Positions 1 through 57,237 of a stretch of DNA of 57,237 bases are shown here, piece by piece. The stretch covers positions 1 through 57,237 of the forward strand of contig JAIOZF010000008.1 in assembly GCA_021740745.1 (NCBI GenBank), in the 5' to 3' direction. The stretch's first letter is position 1, and every line of letters starts with the position of its first letter. The position numbers were made by a program, and so were the translations under genes. This DNA comes from Crocinitomicaceae bacterium (GTDB lineage: Bacteria; Bacteroidota; Bacteroidia; Flavobacteriales_D; Crocinitomicaceae). The notes below the pieces were generated by a model. That model was not told where the DNA came from. It was given only the letters and a program-made list of their open reading frames with translations, and did no database searches.

Positions 1-1095
1 AATAATTAGTTGTTCAGCGTAAACAGATCCGATTTCTTGTTCAATTTCACCCTCAATTGCCATTTCTTTACCCGTTTTTAAACCAATGAAAAGACAAACA
101 ATGAATCCAAAAAGTCCAGAGAAGAACAAGAAACCAAGACTTAACTTTGACCAAGTATTTCGGATTCTAAATACCATTTTGGTCCCAACAAGTAAGATGA
201 AAAGGATAATGGAACTTATCATTACAACTCCACCAATCCAAGCCCATTGATAATCAGAAGGCGTTTCCATTACTAATTCACCTAATTCAGAAAAAGAAAG
301 GAAACCATAATCACTTTGAACGGGAATAAATTGAAAACCACCCACACCAAATATTAAGAACATAACAAGAAGAAACAGACCGAATGCAATGATTCCAGAA
401 CCAATGACACTAGTAATTATACGTCCAATTCTCGAAAAACGTTCATTGTAAGTACCGTCATTTCTCATGCGATTGGCAAAATTCTTTGATTCTTTGTTGA
501 TACGTTCGGCGGCTGATTCAACTTCCTCACGAACAGTGTCAACTGTAATCGCTTTGCCACGCATACGTAAACGATCGATTGTGCTGTTAGCTTTTGGGAT
601 GACAAGCCATAAGATAATGTACAATGGAAAACCAAATCCTCCAAAAAGAAAGAACAGAACGAAAATGATACGGATAATCACCACATCAATGTGCAGGTAA
701 TTGGCAATACCAGCGCAAATCCCGGCTACTGTTGCATTATCTACATCTCTAAATAAACGTTTATCTGTTGCTTGATTCGATGAATTCGAAGCGTTTGAAT
801 TGTTCGCTTGCGACGAAGTTTCTTGCTCACTTTCATCAATGTACAAATCTGGATCACCTAAGGTTGAAAGAATCGTTTCGATATCTTCCTTTTCAATTAC
901 TTGCTTGCGCTCGTTTAGTTGAAGTCCACATAATTCCGCAATACGAAGTTCCACATCTTCAATAATTTCCTTTCCGCCTTTTTCGTTTTGTAAAACAGCA
1001 GTCAGTTTATTTATGTAATTCTGCAAGAGTTCAAACGCATCCTCTTCAATCAAGAAGTTCATGCCTTTTATATTTACTGAAATTGTCTTTTTCAT
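1..1095 (-). CDS. PspC-domain membrane protein (3' end outside window)
   Basis: The frame is open from an ATG at 1095 (minus strand) to the window edge, giving 365 codons without a stop. An N-terminal soluble part of about 110 residues, rich in Glu and predicted helical, ends in a Ser/Asn-rich linker. It is followed by a PspC domain at about 112-170 (RLFRDVDNATVAGICAGIAN, then a hydrophobic segment ending LVIPKA) and further membrane segments. PspC proteins belong to envelope-stress responses, but this one's trigger is unknown. The start lies one base after the stop of the PadR-type gene, so the two are co-transcribed and probably translationally coupled. PadR-PspC pairs are common in Bacteroidota. 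Confidence 0.9.
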   Translation of the reverse strand, partial: MKKTISVNIKGMNFLIEEDAFELLQNYINKLTAVLQNEKGGKEIIEDVELRIAELCGLQLNERKQVIEKEDIETILSTLGDPDLYIDESEQETSSQANNSNASNSSNQATDKRLFRDVDNATVAGICAGIANYLHIDVVIIRIIFVLFFLFGGFGFPLYIILWLVIPKANSTIDRLRMRGKAITVDTVREEVESAAERINKESKNFANRMRNDGTYNERFSRIGRIITSVIGSGIIAFGLFLLVMFLIFGVGGFQFIPVQSDYGFLSFSELGELVMETPSDYQWAWIGGVVMISSIILFILLVGTKMVFRIRNTWSKLSLGFLFFSGLFGFIVCLFIGLKTGKEMAIEGEIEQEIGSVYAEQLII

Positions 1096-1096
1096 C

Positions 1097-1426
1097 TTAT
1101 TTCTTGTTAGTTATTTGGTTCACTGCTGTGGTTAATTCTGACCAAGTAGTATTCAATTCAGCTAAGAATGTTTTACCCATATTGGTCAATGAGTAGTATT
1201 TTCTGGGTGGACCAGAAGGCGATTCTTCCCAACGATAAGAGAGTAGCTCCATGTTTTTTAAGCGCGTCAATAAAGGATAAAGTGTGCCTTCAACAACAAT
1301 TAATTTGGCTTCTTTTAATGTTTCCAATATTTCCGATGGATATGCTTCACCTTTATCAAGTATGGAAAGAATACAATATTCCAGTATACCTTTTCGCATT
1401 TGGGCTTGTGTATTCTCTAAACTCAT
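1097..1426 (-). CDS. PadR-family transcriptional regulator
   Basis: A 109-residue protein of the length typical for small PadR repressors. Residues about 10-80 form the winged helix: GILEYCILSILDKGEAYPSE, then the family signature VVEGTLYPLLTRL, followed by the beta-wing (SGPPRKYYSLTNMG). The C-terminal helix is the usual dimerisation arm. It is the first gene of an operon with the PspC-domain gene, so it most likely controls that gene and itself. A palindrome placed at the promoter (1463-1478) is a good candidate operator. The effector is unknown. Confidence 0.92.
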   Translation of the reverse strand: MSLENTQAQMRKGILEYCILSILDKGEAYPSEILETLKEAKLIVVEGTLYPLLTRLKNMELLSYRWEESPSGPPRKYYSLTNMGKTFLAELNTTWSELTTAVNQITNKK

Positions 1427-1442
1427 AGTTAATAATTTTATA

Positions 1443-1450
1443 CAAAGATA
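1443..1450 (-). promoter_or_regulatory. -7 box of the padR-pspC operon
   Basis: Read on the minus strand the site is TATCTTTG, a perfect match to the Bacteroidota -7 consensus TAnnTTTG, 16 bases upstream of the PadR start codon. There is no clear TTG -33 element; that position is occupied by the inverted repeat at 1463-1478. Confidence 0.6.
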
Positions 1451-1462
1451 TATGTAAAAGAT

Positions 1463-1478
1463 TGTATTATGTAATACA
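1463..1478. promoter_or_regulatory. Candidate PadR operator (inverted repeat)
   Basis: TGTATTA and TAATACA form a perfect 7-bp inverted repeat separated by two bases. It lies 13-28 bases upstream of the -7 box, where the -33 contact would be. PadR repressors usually bind dyads of the ATGTA/TACAT kind, and this dyad is similar. Binding here would block RNA polymerase, giving autorepression. Confidence 0.55.
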
Positions 1479-1606
1479 TAGTACTATAATTTTATTTTTT
1501 TAACACTTTGAATACGCATTGAATAGTGTAATTCCCTTTGTTTACCTTTTATAGAGCACAATTTTTATTTGTAATGGTTTTTTAAAATTGTTAGCCTAAA
1601 ACCGCG

Positions 1607-1614
1607 TATCTTTG
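1607..1614 (+). promoter_or_regulatory. Promoter of the T9SS cargo gene at 1640
   Basis: The -7 box is TATCTTTG, with a TTG at 1588-1590 sixteen bases upstream as a -33 element. This is the major sigma factor promoter pattern of Bacteroidota. The predicted leader is about 20 bases long. Confidence 0.6.
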
Positions 1615-1639
1615 TTTTTAAGTTCTACAACATATTCCT

Positions 1640-2572
1640 ATGAAACGATTAATTTACATTTTAACGATGCTGTTTTTTTCGAATATGGGATTTTCACAAG
1701 TGAATACCTATTTGAATAACAATCCAATTTGGAAGGCAGAAATGCACGCGTATTCAGGTTGGGATTGTACGGGAACAGATGATGTTTACAATTACTACAT
1801 CAATGGTGATTCTGTAATAGGAGCTTTTACGTACAAAAAAGTCTTTAAAAAAGGGATTTTAAACCAAATAAATTCATCTTGTTTACCAATTAACATCACC
1901 TACTACAACAATACCTCACCATCTTTTTTATTGAGATCATTGGACAAACAAATGTTCGTTTACTTATTAGATGAGCAAATAGAATATCTATTGTATGATT
2001 TTGATTTGGAAATTGGTGACACTTTACCAGAAACGTATACTTACAATGCGTCTAATACGAGTGGAGTCTTTACGGTAAGTGCTATCGATAGCGTAGAAAC
2101 GCCAAATGGTTTTTTGAAGAAATTTAGTTTACTATTGAATGGAACTAATTATCAAAATGATGCCTTATACGAAGGAGCGGGAAGTACAGGTGGATTAGTT
2201 GAATCTATTTTTCCAAATTTTCTTTCCGGCTACCATAAACTGAATTGTTACAGTTTGATTGACACGACTTATTTCCCTGTGTTAAATGAGTCATCTTCGT
2301 GCAATTTCAATGCAAGCTTATTTGAAATGAGTGATGAAATAGCTCATTCGTTGGCTCCAAACCCTTTTTCGATTGAAACTGAAATCACATTGGGAGAATC
2401 TATTCATGGAGAACTTGGTATTTATAATCTTCAAGGAAAATTGATTGAACAGATTGAATTTATAGGTTCAAGCGTGAAAATTCAGAAAGGGAATAAAGGT
2501 GAAGGAGTTTACTTTTATCGAATAACGGAAAATGAACGCCCAATTGCAACTGGCAAACTTGTGATCAATTGA
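1640..2572 (+). CDS. Secreted protein with T9SS type A sorting domain
   Basis: A 310-residue protein with a signal peptide (MKRLIYILTMLFFSNMGFSQ). The middle part, about residues 20-230, resembles no family I can name. The last 75 residues or so are a type A sorting domain: LAPNPFSIETEI, then ELGIYNLQGKLI, ending GEGVYFYRITENERPIATGKL. Such domains direct export through the Por/Gld machinery and are cleaved or anchored at the surface. The gene stands alone, with its own promoter and a short hairpin after the stop. Function of the mature domain is unknown. Confidence 0.85.
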   Translation: MKRLIYILTMLFFSNMGFSQVNTYLNNNPIWKAEMHAYSGWDCTGTDDVYNYYINGDSVIGAFTYKKVFKKGILNQINSSCLPINITYYNNTSPSFLLRSLDKQMFVYLLDEQIEYLLYDFDLEIGDTLPETYTYNASNTSGVFTVSAIDSVETPNGFLKKFSLLLNGTNYQNDALYEGAGSTGGLVESIFPNFLSGYHKLNCYSLIDTTYFPVLNESSSCNFNASLFEMSDEIAHSLAPNPFSIETEITLGESIHGELGIYNLQGKLIEQIEFIGSSVKIQKGNKGEGVYFYRITENERPIATGKLVIN

Positions 2573-2577
2573 ATTAA

Positions 2578-2598
2578 GCAATTTCTAATTGCAATTTT
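2578..2598 (+). terminator. Weak terminator after the T9SS cargo gene
   Basis: GCAATT (2578-2583) and AATTGC (2587-2592) can form a 6-bp stem with a 3-base loop, followed by AATTTTTT. The stem is short, so the call is tentative. Confidence 0.4.
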
Positions 2599-2650
2599 TT
2601 ATCTGGTGCAATTTGATTGATCTTTTTTATAGAGATCATTGGTCTGCAAA

Positions 2651-3163
2651 CTATTTGTAAATTTTTCTAAAATTTCGAATTGCAAAGCGCATTGCAGGTT
2701 GTAAATTGTTTTCTTCTTTTAAATCTAAGATACCATTTATTTCGGGCAAGATCTCAGGATATTTTTCAACGAATTGTTTGAGCTTGTATAAACCATAGAC
2801 CTGCAATGCTACCTTATTCGTATCATCCTTTACAAAATCAAGCAGGCGATCCAAAAAAGCACTTTCTTCATGTTCGATGAATGGAAGTGAAACACAAGAA
2901 TTTAATAGGTTCCGCAACACACTTTGGTTCGCTGAACTTAAGATGGTATCAATAAATTTATGTTGATAGGTTTCAATGAGCTGTGGTGCTTTTCTGGTAA
3001 TATGAATCAATAACCATGAAGCGTATTCAGGATAGGGATGAGGTTCTTTGCTTCCGGATACTTCAACTAATTCAGCAATGTCAGAAGGTTTTTCAATGAA
3101 TTGATTCGCAAGTCGAGTGAATTCGCGTGTTTTATATTCCTTATCAATGAGTTCTTTTACCAT
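2651..3163 (-). CDS. HEAT-repeat-like helical protein
   Basis: A 170-residue soluble protein with no signal peptide. The sequence is almost all predicted amphipathic helices in pairs of about 35-40 residues (for example PEYASWLLIHITRKAPQLIE and NQSVLRNLLNSCVSLP), the pattern of HEAT/ARM-like solenoids. No catalytic motif is visible. It follows the GtrA-family gene by 21 bases on the same strand and is probably co-transcribed. A protein-binding role is an inference from the fold only. Confidence 0.6.
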   Translation of the reverse strand: MVKELIDKEYKTREFTRLANQFIEKPSDIAELVEVSGSKEPHPYPEYASWLLIHITRKAPQLIETYQHKFIDTILSSANQSVLRNLLNSCVSLPFIEHEESAFLDRLLDFVKDDTNKVALQVYGLYKLKQFVEKYPEILPEINGILDLKEENNLQPAMRFAIRNFRKIYK

Positions 3164-3184
3164 CTCAAAAAAGTAAGACTGAAT

Positions 3185-3664
3185 CTAAACTGACTTCGCT
3201 TTTCCGAAGCTGAATTTACTTTGAAAAATATAGCTGTAGAGAACTGTGATAAGCACTGTCACAAGTTTAGAAGGAGTTGGGTAAAACTCAAGTACATCAA
3301 CAAACAATTTCATGAACAAGTAACTAATCAAAATAGCGCCCATCGAAACAATAAAATAGCGCTGGAATTGTATTTTTCCTGGAATATCCGAATCAGGAAA
3401 GGTGATGTATTTGTTTAGTAGAAATCCAGTAAGGAAAGTAATCGGAAAGACAAAGAACAATGAAGCGATGTGGGGAGTTAACACGATAAAGTTGAGATCC
3501 ACATTTTCTTTGTGGAATACAAAATGATAAAAAACGAAATACAAAACAGTATCAAACACTAGGTTTCCACCACCGCATGCGGCATACCGATATGTTTTCA
3601 AAGGCATGAATGACTTGAAAATGAAATAAAAGGAATCGACTAAGCGGATGATCAACTGCTGCAT
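3185..3664 (-). CDS. GtrA-family membrane protein
   Basis: A 159-residue protein with four predicted membrane segments, the size and topology of GtrA/DPMS-type flippase partners. The family opening is visible in YRYAACGGGNLVFDTVLYFV near residue 25. Members are thought to help move polyprenyl-linked sugars across the inner membrane for glycosylation of lipopolysaccharide or surface polymers. No glycosyltransferase gene lies beside it, so its substrate cannot be inferred. It is the first gene of a short minus-strand pair with the helical protein at 2651. Confidence 0.85.
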   Translation of the reverse strand: MQQLIIRLVDSFYFIFKSFMPLKTYRYAACGGGNLVFDTVLYFVFYHFVFHKENVDLNFIVLTPHIASLFFVFPITFLTGFLLNKYITFPDSDIPGKIQFQRYFIVSMGAILISYLFMKLFVDVLEFYPTPSKLVTVLITVLYSYIFQSKFSFGKAKSV

Positions 3665-3831
3665 TCTTGGGATACTATTTATTCTAAGGACTTTTGGTAA
3701 GAACCAATTGAGTCAAGTTCAAAAAAAAACGAAGTTAAAATAAAATACTTCATCTACGTCTAAATGGAAAGGCTAGTACTTGCAGTAATTTCAGTTCCAC
3801 TAAGTGAATGATTATTTTGTTTATAAAAAAT

Positions 3832-3865
3832 AAAAGGTCGGAAGAAAAAATTCTTCCGACCTTTT
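3832..3865 (-). terminator. Strong terminator of the 909-residue T9SS gene
   Basis: A perfect 15-bp inverted repeat (3832-3846 with 3851-3865, core AAGGTCGGAAGAA) with a 4-base loop. On the minus strand the stem is followed by ATTTTTTATA. It lies 38 bases after the stop codon of the gene ending at 3903, as expected for a Rho-independent terminator. Confidence 0.85.
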
Positions 3866-3902
3866 GTAGGGTTTCCCCCGGAATTAATATGCCAATTGAT
3901 AA

Positions 3903-6632
3903 TTATTGGATGATTAATTTCTTAACCAAAGTCCCCTTTGATGATTCAATAGCTACAAAATAAACACCAGAAGCAAGACTACTTGTGTTAAACGTTGTAG
4001 AGATTGACTTAATCAAAGTTCTGTTAACTAGGATTTTTCCGTCTTCAGAAAAGATAGAGTATGTTAAATCCGTTAAATCTGTTAAATTAAGATTGATAGT
4101 CACAATCTCTGTAGCAGGATTTGGCGAAATACTCACTTCCAGTCCTTCAATTTCATTGATTCCAGCACAATCATTCACCACAATAGACTGAGAGGCAGAC
4201 GATGTACATCCGTTCAATGCTAGGTAATCGTATGTAATCGAAAAAGTACCTACACCACTAACGACAGGGTCGAATTGATTATTTGTTACTCCAGTACCAC
4301 TGAAATCACCACCAGATGGAGATGCACCACCCAAAGTAATTACTCCGTCTTGTATGCAAACGTCATTAAATGCATCCAATGTTACATCAGCTGCTTCAAG
4401 TACTTCAACATCAATAGATGCAGATCCTGAACAACCATTTCCATCCGTGAAAGAGTAGATTACAGGATAAACTCCTGGATTTTGAGCTGGGTCAAATTGA
4501 TTTCCTGACATTGCCGATCCTGAGAACACTCCTCCAGCAGGATTAGCGCTGATTGTTGTCAAACCTTCGTTATCACAAAGTGAATTCAAAGGACTGATAT
4601 CCACCAAAGGATTAGGATTGAACACAACAGATGCTGAACCTGTTCCAGCTGCAGAGCATGTACCCAGTGAAACTTGTGTAACAGAGAACGTTCCATTTGC
4701 AGAAGCATTAATCACATAAGGTGAACTAGTAATTCCATTTTCTGTTGTTGAATTTGTTCCATTAGAATAGGTAACATTCCAAGGTCCAGCCCCTGTTAAG
4801 GCAACATTTACTGCTACAGGCACAGATCCATCTCCACAAACAATTCCGCCACCTGTTACAGTTGCAGTTGGAGCTTGATTAATTGCAATGTTAAACGTTT
4901 CTGCTACCTGCGGACAAGAACCATTTGCTAAGATTGTATTGGTTATAATATAGTTACCTGCGGTACTAGTTGCGAGATTTATTTCACCTGTGCTCGAATT
5001 GGTGAAAACCAGGCCGGGAGTTGAGGTGAATGTTCCTGCGCTAGATCCCGCTCCGAATACAGGATTAGGGTTAGATGTTCCCGTACAGAATGATGGCGAA
5101 GCATAAGAGAATGAAGCATCCGGAATATCTGTAATGCTGATCGTTTGAATATCAGAATCAGGACAAGTTCCATTCGTTGTATAAGTAACAGAATAAACTC
5201 CAGGAGTACTTCCTGCAACATTAATTTCACCAGTTGTTGTATTTACAAAATTCAGTCCTGCAGTACTTGAGAATGTCCCAGCAGAAACAATTACTGGAGT
5301 TGAGTTCCCAGAAGTCGCACAAATCGTGTTTGAAGGGTAGGTAAATGTTGCATTATCTAATGGTGTAACATTTATAGTAACGCTTGCTGAATTTGAGCAA
5401 CCAGCAGCAGAAGTCCCTGTAACTGTATAAGTGGTAGTCGTTGCCGGAGAAACAGTTGGCGAAATAGCCACACCAATTCCATTATTCCAACTGTAAGTAT
5501 CAGCGTTACCCTGAGAAAGCACTGTTGAAGTTCCTTGACAAATTGTAGTACTTGATGCACCTGCAGTGACAGTTGGAAGTGGATTAACTGTTATTGGATC
5601 AGTTGCGAAATCCACACAAGATTCCCAGAAACCTCCTAAAGTAAACATAGTTGCATCATAAGCGCCTGCAGCAGGATACGTATAGTTGGTGTTATTTGAC
5701 CAAACTAAAGGAGAAAGATTATCAAAATCCCAAACATAAGTTGAGTCTGAAGTAGCTCCCATGAAATAGGATTCGAAAACATTGAAGTTATACATTCTGT
5801 TGCTTAGCATTCCAGAAGGCGTTGCTGAACCTGAGAAGGTTATTGCTTGTCCCAAACATGATGGGTCAGGGGATGCAGTTGCAGTCGTATTTATAGTGTA
5901 TGATACCAAAGGTGCAACAATAGGCTCAAAGTCATGAGGGCCATTCGGCCAATTTACAAGATCTGTTGTCAAAACTGGAATGGAAACATAAGCACCGTTA
6001 GAAGGTGGATAGTAACTAGACGTCATTCTTGATAGATTCTCATCATACGGCTGTCCTGGTGCAATATCGTTGATAAAGATATTAAAAATACCACCCGCCG
6101 TTGTCACATCAACTACCACGGCATAATTATTTGTGACTACCAAAGGAGTTCCAAACATAGCGCTGTAATAATTAGGAGGATTAGGAAGAGGACTACCAGG
6201 AACAGCAACTGTTGATGTAGCTAGTGCCGTTCCAATTGGATTGTTCGATGCATCGACGTTAAAAATTCGACATCTTACGTTAATACTACCTGACGTTGCA
6301 TTGTTTGAACCAAAAACTTCAACACCTCGCAAACTAAGACCCGATCCACTAACCGTAAACATTTGGGACATTGCTTCATTGTCAGCATTCCAAATTCCCA
6401 ATGTGTAAAAATTAGCATCAACAGGATCTGTGTAAAGTAACTGTTCTTTTATCTGTGGATATCGAATCGTATCCAAACATAGTAATGTTTTTGTGGGGTT
6501 TTCAGTAAGCCCTTCAGAAACTTTTGATTTCAACAGTTCACTGCTAGCAGGCTGTATTGCATTTTGCCTTACTTGTGATAAACTTGCAAACGAAATTGCA
6601 GTCATACACAATAAGATTATTCTTTTTTTCAT
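3903..6632 (-). CDS. Large secreted protein, T9SS type A sorting domain
   Basis: 909 residues with an N-terminal signal peptide (MKKRIILLCMTAISFASLSQ). Residues about 75-240 form a beta-rich domain. The rest is a series of Ig/PKD-like segments rich in Thr, Ser, Asn and Gly, such as TVTAGASSTTICQGTSTVLS and TYTVTGTSAAGCSNSASVTI, with conserved Cys pairs typical of flavobacterial surface proteins. The last 80 residues are a type A sorting domain (VSISPNPATEIVTINLNL, then SGVYFVAIESSKGTLVKKLI). It is presumably exported by T9SS and displayed or released. There is no catalytic motif, so an adhesive or structural role is more likely than an enzyme. The gene is monocistronic with a strong terminator. 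Confidence 0.85.
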   Translation of the reverse strand: MKKRIILLCMTAISFASLSQVRQNAIQPASSELLKSKVSEGLTENPTKTLLCLDTIRYPQIKEQLLYTDPVDANFYTLGIWNADNEAMSQMFTVSGSGLSLRGVEVFGSNNATSGSINVRCRIFNVDASNNPIGTALATSTVAVPGSPLPNPPNYYSAMFGTPLVVTNNYAVVVDVTTAGGIFNIFINDIAPGQPYDENLSRMTSSYYPPSNGAYVSIPVLTTDLVNWPNGPHDFEPIVAPLVSYTINTTATASPDPSCLGQAITFSGSATPSGMLSNRMYNFNVFESYFMGATSDSTYVWDFDNLSPLVWSNNTNYTYPAAGAYDATMFTLGGFWESCVDFATDPITVNPLPTVTAGASSTTICQGTSTVLSQGNADTYSWNNGIGVAISPTVSPATTTTYTVTGTSAAGCSNSASVTINVTPLDNATFTYPSNTICATSGNSTPVIVSAGTFSSTAGLNFVNTTTGEINVAGSTPGVYSVTYTTNGTCPDSDIQTISITDIPDASFSYASPSFCTGTSNPNPVFGAGSSAGTFTSTPGLVFTNSSTGEINLATSTAGNYIITNTILANGSCPQVAETFNIAINQAPTATVTGGGIVCGDGSVPVAVNVALTGAGPWNVTYSNGTNSTTENGITSSPYVINASANGTFSVTQVSLGTCSAAGTGSASVVFNPNPLVDISPLNSLCDNEGLTTISANPAGGVFSGSAMSGNQFDPAQNPGVYPVIYSFTDGNGCSGSASIDVEVLEAADVTLDAFNDVCIQDGVITLGGASPSGGDFSGTGVTNNQFDPVVSGVGTFSITYDYLALNGCTSSASQSIVVNDCAGINEIEGLEVSISPNPATEIVTINLNLTDLTDLTYSIFSEDGKILVNRTLIKSISTTFNTSSLASGVYFVAIESSKGTLVKKLIIQ

Positions 6633-6719
6633 GCGTGTAATTTAAGTTAGATTTTAATATTAATTGAAAGACGAAATTAATTAATAATTAACTCTGAAAC
6701 AAGATTTTATGACATAAAA

Positions 6720-6745
6720 AAATGCGGCCCATTTGAACCGCATTT
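6720..6745 (-). terminator. Terminator after sucD
   Basis: AAATGCGG (6720-6727) pairs perfectly with CCGCATTT (6738-6745) around a 10-base loop. On the minus strand the stem is followed by a run of T. It sits 17 bases after the sucD stop codon. Confidence 0.8.
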
Positions 6746-6762
6746 CCAATTAACGTTTTATT

Positions 6763-7641
6763 TTAAGCAGTTACGCCCATCACTTCTGCCATTTTAGCTC
6801 CAATGTGAGCAGGAGAATCAACTACGTGAATTCCACATTCTCTCATGATACGTTTTTTAGCTTCAGCTGTATCATCATCACCACCAACGATTGCACCAGC
6901 GTGACCCATTGTACGTCCTTTTGGAGCAGTTTCACCTGCGATAAATCCTACAACTGGTTTTGTACCGTTTTCTTTGATCCAACGTGCAGCAATTGCTTCC
7001 AAGTTACCACCAATTTCACCAATCATTACGATACCTTCCGTTTCAGGATCATTCATTAACAATTCAACCGCTTCTTTCGTTGTTGTTCCAATAATTGGAT
7101 CTCCACCGATACCGATAGCCGTTGTAATTCCTAATCCAGCTTTAGCAACTTGATCTGCTGCTTCGTATGTTAACGTTCCTGATTTAGAAACAATACCAAT
7201 TTTTCCTTTTTTGAAAACGAATCCAGGCATGATACCTACTTTCGCTTCACCAGCAGTAATAACTCCTGGACAGTTAGGTCCGATTAAACGACAGTCATAC
7301 GCTTTGATGTATTCTTTCGCGTTCACCATGTCCTTCACTGGAATACCTTCCGTAATACAAACGATTACTTTGATACCTGCATTTGCTGCTTCCATAATTG
7401 CATCCGCTGCGAAAGCAGGTGGAACGAAAATGATAGAAACATCTGCACCCGTTTTTTGAACTGCATCACTCACTGTATTGAAAACTGGGCGATCTAAATG
7501 TAAGCTTCCACCTTTTCCAGGTGTTACACCACCAACCACATTAGTTCCATATTCAATCATTTGTCCAGCGTGGAAAGTACCTTCACTTCCAGTAAACCCT
7601 TGAACAATGACTTTAGAATTTTTATTTACAAGTACGCTCAT
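6763..7641 (-). CDS. sucD: Succinate-CoA ligase (succinyl-CoA synthetase), alpha subunit
   Basis: 292 residues, the normal length. With the beta subunit (SucC) it interconverts succinyl-CoA and succinate with substrate-level ATP or GTP formation in the TCA cycle. Visible landmarks are the CoA-binding Rossmann start ([20 protein letters not shown]), the GPNCPG loop near residue 123, the [10 protein letters not shown] segment and the GHAGAI loop carrying the phosphorylated active-site His. The beta-subunit gene is not next to it and must be elsewhere. It is a single-gene unit with a good promoter and terminator. Confidence 0.97.
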
Positions 7642-7678
7642 GTTGCAGTAATTATTTTTGTTTCATTAATTGTGTTGC

Positions 7679-7709
7679 CAAATTTAAAGTTTTGAATTGG
7701 TTTAGGCAA
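7679..7709 (-). promoter_or_regulatory. sucD promoter (-33/-7)
   Basis: On the minus strand TTG (7709-7707) is followed 20-21 bases later by TAAATTTG (7686-7679), a textbook Bacteroidota -33/-7 pair. The leader to the sucD ATG is about 35 bases. Confidence 0.7.
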
Positions 7710-7780
7710 GGAAAAAAGTTAAAACAAAATGAAATTTATTGAGGTGTTTAGAAAGCTAAAAATCGGAGGGATTGTCTTTT

Positions 7781-7960
7781 TTTAACACAGAGGAAACATA
7801 GACCAAGTAAGTATAATTTTGGAGAAAGGTCTACTAGTAATTCCTCAGTGCACTCAGCTTCTCAGTGGTTTATTTTTTTGATCACAATAGGAACATAGGG
7901 AACATAGTTTGGTGTGAGAGATAATACGCTTGAATTTCTCCGTGCTCTCTGCTTCTCAGT
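7781..7960. repeat. Degenerate CACAGAG/CTCAGTG intergenic repeats
   Basis: The 325-base gap between sucD and the FKBP gene has no credible ORF. It contains related words in both orientations: TTAACACAGAGGAAACATAG at 7782-7801, CTCAGTGCACTCAGCTTCTC at 7844-7863 and CGTGCTCTCTGCTTCTCAGT at 7941-7960. The first and second are roughly complementary and could form a long imperfect hairpin. Similar words recur at 12754-12812 and 56950-56975, so this is a dispersed repeat family. Confidence 0.6.
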
Positions 7961-7966
7961 GGTTCA

Positions 7967-8413
7967 TTACTTCACCCCAACAACCTCCATATTGAACACC
8001 AAAATAGAGTTCGCAGGAATATCATCAAGCTGGCGATCGCCATAACCTAAACTCGGTGGAGCAACTAAAAATGCTTTTGCTCCCGGTTTTAATTCCAACA
8101 TGATTTCTTTCCAGGCTCCGATTAAATCTTTTACCATGAAATCAACTGGTTTCTTTTCGTTGTCGAATACCTCGCCATCTAAGAATTCGCCTTTGTAAGT
8201 AAAAGACACAACATCCGTAAATTTGATGTATTCACCTTCGCCTTCTTCAATTATTTTGTAATACAAGCCTGATTCAGAGCGCTCGCATTCAATTCCTTTC
8301 TTTTTTAAGTAAGTTTTGATTTGAGCATCAAACGATTGTTTGTCATCTTCACTGTAGGTGCGACAAGCAGTAATTGAAACTAATACAAGTAGAAGAAGTA
8401 CTATTTTTTTCAT
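7967..8413 (-). CDS. FKBP-type peptidyl-prolyl isomerase lipoprotein
   Basis: 148 residues. A lipoprotein signal (MKKIVLLLLVLVSITAC) places the lipidated Cys at residue 17. Residues about 40-148 form an FKBP domain, with VSFTYKGEFLDGEVFD at its first strands, then GAWKEIMLELKPGAKAFLVA and SLGYGD. It probably assists folding of envelope proteins by cis-trans isomerisation of X-Pro bonds. Some usual aromatic active-site residues are changed, so activity is not assured. It is the last gene of a tight minus-strand run, starting 3 bases after the TraB/GumN gene stop. Confidence 0.9.
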   Translation of the reverse strand: MKKIVLLLLVLVSITACRTYSEDDKQSFDAQIKTYLKKKGIECERSESGLYYKIIEEGEGEYIKFTDVVSFTYKGEFLDGEVFDNEKKPVDFMVKDLIGAWKEIMLELKPGAKAFLVAPPSLGYGDRQLDDIPANSILVFNMEVVGVK

Positions 8414-8416
8414 GAA

Positions 8417-9295
8417 TTAAATCTTAACAGGAGTAAGGGTGTAGCCTTTTTGTTCCAATAAACGAATGACACCTTTTGGTCCACCAAGGTGACCAGCACC
8501 AACGGCAATAAATAATTTTTCTTTCTTCGCCATTTCCTCAATCATGGGGATCCAACGTTCGTTGCGGTCATCTAAAATTGTTGCTTGGTCCTCGGTAATT
8601 GTTCCGCCTTCTTCTTGAATCATTAAGTACAATGAATCGACGTTTTGACCTTGATACAACTTTTGCATTTTCTGTGTGACTTCAATGCCTTTCTTCGGAT
8701 CACGAATGGTTTCCATCACCATTTCTGTTTGCTGTTCCTTGGTCATTTTATCGAAGATGCCCATTTGCTCAGCAATGGTTTCAAATCCTGCAATGGTAAT
8801 GTCGTTTTCTCGGGCAATTTTTTCAAAACTCATCTCGTACGATTCTGTTTTTCCCATGAAATGAATTTGTGTCGCCATCTGCACAACTACAAAAGGTTTC
8901 ATTTTTGACATGGTCTTCGTGAATGCTTCTTCACTCATATTGAGTTCTGCTTTCGCCCAAACTAAGATAGAATCCATTTGTTCCTTGCTAAAATAATCGG
9001 CAAATGTTCCATCTGTCAAGGTAACATATTTCAAAGCTTCTAGTTGATTGGGAAGTCCAGCCAATTCCATCACCAACTTATCGGTTTTCTTGACGATTTT
9101 CTCCAGTTTATCAGGGAATATGAAATATTGCTTCTCAATCAAATGCATTGTTCCAAAAAGATAAGATCCTTTTTGAATTCCTGGACCTTCAATTTTCCAG
9201 AGCAATGAACTTTCTTGCATTGGAAATGCCGTTGTTGCTTGTGAAAATCCAACTAAGGCAATGAAAAACGAGAGAAGTGATAAAATAAATTTCAT
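8417..9295 (-). CDS. TraB/GumN-family protein
   Basis: 292 residues with a signal peptide ([19 protein letters not shown]). The family hallmark is the N-terminal SSLLWKIEGPGIQKGSYLFG followed by TMHLI near residue 50, and the C-terminal FIAVGAGHLGGPKGVIRLLE. These carry the paired Gly/His motifs of the TraB/PrgY/GumN superfamily (Tiki-like), some members of which are metal-dependent peptidases. It is likely periplasmic. The start ATG shares one base with the stop of the methyltransferase gene (TAATG), a sign of translational coupling. Substrate unknown. Confidence 0.88.
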   Translation of the reverse strand: MKFILSLLSFFIALVGFSQATTAFPMQESSLLWKIEGPGIQKGSYLFGTMHLIEKQYFIFPDKLEKIVKKTDKLVMELAGLPNQLEALKYVTLTDGTFADYFSKEQMDSILVWAKAELNMSEEAFTKTMSKMKPFVVVQMATQIHFMGKTESYEMSFEKIARENDITIAGFETIAEQMGIFDKMTKEQQTEMVMETIRDPKKGIEVTQKMQKLYQGQNVDSLYLMIQEEGGTITEDQATILDDRNERWIPMIEEMAKKEKLFIAVGAGHLGGPKGVIRLLEQKGYTLTPVKI

Positions 9296-10005
9296 TATTC
9301 AAAAGTGATTTCAGCTAAATAACTGTCTTCTTGTTCGAATACACGAACAGCTTTCATTCCAACGTTTTTAGCCGCTTTAAACAAATTATCAAAATCAACA
9401 TATAACCAGTCGAACCAAGGACCAGTTTCTTTTTTGTACTTCATTTGAAAACGGAAGTTGCCATAATATTCGGTGTTCAAATTCACCCAAAGCGCTCCAT
9501 CTTCATCTTCGTATAAGTAACGAATGTCAGAAGAGTCACATAAAATTTTTCCACTTGGCTTCAAAAGTGATTTTGCGTGCGAAAGTGTTTTTTCCAAGTT
9601 AGCCAAGGTTCCTGCAATTCCAATTCCGTTCATTAACATCAAAACAGTATCAAAATCTGTCTCGTTGAAGTTTTCAAATGCTATTTTCTTCGCATTCAAT
9701 CCCTGCTTTTTCATGTGGTCAACTGCCCCTTGTGAAATATCAATTGCCGTAACATCGAAGGCATTTTCAGACAATTCAAGTGCGTGTGATCCAGCACCAG
9801 CACCAACGTCTAATACTTTTCCTTTGCAACGACTCAAGGCAATAAGCTCTAATTCGGGCATTTCATCTGCGTTTCTGAACAATACTTCAACTGGAATAAT
9901 GTCATCTTCGCAAATATCTGAGCATACGATAATGTCAGTTGGTTTTTTAGTTGCAGCATAATCTAAAATCGCTGCACCAATTGGATCTCCTTGAGTTGGA
10001 TTCAT
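9295..10005 (-). CDS. Class I SAM-dependent methyltransferase
   Basis: 236 residues, cytoplasmic. The SAM-binding motif I is [16 protein letters not shown] near residue 85, followed by the acidic end of strand 2 ([15 protein letters not shown]) and motif IV-like [15 protein letters not shown]. The rest resembles small-molecule methyltransferases of the UbiE type, without a substrate-specific signature I can name. It is coupled to the TraB/GumN gene by a TAATG overlap and begins 3 bases after the pRiA4b-like gene. Confidence 0.88.
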
Positions 10006-10008
10006 AAA

Positions 10009-10563
10009 TTAATATTGGTAATCATCAAAATTGGAAAAATCATCTTCGGAAATGTCGTCGTCGAAATCATCAAATCCGAAATCATCTTCATCATCGTGTT
10101 CGTCTTCTTCACCTGCAAATAATTGCTCACTTGCAATACGCGAATCTTCTGGTGGTGCCATTCCCATTGCTAACAGTACTTCTGGTCCAGCAGCAGGATC
10201 ATTTTTGTCGTAACCTATCAATTCAATTAAGAAAATCCACATACGCATGAAATCGTACACGAGGATGAATTTTTGATCTGGTTCTTCTAAAAAATCCTTA
10301 ATAATGGCATCTTTCATAACATTTGGTAATGAATCAACATCATCGTCGCCGTAGGTCATATCCATCAAATTGATTTCATGGCCTTTGTCCCAACTGTCGT
10401 TTGACACATAGAAACTAGCTATTTCATCTCCTGTAAAGCGAAATGAAGAAACAATTGCCTTGAAAAAGGACTCAAAATTATCTGTGTCACTTATGAAAAT
10501 ATCTCTAAAAATCTCTTCGTTCTTCTCAGAATCCAAGAGCACTCTAAATTTCAATCCAGCCAT
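10009..10563 (-). CDS. pRiA4b ORF-3-like protein
   Basis: 184 residues. The body (residues 1-130) fits the plasmid pRiA4b ORF-3 family (FRDIFISDTDNFESFFKAIV, then FYVSNDSWDKGHEINLMDM and FILVYDFMRMWIFLIELIGY). The last 35 residues are a strongly acidic tail of Asp, Glu and Phe. Members are widespread in Bacteroidota without a known function. Although the name comes from a plasmid, here it sits in a chromosomal housekeeping run between cca and a methyltransferase gene, so it is not evidence of a mobile element. Confidence 0.75.
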   Translation of the reverse strand: MAGLKFRVLLDSEKNEEIFRDIFISDTDNFESFFKAIVSSFRFTGDEIASFYVSNDSWDKGHEINLMDMTYGDDDVDSLPNVMKDAIIKDFLEEPDQKFILVYDFMRMWIFLIELIGYDKNDPAAGPEVLLAMGMAPPEDSRIASEQLFAGEEDEHDDEDDFGFDDFDDDISEDDFSNFDDYQY

Positions 10564-10598
10564 GATTGCTTTCTAGTTAATAAGATGTAAAATTAAAA

Positions 10599-12035
10599 TT
10601 ATTCAGCGAAAGAGGGTGCAAGAACTATTGATAATCCCAATTCCTTGCCCAATTGCAACATATATTCGATTGCTTCTTTGCTTTCGTTTGGAATTTCTCC
10701 TTCTAAAATAGCCTCTTTGATTCGCGATTTAATGACACCAACTTCATTGCAAGGTCCTAAACCAAAGGTTGTCATCACCAATTCACCCGATACTGGCGGC
10801 TGAAAATTGCGAATGCGGTCTTTTTCTTCAACAGCCTTTAATTTTTCGGTAACAATTTCAAAGTTCTTCTTGTATTTCTTGACTTTGAATTCATTCTTGG
10901 AAGTAATATCGGCGTTACACAAAGTCATTAAGTCTTCAATGTCATCTCCTGCTTCACTCAATAATCTACGAATAGCAGAATCTGTCACAGAACCTTTTAC
11001 CAAGGCAATTGGACGTAAGTGCAGGCGCACCAATTTCTCAACGTACTTCATTTTGTGGTCCAAAGGAAGTTTCAAGCGTTTAAAAATGCGCGACACCCAA
11101 CGAGCACCCATGTCTTCGTGTCCGTGAAATGTCCAGCCAATTTCTGGATCAAAGCGCTTCGTCGGTGGTTTAGCAATATCATGCAGAATCGCTGACCATC
11201 GAAGCCAAAGGTTGTCACTGTTTTGAGCAACATTGTCCAAAACCTCAAGCGTATGGTAAAAATTATCTTTGTGTGCTTTGCCATCAATCGTTTCAACACC
11301 TTGCAGTGCGACCATTTCTGGAAAAAACTGGTGCAATAATTTAGTAGCGTAGAGCAATTGAAAACCACGTGAAGGAACTGGACTCAAAATAATTTTATTT
11401 ACTTCATCCATGATTCGTTCTTGCGAAATGATTTCAAGTCGCGGAGCATTATCATAAATTGCTTGCAAGCTTTTGCTTTCAATTTTAAAATCCAATTGCG
11501 TTGCAAAACGAATAGCACGCATCATTCGAAGTGGATCATCACTGTAAGTTGTATTGGGATCAAGCGGCGTTCGAATAATTCCTTTATCTAAATCATCCAA
11601 TCCATTGAAAGGATCGATGATATCACCAAACGTATCAGCATGAAGACTTATGGCTAAGGCATTAATCGTGAAATCGCGTCTTTTTTGATCTTCCTCTAAC
11701 GTTCCGTCTTCAACAATTGGCTTGCGAGAGTCTGCTCGATAGGATTCTTTTCGCGCACCAACGAATTCGACGTCTAAATCTTTGTAATTAAAATGTGCAG
11801 TACCAAAACTCTTAAAAATGGATACTTTTTTCACGCGTAAACGTTCAGCACATTCTTTTGCGAGATCCATTCCGTTTCCAACAACAACAATATCTATATC
11901 CTTGGAAGGACGTTCAAGCAATAAATCACGCACATAACCTCCGATGACAAAAGCCTGCAGATTCTTTTCCGTTACAATTTGAGATGCAACTTTGAAAACA
12001 GGATGTTTAAGGTATGAAGCGTAATTTATAGACAT
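10599..12035 (-). CDS. cca: CCA tRNA nucleotidyltransferase with HD domain
   Basis: 478 residues from the ATG at 12035. It adds or repairs the 3' CCA of tRNAs. The class II nucleotidyltransferase head is clear: FVIGGYVRDLLLERPSKDID near residue 35, with the catalytic DxD in DIDIV. Then come the RRDFTINAL motif, the PLRMMRAIRFATQL tRNA-binding helix, and an HD domain (SAILHDIAKPPTKR). An ATG 21 bases further upstream (12056) is also in frame. The downstream start is preferred because a -7 box (12041-12048) would place transcription initiation right at it. Confidence 0.95.
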   Translation of the reverse strand: MSINYASYLKHPVFKVASQIVTEKNLQAFVIGGYVRDLLLERPSKDIDIVVVGNGMDLAKECAERLRVKKVSIFKSFGTAHFNYKDLDVEFVGARKESYRADSRKPIVEDGTLEEDQKRRDFTINALAISLHADTFGDIIDPFNGLDDLDKGIIRTPLDPNTTYSDDPLRMMRAIRFATQLDFKIESKSLQAIYDNAPRLEIISQERIMDEVNKIILSPVPSRGFQLLYATKLLHQFFPEMVALQGVETIDGKAHKDNFYHTLEVLDNVAQNSDNLWLRWSAILHDIAKPPTKRFDPEIGWTFHGHEDMGARWVSRIFKRLKLPLDHKMKYVEKLVRLHLRPIALVKGSVTDSAIRRLLSEAGDDIEDLMTLCNADITSKNEFKVKKYKKNFEIVTEKLKAVEEKDRIRNFQPPVSGELVMTTFGLGPCNEVGVIKSRIKEAILEGEIPNESKEAIEYMLQLGKELGLSIVLAPSFAE

Positions 12036-12040
12036 TGGCG

Positions 12041-12048
12041 CAAATATA
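12041..12048 (-). promoter_or_regulatory. -7 box of cca, implying a leaderless mRNA
   Basis: On the minus strand the site reads TATATTTG and is followed by only five bases (CGCCA) before the ATG. In Bacteroidota transcription begins a few bases after this box, so the message would start at or next to the start codon. No TTG is present at the proper -33 distance. Confidence 0.5.
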
Positions 12049-12069
12049 ATGAACAAAGAGTAAAGAGCC

Positions 12070-12156
12070 GAGATTTGAGAACTGAGATTAGCTAAAATTC
12101 TGCCTCTGTATTATCTCTGTTCTCACAGCGAAGCGGTCTCAGTTCTATAAGATCTC
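12070..12156. repeat. Imperfect inverted repeat upstream of cca
   Basis: GAGATTTGAGAACTGAG (12070-12086) is nearly complementary to CTCAGTTCTATAAGATCTC (12138-12156), so the gap between the threonylcarbamoyl-AMP synthase gene and cca could fold into one long hairpin. The words resemble the CTCTGT-type dispersed repeats seen elsewhere in the window. The element fills the whole intergenic space. Confidence 0.55.
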
Positions 12157-12161
12157 AGAAT

Positions 12162-12716
12162 TCAGTTTCTTAGAACTTTAACCGTTCCGTCCAAATCAAT
12201 CTTAATAATCTGAGAAGGAGTGGTCATTTTTTCCTGCATGCGATCTTCTAAAACAGCATCGACCTTCGATTTTATCTGGTCGTCAATTTCGTTGAAAGTA
12301 GTTGGATTTGCCTTACCGGAAACATTAGCTGAAGTACTCACAATTGGTTTGCGAATAGAACGAATTAACTTTAAGCAAATAGGATCTTTTGTGATGCGAA
12401 TTCCAACGCTTCCATCGTCAGCGAGGACTGTTTTTGCTAAATCGTTAGCCGAAGGATAGATGATTGTCAACGGTTTTTCACTTAAATCAATTAAGTCGTA
12501 ACAAACAGGGTGGAATTCAGGAACGTATTTTTCGAGCATCGCAACGCTATCAACCAATACGATAAAACTTTTCTCATTAGGACGATTTTTAATGTCCAAT
12601 ATTTTTTGACAAGCAGCTTCATCTGTCGCGTCACAACCAAGACCCCAAATCGTATCCGTTGGGTAAAGGATCGTACCACCATTCTTTAAAACCTCAATCG
12701 TTTCGTCTATTCTCAT
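12162..12716 (-). CDS. L-threonylcarbamoyladenylate synthase (YrdC/Sua5 type)
   Basis: 184 residues, the short YrdC form without the extra Sua5 domain. It makes threonylcarbamoyl-AMP from Thr, bicarbonate and ATP, the first step of t6A37 synthesis in ANN-decoding tRNAs. The family signature is GGTILYPTDTIWGLGCDA near residue 13, with KNRPNEKSFIVLV and the PIVSTSANVSGKANPTTF loop. It lies among other tRNA maturation genes (trmD, cca) on the same strand. Confidence 0.95.
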   Translation of the reverse strand: MRIDETIEVLKNGGTILYPTDTIWGLGCDATDEAACQKILDIKNRPNEKSFIVLVDSVAMLEKYVPEFHPVCYDLIDLSEKPLTIIYPSANDLAKTVLADDGSVGIRITKDPICLKLIRSIRKPIVSTSANVSGKANPTTFNEIDDQIKSKVDAVLEDRMQEKMTTPSQIIKIDLDGTVKVLRN

Positions 12717-12753
12717 ATTTTTAACTTTAATATCTAGCTCTATTCTTTATTTA

Positions 12754-12812
12754 AACACAGAGGAAACAGAGAATAAAGAAATTATTTTTCCAGATAGGGA
12801 GGACACAGAGAC
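12754..12812. repeat. CACAGAG-type intergenic repeat
   Basis: TTTAAACACAGAGGAAACAG (12753-12772) and the related GGAGGACACAGAGACCG (12798-12814) lie in the 161-base gap between trmD and the YrdC-type gene. They match the repeat words at 7782-7801 and belong to the same dispersed family. Confidence 0.55.
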
Positions 12813-12877
12813 CGACAAGTCGGTGTTTTCTATCAACTTTCGCCTCAAGCCTATAATCTCAAGCCTAAACCCTCCGC

Positions 12878-13552
12878 CTATTTAAGCAAATCAGGTCTCC
12901 TTTCTTGCGTTCGCTTCATAGCCTCCTCTTCGCGCCATGCTTCAATTTTTGCAAAGTCGCCGGAAAGCAAAATTTCAGGAACTTTTAATCCATTGAATTC
13001 AGGTGGACGTGTATATACAGGTGGTGACAATAAATTATCTTGAAAACTATCTGTCAGCGCTGAAGTTTCATCGTTTAATACACCTGGAATCAAGCGCACA
13101 ACCGCATCAACGACAACTGCAGCAGCAAGCTCACCGCCAGATAGGACATACGATCCAATTGAAATTTCTTTGGTAATGTAATGCGTTCGCACGCGTTCAT
13201 CAACACCTTTATAGTGTCCGCACAAAATCATTAAATTCTCACTCAATGACAATTGATTGCAGGCTGCTTGTTCGAACAATTCGCCGTCAGGTGTCATGTA
13301 AATGATTTCGTCGTAGTTTCTTTCCGACTTCAACTTTTCAATGACTGCTGCAATTGGTTCAATTGACATGACCATTCCTGCACCACCACCATATTGGTAG
13401 TCGTCCACATTTTTGTGCTTATTCGTAGAATAGTCGCGTATGTTGTGAACGTGAATTTCAACATGACCTTTATCTTGGGCACGTTGCATAATCGAAGCTG
13501 AAAATGGACTTTCGAGCAATTGCGGTAAAACAGTAAGTATATCAATACGCAT
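12878..13552 (-). CDS. trmD: tRNA (guanine37-N1)-methyltransferase
   Basis: 224 residues, normal for TrmD. It methylates G37 next to the anticodon with SAM, preventing +1 frameshifts. The SPOUT trefoil-knot motifs are present: [20 protein letters not shown], then [20 protein letters not shown], and the conserved GGGAGMVM near residue 57. The start [17 protein letters not shown] is the expected N terminus. In many bacteria trmD lies with rpsP, rimM and rplS, but here it does not. Confidence 0.97.
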
Positions 13553-13623
13553 AGCACAAAGTTAAGAAAATGATTGTTGATTAACTTAGAATTCCAAATT
13601 CTCCATTCCAAATCATTATTGAT

Positions 13624-13631
13624 TATTTTAG
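13624..13631 (+). promoter_or_regulatory. Possible -7 box of the M14 peptidase gene
   Basis: TATTTTAG differs by one base from TAnnTTTG and ends four bases before the ATG at 13636. If used, the mRNA would be leaderless. There is no clear -33 element. Confidence 0.3.
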
Positions 13632-13635
13632 TACC

Positions 13636-15375
13636 ATGATATTTTCAAGAATTAAAAATAAATTTTGTTCACTGAGCACAGTCTCTGCTCTCTGCTCTCT
13701 GCTCTCTGTTCAGTTTTTGAGTGCCCAATGGACCGAAAACACTTCACCAACATACCCTGAGTTGATTAACTATTTTCAACAATTGGATAAGGAACATGCG
13801 GAAGTAGAATTGTATGCAATGGGTGATTCAGACTATGGTTTGCCAATTTATGTTTGCATTGTTAATGGTTCCGGTGATTCATTGAAAACCTTTGAAAAAG
13901 CAAGAAATAATACAACGGTTTTAATTAATAATGCCATACATGCTGGAGAACCAGATGGTGTGAATGCATGTCTGATTTGGTTGGATAATTGGATTAAAAA
14001 CGGAAAAAAGACAAAGAATCTGCCTGTTATTGCCATTATTCCAGCATACAATGTGGGAGGAATGATGAATCGATCGACGAATAGTCGCGCCAATCAGGAT
14101 GGTCCAGCGGAATATGGTTTCCGTGGAAATGCTCAAAATTTAGATTTGAACCGCGATTTCATTAAGATGGATTCGAAAAACGCCTTCACTTTTGCGAAGC
14201 TTTACCATGGATTGGATCCAGATGTCTTTGTCGATACGCATGTTTCAAATGGGGCAGATTATCAATACACCTTGACGTATATTTCTTCCATGAAGGAACG
14301 TCTGGCGCCATCGATTCGTACGTTGACGTATGATCAATTGATTCCTAGTTTAACGAAGTCCTTGAAAAAGAAAAAGTGGGATTTGATTCCATACGTTGAA
14401 TTGATGAAAGAAACACCCGAGGAAGGAATTCATGCATTCAATGATTTACCAAGATATGCGATGGGTTATGCCGCTTTGTTTGATGCGATTAGTTTTACCG
14501 TTGAAACACATATGTTAAAACCTTTTCCGCAGCGCGTGAAGGCAACACACGATTTTATTGATGATTTAATAGTTTATACTTATTCAAATGCCGCAGCGAT
14601 TGAAAAAGCAAGATTGGAAGCAAGAGCACATTGGCAGAAACAAAAAACGTTTTCGTTCAAGTATGAGTTGACAGATAAAAAAGACTCCATTCAGTTCAAA
14701 GGCTTTGAGTTTTCGAAACCACTGAGTCCAGTTACAGGTTTGCCACGATTGAAATACCACCAAGACAAACCGTATACGAAGTATGTCCCTTACTATCAAA
14801 CGTATGTTCCGAAAGATTCAGCGAACATCCCAGAATACATTATTCTTGGTGGACAATGTGCTGAAGTCATTGAGCGTTTAAAGCAAAATGGGATCGCAAT
14901 GCATGTGCTTAATAATGATACATTAATTCCAATTTCAAGAGAACGTGTGGCAGAGTTTAAATCAGCTTCCAAACCCTATGAAGGACATTTTTACCACAAT
15001 CAATTGGAGTCGAATTATGAATTTGCCGACCAAGATTTCAAGAAAGGAGATATCTTGATTGATTTGAATCAATATCAACGTAATTTTATCTTGTCGGTGC
15101 TTATTTCTAGAGCAGAGGACAGTTATTTCAGATGGAATTTCTTCGATAGTTATTTGCAGCAAAAGGAATATTTCTCTCCCTATGTTTTTGAAGAAAAGGC
15201 TTTGGAAATTTTAGAACAAAAACCTTGGGTTAAAACGGAATTAGAGGAAATGAAGAAGGCAAACAAATCATTCGCGGAATCTTCCTGGGAGCAGTTGTAC
15301 TTTATTTATAAGAACAGTGATTTGTTTGAGGAAAGCTACTATTTACTTCCTATATTTATGAATACAATTGAGTAA
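13636..15375 (+). CDS. Secreted M14-family zinc carboxypeptidase
   Basis: 579 residues with a signal peptide-like start (about residues 1-31, ending VQFLSAQ). The M14 zinc site is visible: HAGE near residues 102-105 supplies His and Glu, DTHVS near 200 supplies the second His, and the FTVETH segment near 289 has the catalytic Glu position. NLDLNRDF near 170 is the usual substrate-binding stretch. It probably trims C-terminal residues from peptides outside the inner membrane. The C-terminal 250 residues are an accessory domain without a name, and there is no T9SS sorting domain. The signal peptide is encoded partly by a heptanucleotide tandem repeat (13682-13709). Confidence 0.88.
   Translation: MIFSRIKNKFCSLSTVSALCSLLSVQFLSAQWTENTSPTYPELINYFQQLDKEHAEVELYAMGDSDYGLPIYVCIVNGSGDSLKTFEKARNNTTVLINNAIHAGEPDGVNACLIWLDNWIKNGKKTKNLPVIAIIPAYNVGGMMNRSTNSRANQDGPAEYGFRGNAQNLDLNRDFIKMDSKNAFTFAKLYHGLDPDVFVDTHVSNGADYQYTLTYISSMKERLAPSIRTLTYDQLIPSLTKSLKKKKWDLIPYVELMKETPEEGIHAFNDLPRYAMGYAALFDAISFTVETHMLKPFPQRVKATHDFIDDLIVYTYSNAAAIEKARLEARAHWQKQKTFSFKYELTDKKDSIQFKGFEFSKPLSPVTGLPRLKYHQDKPYTKYVPYYQTYVPKDSANIPEYIILGGQCAEVIERLKQNGIAMHVLNNDTLIPISRERVAEFKSASKPYEGHFYHNQLESNYEFADQDFKKGDILIDLNQYQRNFILSVLISRAEDSYFRWNFFDSYLQQKEYFSPYVFEEKALEILEQKPWVKTELEEMKKANKSFAESSWEQLYFIYKNSDLFEESYYLLPIFMNTIE
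13682..13709 (+). repeat. Heptanucleotide tandem repeat inside a signal peptide
   Basis: Three perfect copies of TCTCTGC (13682-13702) and a fourth with one mismatch (TCTCTGT) lie within the signal-peptide codons of the M14 peptidase. Because 7 is not a multiple of 3, gain or loss of one unit would shift the reading frame. Confidence 0.85.
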
Positions 15376-15376
15376 T

Positions 15377-15760
15377 ATGGAACAAGTAGCAAGAGCCATT
15401 GGATTTTTAGTCTACGCTGTAGCAAGCGTCGATAATCACGTTTCGGCAGAAGAGAAGCAAAAGGTGCATCAAATTGTGAATGACAATTGGCAAGTACTTG
15501 CGGATGCCGAAGATCCTTTCGGTGTGCGAGCAATGGAATACATTGATAAAATCATGTTGGGTTTAGATGAACAACACATTGATTCCGAAAAAGCTTTTCA
15601 TTCATTCGAAGAGGTTTATCGGGCCAATTTTGAAAAATTCACTCCAGCATTGAAATCCTTCATTGTAAAGGTGTGCATAGAAACTGGTTCTGCATTCAAT
15701 CGCATGAACAAGTCTGAATTGGTGCTTATTTCACGCATAGAATTGCTTTTAAAAGATTAA
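15377..15760 (+). CDS. TerB-like small helical protein
   Basis: 127 residues from the ATG at 15377, just after the peptidase stop (TAA at 15373-15375). A TTG at 15368 is also in frame but would overlap the upstream gene. The sequence is all-helical and soluble. An early acidic pattern (VYAVASVDNHVSAEEKQKVH) resembles the metal-binding start of TerB/DjlA-like domains. The tight spacing suggests co-transcription with the peptidase. The match is by pattern only. Confidence 0.55.
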   Translation: MEQVARAIGFLVYAVASVDNHVSAEEKQKVHQIVNDNWQVLADAEDPFGVRAMEYIDKIMLGLDEQHIDSEKAFHSFEEVYRANFEKFTPALKSFIVKVCIETGSAFNRMNKSELVLISRIELLLKD

Positions 15761-15768
15761 TCACAAGT

Positions 15769-16038
15769 ATGCGTTCGCTGATTGAAATCAAGAATTTTGG
15801 GCCCAAAATGGTCGAATGGTTGAATAAGAGAAAGCACTGCTTTCGATGATCTGACATTCATGATGAAGCTGTTTTATTGAATTCAGATTACAGAACAATC
15901 AAACAAAAAATGATTGGCGCTAGTATCACCCCACATTTTTTGATGTTTTATTCAATCGAAATGGGACTCCAAGATCGCAAGTGGAATGACATTTCACCAA
16001 CCGAAAAGCAAGAATTGAAGCGTATTTTAGGGATGTAA
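15769..16038 (+). pseudogene. Decayed TfoX C-terminal-domain gene
   Basis: The first 26 codons read like the start of a TfoX C-terminal domain (LIEIKNFGPKMVEWLNK), then an in-frame TGA occurs at 15847. A neighbouring frame continues the domain as ESTAFDDLTF, and the original frame then resumes with HFLMFYSIEMGLQDRKWNDI and ends at a TAA at 16038. The pattern needs at least two small indels. Full-length relatives of this short form are about 80-90 residues, so the whole gene is present but broken. TfoX proteins link to natural competence, though stand-alone C-terminal domains are of unknown role. Confidence 0.75.
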
Positions 16039-16141
16039 ATTAGGATTCATTTCTTAGCATTCCAATTATTTCGATTTTGTCCACTCAAATCTTTTTGTAA
16101 TGAATTAGAAGCTCCGTATATTGCAGCCAAATCTTATTACG

Positions 16142-19100
16142 ATGCTTAGAAAATTAGTATTCCTTTCATTCTTGTTGCCGCTTGGCTTCACATTTTCCCA
16201 AGATACTACTTGGGTACAAACATTTACATTTGATTCAATCACCACAAGAAGGGCAAACTTTACTTTTCCTCAGGAATTGAACGATAAACGCTTTGAAAAA
16301 GTGTTGATGTATTACAAATTGAAATGCAGTCCGTTGACGACTTGGGATCAGTATAATTGTGGAGAATGGGATTATTTAACGTACACACGTGTTTTTGATC
16401 ACACGGGAGAATTTGATTCAGTTCAGGTAAATGGAAATAAATACTTGGCGAATCTTCAAAGTCCACCTTCACTTGTTTATGACCCATTGACAGCTGTTTA
16501 TTCGGATACGTACGTAAGAAGTGAACATAATCGTTCTGCTTCCAATTTAAACAATAGTTTGGTGAATAGTGCAAACGGAACATCAGCATTTCCTTTTGAT
16601 GTTACGAATCATGGTGGACGTTTCCAAATGCTTTTATCGGCAAGTGAATTGACTGCGGCTGGTGTCGTAGCTGGTGATTTACAATCGCTTTCTTTATATG
16701 TAAACAATACCATCAACTCAGGTGAATTGAAATACCCTCGCATTTCATTGAAATCAACATTAGATGCGAACTTAATTACGTTTCATTCAGCAGGATTTAC
16801 GGAGGTGTACGATGCTGCTCATTGGGTAAATGGGAGTCAATCTGAACTTGCAATCGGACAAAATGAATTATTGTTTTATCAGCCGTTTGCGTGGAATGGA
16901 ACTGATAACATCATAATCGAATTCTACTTTGAAAATAGCATGGATGCTGCGAATAGTATTTTATTTGATAGTGAATCAATCGCACCGGGATCGGCTGTTT
17001 ATTACAATGATTTAAATGGCTGTATTGAATTTGATGGAACGAATCATTCATTGTTAGAATTGTCTGATTTTGATATGGGTAACGAAATGACGATTGCATT
17101 TTGGGCAAAAGGAAATGGATCCGGTGGGACGAATACTTCTATTTTGGAAGCGTATGACATTGCCGGAAATCGAGTAATTAATATTCACATGCCATGGAGT
17201 GATAATTCTATGTATTTCGATGCTGGTCAAGGATCAGGATATGACAGAATCAATAAAGTGATGACTGCTGCTGAAATGGATAACAACTGGAATCATTGGG
17301 CTTTTGTGAAGAAACAATCAACTGGGGAAATGTTCATATATAAGAATGGAACGCTTTGGCATTCAGGAACCAACAAGAACTTACCAATTGGATATGTTCA
17401 CCGCTTTGTTTTAGGCTCAAATATGAATCAAGGCTATATGTGGAAAGGAATGGTAGATGAATTTCAAGTCTACGATGCCGCATTAACGCAAGCAACAATT
17501 CAGTCATGGATGCAATCAAAAGCAACACCTGCACATCCTAACTGGGCTGATTTATTGACGTATTTTGATTTCGATGGACAAGCTTGGGCTGAAGATCAAT
17601 CTCAAAACAATTACTTACTTATGCCTTCAGAGCAAGGAATGTTCAATTTTGATGAACTTCCATATGCTGGTATTCAAGAAGCAAGTGCGCGTCCTGTCAT
17701 TTCTATCGGACAAGGAACAGTTGCAGGTGCTAACGTTATTACAGAAGAAGTTGAAATCAGAAGAGATGAACCAACGGTAATTTATGAATTGCAAGCCGTT
17801 ACAAATCATTTTGAAATTGTAAACGCATATGTAGGAACGCTTTCAGGAAATGAAACGGTTTACAATGCAACAGGTCAAGTGGTAACACAAACACCATATA
17901 CGTGTGCAACTTCTATTTTGAATGAAGCGATTTTGTATTTTCAAACGCCTTATGAGATTGTACATGATGTGGAAATCGCACGTTACATAACACCATACGG
18001 AATTCAGTTTGATTTGGGTCCACAAGGGTTTTCATGGATTTATGACGTAACAGATTACCAACAGTACTTGAAAGATGTAGTTGATTTAGCAGCACATAAT
18101 ACACAAGAATTATTGGATCTAAAATTTGCTTTTATCGAAGGTATTCCGCCAAGAGATGTTCACAAAAGAGAACCGATTTGGGCTGACTTTAGAAGTTACC
18201 AATTCTCTTCAATGGCTGATAATTCAGTTTTACCTGAAATTTCAATTCCACTTACTGATAGCTCAGACATGTTTAAAATTAAAACACGTTTATCTGGACA
18301 CGGTCAGGTTGGAAACGGTGCATGTTGCGAATGGGTTCCGAATGATCACCAAATAAAAATAGACGGTGTTTCTAGATTCAACTGGAATATTTGGCAAACA
18401 ACGCAATGCGGAAGTAACCCAAATATTTCTCAAGGTGGAACATGGCCTTATGCCCGTGAAGGATGGTGTCCCGGAGACCAAGTTCGTGAAAATGAATTTG
18501 AAGTAACACCATTTGTAAATGGAAATACTGTTGATATAGATTATGTGATTAATCCAGTGCCGGCAAACGATCCTGGACAAGCAAGTGGAAATTATATTGT
18601 TGCAATGGATTTAATTTCCTATTCTGCTCCAAATTTCCAAAACGATGCTGCCATAATCGACATTTTGAATCCAAACAATTACGAGTATTATAGAAAATGG
18701 AATCCGACGTGTTCGAATCCACGGGTGATTATTCAAAATACAGGTGAACAGCCATTGACAAAATGTACTATTCGTTGTTGGGTTAGCTATGGTGATTGGT
18801 TAGAATATGAGTGGACAGGTAACCTTGATTTTTTAGAAACAGAAGTTGTTGAAATTCCTGTTGTTGATTTAGGTTGGTGGAGAGATTACAATGGCACGAT
18901 GACATTTACTGCACAAGTGCATTCAGTTGGAGGATATCCCGATTTAGATGAATATGAGAACAACAATGTGAAGAGCGTGAAATTCGATGCTCCAGAAACA
19001 ATCAACGGTCCTTTCTTCGTTTGGTTCACAACTAACAATAAAGCGAGTGAGAACAATTATCGTTTAGAAGATGCAAGTGGAACTGTTTTGTTTGAACGCA

Positions 19101-19609
19101 GCAATATGACAAACTCGACACAATACAAAGATACTTTTGATCTTGCTCCAGGTTGTTACAGTATTATTCTAGAAGATTTAGACCACGATGGTATTGGATT
19201 CTGGTACTCAAGTCAAGTGGAAGGAGAAACTGCCGGACAATTTAGATTGCGTCAAGTAGGCGGAAGTTACCTTGAGTTTTTCCCAGCTGATTTTGGAAAA
19301 TATCACCGTTATAACTTCAGTGTTGGTTTCTCAGTTGGTTTAGAGGATAAAGTCTTAGATCACAAGATTGCAATTATTCCTAATCCAACAAATGGAGAAT
19401 GTACAATTGAAGTAAGTGGAACAGTGAATGGTAATGCTGATATGACAATCATTGACCACATGGGTCGAATGGTCTATACAGAGAAGATGAATGCAACTGT
19501 TGATTTCGCTGAATCACATGTGAATATTCAATCCTTGCCTGCTGGACATTACCTAGTGAAAATTGTTACAGGAGATCGCGTGTATACCGAGCCACTGATC
19601 AAATATTAA
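16142..19609 (+). CDS. PNGase F-like secreted protein with LamG and T9SS domains
   Basis: 1155 residues from the ATG at 16142, which begins a proper signal peptide (MLRKLVFLSFLLPLGFTFSQ); an ATG 21 bases earlier is less likely. Residues about 290-446 are a LamG-like jelly roll (NWNHWAFVKKQSTGEMFIYK). Residues about 590-830 look like peptide-N-glycosidase F: ITPYGIQFDLGPQGFSWIYD and LDLKFAFIEGIPPRDV in the first half, then SGHGQ..ACCEW and QGGTWPYAREGWCPGDQV in the second. The last 90 residues are a type A sorting domain (IAIIPNPTNGECTIEV). It may remove N-linked glycans or bind glycoproteins at the surface; I could not confirm the catalytic acids. It is a single gene with a strong terminator. 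Confidence 0.82.
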   Translation: MLRKLVFLSFLLPLGFTFSQDTTWVQTFTFDSITTRRANFTFPQELNDKRFEKVLMYYKLKCSPLTTWDQYNCGEWDYLTYTRVFDHTGEFDSVQVNGNKYLANLQSPPSLVYDPLTAVYSDTYVRSEHNRSASNLNNSLVNSANGTSAFPFDVTNHGGRFQMLLSASELTAAGVVAGDLQSLSLYVNNTINSGELKYPRISLKSTLDANLITFHSAGFTEVYDAAHWVNGSQSELAIGQNELLFYQPFAWNGTDNIIIEFYFENSMDAANSILFDSESIAPGSAVYYNDLNGCIEFDGTNHSLLELSDFDMGNEMTIAFWAKGNGSGGTNTSILEAYDIAGNRVINIHMPWSDNSMYFDAGQGSGYDRINKVMTAAEMDNNWNHWAFVKKQSTGEMFIYKNGTLWHSGTNKNLPIGYVHRFVLGSNMNQGYMWKGMVDEFQVYDAALTQATIQSWMQSKATPAHPNWADLLTYFDFDGQAWAEDQSQNNYLLMPSEQGMFNFDELPYAGIQEASARPVISIGQGTVAGANVITEEVEIRRDEPTVIYELQAVTNHFEIVNAYVGTLSGNETVYNATGQVVTQTPYTCATSILNEAILYFQTPYEIVHDVEIARYITPYGIQFDLGPQGFSWIYDVTDYQQYLKDVVDLAAHNTQELLDLKFAFIEGIPPRDVHKREPIWADFRSYQFSSMADNSVLPEISIPLTDSSDMFKIKTRLSGHGQVGNGACCEWVPNDHQIKIDGVSRFNWNIWQTTQCGSNPNISQGGTWPYAREGWCPGDQVRENEFEVTPFVNGNTVDIDYVINPVPANDPGQASGNYIVAMDLISYSAPNFQNDAAIIDILNPNNYEYYRKWNPTCSNPRVIIQNTGEQPLTKCTIRCWVSYGDWLEYEWTGNLDFLETEVVEIPVVDLGWWRDYNGTMTFTAQVHSVGGYPDLDEYENNNVKSVKFDAPETINGPFFVWFTTNNKASENNYRLEDASGTVLFERSNMTNSTQYKDTFDLAPGCYSIILEDLDHDGIGFWYSSQVEGETAGQFRLRQVGGSYLEFFPADFGKYHRYNFSVGFSVGLEDKVLDHKIAIIPNPTNGECTIEVSGTVNGNADMTIIDHMGRMVYTEKMNATVDFAESHVNIQSLPAGHYLVKIVTGDRVYTEPLIKY

Positions 19610-19622
19610 TTATTGAGAAAAG

Positions 19623-19649
19623 GGTGTCAGAAATGACACCTTTTTTTTT
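19623..19649. terminator. Bidirectional terminator
   Basis: GGTGTCA (19623-19629) and TGACACC (19634-19640) form a 7-bp stem with a GAAA loop, followed by nine T. It sits between two convergent genes: the PNGase F-like gene ends 13 bases before it and the acyltransferase gene ends just after it. Confidence 0.85.
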
Positions 19650-19651
19650 GC

Positions 19652-20779
19652 TTACCTGAATCGATCTTTGAGTTTCAATATAGGTCGTTCAATATATTTC
19701 ATGCTGAATAATGCCAATAGATAGGTGGAGGAAAACACCACAGCGGCATACAGTATAAAATAAGCCAGAGAATTTGTCCAGCCGTGATTTTCAAAGAAAA
19801 TCGACCAATAGTATATGAAAATACAGTGATACATGTAAAAACCATAGGTAAGTTCTCCCGCAAACTTAAATCCTGGAATACGATCCATCTTGACAAATGA
19901 ATTTTTGCAATACACCTGTTCTACAACGATAAACGCAAAAAAGGCTCCTTGAATGAGTCGCTCTATACTGCGCAATTCTCCTTGAAAAATCTTTGTTGAT
20001 GCAAGTAAACAAAGAATTCCTATTCCATAAATGAGTAGAATCATCCATTTGTTTAGTTGCGCAATTCGTTGACCTAATGCTGCCTTTTTTACAGCGAATG
20101 CGGCTAGTCCACCAATGGCTAAATCACTCATCACTGCAAACGTGTGGTAATACATAGTGCGTTCATCTGCATGATTTAAAAAGCGAAAAACAACACTTGC
20201 AAGGATTATTAATCCAAAATAATAAGGAAACAATTTTCCATTCCGAAAGAAAGGTAGAACACCCAACAAAGCAATCCAAACAAGGTAAAATTGTTCTTCA
20301 ATACTAACCGACCATGTAATCGTCAAGAAGTTCAACGAGTCAAACGCTCCCACCCAAATTTCATCTAAATTGGATAGAAAAACAGCATAGAAGAAAGGTG
20401 AATGGATCGTTTCAATTCCATAGGGTAGATGCGGAAATATCAAGAAACCAAAAAAGAGGATAATGAAATAAAGAGGCCATATCCTCAGAACTCGTCGCAT
20501 AAGGAAATGGGGGACATTAATCGTTCCTTTCTTTTCAATTTCACTGAGCAATAAAAAAGTGATGAGGAATCCGCTTAAAGCAAAGAACAAACCTACTCCA
20601 TGATGTCCTTTTGATGCAATTTTAAAAATGCCTTGAAAAACAGGCGTTGAAAAGAAATCACCCCAAATTTCCTTTCCCAAGGTGAAAATATGGAAGATAA
20701 AAACCAATAAAGCACCTAAAAAACGCAGACCATTCAGGTTCGGTAAAAAAATGTGTTTTGTTGTTTCTGTTGATTTCAA
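19652..20779 (-). CDS. Membrane acyltransferase (acyltransferase 3 family)
   Basis: 375 residues with about ten predicted membrane segments. The family opening LPNLNGLRFLGALLVFIFHI near residue 12 carries the conserved Arg and His, and HHGVGLFFALSGFLITFLLL follows near residue 58. TWSVSIEEQFYLVW near residue 155 is the second hallmark. Such enzymes transfer acetyl, succinyl or other acyl groups to sugars of surface polysaccharides or lipids. It stands alone, so the substrate cannot be told. Confidence 0.93.
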   Translation of the reverse strand: MKSTETTKHIFLPNLNGLRFLGALLVFIFHIFTLGKEIWGDFFSTPVFQGIFKIASKGHHGVGLFFALSGFLITFLLLSEIEKKGTINVPHFLMRRVLRIWPLYFIILFFGFLIFPHLPYGIETIHSPFFYAVFLSNLDEIWVGAFDSLNFLTITWSVSIEEQFYLVWIALLGVLPFFRNGKLFPYYFGLIILASVVFRFLNHADERTMYYHTFAVMSDLAIGGLAAFAVKKAALGQRIAQLNKWMILLIYGIGILCLLASTKIFQGELRSIERLIQGAFFAFIVVEQVYCKNSFVKMDRIPGFKFAGELTYGFYMYHCIFIYYWSIFFENHGWTNSLAYFILYAAVVFSSTYLLALFSMKYIERPILKLKDRFR

Positions 20780-20875
20780 ATTCTGTGCTTATCGAGTCAA
20801 AAGTAGAAAAATCATTTCACTCACCATTTTTAAAGGAGCAGTTTCGTATTTCGCTACAATCAAAGAACAATGATT

Positions 20876-20907
20876 TTGTTTTTAATTAGGAGTTATTTGT
20901 ACTTTTG
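20876..20907 (+). promoter_or_regulatory. lhgO promoter (-33/-7)
   Basis: TTG at 20876-20878 and TACTTTTG at 20900-20907 are separated by 21 bases, matching the Bacteroidota promoter. The ATG follows 20 bases after the -7 box. Confidence 0.65.
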
Positions 20908-20927
20908 TCGCGACTAATTCAGTAAGT

Positions 20928-22148
20928 ATGACGTATGATATCGCAATAATCGGTGGAGGAATAGTAGGAGCAGCTACATTCTATAAAATGCAATCGAAAT
21001 ATCCAACATTGAAGATCGTGTTGATTGAAAAAATGGATATTCTTGCGGATCATCAAACGGGTCATAACTCAGGAGTAATTCACTCAGGTTTGTATTACAA
21101 GCCGGGTTCATTAAAAGCGAAGAATTGTATTGAAGGCCGTCATGAATTAGTTGCTTTCGCGAAAGAACATGGAATTCCTCATGACATCTGTGGGAAAGTA
21201 GTTGTAGCAACTGATCCTGCTGAATTGCCGCATATGGAAAAGATTTTCCAAACTGGTATAGAAAATCAAATAGAGGGAATTAAAAAGCTTACACCTGAAG
21301 AAGTTAAAGAACATGAGCCTTTCGTAGAAAGCATTGGTGGCATCTGGGTGCCCGTTACTGGAATCATTGATTTTCGCGCTGCAACAGCAAAAATGGTGGA
21401 GTTGGCTTTAGCCTTGAATCCTCAAAGCAAGTTGGTGTTAAGCCAAGAAGTTTTGTCCATTGAAAAAGGAGAAAAAACATCAAAACTAATCACGAATAAA
21501 GAAACGTTTGAGGCTGAATACCTAGTTTTCTGTGCAGGATTGCAAGCAGACCGTTTGGCTAAAAAAGATGGTGTTGATTTAAAGGAACGTGTAGTTGGAT
21601 TCCGCGGAGATTATTATGAGTTGACAGAACAAGGAAAACACAAGATTAAAAATCTGATTTATCCTGTTCCTAATCCTGATTTCCCTTTTTTAGGTGTGCA
21701 TTTTACACGTATGACAGATGGAGAAATTGAATGTGGTCCAAATGCGGTATTTACGTTCAAGCGCGAAGGATATGGTAAAACTGACTTCTCATTCCGTGAT
21801 ACTTGGGATGCGTTAACATATGGTGGAACATGGAAATTGTTCTTCAAAAACATGTCTTTTGGTATCAACGAATATAGACGAGCGTTTTCAAAGCGATTGT
21901 TCTTGAAAACCTTGCAACGTATGGTTCCTTCGCTTACGATGGAAGACATTAAGCCAGGTAGAGCAGGGGTAAGAGCATTGTTATTGAGACAAGATGGCGA
22001 TACAAGAGATGATTTCCGAATTGAATACCATGGAAAGTCTATTCACGTATTGAATGCGCCATCTCCAGCTGCAACGGCTTCCTTAGCAATTGGCGGTTAC
22101 ATCACTACAGAAGCAGAAAAGCATTTTAATCTTTCGAAAGAAGCTTAA
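20928..22148 (+). CDS. lhgO: L-2-hydroxyglutarate oxidase
   Basis: 406 residues. It is an FAD enzyme that oxidises L-2-hydroxyglutarate to 2-oxoglutarate, a metabolite-repair reaction feeding electrons to the respiratory chain. The dinucleotide-binding start is YDIAIIGGGIVGAATFYKM. The LhgO/YgaF hallmark HQTGHNSGVIHSGLYYKPGS near residue 43 and the C-terminal GRAGVRALLLRQDG and NAPSPAATASLAIGGYI segments are intact. It has its own promoter and no co-directional partner nearby. Confidence 0.95.
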   Translation: MTYDIAIIGGGIVGAATFYKMQSKYPTLKIVLIEKMDILADHQTGHNSGVIHSGLYYKPGSLKAKNCIEGRHELVAFAKEHGIPHDICGKVVVATDPAELPHMEKIFQTGIENQIEGIKKLTPEEVKEHEPFVESIGGIWVPVTGIIDFRAATAKMVELALALNPQSKLVLSQEVLSIEKGEKTSKLITNKETFEAEYLVFCAGLQADRLAKKDGVDLKERVVGFRGDYYELTEQGKHKIKNLIYPVPNPDFPFLGVHFTRMTDGEIECGPNAVFTFKREGYGKTDFSFRDTWDALTYGGTWKLFFKNMSFGINEYRRAFSKRLFLKTLQRMVPSLTMEDIKPGRAGVRALLLRQDGDTRDDFRIEYHGKSIHVLNAPSPAATASLAIGGYITTEAEKHFNLSKEA

Positions 22149-22500
22149 CCAGCTTATTCCATTTTAAACAGTTTCCAAACACTTTCATTTTTTTTGAAGG
22201 CGAGAAAGGCGCTGGACTCAATACCAGTTGGTGCATTCTTTAACCTAAAGTTTTAAAACGCAGTCTCATCATCCTTTAACAAGATGTTAGGTGTGTTCGA
22301 TAATTTTATCTTTTTCTAATTTGATGATTGCCAATTTGTTCGTGTCCTAGCATTATAAAAATCTCAAGGTTGGAAAGTTGTGAAATTACTTGTAACGGAC
22401 CACAAGTATGGTTAAAAGCAGTAAGCTTTCATTTTTAATTTTTTGGAAGGTACAACTGAACTGTTTCTTTTTTGAGTAATTTTCCAAACTATAATTTTTT
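22149..22500. other. 352-base gap without a recognised feature
   Basis: No ORF with a credible start, no tRNA-like fold and no strong terminator was found. The gap is AT-rich, and no good -7 box precedes the lipoprotein ATG at 22501 (the closest is TAATTTTC at about 22477). Confidence 0.5.
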
Positions 22501-23463
22501 ATGAAATTTTCAACAACTTATATTCTTTTCATTTTTCTTTTCAGCATTCTAGTTACGGGATGTGAATCTGCTAAACCTATGGAGATAAGGACACTAAAAC
22601 GCTTAGAATTAAATGGTATTCCATCAGCTTCAGGAATTGAGCATGGTAACGGTTTTTATTGGATTATTGGCGATAATTCTCCCTACTTATTTCAATTAGA
22701 TCAAAACTTCCGTTTACTTGAAAAAGTAAGCTTAGAAAAATTAGATCATGCGGTGGATGGAGTCATTCCAAAACTTAAAAAAGTCGATTTGGAAGCCATG
22801 CTTTCCATGAAATGGAAGGAAGATTCTATACTTTTTCTATTTGGTTCAGGTTCAAAATTACCAGAAAGAGCTGCAGGTTGGAAAATCAACATGCACAATC
22901 CTGCCATTCAGGAAAGAATCGATTTACTGTCCTTTTATGAACTTTTAATGGAAGAAACGAAGTTGAAAGAAAACGATTTCAACATTGAAGCAGCGGTTGA
23001 ATTGGATGGAAAAATTTACTTGCTGAATCGAGGAAAAAATAAATTGATAAGTCTGAGATCAGATCATTTCATCGAATTTATTGAAGGTCAACGGGATGAT
23101 TTAAAGATTAAAACGCACAACATCGATTTACCGAAGGTTGATGGCATTGAAGCTGGTTTTTCTGGAGCAGCCGCAGACTTTGCTAATAACCGAATTGTTT
23201 TTACGGCATCAATTGAAAATACCTCTGATTGGATCAATGACGGTCAAGTTTTAGGCAGTTTCATTGGTATAATTGAAATTGATCAATTGGAAAATCACTA
23301 TCATCCTTCAACAGTTTTGATTACAGAAAATGAAGGGACATTGATTTTAAAAGTAGAATCTATCGCCTTGAAAAACCAGCATGGAAATTCCTACGATTGT
23401 ATTTTGGTGACAGATAGTGATGGCGGCCAATCGGAGCTCCTTGAATTAACCATCAACTTCTAA
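22501..23463 (+). CDS. Lipoprotein, DUF6929/SdiA-regulated-like beta-propeller
   Basis: 320 residues with a lipoprotein signal (ILVTGC, Cys at residue 21). The mature part has repeated beta-strand motifs, such as SGIEHGNGFYWIIGDNSPYL, VDLEAMLSMKWKEDSILFLF and AAVELDGKIYLLNRGKNKLI. This looks like a propeller of the DUF6929 or SdiA-regulated kind. The family name is a guess from motif style. Location is the outer or inner membrane face. Its stop is 8 bases from the convergent AI-2E-type gene, with no terminator between them. Confidence 0.6.
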   Translation: MKFSTTYILFIFLFSILVTGCESAKPMEIRTLKRLELNGIPSASGIEHGNGFYWIIGDNSPYLFQLDQNFRLLEKVSLEKLDHAVDGVIPKLKKVDLEAMLSMKWKEDSILFLFGSGSKLPERAAGWKINMHNPAIQERIDLLSFYELLMEETKLKENDFNIEAAVELDGKIYLLNRGKNKLISLRSDHFIEFIEGQRDDLKIKTHNIDLPKVDGIEAGFSGAAADFANNRIVFTASIENTSDWINDGQVLGSFIGIIEIDQLENHYHPSTVLITENEGTLILKVESIALKNQHGNSYDCILVTDSDGGQSELLELTINF

Positions 23464-23471
23464 GATAGCTG

Positions 23472-24497
23472 TCAGATTCTACCATGGTGCGACAGTAATA
23501 TAGCAATTGTTCTTGTACGCGGAAATTGCGCAAGTAGAATGATTAAGATGACTGTAATTGGCACTGAAACGACCATTCCAGTAATTCCCCAAATACTTCC
23601 CCAAATCGCCAAAGATATCAGAGCAACTAGTGGACTAATATTCAACGAATCGCTCATTAGTTTTGGTTCCAAAATATTACTGATGATCGTCTGAATACTT
23701 CCCAATACAAAAAACAAAATGATGGGTAGGAAGAACTCTCCAAATTGAATTAACGAAAAAGCTGTCGGTAAAATCACGCCTAACAATGCCCCAATGATGG
23801 GGATAAAGTTCATAATGAAAATAATAAAGGACCAGAAAAGCGGCGATTCAACCCCAAAACTGATGAGAACGATGAAACAGCATGCGCTTGAAATTAAACT
23901 GATGAGCGTTTTTAATCCAATGTAATGCGTGATTGATTTCTCGATATTGTTTAACAATAATGAAACTTGTTTGTGTTTCTCTCCTTTAAAAATTAGCTGA
24001 AGTTTTTTCTTAAAACTTGCTTCTTCGATGAATAAGAATAGAATGTAAAAGAGGATCATCAACAAATTACCTGTCATCGAAGTCAGCTGATTGAAAAGGG
24101 TATTCGCGATCGTGGAATAATCCAATTGCTCAATCGATTCATTAACTGTTTTTAAAATATCAAAGCCCAAAGTATCATTGATACGAATGATAATATTGGT
24201 CATATTCCCTTGGTACTTAAAAATTGCTTTGACCAATTCTTCGCTATTGACAATTAGTACCTTAATCATTATTCCTATAAGTGAGTAGATGATCAACGCA
24301 GAAACAATATTCTTCAGCCAAGAAGGTACATGTTCTCGAATAAAATGCTGAAGATCAATCACTCTTCGAATGGCCCGAATTAAGAAATAAAATAAGAGCG
24401 CAAAAAGAAAAGGCGCAAGAATCACCTTGCCAAAAATAAGTGTAATCACCGATCCAAAAACGATGAGAATACCTGTGGTGATATTGCTTGAATTCAT
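23472..24497 (-). CDS. AI-2E-family transporter (PerM-like)
   Basis: 341 residues with seven or eight predicted membrane segments, typical for the family. The C-terminal half has the conserved stretch IIFIMNFIPIIGALLGVILP and the following LGSIQTIISNILEPKLMSDS with LNISPLVALISLAIWGSIWG. Members are small-molecule or ion exporters, and only some move autoinducer-2. It follows the small anchored protein at 24540 by 42 bases and probably shares its transcript. Confidence 0.92.
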   Translation of the reverse strand: MNSSNITTGILIVFGSVITLIFGKVILAPFLFALLFYFLIRAIRRVIDLQHFIREHVPSWLKNIVSALIIYSLIGIMIKVLIVNSEELVKAIFKYQGNMTNIIIRINDTLGFDILKTVNESIEQLDYSTIANTLFNQLTSMTGNLLMILFYILFLFIEEASFKKKLQLIFKGEKHKQVSLLLNNIEKSITHYIGLKTLISLISSACCFIVLISFGVESPLFWSFIIFIMNFIPIIGALLGVILPTAFSLIQFGEFFLPIILFFVLGSIQTIISNILEPKLMSDSLNISPLVALISLAIWGSIWGITGMVVSVPITVILIILLAQFPRTRTIAILLSHHGRI

Positions 24498-24539
24498 TGA
24501 ATAAAAATACGATTATTTTTTTATGTCTTGGTTGGTCAT

Positions 24540-24953
24540 TTAATACGATGAGCCGATGAATCGGTAATCAAGCGTTACTTTTCCATAATTCGATGGATCG
24601 CCGATAAAAATAATGTAGGACTGACCTTCATACCAGTCAAATGAGGCTTTGTAATCGATAGCACCTTTTTTGACTGTAATCACTTGGTTAATTGATTGTG
24701 GAGATTCTCCAAGATAAAAAGTGACATTTTCACTCGCTATTCCTCTTAATTCTATTTCTAAGGAACTAATTGCGGTTTGTTCGGCATGTTTAGTTAACTC
24801 AAAGACCTCATGAAGGGCTAAATTTTCAACTTTAATGCTTTGCGTTTGATTGTTCCAATAAAAATCTTTCAGAAAATAGCGATATGAAAGAAATCCAACA
24901 CCTAGGAGTAATCCAATGATAATTAGTTGTTTAAGTTTTATTTTTGAGAACAT
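24540..24953 (-). CDS. Small membrane-anchored protein of unknown function
   Basis: 137 residues. One N-terminal membrane segment (about residues 9-28, IIIGLLLGVGFLSYRYFL) is followed by a beta-rich periplasmic part of about 105 residues. No cysteines or known motif are visible. Its position just upstream of the AI-2E-type transporter gene on the same strand suggests an operon, but there is no evidence of a functional link. Confidence 0.6.
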   Translation of the reverse strand: MFSKIKLKQLIIIGLLLGVGFLSYRYFLKDFYWNNQTQSIKVENLALHEVFELTKHAEQTAISSLEIELRGIASENVTFYLGESPQSINQVITVKKGAIDYKASFDWYEGQSYIIFIGDPSNYGKVTLDYRFIGSSY

Positions 24954-25055
24954 AATTGAAACTAAAATTGATTTATTTGATCAAAACCACAAAAACAGTT
25001 TAGTAAAGTCGAAACAAATTTAGAACATTTGCAAAGTCATTTCCACAAACGGTGG

Positions 25056-25184
25056 ATCTTATTTATAAAGAAGAGGTTAGAGACAGGCTCTGTGATCCTC
25101 CGGCAAATAACTTTAAGTCCCGATTTATCGGGGTTGGAAAACCGTTGCCAATTCCTGATTCCGAATGTTCGGATGAATATAAAC
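25056..25184 (+). ncRNA. SAM-I (S-box) riboswitch
   Basis: The core words of the SAM-I aptamer appear in order: TTATTTATAAAGAAGAGG, an AGAG/CTCT hairpin, CTGTGA, CCTCCGGCAA, a P3 stem with CCCGAT/ATCGGG, GCCAATTCC, a P4 stem with TCCGAA/TTCGGA, and the closing GGATGAATATAA. P2 is GAGG (25073-25076) with CCTC (25097-25100). P1 pairs the TTAT near the start with ATAA at the end. In other bacteria these elements shut off methionine, cysteine or SAM genes when SAM is plentiful. Here it is followed 9 bases later by a Cys/Met leader peptide and then a truncated lyase. Confidence 0.85.
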
Positions 25185-25192
25185 TAATTGTA

Positions 25193-25318
25193 ATGAAAAG
25201 TATCGTATTTTCTTCTTACCAAATGACAGTTCGTCCCACAGTGGATGACAAAAAATTAATTTCTCTTTTTGTTTCTAATACCATGTGTTGCATGTGCTGT
25301 TGTTGCATGTGCTGGTAA
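25193..25318 (+). CDS. Cys/Met-rich leader peptide (41 residues)
   Basis: An ATG at 25193 opens a 41-residue peptide that starts MKSIVFSSYQMTV and ends MCCMCCCCMCW before a TAA. Seven Cys and three Met occur in the last 11 codons. Such a run at the end of a tiny ORF is the hallmark of a transcription-attenuation leader, where ribosome stalling reports shortage of charged tRNA-Cys or tRNA-Met. It lies right after the SAM-I riboswitch and upstream of a Cys/Met-metabolism gene fragment, which fits. A longer in-frame ORF from 25052 crosses the riboswitch and is not real. The attenuator hairpin itself is not clear, perhaps because the locus is decayed. Confidence 0.75.
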   Translation: MKSIVFSSYQMTVRPTVDDKKLISLFVSNTMCCMCCCCMCW

Positions 25319-25357
25319 TCTGTTTGCTCCACTAAGCAACTTTCAGTATTCCAAGCA

Positions 25358-25621
25358 TTGAACAGCTCCTGTTCTCCTATTGTCCCAATTTTTTCATTTG
25401 CAAATAAATTCTTAGATCAATTGGAATTATTTTCGTTGACGGCCAATTTAGGTGATACAAGAAGTATCGCAACACATCCGGCTTCGACGACACATTCCAA
25501 ATTAACCCAGGAACATCGATTAGATGTAGGTATTTCCGATGGATTGGTTCGATTATCAATAGGTTTGGAAAATAAAGAGGATATTTGGTTAGACCTAGTA
25601 AATGGACTAAATTTGGATTGA
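25358..25621 (+). pseudogene. C-terminal fragment of a MetY-type PLP lyase
   Basis: The frame encodes KFLDQLELFSLTANLGDT, then RSIATHPASTTHSKL, then GLVRLSIGLENKEDIW, which is the C-terminal end of O-acetylhomoserine sulfhydrylase/cystathionine gamma-synthase enzymes. Those enzymes are about 400-430 residues; only the last 75 or so remain. The N-terminal part with the PLP-binding Lys is absent, because the fragment begins about 80 bases after the leader peptide stop. There is no ATG at a sensible start. An internal deletion between the leader and the C-terminal part explains the arrangement. It is non-functional as an enzyme. Confidence 0.85.
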
Positions 25622-25674
25622 ATCACCCTTTTGGCATTTCATTTGTAAAGTGCGTGAAATTTAAATTAATTACC

Positions 25675-26886
25675 ATGAAATCAACGATTACTTCAATATT
25701 ACTTTTTACAACACTTGTTTTTTCTGTTTTTGGACAGAATATTGACGATAACAAGGTCAATTTTAAGTACATTCAATTGCCGTTGCAAAAAGTAAATCCA
25801 CTTTTTTCTAATTATGAAGTGCGAGTAAATCATTTGTATAAAAAAGCAAATGAGGATAGTTTAATCATTTTTCAACAGCGAAAAGATGCTGCTCAAGCAA
25901 CTTATCAAGCACAATACAATGCATATATTGTTCAGAAGAATGCTTTGGATAAAGTTTATTTGAATCAATTGGCGCAATATGAAAAGGCTACCAATGCTGG
26001 AACTCCGGCAACTGTTCCTGTTCCACCAACTTATCCAAACGCTCCGTTGTTTGTTCCATTAGATGCCCCACGTTTACATACAGAATTTACCGATAATGAA
26101 GTAAATTCATTTATTGATATTCAAGGTTTCACGAAAGGACTTGGTGGTACAATGTTAACGATTGATGTATACCCAATTCGTGATATTCGCATCATTGAAA
26201 CTAAAACTGGGTCAGGTGTAACAACAAAATACGATTATAAGTGTCAGTACATTTTACCAATAATGGTCACTTTTGAAACACCGACAGAAGGTGCGCTTTT
26301 GAAAAAAACGTATTTCGAAACAGTACAATATCAGTCAATGAAGTCTTACTCGAGCAAATACGAATATCAGGCTTGGTTTATAGATAATGGTGCGCAATAC
26401 TATAGAGATTTGGAAAGAAACGCGCGCAAGAGTGCCTTGCAAGAAGTAAATGGGATTTTAAACAATGAATTTGGTTATGTCTCTATGCAACGGAATGCTG
26501 AACTATATTCAGTTAAAAAATACCGCGACTATGATTATGCAGAGGTAACAGCGGCGTATACATTGACAACACAAGCATTGAATTTAGTAGCCAAGGATCG
26601 GAATCGCGCAGGTGCAATTGAAAAAATTTCACAAGCAATTGCCAAGTGGGAAGTATTGCTGGAAGAAAGCAACATGACCGATGATAAGGCACGAGTGAAC
26701 GATAAAATTACAGCAATGATTCACTGTAATTTAGCTGAATTATATGCTTGGAAAGGAGATTATGACAAGGCAGAGTTACACACAAATCTATCATTGAATG
26801 GGGGAGTGGCAAAATTCAGAAATCATTCAGAGCGGGTTCAATCCTTTTATGCCGATCAACGTAAACGTTGGGAAATTCATTATTGA
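25675..26886 (+). CDS. Secreted TPR-containing protein of unknown function
   Basis: 403 residues from the ATG at 25675, which starts a signal peptide (STITSILLFTTLVFSVFGQ); an ATG further upstream would overlap the lyase fragment. Residues about 60-120 are a Gln/Ala-rich helical stretch followed by a Pro-rich linker. A beta-rich middle (residues about 130-250) follows. The C-terminal part has a TPR-like pair (AMIHCNLAELYAWKGDYDKA near 350). It has no sorting domain. I recognise no family. Confidence 0.65.
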   Translation: MKSTITSILLFTTLVFSVFGQNIDDNKVNFKYIQLPLQKVNPLFSNYEVRVNHLYKKANEDSLIIFQQRKDAAQATYQAQYNAYIVQKNALDKVYLNQLAQYEKATNAGTPATVPVPPTYPNAPLFVPLDAPRLHTEFTDNEVNSFIDIQGFTKGLGGTMLTIDVYPIRDIRIIETKTGSGVTTKYDYKCQYILPIMVTFETPTEGALLKKTYFETVQYQSMKSYSSKYEYQAWFIDNGAQYYRDLERNARKSALQEVNGILNNEFGYVSMQRNAELYSVKKYRDYDYAEVTAAYTLTTQALNLVAKDRNRAGAIEKISQAIAKWEVLLEESNMTDDKARVNDKITAMIHCNLAELYAWKGDYDKAELHTNLSLNGGVAKFRNHSERVQSFYADQRKRWEIHY

Positions 26887-26963
26887 ATCAGTAAGGATTT
26901 AGCAAATAAATATTATTTTGTTAAATTTCATTCTAATCAATTTTTCTACTCTACTTTTACTCT

Positions 26964-27164
26964 GTGGAAAAACAATTCTATCAGCGAATATTCATGTTCA
27001 TTGCCAGTTTGGTAATTGTAACGAATATTTTTTGTTCCACTCATCAAGCATATCTTTTTTCTAGCATTAAACTTTCTTTAGAAGAAACTGTTCTCGATTC
27101 TAAAAATAATATCTACTCTAAAGAGTTGTTGAGTATGTTTGCAGAGAATTTGAAAAAACCATGA
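26964..27164 (+). CDS. Short membrane or secreted peptide coupled to DUF2490 gene
   Basis: 66 residues from a GTG at 26964, or 56 from the ATG at 26994. A hydrophobic stretch (FMFIASLVIVTNIF) near the start looks like a signal or anchor. The stop overlaps the DUF2490 start in an ATGA, which supports real translation and coupling. No family is recognised. Confidence 0.45.
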   Translation: MEKQFYQRIFMFIASLVIVTNIFCSTHQAYLFSSIKLSLEETVLDSKNNIYSKELLSMFAENLKKP

Positions 27165-27910
27165 AGTCAATCTTTTTGATACTTTGCATTCTTCTAGTTA
27201 ATTTATCGTCATTTTCTCAAAAACAAATCTCAACGCAACAACATGCGTGGGTAATGTATACAGAAAATCATAAATTGACTGAACGTTGGGGAATTCATAC
27301 AGAATACCAATGGAGAAGAAGTGATTATTTTCAGGATTGGCAACAATCGTTATTGCGTTTGGGACTTGATTATTATAGCAAACAAAATGCGCAATACACC
27401 CTTGGATACGGTTGGATTCGATCCTATCAATATGGAGAGCAACCAATCGCTCATCCCAATAATGAACATCGAATTTGGGAACAATTCATTTTAAAAAGTA
27501 AAGTTGGGAGAGTTGAATTTCAACACCGTTATCGATTGGAACAACGCATAATTGAAAATTGGAAGGTGAATTCAACAGGTGAATTCGAACAAGATGGATT
27601 TATTTTTCGTCAACGAGTGCGCTACCGATTCTTGGCAACTGTGCCTTTGTCACGTAAAGAAATGGTAGATAACACCTTGTTTTTAGCGGCATATGATGAA
27701 CCGTTTTTAGGTTTTGGAAAAGGCATTGGAAAGAACATTCTTGATCAAAATCGCTTGTATTTTGCGCTTGGATGGCGATTTAATAAAAACTGTAACGTTC
27801 AATTGGGATACCTAAATCAATACATCGTTAAAACCGATGGCATTAAAGCGGAGCGGAATCACACACTGCAAATAGGACTAACTTACAACTTAGATTTTAG
27901 CAAACAATAA
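27161..27910 (+). CDS. DUF2490 outer-membrane beta-barrel protein
   Basis: 249 residues with a signal peptide ending SSFSQ. The DUF2490 pattern is clear: HAWVMYTENHKLTERWGIHT near residue 27, then RRSDYFQDWQQSLLRLGLDY, HRIWEQFILKSKVGRVEFQH and RYRLEQR. The alternating aromatic strands and final Leu suggest a small barrel in the outer membrane. Function is unknown. It overlaps the 66-residue ORF by ATGA. Confidence 0.85.
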   Translation: MKSIFLILCILLVNLSSFSQKQISTQQHAWVMYTENHKLTERWGIHTEYQWRRSDYFQDWQQSLLRLGLDYYSKQNAQYTLGYGWIRSYQYGEQPIAHPNNEHRIWEQFILKSKVGRVEFQHRYRLEQRIIENWKVNSTGEFEQDGFIFRQRVRYRFLATVPLSRKEMVDNTLFLAAYDEPFLGFGKGIGKNILDQNRLYFALGWRFNKNCNVQLGYLNQYIVKTDGIKAERNHTLQIGLTYNLDFSKQ

Positions 27911-27972
27911 GCTGTTTTAGCTGAATGAGAAATTCGGATTGTGCAAACTGTCCGACTTTCGACTTTTCTAAC

Positions 27973-27980
27973 TATTTTTG
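27973..27980 (+). promoter_or_regulatory. -7 box of the FKBP pair
   Basis: TATTTTTG lies 15 bases before the ATG at 27996. A TTG at the correct -33 spacing is missing. Confidence 0.45.
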
Positions 27981-27995
27981 CCAAAACTTTTTTGA

Positions 27996-28595
27996 ATGAC
28001 AGATAATATGAACGCTGTTAGCTACTGTGTAGGAATGAGTATCGCAGCTAGTTTAATGGATCAAAATCTAAGTGATATTTCACCGGAGATATTGACAGAA
28101 GCAATTAAAGATACTTTCGAAGGAAAAGCACCAAAATATGCACCTGAAGAGGCAAATTCAATCATCCAAGCTTTTCTCGCAGAACAAGGTCAAAAGCAGT
28201 TTGCAGAGAACAAAACGCAAGGTGAAGCTTTTCTTGATGAAAATAAGAACCGTGAAGAAGTGAAAATGACTCCTTCTGGCTTACAATATGAAATATTGGT
28301 TGAAGGAGAAGGTGATTTGCCGGCTGCAACGGATACAGTAACTGTTCACTACCATGGTACATTAATCGACGGAACAGTTTTCGACAGTTCAGTCCACAGA
28401 GGTCAACCTGCTTCATTTGGTGTTCACCAAGTTATTCCAGGATGGACAGAAGCTTTACAGTTGATGCCAAAAGGATCAAAATACAGATTATATATTCCTC
28501 AAGAATTGGCGTATGGCGCGCATCCACACCCAGGAGGACCAATACAACCATACAGTGCGTTAATTTTTGATGTTGAACTTTTAGAAATCGCTTAA
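27996..28595 (+). CDS. FKBP-type peptidyl-prolyl isomerase (FklB/FkpA-like)
   Basis: 199 residues and no signal peptide. Residues about 1-80 are the helical dimerisation domain of FkpA/Mip-like enzymes (NMNAVSYCVGMSIAASLMDQ, then APEEANSIIQAFLAEQGQKQ). Residues about 95-199 are an intact FKBP domain: VTVHYHGTLIDGTVFDSSVH, VIPGWTEALQLMPKGSKYRL and YIPQELAYGAHPHPG. It speeds X-Pro isomerisation in protein folding, here probably in the cytoplasm. The next gene encodes an FKBP-like lipoprotein and starts inside the stop codon (TAATG), so the two are coupled. Confidence 0.93.
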   Translation: MTDNMNAVSYCVGMSIAASLMDQNLSDISPEILTEAIKDTFEGKAPKYAPEEANSIIQAFLAEQGQKQFAENKTQGEAFLDENKNREEVKMTPSGLQYEILVEGEGDLPAATDTVTVHYHGTLIDGTVFDSSVHRGQPASFGVHQVIPGWTEALQLMPKGSKYRLYIPQELAYGAHPHPGGPIQPYSALIFDVELLEIA

Positions 28596-29548
28596 TGAAA
28601 AAGATCGGAGTAATATTATTCGCTGCAATGCTCTTAATGAGTTGTGGTGATAAAACAGCAGCAGTTGAAGAAGAAGTTGTCAAATTAGACGATTTCAAAG
28701 ACCGCTTATCGTATGTTTTGGGTTCGATGAATGCAAAATCAATTGTTGGAAATGATGATCCTAACGTTATGCGTTTAGATATGAATTTGGTTGCAAAAGG
28801 TTTTGAATCGAACTTGAATGATGAGATGCCTTCAGAATGTGAAGAGACCTTGAAAAAATTGTTCGGACCTTATTTTCAAGATTTCGATTCTACTTATGCA
28901 GAAGCAGGAGCTGAATGTTTAGGTCGTTTAACAGGTTTCGCTTTTTACCGCGATATGAAAAATCTTGGTGGTTTGGAACAAATCGATTTAAAGATGGCAG
29001 TTACTGGTTTCAAACATGGTTTATTGAAGAAAGATACATTAGTAGCTGACGCTGAAAAGCAACAAATGCTGGAGAACTTCATCAAGGACTTGAATGAAAA
29101 GAGCGGAAAGAAAATGATGGAGAACGCTAAGAAAATTCAAGGCGCTCAGGTATTTGACAATGGAATCGTATTGCAAACATTGAAAGAAGGAAAAGGTGGT
29201 TCACCCGCTTCAACTGATGACGTAAAAGTAGAATACATTCTTACTTCAGCTAATGGAGACACAATCCAAAGTTCATACGAAATGAAAAAACAACCAGGAG
29301 CTCCTCAAGAAGCGGTTGCATTGAAATTGAACGGTGGTGTTATTCCAGCATGGACATATGCTTTACCAAAAATGAAGAAAGGTGGAAAATACAGAATGTA
29401 TGTTCCTTGGGAATTAGCTTACGGCGAACAAATGGGACGTGAGTCTTTATGTTTCGTAATCGAATTAATTGATTTCGCAAAAGAAGGAACTTTCGTTAAA
29501 GAACAACCTCAAGCGCAACCTCAACAGGGAATGCCGCAAGGAATGTAA
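28595..29548 (+). CDS. FKBP-like lipoprotein with degenerate isomerase domain
   Basis: 317 residues with a lipoprotein signal (MLLMSC, Cys at about residue 17). Residues about 30-190 are a helical Mip/FkpA-type N-terminal domain that appears duplicated (LSYVLGSMNAKSI and ECLGRLTGFAFYRD). Residues about 195-300 resemble FKBP (VKVEYILTSANGDTIQSSYE, VIPAWTYALPKMKKGGKYRM, PWELAYGEQ), but several aromatic ligand-pocket residues are replaced. It ends in a Gln/Pro/Met tail. It is probably a periplasm-facing chaperone partner of the preceding isomerase. A terminator follows. Confidence 0.85.
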   Translation: MKKIGVILFAAMLLMSCGDKTAAVEEEVVKLDDFKDRLSYVLGSMNAKSIVGNDDPNVMRLDMNLVAKGFESNLNDEMPSECEETLKKLFGPYFQDFDSTYAEAGAECLGRLTGFAFYRDMKNLGGLEQIDLKMAVTGFKHGLLKKDTLVADAEKQQMLENFIKDLNEKSGKKMMENAKKIQGAQVFDNGIVLQTLKEGKGGSPASTDDVKVEYILTSANGDTIQSSYEMKKQPGAPQEAVALKLNGGVIPAWTYALPKMKKGGKYRMYVPWELAYGEQMGRESLCFVIELIDFAKEGTFVKEQPQAQPQQGMPQGM

Positions 29549-29567
29549 GATATAGTTTTTCAAAAAA

Positions 29568-29597
29568 AAAGAATCCCAAAAGGATTCTTTTTTTTTG
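29568..29597 (+). terminator. Terminator of the FKBP operon
   Basis: AAAGAATCC (29568-29576) pairs with GGATTCTTT (29582-29590) around a 5-base loop, and the T run continues. It lies about 20 bases after the last stop codon. Confidence 0.85.
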
Positions 29598-29600
29598 TCT

Positions 29601-29745
29601 AGGCATTAGAAATTAGGCATTAGAATTTAGAGCTAGATGGCAGAGTTAGACGATAGAGATAGAAGATAGAGCTAGACGATAGAGTTAGAAGATAGAGCTA
29701 GATGGCAGAGATAGACGATAGAGCTAGATGTTAGAGCAAGATTTG
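29601..29745. repeat. 13-bp tandem repeat array
   Basis: Two 14-base units (AGGCATTAGAAATT, AGGCATTAGAATTT; 29601-29628) are followed by eight 13-base units in exact register from 29629 to 29732, consensus AGAGNTAGANGAT, and a degenerate ninth. Variants alternate, for example AGAGCTAGATGGC at 29629 and 29694. Units vary mainly at positions 5, 10, 12 and 13. No spacers are present. The array is non-coding and fills the space between the FKBP terminator and the DUF983 gene. Confidence 0.9.
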
Positions 29746-29774
29746 GTCGCTGAGCGAAGTCGAAGCGCAAATCC
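29743..29774. repeat. REP-like palindromic element
   Basis: TTGGTCGCTGAGCGAAGTCG (29743-29762) continues into AAGCGCAAAT. The CGCT/AGCG and TTCG/CGAA-type complementarity and the wording are like the short GC-rich palindromes scattered through flavobacterial genomes. Only one copy is in the window, so membership in a family is not shown here. Confidence 0.4.
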
Positions 29775-30185
29775 TTAATCCCATCGGCTATGATACTTCA
29801 CAAAAATATTAATCCAAACGGCTCTTGAACTTCGAAAGATAACTGGTATAAGCGGAATGAAAACTCCTAGAAAGGCAAACACATTTGGCAAAACCGCCCA
29901 ACCATAGAATATGTGAACAATTACATGGGTTATTACAGCGATAACGGTTGAAGTGGCATGGCTCACCATCATCGCACCCCAATAAAAACCAGTTTCCCGC
30001 ACAAAGTCTTCGTTACACACTGGACAGCGATCCGGCATTTTATCGAAAAGCTTTAAATCATAAGGATTTTTAGTTAAAAATAAATCTGCTTCTTGGCATT
30101 GTGGGCACTTCAAATGAAGCACACTGTAGGTGCGTGTTCCTTTTCGAAATGGGTTTCGCTGTATAAAAAACTGCTTTAAACCCAT
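29775..30185 (-). CDS. DUF983 membrane protein with zinc ribbon
   Basis: 136 residues. An N-terminal zinc ribbon uses CPQC (about residues 27-30) and CPVC (about 54-57). Two membrane segments follow (VIAVITHVIVHIFYGWAVLP, and VFAFLGVFIPLIPVIF). The central FYWGAMMVSHA and the final RAVWINIFVKYHSRWD are typical of DUF983 proteins. Some relatives lie near cytochrome oxidase genes, but none is present here. Function is not established. Confidence 0.9.
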   Translation of the reverse strand: MGLKQFFIQRNPFRKGTRTYSVLHLKCPQCQEADLFLTKNPYDLKLFDKMPDRCPVCNEDFVRETGFYWGAMMVSHATSTVIAVITHVIVHIFYGWAVLPNVFAFLGVFIPLIPVIFRSSRAVWINIFVKYHSRWD

Positions 30186-30210
30186 GGCAAGAAAATTAGT
30201 TGTTTTAGAT

Positions 30211-30774
30211 TTATCCCAAAGGGAAGAAAAACGAGATGCGGTAAATTATCGGAAGTATTTTAACTACTTGTCCCGTTTGACTATCCTTTATATTCATAAA
30301 ATAACCTTGTCTAAATGGACTGTTGACGTGATTAATTATATCATAATAAATACCTACATTAATTCGAACGGCTTCATTGTATTCACGCGAAAATCCACCA
30401 CAAAGAAATAGGGTAGGAACCCAGTTTTTGGTTGGATTAGTAATTACATAGTTAATTGGACTCTTTAACATTTCAAATTCCAATCCACCAAAAACAACAT
30501 TTTGGTATCGTGCATGCGCAAAAACGCCACCGCCATAAATATTATAGCCGAATTTTGTTCCTACATTGTTCGACCAACTTCGCTGAAATCGTGCTGAGGG
30601 TCCAACAATAAAGTTTTCACCTAGGTTTAAGCCGTACTTCAAACCAATACCGAAAGTACCACCGATTGTTGAAGCGCTTACTGAAGCATCCACACCAATT
30701 TCAGAACCTTCAATTCCTTGAGCATTTGAATTAGAAATCAATCCAACGAAGAATAAAAACAGCAACTTTTTCAT
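30211..30774 (-). CDS. Small outer-membrane beta-barrel-like protein
   Basis: 187 residues with a signal peptide (MKKLLFLFFVGLISNSNAQ). The mature part alternates polar and hydrophobic residues with Gly and aromatic positions typical of barrel strands (GTFGIGLKYGLNLGENFIVG, YGGGVFAHARYQNVVFGGLE), and ends in an aromatic-rich strand. No family is recognised. It lies 25 bases upstream of the DUF983 gene on the same strand, so the two may be co-transcribed. Confidence 0.65.
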   Translation of the reverse strand: MKKLLFLFFVGLISNSNAQGIEGSEIGVDASVSASTIGGTFGIGLKYGLNLGENFIVGPSARFQRSWSNNVGTKFGYNIYGGGVFAHARYQNVVFGGLEFEMLKSPINYVITNPTKNWVPTLFLCGGFSREYNEAVRINVGIYYDIINHVNSPFRQGYFMNIKDSQTGQVVKILPIIYRISFFFPLG

Positions 30775-30865
30775 CTAAAAATGTTTGGGGTAAAATTAAC
30801 AATTGTTAGCTAATAATTTTGAATTAATAATTCGATTTAATAAGTGATTTTCTATGGAGTCATAT

Positions 30866-30873
30866 TATCTTTG
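30866..30873 (+). promoter_or_regulatory. -7 box of folD
   Basis: TATCTTTG matches TAnnTTTG and ends 15 bases before the folD ATG at 30889. It lies downstream of an earlier in-frame ATG (30844), which argues that the later ATG is the real start. Confidence 0.55.
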
Positions 30874-30888
30874 TGCAAAAATCACCAC

Positions 30889-31767
30889 ATGCAATTATTA
30901 GACGGAAGAGCAACAGCTGATAGCATTCGTAAAGAACTGGCAGAAGCCGTTTTAGAACGAAAAAGAGATGGGAAAAAAATTCCACATTTAGCTGCTATTC
31001 TTGTCGGAAATGATGGAGGTTCTTTAACTTATGTTGGAGCAAAAGTAAAAGCCTGTGATCAAATAGGTTTTGAAAGTACCTTGATTCGCTACGATGATTC
31101 GGTTCCTGAGGAAATTTTACTAGCGAAAGTTCAATCCTTGAATGAAGATAAAAGCATCGATGGTTTCATCGTTCAGTTGCCGCTTCCTGCGCACATCGAT
31201 GAAATGAAAATTACCCAAGCAATCGATCCGAAGAAAGATGTAGATGGTTTTCATCCGGTCAATTTAGGAAATATGGTGCTTAATTTACCGGGATTTTTAC
31301 CGGCAACACCTGCTGGAATTGTTGAATTATTGAAGCGAAACAATATTGAAACAGAAGGTAAAAATTGTGTCATTATTGGCAGAAGTAACATCGTCGGAAC
31401 ACCGCTAAGTATTATGTTGGGACGAAATACGGACCCAGGAAATTGCACGGTCACACTTGCGCACAGTAAAACAACGAATTTGAAAGAATTGTGCTTAACC
31501 GCTGATATTTTAATCGCAGCAATTGGCCAACCAGATTTTGTAACCGCTGATATGGTAAAACCAGGCGCAGTTGTTATCGACGTTGGAACAACAAGAGTGG
31601 ATGATGCAACACGCGCAAGAGGCTGGCGTTTGAAAGGAGATGTAAAGTTTGATGAGGTAGCAGAAAAGTGTTCATTTATCACACCTGTACCAGGCGGTGT
31701 AGGACCAATGACCATTGCTTCTTTAATGATAAATACCCTTAAAGCGATGGAGCTGAAAGGGAAATAA
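30889..31767 (+). CDS. folD: Bifunctional methylene-THF dehydrogenase/cyclohydrolase
   Basis: 292 residues from the ATG at 30889, the standard length and a start that matches the family ([17 protein letters not shown]). It interconverts methylene-, methenyl- and formyl-tetrahydrofolate for one-carbon metabolism. The catalytic Lys lies in [14 protein letters not shown] (residues about 46-59). [25 protein letters not shown] and the NAD(P) loop [14 protein letters not shown] are intact, as is [15 protein letters not shown] near the end. The 15 extra residues of an upstream start would be unusual. Confidence 0.96.
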
Positions 31768-31795
31768 TGTAGTAACCACTTAAATCTTAAATACA

Positions 31796-32458
31796 ATGAA
31801 ACAATTTAATTTAGTAATTCTTGGAATTATCAGTACGATGATCCTTGGAGCATGTTCAACTTCAAATGAAGTAGTTGGAGGTGTTTTTCAAAAACGCAAG
31901 CATACTGGCGGTGTTTATTGGGACAGAACTGAGAAAGTAAAAGCTTCTGCTCAAAAAGAGGAAGAAGAAATGGAATTTGATATCTACAAGTTAGAAGAAG
32001 CTAAACAAAAGAAATATGCTTCTGTTACTACAATCAAATCAGAAACACAGACTACTGAAAACACCGTTGTTGCAAGTGTAGAATCAGAAGATATTGATGG
32101 TCTCGTTATTGCTGAAGAATCAAAACCAGTCATTGAAGCAACAGTTTCAACAACGACTGCTGAAAATGAAAAAACGCTTACAGCAAGTGAGGCTAAAAAG
32201 AATACTAAAAAACAACGTTTAAATAAAACAGCACCAGTTGATGAAGATGTTATGTTTATAATCTTAATCATTTTGGCATTTTTAATACCGCCATTAGCTG
32301 TGTTTATTTATGAAGGTACAACAAACCGTTTTTGGATAGACCTAGTTTTGGCAATTCTAGGTTTCGGTGTTGGTTTTTGGTTATTAGGAGGTTTAGGGTG
32401 GCTGTGTGGTTTGGCTGCGGTGATTTATGCCTTGTTAATCGTACTGGAAGTTATTTAA
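31796..32458 (+). CDS. Lipoprotein fused to a Pmp3/YqaE membrane domain
   Basis: 220 residues. A lipoprotein signal (MILGAC, Cys at about residue 20) is followed by about 125 residues of Glu/Lys/Thr/Ser-rich low-complexity linker. The C-terminal 70 residues match Pmp3/YqaE proteolipids: ILAFLIPPLAVFIYEGTT, then WIDLVLAILGF and a final hydrophobic hairpin (LAAVIYALLIVLEVI). Stand-alone Pmp3 proteins of about 50 residues affect membrane potential and salt tolerance. Tethering one by a lipid anchor and a charged stalk is unusual. It follows folD by 28 bases and may be co-transcribed. A terminator follows. Confidence 0.8.
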   Translation: MKQFNLVILGIISTMILGACSTSNEVVGGVFQKRKHTGGVYWDRTEKVKASAQKEEEEMEFDIYKLEEAKQKKYASVTTIKSETQTTENTVVASVESEDIDGLVIAEESKPVIEATVSTTTAENEKTLTASEAKKNTKKQRLNKTAPVDEDVMFIILIILAFLIPPLAVFIYEGTTNRFWIDLVLAILGFGVGFWLLGGLGWLCGLAAVIYALLIVLEVI

Positions 32459-32483
32459 TGAAAAGTTGATAAATTATCATAAG

Positions 32484-32507
32484 AGGAGCTTACGGGCTCC
32501 TTTTTTT
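32484..32507 (+). terminator. Terminator after the Pmp3-lipoprotein gene
   Basis: AGGAGC (32484-32489) and GCTCCT (32496-32501) form a stem with a 6-base loop, followed by TTTTTTT. Confidence 0.8.
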
Positions 32508-32524
32508 ATGCCGCTAAATTGAGT

Positions 32525-34015
32525 TTACAATCGTTCTAAAGGTGTTTTAATTCCGTCAACAAGCGAATAACAAGCTAATTTGTCTTTGAATACAGAGGAT
32601 TTAAAAATTGAACGATTCAACAACATACGCACACATTCCTGAACACCTTCTACAATCGATGGATGAGGGTGGATCAATTCGGAAAGTACCTCAATCGGCA
32701 TATTTAATTTGATAAGTAAGCCAACAGCTTGAATCGCAGATGATGCATGTTCACCCACAGCGCGCATTCCCAAAATTCTCATTTCTGAATCATTCGTCAC
32801 AATAATCTTGAAAAACCCTTGTGTTTTACGCATCGCAATAGCACGTGTAATGAGCGAATAATCCACTTTTACAACTTTCACAGGAATGTTTTTTTCTACG
32901 CATTGTTGCTCGTTCAATCCAACTGCCGCAACTTCTGGATTCAAGAACATAATCGTACAAATATTGTCGTAGTTCAAACGCTCTGGCTTATTGCCAAACA
33001 TTTTTTCGACAGCGTGACGCGCTTCAATTTCGCCCATGTTGACAAGTGCAATTCGCCCGGAAACATCACCAACAGCATAAATATTTGGAATATTCGTTCG
33101 GGTATCATCGTCACCAATATGAACACCTCTTTTTGACATTAAGACTCCTGCGTTTTCTAAACCCAAATTTTCGATGTTTGGAATGCGTCCAATTGATAAA
33201 AGTGCTTTTTCAACACGGATTGTTTCGTGAGAACCATCTGGGTAGGAAAGTTCGTATTCCACTTCTCCATCCACAATTTGCATCCGTTCTAAATTTGCTT
33301 TGGAATGTATCGTTACCCCTTTACTTTTGAGGTTCTGGGCAACCATTTTAGAAATATCTTCATCCTCAAATGGTAAAATACGTTCTTGGCGGTCGATGAT
33401 ATATACCTTGGTTTTTCCGAAATTCGAAAATATGGTTGCGTATTCACAACCAATCACACCAGCACCGACAATCACTAAACTCTTCGGATAATCTTCTATT
33501 TGATCAATTCCATCGCTGGTCATAATGATTTTTTCGTCAACTGGAATGTCTGCCGTTTTTCGAGGACGACTTCCTGCGGCAAGAATAATATTTTCTCCCC
33601 AAATAATTTTCTCTTCTCCTTCGTGTATGATCTTCACTTCATTTGCACTCACCATCGACGCACTGCCTCTTTCGTAATGCAATAACTTATTCATCGTTTC
33701 CGTCTGCAATAACTTGATGTGACATGAATACTGAAACTTTCGTTCAAAAATTGCTTCAGCCAAGGTTTTTCTCACTTCACTCCATGAAAGATAGAAGGGG
33801 GAACGTCCTTCAGAAACGATGGTGTCATTGATATTTGAAACTTTGTTTGAGATTTCCCATAATGTTTTAGATGATAAGGCTCCATTGTAAACACCAGCAC
33901 CGCCTACCTTGTCTTTTTCAATTAAACAAACATTTTTTTGAAAGTCAATTCCGCGCATTGCAGCTGCATATCCAGCTGGTCCACCACCAATAACAATTAG
34001 GTCAAATTTCTCCAT
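32525..34015 (-). CDS. FAD-dependent NAD(P) oxidoreductase, class I disulfide-reductase fold
   Basis: 496 residues, the fold of dihydrolipoyl dehydrogenase and SthA transhydrogenase. The FAD loop is DLIVIGGGPAGYAAAMRG, the NAD loop is LVIVGAGVIGCEYATIFSNF near residue 180, and the second FAD motif is IPNIYAVGDVSG near 310. The redox motif, normally GGTCLNVGCIPSK, reads GGAGVYNGALSSK here, so both cysteines are lost. Activity via a disulfide is therefore excluded; a flavin-only transhydrogenase or quinone reductase is possible, since SthA already lacks one Cys. The dimer-interface His motif is HPHPSIVEG. It is monocistronic. Confidence 0.88.
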   Translation of the reverse strand: MEKFDLIVIGGGPAGYAAAMRGIDFQKNVCLIEKDKVGGAGVYNGALSSKTLWEISNKVSNINDTIVSEGRSPFYLSWSEVRKTLAEAIFERKFQYSCHIKLLQTETMNKLLHYERGSASMVSANEVKIIHEGEEKIIWGENIILAAGSRPRKTADIPVDEKIIMTSDGIDQIEDYPKSLVIVGAGVIGCEYATIFSNFGKTKVYIIDRQERILPFEDEDISKMVAQNLKSKGVTIHSKANLERMQIVDGEVEYELSYPDGSHETIRVEKALLSIGRIPNIENLGLENAGVLMSKRGVHIGDDDTRTNIPNIYAVGDVSGRIALVNMGEIEARHAVEKMFGNKPERLNYDNICTIMFLNPEVAAVGLNEQQCVEKNIPVKVVKVDYSLITRAIAMRKTQGFFKIIVTNDSEMRILGMRAVGEHASSAIQAVGLLIKLNMPIEVLSELIHPHPSIVEGVQECVRMLLNRSIFKSSVFKDKLACYSLVDGIKTPLERL

Positions 34016-34089
34016 GTTTTCTTATATTCGCCATAAATATAGAAAGCTTACTTCAATGTAAGCGACAAACCATTTAATTTAGAATCAGT

Positions 34090-34581
34090 TTGAATCCGAA
34101 ATTAGCAGAAAAGCTGGAAAAAGCGAACACAGAAAAAGAGTCAATCCGCAAGGTGATTAAGAAAATTTCAGCGAAAAAACCGAAAGATTTAGATGCTAAT
34201 TTCCAGAAACTGCATACCGAATCATTTAAAAAAATAGACTGTTTAACGTGCGCTAATTGTTGCAAAACAACCAGCCCTATTTTTCGTGATATTGACATCA
34301 AGCGCATTTCCAAAAATCTGCGCATGAAGGAAAATGAATTCGTTAAAAATTACTTGAAGATGGATGAAGAAAAGGACTATGTTCTTCAATCTTCACCTTG
34401 TGCGTTTTTGGGAAACGATAACAAATGTGATATCTATGAATTTCGCCCACTAGCATGTCGTGAATACCCACACACCGATAGAAAAAATATGCACCAAATT
34501 CTCGATCTAACAGTGAAGAACACGGAGATTTGTCCAGCAGTTGCAGAAATTGTCTTGCAAATCACAAATAAATATGTTTAG
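34090..34581 (+). CDS. YkgJ-family cysteine-cluster protein
   Basis: 163 residues. The start is a TTG at 34090; an in-frame TAA lies at 34075 and no ATG occurs near enough. Residues 1-45 are a charged helix. The cluster-binding pattern follows: DCLTCANCC, then SPCAFLGNDNKCDIYEFRP, LACREYP, and a late ICPAV. Eight cysteines in this spacing are the YkgJ/UPF0153 signature, probably for Zn or Fe-S. TAATTTAG at 34075-34082 is a -7-like box only seven bases upstream. Function is unknown. Confidence 0.88.
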   Translation: MNPKLAEKLEKANTEKESIRKVIKKISAKKPKDLDANFQKLHTESFKKIDCLTCANCCKTTSPIFRDIDIKRISKNLRMKENEFVKNYLKMDEEKDYVLQSSPCAFLGNDNKCDIYEFRPLACREYPHTDRKNMHQILDLTVKNTEICPAVAEIVLQITNKYV

Positions 34582-34633
34582 AGCCAACTATTTTATGATT
34601 ATTTTCGTCTAGAACTGTGAAACTTGCAAAACT

Positions 34634-37600
34634 ATGAATCTAGGAATCTTTAGGCTATCTCTCCTCCTAATAGCCATCCTCCCATTTACTACGAACGCTC
34701 AGCGTGGAAAAAATTTGGATTATACTCCTGCAGCGAATAATACGGTTGTAAATACGTACACCGCAATGACTGCAGTAACAGGTGTTAATACAATTACCGT
34801 TGCCAACAATGCAATGACTAATGCAGTGCTAACTTCACCTCTTGCTCCCGGCGATTTGATTTTGATCATACAAATGCAAGGTGCTAGCATGGATATCGAG
34901 GATTATCCAGTTGCGGCATGGGCAGCATTGTATACAACGCCATTTGGCCACATCGGCGACTGGCCACTTTTTATAGAATTATGGGGGCAAGTTTTGAACC
35001 CAAATAATGCAGGTAAATTTGAACAGGCAGAGGTTAGAGCTGTGGGTGGAACAACTTCCATCACATTGCAATGTAATCTCGTTAATTCATATAATACAGC
35101 TGGAAAAGTGCAAATTGTGCGTATTCCAAGATTTAATAATTTAACAGTCAATACAAATACCTCTATTGTGCCTTCAGCTTGGAATGGAACGACAGGCGGC
35201 GTTGTTGCAGTTGAAGTGAATGGCGCACTTACGATTAATGGAACGGGTAAAATCTCAGCCTCGGCCTTAGGCTTTAGAGGTGGTGTGGTGCAAACTAGTG
35301 CTTCTGCTCAATCAGGAGTAACTGTAGCAAGTGCAACAAATACAAATCCGACTTCGAATGGCAGTTCTTTCTTGGGTTCACCATCGGTGAATGAAGGAGC
35401 ACGAAAAGGTGAAGGAATTGGTGGATATTCAACCGAATATACCGCTGTGGGTTCCGCATATGGTCGCGGCGCTCCTGCTAATGGCGGCGGCGGCGGCGGT
35501 ATCAAAAACGCCGGTGGTGGTGGCGGTGCCAATGTAGGCGCTGGAACGTACACAGGTAAAGGTGTGCCGAATACGGCGTATGCTACTGCTTGGGCGCTAG
35601 AAACAGGGATGGGTACTGCTAGTTCAGGTGGCGGCAGAGGTGGATATTCCTATGCAACTTCAAATCAAAATGCATTAGCGCTCGGGCCCAACCAAAACGC
35701 CTGGGGTGGAGATGTAAGAAAAAGTAATGGTGGCTTAGGTGGTCACCCGTTGGTATATGATGCAACGCGCCTATACTTGGGCGGCGGCGGCGGTGCCGGT
35801 GAATCAGATAATGCGAGTCAAGGTGGTGCTGGTGGTGCTGGTGGTGGTATTGTCTTCATCACAACTTTCGGAACAATCACTGGAAATGGAAGCATTGAAG
35901 CCGATGGTGCCGTGGGGCAAAAGACAAATCCGTTAGGTCAAACGACACCGTCAGGTTTAAGAGGAAATGATGGTGCTGGTGGTGCTGGTGCTGGTGGAAG
36001 TATTTACATCAAAAACACAGCAGCTTTACCAGCTACTTTAACCATTAATGCACGTGGTGGTGTTGGTGGAAATCATGATTTAACGGTTACAGGATTTGGA
36101 GTACCAGAGTCAACTGGTCCTGGTGGCGGAGGTGGAGGTGGTAACATCGCATTTACTTCTGGTGCGCCGGTTCAAACAGTAACAGGAGGATTAAGTGGAA
36201 CATCTAATTCTGCATACATAACTGAGTTTCCTCCAAATGGAGCTACTGGTGGTGCGGCAGGCGTTACTAGTTTACCAACAACAGCGTATAATATTACAGC
36301 AAGTGGTGTAACCATTTGTGGTGGAAATAGCACAACTTTAACGGCTAGTTCAACGGGAACCTTGCCTGGAACATTAACTTGGTACAACGCACAGTTTGGC
36401 GGAACAGTCGTTGGTTCAGGTACAACATTTAATACGCCTGTTTTAACTACAACAACAACCTATTATGTTGGAACATGTCCTGGTACTTTTAGAGTCCCTG
36501 TTACGGTAACGGTTAATCCTGCTCCAGTAATCTCAGGAACGCCAGTGATTACAAATGCAGGATGTACAACGCCTGGTGGAATTACAGGTTTGACTGTTAG
36601 TGGTGGTTCTGGATCATATACGTATACATGGAACGCAACAACAACTCCTTCTCCCGTCTTGAGCAATGCTTCGGCTGGTTCGTATACCTTAACAGTGTTA
36701 GATGCAAATGGTTGTAGCACCACTAGTGGACCTTATGTCATTTCAGGAACTTCTGGACCAACAATCAATTCTGCTGCTGCAGTCGTAAGTAATCAATTGT
36801 GCAATGGTACAATGGGATCTATTACTGGCTTAACAACAACGGGAACTATTGTTTCGTATACTTGGACGAATTCAGGTGGTAGTGTATTGAATCCCACAGG
36901 ACTTCCGCAAGGAGCATATTCATTGACAGTTACAGATAATGTGGGATGTACAGCAACAGCTGGACCGTTTAATGTAGGTTTTGTAGCTGGTCCAACGATC
37001 AATTCTACGAATGTTGTATTGACAGATGAATTGTGTAATGGAACCCTGGGGTCAATTACTGGTTTGACAACAACGGGAACAATTGTCAGCTACATTTGGA
37101 CGAATTCAGGTGGAAGTGTATTAAATCCTTCTGCGCTGACACAAGGAACATACAGCATCACAGTTACAGATAACAATGGTTGTACAGCATCTGCTGGACC
37201 ATTTACAATTGGTTATGTGGCTGGTCCAACATTGAATGCTACCAATGTTGTTATTACAGATGAAATTTGTAATGGTACATTAGGAACCATTTCAGGAATT
37301 ACTTCTACGGGAACAATTGTTTCATATACATGGACAGGTAGTTCAAGTACGTTGATGAATCCAACTGATTTAACACAAGGATCATATACACTTACCGCAA
37401 CAGACAATCTTGGATGTCAAGCGACAGAAGGACCTTTCACAGTTGGTTTTGTAGCTGGACCTTCAGTTAACTCAACAAATGCAGTTGTATCTAATGAATT
37501 GTGCAACGGAACATTGGGTTCGATTTCTGGATTAACAACTACAGGAAATGGTTTGACATACAATTGGATAAGTTCAGGAAGTCCAGCAAGTGGATTGAAT

Positions 37601-39607
37601 CCAACCAATCTTACTCAAGGAACATATGTGTTGACGGTTACAGATAACAACGGATGTGCAGTTAACGCTGGACCATTCACCGTGAATTTTGTTGCAGGTC
37701 CAACAATCAATTCAACCAACGTTGTAGTTTCGGATCCGTTATGTAACGGAACAATGGGATCCATTTCTGGATTGACAACTACTGGAACAATTGTCACATA
37801 CGCATGGACAAATAGTGGTGGAAGTGTCTTGAATCCAACTGGACTTTCACAAGGTACTTACAATTTAATAGTTACTGATAACAATGGTTGTACAGCTTCG
37901 GCTGGACCTTTCAATGTCGGTTTCGTAGCTGGACCAACCGTTGATGCAACAAATGCTGTAACAACAGATCAGTTGTGTAATGGTACATTGGGATCAATTT
38001 CAGGATTGACAACAACGGGAACTTCTTTAACCTATTTATGGACGAACAGTGGTGGTGCGGTCTTGAATCCAACTTCATTGACAGCAGGAACTTATTCATT
38101 AACCGTAACAAATGGTATTGGTTGTACGGCCTCGGCTGGACCTTTCACTATCAATTTTGTTGCTGGTCCAACCGTTAACGCAACAAATGTTGTTGTGACG
38201 GACGTAGCATGTGATGGTACACTTGGTTCAATTGCTGGCTTAACTGCAACGGGATCATCTTTGACTTACTTATGGACAAATAGTGGAGGTTCAGTCTTGA
38301 ATCCAAGTTCATTGGCCGCAGGTACCTATTCATTAACCGTTACAGATGGAAATGGATGTACTGCGAATGCAGGGCCTTTCACAGTAGATCCTTCGTTAGC
38401 GTTATCAATTGATAATTCAGCGATGGTTGTAACTCAAACATCTTGTACGGCGAACACAGGTTCTATTACTGGAATTGTTATAAATGGTGGAACGAATCCT
38501 ACAATCAGTTGGTCAAATGGTCCTTCTACTGCAAACATTTCAAATTTAGCTGCTGGAACATATGTGATGACAGTAAGTGATGCTGCTGGATGCACAGATC
38601 AACTTTCAGTAGACATTACAATGGTGAATGCACCGATTATTGATATAAGCAATTTAGTTGTTGTGTCTTCACATTGTGCGCAGTCAGACGGTTCAATTAG
38701 CGGAATTACTGTTAGCGGTGGAACTCCTGCTTATGCTTATTTGTGGAATGGAAATGCTGCATTATCAACATTGGATATTTCATCAATTCCTGCAGGTGCC
38801 TACAATTTGGTTGTGACTGATTCTCAAGGTTGCTCAGATTCAGAAACGCTTACGATTACGGATATTGCGGGTCCTTCGGTTTCTGCAACAAATTTAGTTG
38901 TTACGCAACCAACTTGCGCTGGTCCTGGACAAATCCTTGGATTGACAGTATCTGGAGTTTCAACTCCATACACCTATACTTGGACAAATACTGCACAAAC
39001 GACAATTGATATCACGGCATTGAATCCAGCAAGTTATTCACTTACAGTTACCGATAATTCGGGTTGTACGGTTAATTATGGACCAATCGTACTGAATAAT
39101 CCAGCTGGTCCAACTGCAAACTTCACATGGAATCCTTTTAGTCCGGATGTAAACGAAACAATTACATTTGATAATACCACAGCGGGAGTAGCTCCATTGG
39201 TTTATAGTTGGACAATAGATGGACAAACATTTTCAACTGAAAACATTTCTTATGCATTTGGAATGGAAGGAACATATCCAGTTACTTTATCGGTTATAGA
39301 TGCAAACGGATGTGTGGATGATATTACGCAGCTTGTTTCTGTTTTTGGGGTATTAGTTATTCCAAATGTTATCACACCGAACAATGATGGTAATAATGAC
39401 TTATTTGTGATTGAAGGTTTAAAACCAGAATCGAAATTATTGGTGGTTAACCGTTGGGGGAATGTTGTCTTTGAAACGGATGATTACCAAAACGATTGGA
39501 ACGGGAAAGATTTGAATGGTTTACCATTATTGGATGGAGTGTACACATATACCTTAACTACCCCGGATGATAATGTAAAACATGGTTTTATTCATTTGAT
39601 TAGATAA
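34634..39607 (+). CDS. Giant SprB-repeat surface adhesin, T9SS type B sorting
   Basis: 1657 residues with a signal peptide (ending LPFTTNA). Residues about 185-545 are very Gly-rich. About 630-1490 hold eleven SprB-type repeats of about 75-80 residues: seven nearly alike (for example CNGTLGSITGLTTTGTIVSY and TVTDNNGCTASAGPF) flanked by four diverged ones. Residues about 1490-1571 form a PKD domain (VYSWTIDGQTFSTENISYAF). The last 85 residues are the CHU_C type B sorting domain (VIPNVITPNNDGNNDLF, then NRWGNVVFETD and LLDGVYTYTL). It is exported by T9SS and anchored outside. SprB-like adhesins bind surfaces or polysaccharide and can support gliding. No gld or spr genes lie nearby. Confidence 0.92.
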   Translation: MNLGIFRLSLLLIAILPFTTNAQRGKNLDYTPAANNTVVNTYTAMTAVTGVNTITVANNAMTNAVLTSPLAPGDLILIIQMQGASMDIEDYPVAAWAALYTTPFGHIGDWPLFIELWGQVLNPNNAGKFEQAEVRAVGGTTSITLQCNLVNSYNTAGKVQIVRIPRFNNLTVNTNTSIVPSAWNGTTGGVVAVEVNGALTINGTGKISASALGFRGGVVQTSASAQSGVTVASATNTNPTSNGSSFLGSPSVNEGARKGEGIGGYSTEYTAVGSAYGRGAPANGGGGGGIKNAGGGGGANVGAGTYTGKGVPNTAYATAWALETGMGTASSGGGRGGYSYATSNQNALALGPNQNAWGGDVRKSNGGLGGHPLVYDATRLYLGGGGGAGESDNASQGGAGGAGGGIVFITTFGTITGNGSIEADGAVGQKTNPLGQTTPSGLRGNDGAGGAGAGGSIYIKNTAALPATLTINARGGVGGNHDLTVTGFGVPESTGPGGGGGGGNIAFTSGAPVQTVTGGLSGTSNSAYITEFPPNGATGGAAGVTSLPTTAYNITASGVTICGGNSTTLTASSTGTLPGTLTWYNAQFGGTVVGSGTTFNTPVLTTTTTYYVGTCPGTFRVPVTVTVNPAPVISGTPVITNAGCTTPGGITGLTVSGGSGSYTYTWNATTTPSPVLSNASAGSYTLTVLDANGCSTTSGPYVISGTSGPTINSAAAVVSNQLCNGTMGSITGLTTTGTIVSYTWTNSGGSVLNPTGLPQGAYSLTVTDNVGCTATAGPFNVGFVAGPTINSTNVVLTDELCNGTLGSITGLTTTGTIVSYIWTNSGGSVLNPSALTQGTYSITVTDNNGCTASAGPFTIGYVAGPTLNATNVVITDEICNGTLGTISGITSTGTIVSYTWTGSSSTLMNPTDLTQGSYTLTATDNLGCQATEGPFTVGFVAGPSVNSTNAVVSNELCNGTLGSISGLTTTGNGLTYNWISSGSPASGLNPTNLTQGTYVLTVTDNNGCAVNAGPFTVNFVAGPTINSTNVVVSDPLCNGTMGSISGLTTTGTIVTYAWTNSGGSVLNPTGLSQGTYNLIVTDNNGCTASAGPFNVGFVAGPTVDATNAVTTDQLCNGTLGSISGLTTTGTSLTYLWTNSGGAVLNPTSLTAGTYSLTVTNGIGCTASAGPFTINFVAGPTVNATNVVVTDVACDGTLGSIAGLTATGSSLTYLWTNSGGSVLNPSSLAAGTYSLTVTDGNGCTANAGPFTVDPSLALSIDNSAMVVTQTSCTANTGSITGIVINGGTNPTISWSNGPSTANISNLAAGTYVMTVSDAAGCTDQLSVDITMVNAPIIDISNLVVVSSHCAQSDGSISGITVSGGTPAYAYLWNGNAALSTLDISSIPAGAYNLVVTDSQGCSDSETLTITDIAGPSVSATNLVVTQPTCAGPGQILGLTVSGVSTPYTYTWTNTAQTTIDITALNPASYSLTVTDNSGCTVNYGPIVLNNPAGPTANFTWNPFSPDVNETITFDNTTAGVAPLVYSWTIDGQTFSTENISYAFGMEGTYPVTLSVIDANGCVDDITQLVSVFGVLVIPNVITPNNDGNNDLFVIEGLKPESKLLVVNRWGNVVFETDDYQNDWNGKDLNGLPLLDGVYTYTLTTPDDNVKHGFIHLIR
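36760..38390 (+). repeat. Seven near-identical 230-240-bp coding repeats
   Basis: The central SprB-type repeats of the adhesin are close copies at DNA level. Shared words include AATTCAGGTGG and GGTTGTACAGC. Their similarity, against the diverged outer repeats, suggests recent expansion or gene conversion. Confidence 0.8.
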
Positions 39608-39637
39608 ACCAACATAATTAGCGTTATTATTAATTCG

Positions 39638-40216
39638 ATGGTAGAAACAATCAATAGCGCTATTTGGTCAGATGTTAGAAACATTTATTTGGCTTGTTTA
39701 GAGAAGCAAAACAACGTTTCTGGCAGCGTGATGGTTCAATATTTTGGTGAGTTGTCTCCTGATTTCATAAATGGGCTGACTGATAATGTTGAAGAAATGA
39801 TGGTTTCAAATGGCGATTCTAAAAAAGTCATTAAACGCGTTTTTTCTATTTTGATCGAAGGTCTGCAAAATGTTCGTTTACATGGTGAAAAGGACGAACA
39901 AGGAAATCAATTTTCGTTTCTGTTTATTGTAAAGTGCAAGAACAACTATAAGATAATAATGGGAAACCTTATTAATCATGAAGATAAAGTAATTGCAGAA
40001 AGCTATTTGGATAAAATCAATTTAATGTCTACCGAAGAATTGAAAAGCTATTATTTAGAAAATTTAGATAATAGTTTCTTTTCAAGTAAGGGTGGGGCAG
40101 GATTAGGATTTCTGACTATGCGTATGAAAAGTGAACAAAAGTTGAGTTATTCATTTGACAAACTAAATGAGAGTCTTTGCTTTTTTACAGTGGAGATTAC
40201 ACTTATGAGAGATTGA
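39638..40216 (+). CDS. SiaB-family protein kinase (DUF6272)
   Basis: 192 residues, cytoplasmic. It resembles SiaB, a GHKL/HATPase-like kinase that phosphorylates a STAS-like partner. The N-box region is VFSILIEGLQNVRLHGEKDE near residue 70, and the Gly loop is SKGGAGLGFLTMRMKS near residue 150. It starts 30 bases after the adhesin gene and is followed after one base by a secreted protein, so an operon is likely. No SiaC-type substrate gene is adjacent; the STAS protein at 48690 is a distant candidate. Confidence 0.8.
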   Translation: MVETINSAIWSDVRNIYLACLEKQNNVSGSVMVQYFGELSPDFINGLTDNVEEMMVSNGDSKKVIKRVFSILIEGLQNVRLHGEKDEQGNQFSFLFIVKCKNNYKIIMGNLINHEDKVIAESYLDKINLMSTEELKSYYLENLDNSFFSSKGGAGLGFLTMRMKSEQKLSYSFDKLNESLCFFTVEITLMRD

Positions 40217-40217
40217 T

Positions 40218-40682
40218 ATGCGCTATTGTTTATTCATTATTTTTCTTTTACCCCTTATTGTTTGTGCGCAAACAAAAATTTATGTTGGAAAGGATAAATT
40301 TCCAAATGATCAGGTGTATGAAATTAAAAACAATATCGTTTATCGCGTAAATAATCCTGCAAGCAAAATTGAGTATTTATTTATTGAAAATGGTAAAGTT
40401 TATTTCAAGGATCGAAAGTTCTTCACTGATATTAAATATAGTTACACCAAAGGTTCCATCTACAAGGGAAATTCAACGTCTACTTTTGATCAATTATTTG
40501 AGTTAAAAGACGGTAAATTATACATTGGAAACAGCAATTTTAGTTCTGATTGTCTGTTCACGTTAAAGGATGGAATCATCTACAAAGGAGATAGTACAAG
40601 TACTTTTGATGCCTTTATGTCGTATGATATAGAGAACCCAGATGACTTGATATTGATAGCAATGCTTATCGCACCCTATTAG
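40218..40682 (+). CDS. Secreted repeat protein of unknown function
   Basis: 154 residues with a signal peptide (ending LIVCAQ). The mature part has short repeats of the form IYKGNSTSTFD (twice) with strands such as ENGKVYFKDRKFFTDI and KDGKLYIGNSNFSSD, suggesting a repeated beta-hairpin fold. It lies one base after the SiaB-type kinase stop. Its stop overlaps the stop of the convergent gene at 40679 by four bases, with no terminator between. Confidence 0.65.
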   Translation: MRYCLFIIFLLPLIVCAQTKIYVGKDKFPNDQVYEIKNNIVYRVNNPASKIEYLFIENGKVYFKDRKFFTDIKYSYTKGSIYKGNSTSTFDQLFELKDGKLYIGNSNFSSDCLFTLKDGIIYKGDSTSTFDAFMSYDIENPDDLILIAMLIAPY

Positions 40683-41119
40683 TCAAGACTAATACTGTAA
40701 ACAGTAGATTTCAATGTTTGCATATCAGTAATCTGAAGTAATAACTTAGTTGCACCTTCCTCATTAATTTCTATCGTTCTCGTCGTATTTGGTGCTAGTT
40801 TGGAATCAATGATCACTTTCCCTTTTGAATCTCTTAAATTGATTGTTACACCATTTGATGCACTTCCAATAGATAGTTGAAGGCTTACCAAGTGATTGTC
40901 ACTGTTATATGATGCTTCTAAAACTGTTTCTAATTCTTCCAATAAGCGAATAACTTGAAGACTATTAGAGGATTGTTTTTCGAATGTTGTTTCTTCATCA
41001 GCTTCAATTTCTGTATTAGAAGCAATTAATTCTTCGGATAATTCATTTTGTGAAAAACAAACTGGAAAAATTCCAAATAGAATAAATGTACTAAGGATGT
41101 AAACTTTTTTCATATTCAT
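40679..41119 (-). CDS. Secreted protein of unknown function
   Basis: 146 residues with a signal peptide (MKKVYILSTFILFGIFPVCFSQ, preceded by MN). The first part of the mature protein is an acidic helical region rich in Glu; the last 70 residues are beta-rich (VSLQLSIGSASNGVTINLRD, then TRTIEINEEGATKLLLQITD) like a carrier or sorting-type sandwich, though it lacks the T9SS motifs. Function unknown. Confidence 0.6.
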   Translation of the reverse strand: MNMKKVYILSTFILFGIFPVCFSQNELSEELIASNTEIEADEETTFEKQSSNSLQVIRLLEELETVLEASYNSDNHLVSLQLSIGSASNGVTINLRDSKGKVIIDSKLAPNTTRTIEINEEGATKLLLQITDMQTLKSTVYSISLD

Positions 41120-41275
41120 TTTTTTTGTGTGTTATTTTATTTTTCAAAGGAATGAATTGTGTTGCTCTTTGAGAGTAGATCTGGGACTCCTATTCAATTA
41201 ATTAATGAAAATAGTAGAACAATTTCTAAGTGTTTTTACATAGACATTTTTTGATGACATGATTAAAATCATGTT

Positions 41276-41302
41276 TTGAAATTAAATTATTTTTTATCTT
41301 TG
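41276..41302 (+). promoter_or_regulatory. Promoter of the Cys-rich mini-gene
   Basis: TTG at 41276-41278 and TATCTTTG at 41295-41302 are 16 bases apart, a near-consensus Bacteroidota promoter. The mini-gene ATG is 22 bases downstream. Confidence 0.7.
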
Positions 41303-41324
41303 TTTGGAATTAGTCTAAATAAGA

Positions 41325-41465
41325 ATGAGAGCAGCGTATTTTACTCCAATCGATTCAATTAAGCCAGCACAAAGTTGTGAGGGATGTTCTTGTGGGAAGA
41401 AAAAGGATTGTTGTAAAAAATATAAGAAGAAAGGTGTGCACTGTAAAAAGTGTCCAAAAATATAG
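41325..41465 (+). CDS. Cysteine-rich 46-residue small protein
   Basis: An ATG at 41325 opens a 46-codon ORF with seven Cys at residues 18, 21, 23, 29, 30, 40 and 43 (SCEGCSCGKKKDCCKKYKKK, then HCKKCP). Lys makes up about a quarter of the protein and there is no signal peptide. The CxxCxC, CC and CxxC spacing is typical of small metal-binding, metallothionein-like proteins. A consensus promoter precedes it and a strong terminator follows 11 bases after the stop, so it is a complete transcription unit of about 190 bases. The metal and role are inferred, not shown. Confidence 0.75.
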   Translation: MRAAYFTPIDSIKPAQSCEGCSCGKKKDCCKKYKKKGVHCKKCPKI

Positions 41466-41470
41466 AACAT

Positions 41471-41503
41471 AAAAAAAGCGCTAGATAACTAGCGCTTTTT
41501 TTT
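41471..41503. terminator. Bidirectional terminator
   Basis: AGCGCTAG (41477-41484) pairs with CTAGCGCT (41489-41496) around ATAA, and flanking A and T runs extend the stem. It ends the Cys-rich mini-gene on the plus strand and the collagen-like gene (stop at 41517) on the minus strand. Confidence 0.9.
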
Positions 41504-41516
41504 GGAGTCAACATGC

Positions 41517-42890
41517 TTAATGTAAGTTTGTCCATTCATTCAATGATTGAGTAACTACCTCAAAATTCACGTCAACTGTCGGATAAGGTGTACCGTTAAC
41601 AAACTGTCTTCCTAATACGTAATCGTTATTGTAACTAGAATTTAAGTAGAAATCTTCATTGTTATCAGATGTTACTTCGAAGTAATACGTTGTTGCAGCA
41701 TTTAAAACTAAATTCGAAGTCAAAAAGTCAAATGATCCACTTGTCAAACCATTAGGTTCTGCTGTTCTTGTGTTAGAAGAGGTTGCAATTAAGGTTCCCC
41801 CAAATGGAGCGTCATATATTTTAACGGTATATGTCGATGTAAGGGCAGATGCGTTTGAAATTGAAAGATTAATTGATGAAAGAACATTTGTATTACTTAC
41901 TTGAAACGTTTGTCCTTGAACATTTCCGATGTAGCTAAATGACACTCCAACACCATTTCCTTCTGTAAATGCTTCACCAGAAAGGTAAACTTGTGCTTTT
42001 TTCAATGTAGTATTAAAGATGATACTGCCTTCAGGGACAACTGTTAATGCATCTCTTTGTGTTGTTGTTAATCTTGGAGGTAAGAAAGTACCTACTGTGC
42101 TGTTCACATCAAGCGCTGCACCTACAGTTGTAGTTGTGTTTCCAATTACTAAACTACTTGTAATTGACATTGGATTATGAAACGTTTTGTTTCCTGCAAT
42201 ATCTTGATCTGTATTAGAAATTACACCTCTTGAATCAATTCCAGCATTAGGAAGGTTGAATGTGTGAACATTTCCGACAGTTGTGATTGAAAAATCAGTA
42301 GCTGTTGTTCCAGTCGCAAAAGTTTGATTACTAGCATTAGATCCATTAATTGAAAGGCTTGCTGCTGCACCTTGAGGACCAGGGATTCCTTGAGGACCTT
42401 GTGCACCATCGTTTCCAGCAGGGCCTTGAGGACCAGCTAATCCTTGAGGACCAGTTAAACCCTGTGGACCTTGAGGACCAGGAGTTGAACTACCAGAAGT
42501 TCTAGCATATAAAGCATAAGGAACACTCATCATTTGGGAAGTTCCCATTAGATCATAAGTTGAACCATTCGTGTTTGTTTCTAGTTGAATGAAAAACGTA
42601 TTGTTTCCCCAGTCAATAGTAGTGAAATCACCAAAATTGATTGAACCATTTCCGATTGTGAAATTTACTAAACCATGCGCATTAGATGTTGCACTGTGGT
42701 TTTCTGAATAGATTACTGGACCGTTTTCTGAACCTTCTAAAATAGAGATACGGTAAGCGATTGTTTGATTACTCAATACATTGCCACTTGGGTTTCGGCT
42801 TACTGCTTGGTATTTAAATCCCTGAGGAGCTTGTGCCATTGTAAAGTTTAAAGTTAAAAGAGAAGCTAGTGTAAAGATTATTTTTTTCAT
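41517..42890 (-). CDS. Secreted collagen-like repeat protein
   Basis: 457 residues with a signal peptide (ending NFTMA). Residues about 20-130 are a flavobacterial domain often found before such repeats (QGFKYQAVSRNPSGNVLSNQ). Residues about 137-175 carry thirteen Gly-X-Y triplets (GPQGPQGLTGPQGLAGPQG and so on) that could form a collagen triple helix. Residues about 270-300 include LPPRLTTTQRDALTVVPEGS, typical of tail-like coat proteins, followed by a beta-sandwich C-terminal domain. There is no sorting domain. It lies 37 bases downstream of the T9SS protein at 42928, so the two form an operon. Confidence 0.85.
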   Translation of the reverse strand: MKKIIFTLASLLTLNFTMAQAPQGFKYQAVSRNPSGNVLSNQTIAYRISILEGSENGPVIYSENHSATSNAHGLVNFTIGNGSINFGDFTTIDWGNNTFFIQLETNTNGSTYDLMGTSQMMSVPYALYARTSGSSTPGPQGPQGLTGPQGLAGPQGPAGNDGAQGPQGIPGPQGAAASLSINGSNASNQTFATGTTATDFSITTVGNVHTFNLPNAGIDSRGVISNTDQDIAGNKTFHNPMSITSSLVIGNTTTTVGAALDVNSTVGTFLPPRLTTTQRDALTVVPEGSIIFNTTLKKAQVYLSGEAFTEGNGVGVSFSYIGNVQGQTFQVSNTNVLSSINLSISNASALTSTYTVKIYDAPFGGTLIATSSNTRTAEPNGLTSGSFDFLTSNLVLNAATTYYFEVTSDNNEDFYLNSSYNNDYVLGRQFVNGTPYPTVDVNFEVVTQSLNEWTNLH

Positions 42891-42927
42891 AACGCGATTA
42901 TTTAATTTGTTGTAATGTTTGAAGTGA

Positions 42928-43413
42928 TTAGTTTATTTTTTGAATAGTAACAACTGCCTTTTTGTTTGACAATTGGTCATTAATATTTAAGTAGTAAAAT
43001 CCTGAAGCAAGTTCTTGAAGGTGAAGTGTGTTTTTCGAAGAAGGTAACAAGCTTCCTTCATAAATGATTCTTCCTGATTCATCGATAAGTGTATAAGCGC
43101 ATTCGTTTGCCCAGTTATTCAATTCCATATTTAATTCAGAAAATGTTGGATTGGGATAAGCGCTAATAATTAAATCATCGTTAAATTCATTAAGAGAAGC
43201 AGTGAAAATTACCCCCTGCTGATATCCTTGGGTAAGTTGTAAATTAGGAGAAGAAAAAGTTTCGATGATTGGCTCACCAATACTGAATGAAACTGATCCA
43301 GATGAAAAGGCGAATTCATCTCCAGCTGTGACAACTGATTCTTGTCCCATTCCATTTAAACTGGATAAGAGGAAGATTCCAAGAAAACTGATATTTACGC
43401 TTTGTTTTGTCAT
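42928..43413 (-). CDS. T9SS type A sorting-domain protein, operon partner of collagen-like protein
   Basis: 161 residues with a signal peptide (MTKQSVNISFLGIFLLSSLN). Residues about 25-75 form a short N-terminal domain (FAFSSGSVSFSIGEPIIETF, then LTQGYQQG) common in Bacteroidota upstream of collagen-like genes. Residues 80-161 are the sorting domain (ISAYPNPTFSELNMEL, then SGFYYLNINDQLSNKKAVVTI). The protein is mostly sorting domain. It may help bring the collagen-like protein, which has none, to the surface. Confidence 0.85.
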   Translation of the reverse strand: MTKQSVNISFLGIFLLSSLNGMGQESVVTAGDEFAFSSGSVSFSIGEPIIETFSSPNLQLTQGYQQGVIFTASLNEFNDDLIISAYPNPTFSELNMELNNWANECAYTLIDESGRIIYEGSLLPSSKNTLHLQELASGFYYLNINDQLSNKKAVVTIQKIN

Positions 43414-43596
43414 GGTATTTTAAGTTACTTGATTAACATATTGATAGGACAAAGCAACTGAATTGACGCTGAACATTAAATTTATTTCCATCTATAAAAT
43501 GTAAATTGGTAGGCATTATATAGTTTGAATTAAGTAGTTTTACCTACGCTTGTTTTCTTGAAAAAATCCTAAATTATTGATCAATTATTCTATTAA

Positions 43597-44109
43597 ATGA
43601 AGCTGAATCTCTTTGTAGTTCTCGTTTTTAGTCATTTTGTATTAGCATGTTTTGCTCAAGAAAAAAAGCATTCAGTTATCTCGCTGAACCTTGGGATGAA
43701 TAGGCTTGATTTTCAGTCAGGAATCGCTTACGGATATTGTTGGGATCGATTACAAGTCATATCATCTCTTGAAGTTGGAATTAATAGAAGTATATTTCAA
43801 AGAAGAATTTTTCCTCGACTCACAATCGGTGGTGCCTACAAATTAATCTCTAAGTATAATTTTTGTTTTGGTCCCCAACTGACGTTCAGTCATTCTATGT
43901 TGAAGCTGAATAAAGTGTCTACGCATCTTAATACTTGGAATGAGATCTATTTAGGTGCCAGGATGGAATTGGGTACGAAATGGCGTTTTATCTATTCGAT
44001 GGCCGCTGGTTGGCAAAATGAGCGCTATTTCAATACTTATTTGAATCGCAAATCGAGTGTCAATTCGCTTGGTTTTAATGTAAATGTTGGACTTGCTTAT
44101 GCTTGGTAG
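43597..44109 (+). CDS. Outer-membrane-like protein of unknown function
   Basis: 170 residues with a signal peptide (ending VLACFAQ). The mature part has alternating strands such as LGMNRLDFQSGIAYGYCWDR and YNFCFGPQLTFSHSML, ending in GFNVNVGLAYAW with a terminal aromatic residue, as in small outer-membrane barrels. Its end overlaps the start of the glycerophosphodiesterase-like gene by 11 bases. Confidence 0.6.
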   Translation: MKLNLFVVLVFSHFVLACFAQEKKHSVISLNLGMNRLDFQSGIAYGYCWDRLQVISSLEVGINRSIFQRRIFPRLTIGGAYKLISKYNFCFGPQLTFSHSMLKLNKVSTHLNTWNEIYLGARMELGTKWRFIYSMAAGWQNERYFNTYLNRKSSVNSLGFNVNVGLAYAW

Positions 44110-44896
44110 AATAATTATCATATTGCTTGTTTTATCCGCTTGTTCAAAACAAAAGAACTTTGAACAGATTAAAGTTTATGGGCATGCTGGAATGGGAATG
44201 GAAATTTTAAATTCGGTATATCACGAAAATTCAAAAGAAGCAATTGAAATGGCTGTTTCCATTGAAGGTTGTGAAGGGGTTGAAATGGATGTGCAGTTGT
44301 CAAAAGACAATGAATTGTGGCTTTTTCATGATAGCAATTTGTCGGAACAAACCAATGGTGAGAATTGTGTGAATGAATTGACTTCAAGTGAACTTTCACA
44401 GTTTCATTATACTACATTTTATAAAGAAAAATTGGCAAAGTTCAATGATTTAGACTTAGCTAAATTGAAAGGTAAAAACATATATTTAGATCTTCGGCAT
44501 TACAATGAATGTAGCTATCATTATGTTGATAAACAAGCATTTATTAGCGCAATATTGGCCTCGCCCGTTTATCAAGATTCAGCGATTCATGTTCACATCA
44601 TACTTTCTACTGAATATTGGATCAATGATTTTATAAACAGCGGTTTTAGTGTTTATCAGGAAGTTTATGACGAAGAAAAATCAACAAATATCTTTAATTC
44701 ATATCCTAATCTTGATGGAATAGTTATAAAAAACGCTATTATTAGTAAAGAGAAGGTTCAAGAAGTTCGCAATCTAGACAAAAAAGTAATTATCTTTGAA
44801 ATGCGTTCTCCCAAAGGAATTAGAACTGCGTTGAAAAAGTATCCGGATGCAGTAATTACTGATGATATTCGAGCAACTTTAATTGAAAAGTACTAA
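44099..44896 (+). CDS. Glycerophosphodiester phosphodiesterase-family lipoprotein
   Basis: 265 residues from the ATG at 44099, which gives a clean lipoprotein signal (LLVLSAC); an ATG at 44084 would add five residues. The GDPD pattern is recognisable: GHAGMGMEI for the usual HRG, ENSKEAIEMAV, GVEMDVQLSKDNELWLFHDS with the second catalytic His, and AVITDDI at the end. The Arg of the HRG motif is Ala here, so activity may be changed. It probably acts on glycerophosphodiesters in the periplasm. It overlaps the gene before it and shares a base with the SUI1 gene after it (TAATG). Confidence 0.82.
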   Translation: MLGRIIIILLVLSACSKQKNFEQIKVYGHAGMGMEILNSVYHENSKEAIEMAVSIEGCEGVEMDVQLSKDNELWLFHDSNLSEQTNGENCVNELTSSELSQFHYTTFYKEKLAKFNDLDLAKLKGKNIYLDLRHYNECSYHYVDKQAFISAILASPVYQDSAIHVHIILSTEYWINDFINSGFSVYQEVYDEEKSTNIFNSYPNLDGIVIKNAIISKEKVQEVRNLDKKVIIFEMRSPKGIRTALKKYPDAVITDDIRATLIEKY

Positions 44897-45240
44897 TGGC
44901 AAAAAGTAAAAAAGAAAAAGTCAATATTGTTTATTCAACCAATCCTGATTTTCAATTTCAGTTTGATGAAGAAGAGGAGCAAGAAACATTGGCTAAAAAT
45001 CAACAAAAATTATACGTCTCTATCGATCGCAAACAACGCGGTGGAAAAGAAGTCACTTTGATTGAAGGTTTTGTTGGTAACGAAGATGATCTGAAAGAAT
45101 TAGGGAAAATGCTGAAGAGCAAATGCGGGGTTGGCGGCTCTGTAAAAGACAATGAGATCCTAATTCAAGGAAATTTTAGAGATAAAATTTACGACATGCT
45201 CCTTAAAGACGGTTATGGTGTAAAGAAAAAAGGGGGATAG
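44896..45240 (+). CDS. SUI1/eIF1-family translation factor (YciH-like)
   Basis: 114 residues. An acidic N-terminal tail (residues about 1-33, with DEEEEQE) precedes the SUI1 domain: LYVSIDRKQRGGKEVTLIEG, then LKSKCGVGGSVKDNEILIQG and DKIYDMLLKDGYGVKKKGG. Bacterial members affect start-codon selection and stress survival, but their exact role is unsettled. The ATG overlaps the stop of the GDPD gene. Confidence 0.95.
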   Translation: MAKSKKEKVNIVYSTNPDFQFQFDEEEEQETLAKNQQKLYVSIDRKQRGGKEVTLIEGFVGNEDDLKELGKMLKSKCGVGGSVKDNEILIQGNFRDKIYDMLLKDGYGVKKKGG

Positions 45241-45286
45241 TCAATCTTCTATAAATGATAGATAAAAATACGAATCAATATAAATT

Positions 45287-46852
45287 ATGAAAAAACGAAT
45301 CGTCTCAATTCTAATATTCTCTGCTTCAATGCAGGTTTGGTCGCAAAAAGCACCGTTAAATTGGTATTTAAAAAATCCAAAACAAGATAAAGTGTTTGGA
45401 ACAGGTGCAGAAGCTGCTTATGAATTATTGAAAGGCAAAACTGCGAATGAAGTCGTCGTTGCTGTAATTGACAGTGGAGTGGAGGTTGAACACGAGGATC
45501 TAAAAGATGTTCTTTGGGTAAACAAAGGTGAAATACCAAGCAATGGAATTGATGATGATAAGAATGGATACATTGATGATGTGCATGGTTGGTCTTTCCT
45601 TGGTGGTGTAGCTGAAGATATCAATTATGAATCAATGGAAATTGCTCGAATGTACTTGAGTGCGAAAAAATATTTCATGAATAAAGATACGAATGCGTTA
45701 ACTGGCGTAGATGCAGCTAAATTTCAAGCGTTCAAAAAGTTAAGAATTGACTTTAATCGTGAACAAGGTGCATTAAAACAACAATTTTATGGCGTTAATT
45801 TATTGTCAGAATATATTCAGCGAGTGAAGGCTTCGTCAAATGGTGTTTTTTCCAAAGCGACAAACAAGGCGTATGTTCCAAAAGATGAAATGGACACTAA
45901 AGTGAAAAAGCGAATGGGAATGATTTTGATGCTGATGGAGGCGGAAGAATTGGATTCACAAATCACTCAAGGTGCCAATCAGATTGGAAATATCATTAAA
46001 TACAATGAAATGGATACAGACAGTATTCGAAGAATAATTGTAGGTGACAATCCAGATGATTTAACAAATAGATTTTACGGATGTAATCGTTATGAAGGTC
46101 CAGATGCAATGCATGGAACACACGTTTCAGGGACAATTGCTGGAAAAAGAGGAAACGGAATTGGTGTTGAAGGAATTGCTGCTAACGCGCGAATTATGGT
46201 ATTAAGAGCTGTTCCCAACGGTGATGAGCGCGACAAGGATATTATAAATGCCATTTATTACGCAGTAGACAATGGTGCGAAAGTGATCAACATGTCTTTC
46301 GGTAAATATTACACACCCAATCAGGTCGCACTTGATGAAGCAATTCGCTATGCAAAAAGTAAAGATGTTTTATTTGTGCATGCAGCTGGAAACGATGCGA
46401 AAAATAAGGACAACGAAGATTCTTATCCTACGCGCAAATTGACTGATGGTACAGTTGCATCTAACTGGATTGAAGTGGGAGCGAGTAGTTCTTCTAAAAA
46501 TGGTAAAAAATTAATTGCTGATTTCTCAAACTACGGTTCAACAACTGTCGATTTATTTGCGCCAGGAGTGGATATTTATTCAACTGTGCCGAATGGTAAA
46601 TACGAAGATGCTTCTGGAACAAGTATGGCTTGTCCAGCAACTGCAGGTGTTGCCGCTATGATTCGTGGATATTTCCCTGAATTAACAGCAGAAGAAGTAC
46701 GCGATGTGTTAATGAAAACAACCGTTCAGTATAAGAAGAAAGTGGTAATTCCTGGCACGAAGAAAAAGGTAAAAATGAACAGCATTTCAATTAGTGGTGG
46801 CTTCGTGAATGCTGAAGCTGCAGTTAATTACCTGCTTACTAATAAGAAATAA
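45287..46852 (+). CDS. Secreted S8-family serine peptidase (subtilase)
   Basis: 521 residues with a signal peptide ending MQVWSQ. The triad is complete: Asp62 in VVVAVIDSGVEVEHEDL, His about 276 in MHGTHVSGTIAG, and Ser about 445 in SGTSMACPATAGV. Between Asp and His is an insertion of about 150 residues, larger than usual, rich in charged residues. The oxyanion Asn region is HAAGND. There is no T9SS sorting domain, so it may be periplasmic. It follows the SUI1 gene by 46 bases but probably has its own promoter. Confidence 0.93.
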   Translation: MKKRIVSILIFSASMQVWSQKAPLNWYLKNPKQDKVFGTGAEAAYELLKGKTANEVVVAVIDSGVEVEHEDLKDVLWVNKGEIPSNGIDDDKNGYIDDVHGWSFLGGVAEDINYESMEIARMYLSAKKYFMNKDTNALTGVDAAKFQAFKKLRIDFNREQGALKQQFYGVNLLSEYIQRVKASSNGVFSKATNKAYVPKDEMDTKVKKRMGMILMLMEAEELDSQITQGANQIGNIIKYNEMDTDSIRRIIVGDNPDDLTNRFYGCNRYEGPDAMHGTHVSGTIAGKRGNGIGVEGIAANARIMVLRAVPNGDERDKDIINAIYYAVDNGAKVINMSFGKYYTPNQVALDEAIRYAKSKDVLFVHAAGNDAKNKDNEDSYPTRKLTDGTVASNWIEVGASSSSKNGKKLIADFSNYGSTTVDLFAPGVDIYSTVPNGKYEDASGTSMACPATAGVAAMIRGYFPELTAEEVRDVLMKTTVQYKKKVVIPGTKKKVKMNSISISGGFVNAEAAVNYLLTNKK

Positions 46853-46867
46853 AATTAGTTCAAAAAA

Positions 46868-46911
46868 AAACGGTCTTACAGCGGAAGTCGGGATGTGCTG
46901 TAAGACCGTTT
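46868..46911 (-). terminator. Strong hairpin with T tract on the minus strand
   Basis: AAACGGTCTTACAGC (46868-46882) pairs perfectly with GCTGTAAGACCGTTT (46897-46911), a 15-bp stem with a 14-base loop. The T-rich tail (nine T) follows only on the minus strand; on the plus strand the hairpin is followed by GAACTAAAC. No minus-strand gene ends here, so it may stop antisense transcription from 46912-47146, or simply end the subtilase mRNA without a T run. Confidence 0.6.
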
Positions 46912-47133
46912 GAACTAAACCAAAAACAAACAAAAAAACGAGGAAGAATAACTACTACTGCTTGTTAAACTCTAATCGAAGATAGATGAATGAATTTCAT
47001 TTTTCTCGGCAATGTCTTTATCTGCAAACTTGGTTGATTAAAAAGCGTCACTTTTAATTTTAACCGTTTAAAACATGTTTAAAAAAAGCAATAAATATTT
47101 TCATTAGAATGAATGAAAATTTAAAATCCACCT

Positions 47134-47141
47134 TATCTTTG
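47134..47141 (+). promoter_or_regulatory. -7 box of pyrR-pyrB, implying a leaderless mRNA
   Basis: TATCTTTG is followed by only five bases (TCAAG) before the pyrR ATG at 47147. The transcript would start at or next to the start codon, leaving no room for the 5' anti-antiterminator hairpin that PyrR binds in Bacillus. No -33 TTG is at proper spacing. Confidence 0.5.
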
Positions 47142-47146
47142 TCAAG

Positions 47147-47698
47147 ATGGAAAAGCAGGTCATTCTTAATTCTAGACACTTCGAACTGACGATCAAACGA
47201 CTTTGCTACGAGCTCATTGAACAGCACAACGATTTTTCAAACACCGTATTAATTGGACTTCAACCAAGGGGAGTGAATGTTGTTACGCGCATAAAATCAC
47301 AGTTAGAGCAAATTTTAGGAAAAGAAGTTCTGTGTGGAACCTTAGACATCACTTTTTACAGAGATGATTTTAGAAGGACAGAAAAGCCGCTTATTCCGAG
47401 TGTCACAAATATTGATTTTGTCATCGAAAACAAGAAAGTTGTGCTTGTGGATGATGTCTTATATACAGGAAGAACAATTCGTTCTGGACTAGACGCACTT
47501 TTAGCATTTGGTCGTCCTCAAAAAGTTGAATTATTGACCTTGGTGGATCGACGTTTTCGTCGTGATTTACCCATTCAAGCGGATTATATTGGAAAAACAG
47601 TTGATACGCTTGTTTCTGAGCGTGTTTCTGTTGAGTGGAAAGAAATAGAAGGAGAAGATAAAGTAGTTTTGTACACCCCTGAAAGCAATGAACAATAA
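47147..47698 (+). CDS. pyrR: Bifunctional pyrimidine regulator PyrR/uracil phosphoribosyltransferase
   Basis: 183 residues. PRPP-binding motif VVLVDDVLYTGRTIRSGLDA near residue 100 and the N-terminal LIGLQPRGVNVVTRI are typical of PyrR. In Bacillus it attenuates pyr operon mRNA in response to UMP and has weak uracil phosphoribosyltransferase activity. TFYRDDF is the conserved RNA-binding-region segment. It overlaps pyrB by 11 bases, so the pair is coupled. The very short leader suggests that its RNA target is not the start of this message. Confidence 0.93.
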   Translation: MEKQVILNSRHFELTIKRLCYELIEQHNDFSNTVLIGLQPRGVNVVTRIKSQLEQILGKEVLCGTLDITFYRDDFRRTEKPLIPSVTNIDFVIENKKVVLVDDVLYTGRTIRSGLDALLAFGRPQKVELLTLVDRRFRRDLPIQADYIGKTVDTLVSERVSVEWKEIEGEDKVVLYTPESNEQ

Positions 47699-48623
47699 CC
47701 TGAGCGTTGAACATTTAACAGGTATCAAAGACCTTACACGTCAGGATATCGAGTTGATCTTTAAGACAGCTGACAATTTTAAAGATGTCATCAATAGACC
47801 AATTAAAAAGGTCCCATCGTTAAGGGATATTACCATCGCTAATTTATTCTTCGAAAATTCAACACGTACTCGACTTTCATTTGAATTGGCTGAAAAACGA
47901 CTTTCAGCGGATGTGGTCAATTTTAGTGCAGCAAGTAGCTCGGTTAAAAAAGGTGAAACCTTAATAGATACAGTAAACAATATTCTTTCGATGAAAGTGG
48001 ATATGGTGGTGATGCGTCATCCAAATCCAGGAGCAGCAAAATTCTTATCTGAACGCATCGGCGCAAAAGTTATCAATGCGGGTGATGGTACACATGAACA
48101 TCCAACTCAGGCTTTATTAGATGCTTTTTCGATTCGAGAAGCATTGGGTGAAGTAGAAGGTAAGAAAGTAGTTATAGTGGGTGATATTTTACACTCACGC
48201 GTTGCCTTATCAAATATTTATTGCTTGCAAAAATTGGGGGCAGAAGTAATGGTTTGCGGTCCAACAACCTTAATCCCGAAATACATTCATGAATTAGGAG
48301 TGAAGGTGGAACATAACCTACGCAAAGCACTTGAATGGTGTGATGTGGCAAACATGTTGCGAATCCAATTGGAAAGACAAGATATCAAGTATTTCCCATC
48401 ATTGCGTGAGTACTCCATGCAGTATGGGTTGACAAAAGAGATCTTAGATTCTTTGCCCAAAGAGATTAAGGTAATGCACCCTGGACCAATCAATCGAGGT
48501 GTGGAAATCACCAGTGATGTGGCTGATTCGAAGCAATCCATTATTTTGCAACAAGTTGAAAATGGTGTAGCTGTGCGAATGGCGGTCATCTATTTACTGG
48601 CAGCAAAAATTGAACGTCACTAA
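47688..48623 (+). CDS. pyrB: Aspartate carbamoyltransferase catalytic subunit
   Basis: 311 residues, the normal length. It condenses aspartate and carbamoyl phosphate in the first committed step of pyrimidine synthesis. The carbamoyl-phosphate motif FENSTRTRLSFELAEKR near residue 52, HPNPGAAK near 106, and the DGTHEHPTQALLDAF loop near 125 are intact, as is HPGPINRGVEI near 263. A regulatory subunit (pyrI) is not adjacent. It overlaps pyrR by 11 bases. Confidence 0.97.
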   Translation: MNNNLSVEHLTGIKDLTRQDIELIFKTADNFKDVINRPIKKVPSLRDITIANLFFENSTRTRLSFELAEKRLSADVVNFSAASSSVKKGETLIDTVNNILSMKVDMVVMRHPNPGAAKFLSERIGAKVINAGDGTHEHPTQALLDAFSIREALGEVEGKKVVIVGDILHSRVALSNIYCLQKLGAEVMVCGPTTLIPKYIHELGVKVEHNLRKALEWCDVANMLRIQLERQDIKYFPSLREYSMQYGLTKEILDSLPKEIKVMHPGPINRGVEITSDVADSKQSIILQQVENGVAVRMAVIYLLAAKIERH

Positions 48624-48666
48624 AAATTCTTGGAATTGATTAGGTGATTTTAGTTCAAAAAAATGT

Positions 48667-48674
48667 TACATTTG
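48667..48674 (+). promoter_or_regulatory. -7 box of the STAS-rnz operon
   Basis: TACATTTG matches the consensus and ends 15 bases before the ATG at 48690. It overlaps the earlier in-frame ATG at 48663, so the later ATG is the start. Confidence 0.5.
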
Positions 48675-48689
48675 AACAAACACAACACA

Positions 48690-49031
48690 ATGAACTTCGA
48701 AACAACACAAACGAATAACGGAGCAGTCGTAAATTCTAAAGTTGAAAAATTAGATGCTTCAAATGCATCTGAATTAAAATCTGAATTGGTTTTGTTGAAC
48801 AAGAACGGTATCAACAATATTGTGATTGACCTTTCAAAAACGCGTTATTGTGATTCATCTGGATTAAGCGCTGTTTTAACTGCGAATCGCTTGTGTAAAG
48901 ATACCAATGGTCAATTCGTGCTTTGTGGTTTACAAGATAACGTTCGAAAACTGATTGAAATAGCTCAATTGGATAAAGTTCTCACGATTACTGAAAATCA
49001 AGAACAAGCACTTGAGGTAATTCACCAGTGA
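48690..49031 (+). CDS. STAS-domain anti-sigma factor antagonist
   Basis: 113 residues from the ATG at 48690. The STAS fold is evident: VVNSKVEKLDASNASELKSE, then GINNIVIDLSKTRYCDSSGL with the phosphorylatable Ser of DSSG, and GQFVLCGLQDNVRKLIEIAQ. Such proteins bind anti-sigma or serine-kinase partners and are switched by phosphorylation. Its stop overlaps the GTG start of RNase Z by four bases (GTGA), so the two are translationally coupled. Confidence 0.92.
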   Translation: MNFETTQTNNGAVVNSKVEKLDASNASELKSELVLLNKNGINNIVIDLSKTRYCDSSGLSAVLTANRLCKDTNGQFVLCGLQDNVRKLIEIAQLDKVLTITENQEQALEVIHQ

Positions 49032-49942
49032 GTTTTGAAGTAACAATACTTGGCAGCGGAGCTGCTATCCCAACACAAAGAAGAAACCCAACTTCTCAAT
49101 ACATTGTTTGCAATGATCGTCACATCCTCATTGATTGTGGGGAAGGAACACAAATGCAAATACGCAAATACGGCGTTAAATTTCAACGTATTAACCATAT
49201 TTTAATTTCGCACTTGCATGGTGATCATTTCTTCGGATTGGTTGGATTGATAAGTACCATGCATTTGATGGGGCGTGACAAAGGTTTAAGTATTTATGGA
49301 CCCGAAGAGCTTGAACAAATTTTGCGATTACAGTTAGAAGTTGGAGCCGCTAAGCTCGATTTCGAAATCAATTTCGTAAAGCTAAATGGAAAAGATTCAG
49401 GTGTTATTTTTGAAGATAAGTTGATTGAAATATCCTATTTCCCCTTAAAACATCGTATTCCAACGAATGGATTTGTCATCCGTGAAAAAGTTAAAGAACG
49501 CAGGTTGAATCCGCTTAAAATTGAAGGATCTGGATTGCAATTCGAACATATGCACCGTTTGAAAAAAGGCGAGGACATTCTTTTGGAAAATGGTAAGACA
49601 TTGAAAAATAACAAATACACCTTAGACCCACATCCAAGTTTCTCTTATGCCTATTGCTCAGATACAGCTTATGCAGAAAAAATAGTTTCATATATTCAAG
49701 GAGTTAGCTTGTTGTATCATGAGGCGACATTTATTGAGAAAGATATTGAACGAGCGCGAGCAACTTTTCATTCAACCGCTCGACAAGCCGCAGAGATTGC
49801 CAAAAAAGCAGGAGTAGGCAAATTGATAGTTGGACATTTATCCGCGCGCTACGAAAGTACAAGTGATCATTTACATGAGGCTATGCAGGTTTTTGAGAAT
49901 TCCGAAGTAGTAGAAGATGGAAGAACGTATCAGGTTTCTTGA
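49028..49942 (+). CDS. rnz: Ribonuclease Z
   Basis: 304 residues from a GTG at 49028 that overlaps the STAS gene stop. It removes 3' trailers from tRNA precursors lacking CCA. The metallo-beta-lactamase site is visible: SHLHGDHFFGLVGLI near residue 60, with HILIDCGEGTQMQIRKY before it, the later YCSDTAY, LYHEATF, FHSTARQAAEIAKKAGV and LIVGHLSARY. Length and order are standard. Confidence 0.96.
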   Translation: MSFEVTILGSGAAIPTQRRNPTSQYIVCNDRHILIDCGEGTQMQIRKYGVKFQRINHILISHLHGDHFFGLVGLISTMHLMGRDKGLSIYGPEELEQILRLQLEVGAAKLDFEINFVKLNGKDSGVIFEDKLIEISYFPLKHRIPTNGFVIREKVKERRLNPLKIEGSGLQFEHMHRLKKGEDILLENGKTLKNNKYTLDPHPSFSYAYCSDTAYAEKIVSYIQGVSLLYHEATFIEKDIERARATFHSTARQAAEIAKKAGVGKLIVGHLSARYESTSDHLHEAMQVFENSEVVEDGRTYQVS

Positions 49943-50137
49943 TGCTTAAAATTTTCATTGAATTACATCTATTTCAGCTTCTTTTTTAACTTTTTACGCC
50001 ACCTTTTTTTTTACAAAAATTAAATTGAAAGGATGCTGACAAGATCCTTTTTATCCCCCTGTTTTTGCAAGCCGTAGTTAACACTAATACGTTCAAAAGT
50101 CATGATAACTTACTGTAAAACATGGGGCTTCTGTGCT

Positions 50138-50145
50138 TAACTTTG
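50138..50145 (+). promoter_or_regulatory. -7 box of the parE operon
   Basis: TAACTTTG matches the consensus and ends 25 bases before the parE ATG at 50171. No -33 TTG is seen at normal spacing. Confidence 0.45.
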
Positions 50146-50170
50146 TTTGTTACGCAATAATGTCTATTAA

Positions 50171-52072
50171 ATGGCTGAAAATCAATATACAGAAGATAAT
50201 ATTCGTTCCCTCGATTGGAAAGAACATATTCGACTTCGACCGGGAATGTACATCGGTAAACTCGGAGATGGTGCGGCTGCCGATGACGGTATCTACATAC
50301 TTGTCAAAGAGGTTGTCGATAATTGTATTGATGAGTTTGTCATGGGGAATGGTAAACGTGTCGATATCAAAGTAAAAGACGGAAAAGTATCCGTTCGAGA
50401 TTACGGACGTGGAATTCCACTTGGAAAAGTTATCGATTGTGTTTCTCAAATCAATACGGGAGGTAAATACGATTCGAAAGCCTTCAAGAAATCAGTTGGA
50501 TTGAATGGTGTGGGTACGAAAGCTGTAAATGCTTTATCGAGCCATTTTATGGTGTATTCCGTTCGTGAAGGGGAGAAGAAACAAGCGTCATTTGTCCGTG
50601 GTGAATTGGTAGAAGATGCCGCTGTGGTGAAAACGGACGAGCCAAATGGAACATACGTTGAATTTATTGCGGATGAAACAATTTTCAAGAAGTACGCATT
50701 CAAAACGGCTTATTTAGATAAAATGATGTGGAACTATTGCTACCTCAATAGAGGATTGGCAATGTATTTCAATGGAGAAAAGTTTCAATCGAAAGATGGT
50801 TTAAAGGATTTATTGGAAAACAACATGGATGGCGATCCATTGTATCCAATTATTCATATTGAAGACGAAGATATTGAGGTTGCTTTCACGCATGGTAAGA
50901 CGTATGGAGAGGATTACTATTCCTTTGTTAACGGTCAACATACCACACAAGGTGGTACCCATCAGAGCGCTTTTAGAGAATCGGTTGCGAAAGTGATTCG
51001 CGATTTTTACAATAAGAATTATGAAGCCTCAGATATTCGTCAATCCATCGTTGCTGCAATCGCAGTGAAGGTAATTGAGCCAGTATTTGAATCTCAAACA
51101 AAAACAAAATTAGGATCTCAAGAAATCGAGCCAGGTGGTAAATCCATGAGGGCGTTTATCAACGATTTCTTGAAAGATAAATTGGATAACTACCTGCACC
51201 GTAATCCAGAAGTTGCTGAATTAATCGAACGAAAAATCAAGCAATCCGAACGCGAGCGCAAGGAATTGTCAGGTATTCGAAAAATTGCGCGTGATAGAGC
51301 AAAAAAAGCGAATCTTCACAACAAAAAATTGCGTGATTGTCGCATCCATTTAACGGATTTGAAAGATGAGCGTCGCGAACAAACAACCATGTTTATCACC
51401 GAGGGTGACTCTGCGAGTGGATCAATTACGAAATCAAGAGATGTAAATACCCAAGCGGTTTTCTCCTTGAGAGGTAAGCCTTTGAATTGTTATGGCTTGA
51501 CGAAAAAAGTGGTGTATGAGAACGAAGAATTCAACTTGATTCAAGCTGCGTTGGATATTGAGGACGACATGGACAATCTGCGTTACAATAACATCGTTGT
51601 TGCAACCGATGCCGATGTCGATGGTATGCACATCCGAATGTTGTTGTTGACATTTTTCTTGCAATTTTTCCCAGATTTGATCAAGCGAAATCACGTGTAT
51701 GTATTGCAAACGCCGTTGTTCCGTGTTCGAAATAAGAAAAAGACAATTTATTGTTACTCAGAAGATGAGCGCCGTTCAGCAATAGAAGAATTAGGTAAGA
51801 ATCCAGAGATTACCCGATTCAAAGGTTTAGGTGAGATTTCACCAGATGAGTTCAAACACTTTATCGGTGCTGATATTCGTTTGGAGCCCGTATTGCTTTC
51901 AAAAGATGCTTCAATCGATTCGATTCTCTCCTATTTCATGGGTAAGAATACGCCTGAGCGCCAGGATTTCATCATTGAAAACCTTCGAGTAGAAAAAGAT
52001 CTTGCGGTTGAATTAGAGGAAGATAAAGGAATTGCAAAGGAAGATTCAGATAATTTAGAAATTGCTTCATAA
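50171..52072 (+). CDS. parE: DNA topoisomerase IV subunit B
   Basis: 633 residues, typical for ParE. The GHKL ATPase motifs are [17 protein letters not shown] near residue 40, [13 protein letters not shown] near 75, and [16 protein letters not shown] near 115. The TOPRIM domain has [17 protein letters not shown] near 413 and [16 protein letters not shown] near 476. It drives ATP-dependent decatenation with ParC. A YhcG-type nuclease gene follows it before parC. Confidence 0.96.
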
Positions 52073-52088
52073 ATATCTTGAAACCCAT

Positions 52089-53102
52089 ATGCAATTTATA
52101 ATTGAAATAAAGACATTAATTCAATCTGCGCGAACGAAAGCTTATCAGGCGATTAATTCAGCGATGATTGAAGCATATTGGGAAATTGGGAAGAGAATTG
52201 TTGAAGAGGAGCAAAATGGAAATCAGCGAGCGTCGTATGGACAGGAAATTATAAAGAAATTATCAATTGAATTGACAGAAGAATTCGGAAAAGGTTTTTC
52301 GGAAAGAACTTTACGTGAGTTTCGTCAATTTTATAATTATTTCCCAAATCTGGAGATATGGCGAACAGCGTTCGCCAAATTGAGTTGGTCTCATTTTCAA
52401 CGAGTATTGAAACTTTCAGATGTTAAAGCCAGAACATATTATTTGAATGAGTCCATTGAGAATACGTGGTCAATACGAACACTTGATAGACAAATTTCAA
52501 CTTTATATTTTGAACGATTAATATCAACTCAACAGTTGACGGGGCATCCAATGCAAGAAGTTGATAAAGTTGTGATTGATTCAAATGATTTTATTAAGAA
52601 TCCAACCGTACTAGAGTTTTTGAATTTACCAAGTGGAATGAGTTATTCTGAGGAAATGTTTGAAAAAGCCTTAGTTGATAATCTTCAAAAATTCATATTA
52701 GAATTAGGTAAAGGTTTTGCATTTGTAGAAAGACAGCAACATATCAGGACTGAAACAGCAGATTTTTATATAGATCTAGTTTTCTATAATTTCAAAATGA
52801 AATGTTTTGTATTGATAGAACTGAAAACGAATAAACTTACACATCAGGATATTGGGCAATTGGATATGTACGTGAGAATGTATGATGATTTAAAAAGAGG
52901 GACAGATGACAATCCCACTCTCGGAATTCTTCTTTGTACCGAAACGGATAAAACAATTGCAAAATATTCTGTTTTGAACCAAAATGAACAACTTTTTGCA
53001 TCAAAGTATCTTCCTTTTTTACCAACAGAAGCAGAATTGATTGAAGAAATTGAAAAAGAAAGATTGAAGTTCAAACTTATTAATCAGGACGACAATGGCT
53101 GA
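52089..53102 (+). CDS. YhcG/DUF1016-family PD-(D/E)XK nuclease
   Basis: 337 residues from the ATG at 52089 (a longer frame from 52062 would overlap parE). The N-terminal domain is the DUF1016 helical bundle (INSAMIEAYWEIGKRIVEEE, then GKGFSERTLREFRQFYNYFP). The C-terminal domain is a PD-(D/E)XK fold: FYIDLVFYN provides the Asp, VLIELKTNKL the ExK, and HQDIGQLDMY the later Gln. Its ATG follows parE by 16 bases, and its stop overlaps the parC start by 8 bases. YhcG relatives often sit with restriction-modification or mobile genes. The codon choice (many AGA and AAT codons) seems more AT-rich than in parE and parC. Confidence 0.9.
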   Translation: MQFIIEIKTLIQSARTKAYQAINSAMIEAYWEIGKRIVEEEQNGNQRASYGQEIIKKLSIELTEEFGKGFSERTLREFRQFYNYFPNLEIWRTAFAKLSWSHFQRVLKLSDVKARTYYLNESIENTWSIRTLDRQISTLYFERLISTQQLTGHPMQEVDKVVIDSNDFIKNPTVLEFLNLPSGMSYSEEMFEKALVDNLQKFILELGKGFAFVERQQHIRTETADFYIDLVFYNFKMKCFVLIELKTNKLTHQDIGQLDMYVRMYDDLKRGTDDNPTLGILLCTETDKTIAKYSVLNQNEQLFASKYLPFLPTEAELIEEIEKERLKFKLINQDDNG

Positions 53103-55797
53103 AGACGACGTAGAAGACCAGAACTTAAACGAAGGAGAAGATAAAAATCCGTTCGAAAGTAAATCTGTTGATGATAAAATTGTTCCCGTAGGTGGATTGT
53201 ATGAAAGTTGGTTTTTGGATTATGCGAGTTACGTAATCCTAGAAAGAGCTGTTCCTTCGTTGCATGATGGATTGAAACCAGTGCAACGTAGAATTTTACA
53301 TTCCATGAAGGAAATGGATGATGGACGCTATAATAAGGTAGCGAACATCATTGGAAACACCATGAAATATCACCCTCACGGTGATGCGTCAATTGGTGAT
53401 GCTTTGGTGCAATTGGGACAAAAAGATTTATTGATTGATTGCCAAGGTAACTGGGGAAATACATTAACAGGAGATGGCGCTGCTGCTGCGCGTTACATCG
53501 AAGCACGTTTATCGAAATTTGCATCTCATGTTGTGTTTAATCACAAAACAACAAATTGGTTGTCAAGTTACGATGGTCGAAATAAAGAACCAGAGCAACT
53601 TCCTGTAAAATTTCCTTTGCTTTTGGCGCAGGGAGCAGAAGGGATTGCGGTTGGATTGGCCTGTAAGTTTTTACCACACAACTTTATTGAGCTCATCGAT
53701 CAATCCATCAACCATTTGCGTGGAAAACGCGTTGAGATTTTTCCTGACTTCCCTCATGGAGGTATGGCAGATTTCACGAACTATAACGATGGTTTACGTG
53801 GAGGAAAAGTACGTGTCCGTGCAAAAATTAAAAAGCTGGATAATAAAACCTTGGTTGTACATGAATTGCCTTTTGGTACGACAACAGGTTCATTGATTGA
53901 ATCGGTTATAAAAGCGAACGACAAAGGGAAAATTAAAATCAAGAAAATTGAAGATAACACATCTTCCGAAGCTGAAGTAATCATTCACCTTGCTCCTGGT
54001 GTTTCTCCGGATAAGACCTTGGATGCCTTGTATGCCTTTACAGATTGTGAGGTTTCAATTTCACCCAACTCTTCGATAATTGACCGCGATACGCCGCGTT
54101 TCATGGGAGTAAGCGAGATTTTGAAAGTGAATACCGATAACACGGTTCGTTTACTGAAATTGGAGTTGGAAATACGCTTGGATGAACTAGAAAGACAATG
54201 GCATTTCTCTACCTTGGAGAAAATCTTCATTCAGGAAGAAATGTACATTGACTTCAAACATTATAGCGATAGAGAAGCATTGTACGAATATTTATACAAG
54301 CGTTTCGATAAATTCAAGAAGCAATTAATTCGTGAAATTACAGATGAGGATTTGGCGAAATTGACGCAAATCCCAATGATTCGTATTACGCGTTTCGATT
54401 CAAGTAAGGCAGATGATGTTTTATTGAAAATTGAAGAAGAAATGTTAGCTGTAAAAGAAAAGCTGGCGAATCTGATTGAATATGCAATCGACTATTACAA
54501 GGACTTGAAAAAACGCTTTGGAGAAGGAAAAGAGCGTAAAACAGAGATTAAAATATTTGATAATATTAGTGCAACCAAAGTAATTATCGCCAACCGTAAG
54601 TTGTATGTCGATTATGAGGAAGGTTTTATTGGTTATGGTCTGAAAAAGAACGAACCAGTGAACGATTGTTCGGATATTGATGATGTCATAATTTTCTTTG
54701 CTACTGGAAAGATGATGGTAACGAAAGTTGCCGATAAAAAATTCGTAGGAAAAGGAATCGTACACGCAGATGTTTGGAAGAAAGGGGATAAGCGTACCAT
54801 TTATCACTTGGTTTACCAAGATGGATTAGGTGGTTCAGCAATGATGAAACGTTTTTATGTGAATTCAATCACACGTGATACTGAATACGATTTAACGCGT
54901 GGAACGAAAGGATCTAAAATGCTTTATTTCTCGATTCATCCAAATGGAGAACGCGAAGTCGTAACTGTCTTTTTGCGACCACGTCCACATTTAAAGCGTT
55001 TGCGTTTTGATGTTGATATGGGAATGCTATTGATCAAAGGACGCCAATCTGGTGGAAATCGTGTGACCAAAGAAATCATCCAAAAAATTGTACAAAAAGA
55101 AGTTGGGGGATCAACACTTGCGGCTCGTAAGATTTGGTATGACGATGTTGTGGGCCGTTTGAATGACGAGGAAAGAGGAACCTTCTTAGGATCGTTTAAA
55201 GGCGAGGATAAGATCTTAACACTTTATAAATCGGGTGATTACCGTTTAAGTAGTTTTGATTTATCAAATCACTTTGATGAAGATATGATTCACATTGAAA
55301 AATGGCATCCTGAGCGAGCAATTTCAGCCGTTTATTACGACGGTGATAAAGAATTACACTATGTAAAGCGATTTACGTGTGAAGTAACTACCGATAAAAA
55401 AGTTTCGTTCATCAGTGAAGGTGAAGGATCTTATTTAGATGTTGTAACCACTGTGTATCGTCCTGTTATAAAGATCATCTACAACAAGCTTCTGAAAGAA
55501 ACGAAGAACTTACCCGATAACGATGTAAACATTGCAGATTTCATTGATGTAAAAGGTTTGAAGGCACAAGGAAATCAGTTAACAAAGTTGAAAGTGAAGG
55601 AAATTGTTGTTATTCCCGGATCTGAAGAAGAAACCAATTGGCCAGAAGAGCGTGCAAAAGAATCAACTGCGGATGAATCGTTTGAAGATGATGACAACGA
55701 TTCTGATGATGAGGTTTCAGATGGAACGACCGTTGAGTGGGATTTGACGAAGGGACAAGATGACGAGGAGGATGATGAACAAATGAAGTTGTTTTAA
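53095..55797 (+). CDS. parC: DNA topoisomerase IV subunit A
   Basis: 900 residues. It breaks and rejoins DNA in the decatenation reaction. Motifs are LKPVQRRILHSMKEM near residue 60, KYHPHGDASIGDALV near 90, and AAARYIEARL with the catalytic Tyr near 135. The C-terminal part, from about residue 500, is the DNA-wrapping beta-pinwheel (DDVIIFFATGKMMVTKVADK and later repeats). It ends in an acidic Asp/Glu tail. Its start is inside the end of the YhcG-type gene. Confidence 0.95.
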   Translation: MAEDDVEDQNLNEGEDKNPFESKSVDDKIVPVGGLYESWFLDYASYVILERAVPSLHDGLKPVQRRILHSMKEMDDGRYNKVANIIGNTMKYHPHGDASIGDALVQLGQKDLLIDCQGNWGNTLTGDGAAAARYIEARLSKFASHVVFNHKTTNWLSSYDGRNKEPEQLPVKFPLLLAQGAEGIAVGLACKFLPHNFIELIDQSINHLRGKRVEIFPDFPHGGMADFTNYNDGLRGGKVRVRAKIKKLDNKTLVVHELPFGTTTGSLIESVIKANDKGKIKIKKIEDNTSSEAEVIIHLAPGVSPDKTLDALYAFTDCEVSISPNSSIIDRDTPRFMGVSEILKVNTDNTVRLLKLELEIRLDELERQWHFSTLEKIFIQEEMYIDFKHYSDREALYEYLYKRFDKFKKQLIREITDEDLAKLTQIPMIRITRFDSSKADDVLLKIEEEMLAVKEKLANLIEYAIDYYKDLKKRFGEGKERKTEIKIFDNISATKVIIANRKLYVDYEEGFIGYGLKKNEPVNDCSDIDDVIIFFATGKMMVTKVADKKFVGKGIVHADVWKKGDKRTIYHLVYQDGLGGSAMMKRFYVNSITRDTEYDLTRGTKGSKMLYFSIHPNGEREVVTVFLRPRPHLKRLRFDVDMGMLLIKGRQSGGNRVTKEIIQKIVQKEVGGSTLAARKIWYDDVVGRLNDEERGTFLGSFKGEDKILTLYKSGDYRLSSFDLSNHFDEDMIHIEKWHPERAISAVYYDGDKELHYVKRFTCEVTTDKKVSFISEGEGSYLDVVTTVYRPVIKIIYNKLLKETKNLPDNDVNIADFIDVKGLKAQGNQLTKLKVKEIVVIPGSEEETNWPEERAKESTADESFEDDDNDSDDEVSDGTTVEWDLTKGQDDEEDDEQMKLF

Positions 55798-55817
55798 CGA
55801 ACTATAATTTAAGAAAA

Positions 55818-56549
55818 ATGAAAAACTATCTAAATACCATTATTATCGCAGTTGCTGTAATTGTGGCTGGTTATCTTTTAGCAAATGGCTATCAGAATCG
55901 TGCGAAGAGTGGTCAAGCAATAAGTGTAACGGGTATGGGTGAACAAAATTTCACCAGTGACTTAATTGTATGGAGAGGAAGTTTTGCTCGAAAAGATATG
56001 GATTTAAAAGCGACGTATGCTGCAGTAAACAAAGATCAACGCGTTATTCGTGAATACTTGAATTCAAAAGGAATTAAGGATGATGAAATTGTTTTCGAAG
56101 CTGTGAATATCCAAAAAGATTTTTTCTATGATTACGATGAAAATGGTCAACTGAGAAATACGATTTTCAATGGATACAATTTAACACAAAACATTAAAGT
56201 TCAATCAAAGAATGTTGACTTGGTTGAGAGTATTTCGCGACAAGTAACCGACTTAATTGATGCAGGGGTGGAGTTGAATTCGTATACGCCAGAATATTAC
56301 TATACGAAGCTTGCTGAGTTGAAAATTAAAATGATTGAAGCTGCGACAAAAGATGCAAGCAACCGTGCGGAGAAAATTGCCATCAATGCTGGTGGTAAGT
56401 TGGGTGGATTGAAAAATGCTGAAATGGGTGTTTTTCAAATTTCTGCCGAAAACTCTTCTGAAGACTACTCTTGGGGTGGAAATTTCAATACGACATCAAA
56501 GAAAAAGACAGCAAATATCACTGTTCGTTTGCGTTATGAAATTGATTAA
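55818..56549 (+). CDS. SIMPL-domain (DUF541) protein
   Basis: 243 residues. One N-terminal anchor (IIIAVAVIVAGYLLANGY) is followed by the SIMPL domain: ISVTGMGEQNFTSDLIVWRG near residue 35 and TKDASNRAEKIAINAGGKLG near 175. Members are envelope proteins, some linked to oxidative or membrane stress, without a known reaction. It follows parC by 20 bases and is probably the last gene of its transcript. Confidence 0.88.
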   Translation: MKNYLNTIIIAVAVIVAGYLLANGYQNRAKSGQAISVTGMGEQNFTSDLIVWRGSFARKDMDLKATYAAVNKDQRVIREYLNSKGIKDDEIVFEAVNIQKDFFYDYDENGQLRNTIFNGYNLTQNIKVQSKNVDLVESISRQVTDLIDAGVELNSYTPEYYYTKLAELKIKMIEAATKDASNRAEKIAINAGGKLGGLKNAEMGVFQISAENSSEDYSWGGNFNTTSKKKTANITVRLRYEID

Positions 56550-56596
56550 TTCGTTACAATAGTTTTTTTAATTAACTTTGAAACTTTGTATAAATC

Positions 56597-56623
56597 AAAA
56601 GGTCGAGACGAACTCGACCTTTT
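56597..56623 (+). terminator. Terminator after the SIMPL gene
   Basis: AAAAGGTCGAG (56597-56607) pairs with CTCGACCTTTT (56613-56623) in an 11-bp perfect stem with a 5-base loop. The T tract is part of the stem, then ACC follows. Confidence 0.75.
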
Positions 56624-56907
56624 ACCTAACCAACCTAACGATTATTTTATAAAACCACTTATAAAAACCTATTCCACAATTTGCAAATCTTGTGCAAAAA
56701 ACGTAACTCATTGATTAACAGTTATTATTAAATTGGCACACCTGTAAATTATTCCCAAAATGAAACAATTATTCTTAAAATGAGAAAATGATTCATTCAA
56801 ATCCCCTGAAAACAACCTAATTAGTTATGTGTTTTTTGAGGTAATTACTAATACCTTTTTTTCCTTATCTCATTCAACCAACCAGCAATATATTGGATTC
56901 ATTATAA
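56624..56907. other. AT-rich gap without a recognised feature
   Basis: No credible ORF, RNA fold or terminator was seen between the SIMPL terminator and the repeat region. TTGGCACA at 56733-56740 resembles the -24 half of a sigma-54 promoter, but no -12 TTGC follows. Confidence 0.5.
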
Positions 56908-57237
56908 AACACCGCAGGTGTTCACTCTTTGTGCCCTGTGTTGAAAATTTACCACTGAGAAACAGAGAGCACTGAGACGTTTATTAAAAACCTCATGTTC
57001 ATAGAATAATCTGTCTCTTTGTGCCCTTTAGTTAAAACCTCAATCCTAAATCTAAAGCCTTTTTCCTTTTTGCAGATTCAACCAACACCGCAGGTGTTAA
57101 CCTTTGTGCCCTAAAACACGCTGAACGTCACATTATGTACCTATGTGTTAAAGCCTCAATCCTAAATCTAAAGCCTTTTTCCTTTTTGCTATTTTCCACC
57201 AACACCGCAGGTGTTAAACCTTTGTGCCCTAAAAACA
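56908..57237. repeat. Right-edge repeat array with ACACCGCAGGTGT palindromes
   Basis: The 15-base palindrome AACACCGCAGGTGTT occurs at 56908-56922, 57084-57098 and 57201-57215, each followed by TTTGTGCCC-type words. A 36-base sequence beginning CCTCAATCCTAAATC occurs identically at 57038-57073 and 57154-57189. The last two units therefore repeat with a period of about 116 bases, and the array runs off the window. CACTGAGAAACAGAGAGCAC at 56953-56972 belongs to the dispersed CACAGAG-type family. No gene is seen. Confidence 0.85.

Follow-up and report, generated by a model that had tools for sequence, protein, structure and literature searches.

The pairing of a SAM-I aptamer with a cysteine-rich leader peptide is widespread among relatives of this Crocinitomicaceae bacterium. 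The copy in the window (the whole stretch of 57,237 nucleotides analyzed here) is a recent relic, the recently orphaned 5' control region of an operon for homocysteine synthesis and sulfur uptake. In relatives that keep the genes, the pairing probably works by ribosome-mediated attenuation at Cys and Met codons, with translation of the leader under control of the SAM aptamer. For the broader proposal that, across several Bacteroidota families, a SAM riboswitch regulates translation of a Cys/Met-coded leader rather than of an enzyme, forming a two-input sulfur switch (SAM and Cys/Met-tRNA) for sulfur-assimilation genes in which the aptamer determines whether attenuation by tRNA charging comes into play, we put the chances at about even.

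The leader ORF of the window (25193–25318, forward strand) has 41 codons and encodes MKSIVFSSYQMTVRPTVDDKKLISLFVSNTMCCMCCCCMCW, ending with a TAA stop codon. Its translation ends exactly as a sequence-only reading of this DNA had it, in the run MCCMCCCCMCW. The run (25283–25315, forward strand) contains seven Cys, three Met and one Trp, with TGY in 7 of its 11 codons, and provides the presumed control codons; the preceding body of the ORF (25193–25282, forward strand) changes freely among relatives. Only 4 of the 381 ATG-initiated ORFs of 20–99 aa on both strands of the window (1%) have at least three Cys among their last 16 residues, and none of the remaining short ORFs exceeds 4 Cys there, versus 7 in the leader. 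At a Cys background of 1–3%, at least seven Cys in 11 codons are expected with a P-value of ∼3e–12 to 7e–9. The leader sequence occurs as a single exact match in the whole genome.

The leader starts 7 nt 3' of a SAM-I (S-box) riboswitch aptamer (25060–25185, forward strand), which belongs to RF00162 by covariance model (52.3 bits versus a gathering score of 44.4, E-value 3.3e–9). SAM binding by an aptamer of this type is a property predicted from the sequence. In the expression platform, the leader peptide takes the place of the enzyme gene as the first downstream ORF. The sequence-only reading had named neither this aptamer nor the breadth of the system in relatives. Compared with the relatives read, the core helix of the window aptamer carries AT for the CC of GGCAACC and GT for the GG of GGTGCC, a change that is unusual against all of them; pairing is preserved, as A-U and U-G. 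An Rfam search of the leader and spacer returned no structured RNA except SAM. The window genome has one second SAM-I aptamer, upstream of metH.

The sequence-only reading had also proposed that the body of a lyase was lost behind the leader. A C-terminal piece of an enzyme is indeed present downstream, but the whole operon was deleted and the piece comes from its last gene, metZ, which was not the original neighbor of the leader. BLASTN aligns window positions 25012–25319 with 2995–3304 of the corresponding locus of a congener (L319, genome G082) and positions 25402–25588 with 8460–8646; across the junction (25319–25399, forward strand) ∼5.1 kb of operon are absent relative to L319. In that locus, DUF6929, an AI-2E transporter, a small protein and the leader come in this 5' order, and the operon of ∼5 kb comprises the leader, metX, hom (homoserine dehydrogenase), two Sulf_transp (PF04143) genes, OsmC and metZ. 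The flanking genes past metZ are those found in the window, and gene order outside the deletion is the same. The operon was removed directly after the leader stop codon, and the window leader is an orphan with no gene left to regulate. The remnant (25400–25618, forward strand, 73 codons) is the C-terminus of a metZ-type sulfhydrylase and matches PF01053 positions 312–380 (E-value 1.9e–20); an assignment to MetY is ruled out by 44% identity, versus 85% to L319 metZ. No metX-type gene was found in the window genome, and its two other full-length PF01053 enzymes score below the OAH-sulfhydrylase cut-off.

Survival of the leader after loss of the enzyme had been ascribed either to recent decay or to a role of the peptide itself, and the data favor the former. 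Codon differences between the remnant and L319 metZ are 38 synonymous and 10 non-synonymous, which indicates that selection on metZ ceased only recently. The intact ORF and run could also be explained by selection that keeps the leader for its own function now that the operon is gone, but the metZ remnant is equally undecayed, so recency suffices. Moreover, five congeners without metX (G017, G063, G074, G090 and G098) have a single SAM-I aptamer, that of metH, and no leader-type aptamer. Hence, the control region normally goes together with the operon, which gives no sign of an independent role of the peptide, and we consider such a role very improbable. Relative to G082 and the locus L087, the run of the window differs only in third bases of TGY codons, one other codon and the last codon.

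To place the leader among its relatives, we used a set of aptamers collected without reference to any leader: bacterial and archaeal species genomes were scanned with a pattern derived solely from the aptamer, and loci of a family survey were added. This gave 111 distinct aptamers with a start codon; a short ORF comes next in 99 of them, and metX itself in 12. The window leader is a positional homolog of these 99 ORFs, which mostly start 7–17 nt past the aptamer. A Cys/Met run (at least three Cys in the last 16 residues) ends 85 of the 99, so in most relatives that keep the genes the run is neither absent nor frame-broken, in line with the earlier proposal of a leader peptide tied to Cys/Met supply. 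Examples are MKHT...FLMMACCMCCCCCMC, MEKKQF...MRCMCCCCMCC and MKNNLV...MTCCCCMCCCCMCC. Counted back from the stop, codons –4 to –7 are Cys with a frequency of 0.59–0.77, which drops to almost 0 past –14; Met is overrepresented at –2 and –8. Nearly all leaders precede metX, metY or both. In the 12 leaderless loci, the metX AUG occupies the place of the leader AUG, and the AUG behind the aptamer is therefore likely the translational target of the riboswitch. In one clade, a conserved ORF of ∼73–79 aa (..NLLGEEAHRNFLEVQAEFGIAQRGG..) separates the leader from metX/metY (L079, 6006–6242, reverse strand; L091, 5405–5641, reverse strand; L145, 2068–2286, forward strand).

Presence of a run varies with the gene downstream. 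None of the 31 shorter-form SAM-I aptamers of the same family, nearly all of them directly before metH, is followed by a Cys run. In a class-wide sample of 60 loci, Cys runs were found at 0 of 29 metH loci, 0 of 9 metB-like loci and 4 of 9 metX/metY loci, while both cysH loci (L278 and L284) have one; metH-linked SAM-I aptamers without a leader run number more than 50 in all. Run-bearing leaders thus precede the sulfur-assimilation genes metX, metY and cysH and, in one genome, also an amino-acid permease and an ATP-grasp-like gene. In this high-GC complete genome (G284), leaders are present at four of five SAM-I loci, metH alone being without one; they start with AUG before metY and with GUG before cysH, the permease and the ATP-grasp-like gene (L276, L277, L278 and L280). 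These leaders possibly make up a SAM and Cys regulon. At L284, sequence reading points to a serial layout, in which an aptamer with an apparent terminator of its own (AGCACC...GGTGCT TTTTTT) is followed by the Cys leader.

Cys-run leaders without any Rfam aptamer precede cysH in two genomes of one genus (L291 and L292; leaders MTHIKQHHSFIKSAGMMCCFCCCC and MTPIKQHHSSIASNRMMCCCCCCC, at about 1230–1500 in reading orientation). Here the Cys run is able to pair with CA-rich RNA directly 5' of the cysH start codon, which suggests translational attenuation of cysH. Such aptamer-less leaders are not a rule for sulfate reduction, as they occur at only 2 of 28 cysH loci, in that one genus. Separately, a 12-codon leader, MKKRMCCCCYEK or a close variant, accompanies a SAM-I aptamer at L057, L058, L060, L061, L078, L120, L127 and L182. 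The gene that follows is Glu/Leu/Phe/Val-dehydrogenase-like (PF00208), an unexpected target of SAM/Cys control; its best NCBIfam match is the tryptophan dehydrogenase ScyB, far under the cut-off.

Comparison of the run with the rest of the ORF, which the sequence-only reading had proposed as a check, indicates that the run is kept as amino acids while the remainder of the peptide drifts. In 14 independent pairs of relatives, pN is 0.064 in the run versus 0.159 in the body at equal pS (Fisher test, P-value = 6e–7), giving pN/pS of 0.24 versus 0.61. The runs use TGC and TGT almost equally (294 versus 241), and TGY triplets in the last 16 codons are distributed over the three frames as 526/181/14. 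A scan of the class with the exact DNA pattern of the run returned mostly chance-level matches, which means that the run is not conserved as DNA. These data bear on the idea that the TGY repeats are a structural element of the RNA and not coding. The run does pair with nearby RNA in L106, L167 and L291; however, the free interchange of TGC and TGT, the frame bias and the low pN/pS speak against this idea, the run is largely seen in frame in relatives with an intact operon, and pairing between the run and downstream RNA exceeds that of shuffles only a little (mean z –0.37). We regard it as hardly credible.

The peptide might instead act as sensor or effector, its Cys-rich nascent chain arresting the ribosome or binding metal or sulfide. 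The extreme Cys density would fit this, and a copper-responsive uORF is known, as the consulted part of one report describes (PMC9426467). But the number and spacing of Cys vary widely, with interruptions at differing places and no fixed binding motif; the linked genes serve sulfur assimilation, not metal export; and Met is enriched alongside Cys, as expected of control codons. Neither the fixed Cys spacing nor the linkage to metal-handling genes that would mark a metal-responsive Cys-rich leader was found. An effector role is improbable, and the chelation of metals or sulfur species suggested earlier finds no support in the variable length and spacing of the run or in its neighboring genes. 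Two features of an attenuator are present: a short ORF rich in control codons by the stop that are conserved as codons, and, in relatives, the cognate genes metX, metY and cysH downstream.

In the classical trp and his leaders, control codons lie by the stop and one hairpin arm is masked by the terminating ribosome. We found more structure in the regions after the leader stop than in shuffles (mean z –1.09, n = 84). A hairpin has its 5' arm at +0 to +11 from the stop, where pairing probability is 0.54/0.57 versus 0.41/0.37 in shuffles, and 5'-arm probability falls at +18 to +29. A ribosome on the stop codon covers the +0 to +11 stretch, and one stalled within codons –4 to –7 leaves it free. 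Covariation of the first two hairpins is seen in one clade, where both sides are changed in 15 cells, a value reached by 0 of 500 shuffles. Competing hairpins are clearly predicted in L106 and L167. There, the run is predicted to pair with region 2 in the untranslated state; a stalled ribosome would leave region 2 to pair with region 3 (GGGTGCA with TGCACCC); and a ribosome at the stop would allow a 3:4 hairpin (GCCGAT...ATCGGC) before a U tract, which lies ∼5 nt past the hairpin. In the untranslated fold of L106 the first pairing is present and the last absent. Sequence reading of L278 gives GGCCACG:CGTGCC versus GTGCCC...GGGCAC with AACCTTTTT, the first pairing being absent from minimum-energy folds. 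The attenuator hairpin anticipated in relatives thus stands in part: structures by the stop codon fit attenuation and the hairpin arm there is general, but clear competing alternatives are limited to few loci. As in trp and his attenuators, control codons stand by the stop and 1:2, 2:3 and 3:4 alternatives exist in L106/L167; unlike in them, the aptamer is predicted to control whether the leader is translated, and most loci have no recognizable U-tract terminator.

An intrinsic terminator is a weak candidate for a general OFF device, terminator-like sites being present in 11 of 84 spacers versus 4.7 expected from shuffles. Masking of the stop codon gained 10.4 pairs versus 9.2 in shuffles, barely above. 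Searches for terminator sites and masked-stop folding found no general OFF structure among the 84 spacers, and given these near-shuffle values an OFF structure, be it a terminator, Rho or a translational block, is still hypothetical for most lineages. Pairing of the run with RNA around the start of the following gene was likewise rejected as a general device, with no signal beyond ∼90 nt. A conserved GGGCCC occurs in or near a hairpin loop between the leader and metY at L042, L048, L067, L072 and L037; at L067 and L072, part of this hairpin alternatively pairs with a downstream CCC preceding a T tract.

The mechanism we propose would run as follows. When SAM is abundant, the terminal helix of the aptamer, which ends ∼7 nt 5' of the leader AUG, would be stable and leader translation hindered. 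When SAM is low, the leader would be translated, and the ribosome would meet Cys codons interspersed with Met codons just 5' of the stop. Scarcity of charged tRNA-Cys or tRNA-Met would stall it in the run, and the RNA from the stop onward would form a hairpin favoring expression. With both tRNAs plentiful, the ribosome at the stop would mask the 5' arm of this hairpin and an alternative OFF structure, a terminator in some lineages, would form. For metX, a gate strictly requiring that SAM and Cys both be low would be an awkward fit to metabolism unless the Met codons count too. Their presence in the run answers the objection that a Cys-only gate would halt methionine synthesis when Cys is ample.

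The sign, with starvation switching expression on, is suggested by the sensible direction for cysH and by the geometry of L106/L167. The opposite is conceivable: expression would require the ribosome to translate the Cys run and reach the stop, and stalling at scarce Cys would shut down metX/metY. Because a SAM-bound aptamer would block the leader and SAM must repress, a translated leader meaning ON is the simplest fit, and the inhibitory role could fall to the hairpin at the stop codon. Yet leaders of this type also precede cysH, a gene expected to be expressed more when Cys is short, and the post-stop hairpin in L106/L167 and L278 competes with a terminator-like hairpin and does not form it. 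We consider the opposite sign unlikely and starvation-induced expression the probable direction.

Leaders with a Cys run are known from actinobacterial cys operons, which they precede (PMC1262725). In the part of that report consulted, they resemble the present ones as short ORFs with Cys codons near the stop, sulfur genes downstream and no evident terminator, but they lack a SAM aptamer, and no interspersed Met pattern is reported there. Ribosome-mediated attenuation has been proposed for the uORFC-8-2 motif upstream of cysS in Rhodobacterales (PMC8632094), which likewise has Cys codons in a uORF; however, these are just two, in tandem, the target is a tRNA synthetase gene, and the motif has an intrinsic terminator and no riboswitch. 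Within the same phylum, leader-peptide attenuation is reported generally for amino-acid operons of Flavobacterium psychrophilum, with no mention of Cys leaders or SAM-riboswitch coupling in the portion consulted (PMC9723704), and is suspected in Bacteroides (PMC7366714). We found no report of a SAM riboswitch paired with a Cys leader in the open-access literature, an absence that is no proof.

Riboswitches and leader-peptide attenuators are usually seen as alternatives; this type of locus places one behind the other. The usual arrangement has the riboswitch end next to the leader start codon, and at L284 the apparent terminator of the riboswitch precedes the leader. Natural gains and losses of the leader (metX at the same AUG in the 12 loci, the cysH leader without an aptamer) make the logic testable by comparison. 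The window itself is a case of regulatory parts outliving the operon they served. Overall, the proposed switch offers a specific prediction of sulfur control for little-studied aquatic lineages and, if true, would account for the way in which methionine and cysteine synthesis are coordinated in Bacteroidota.
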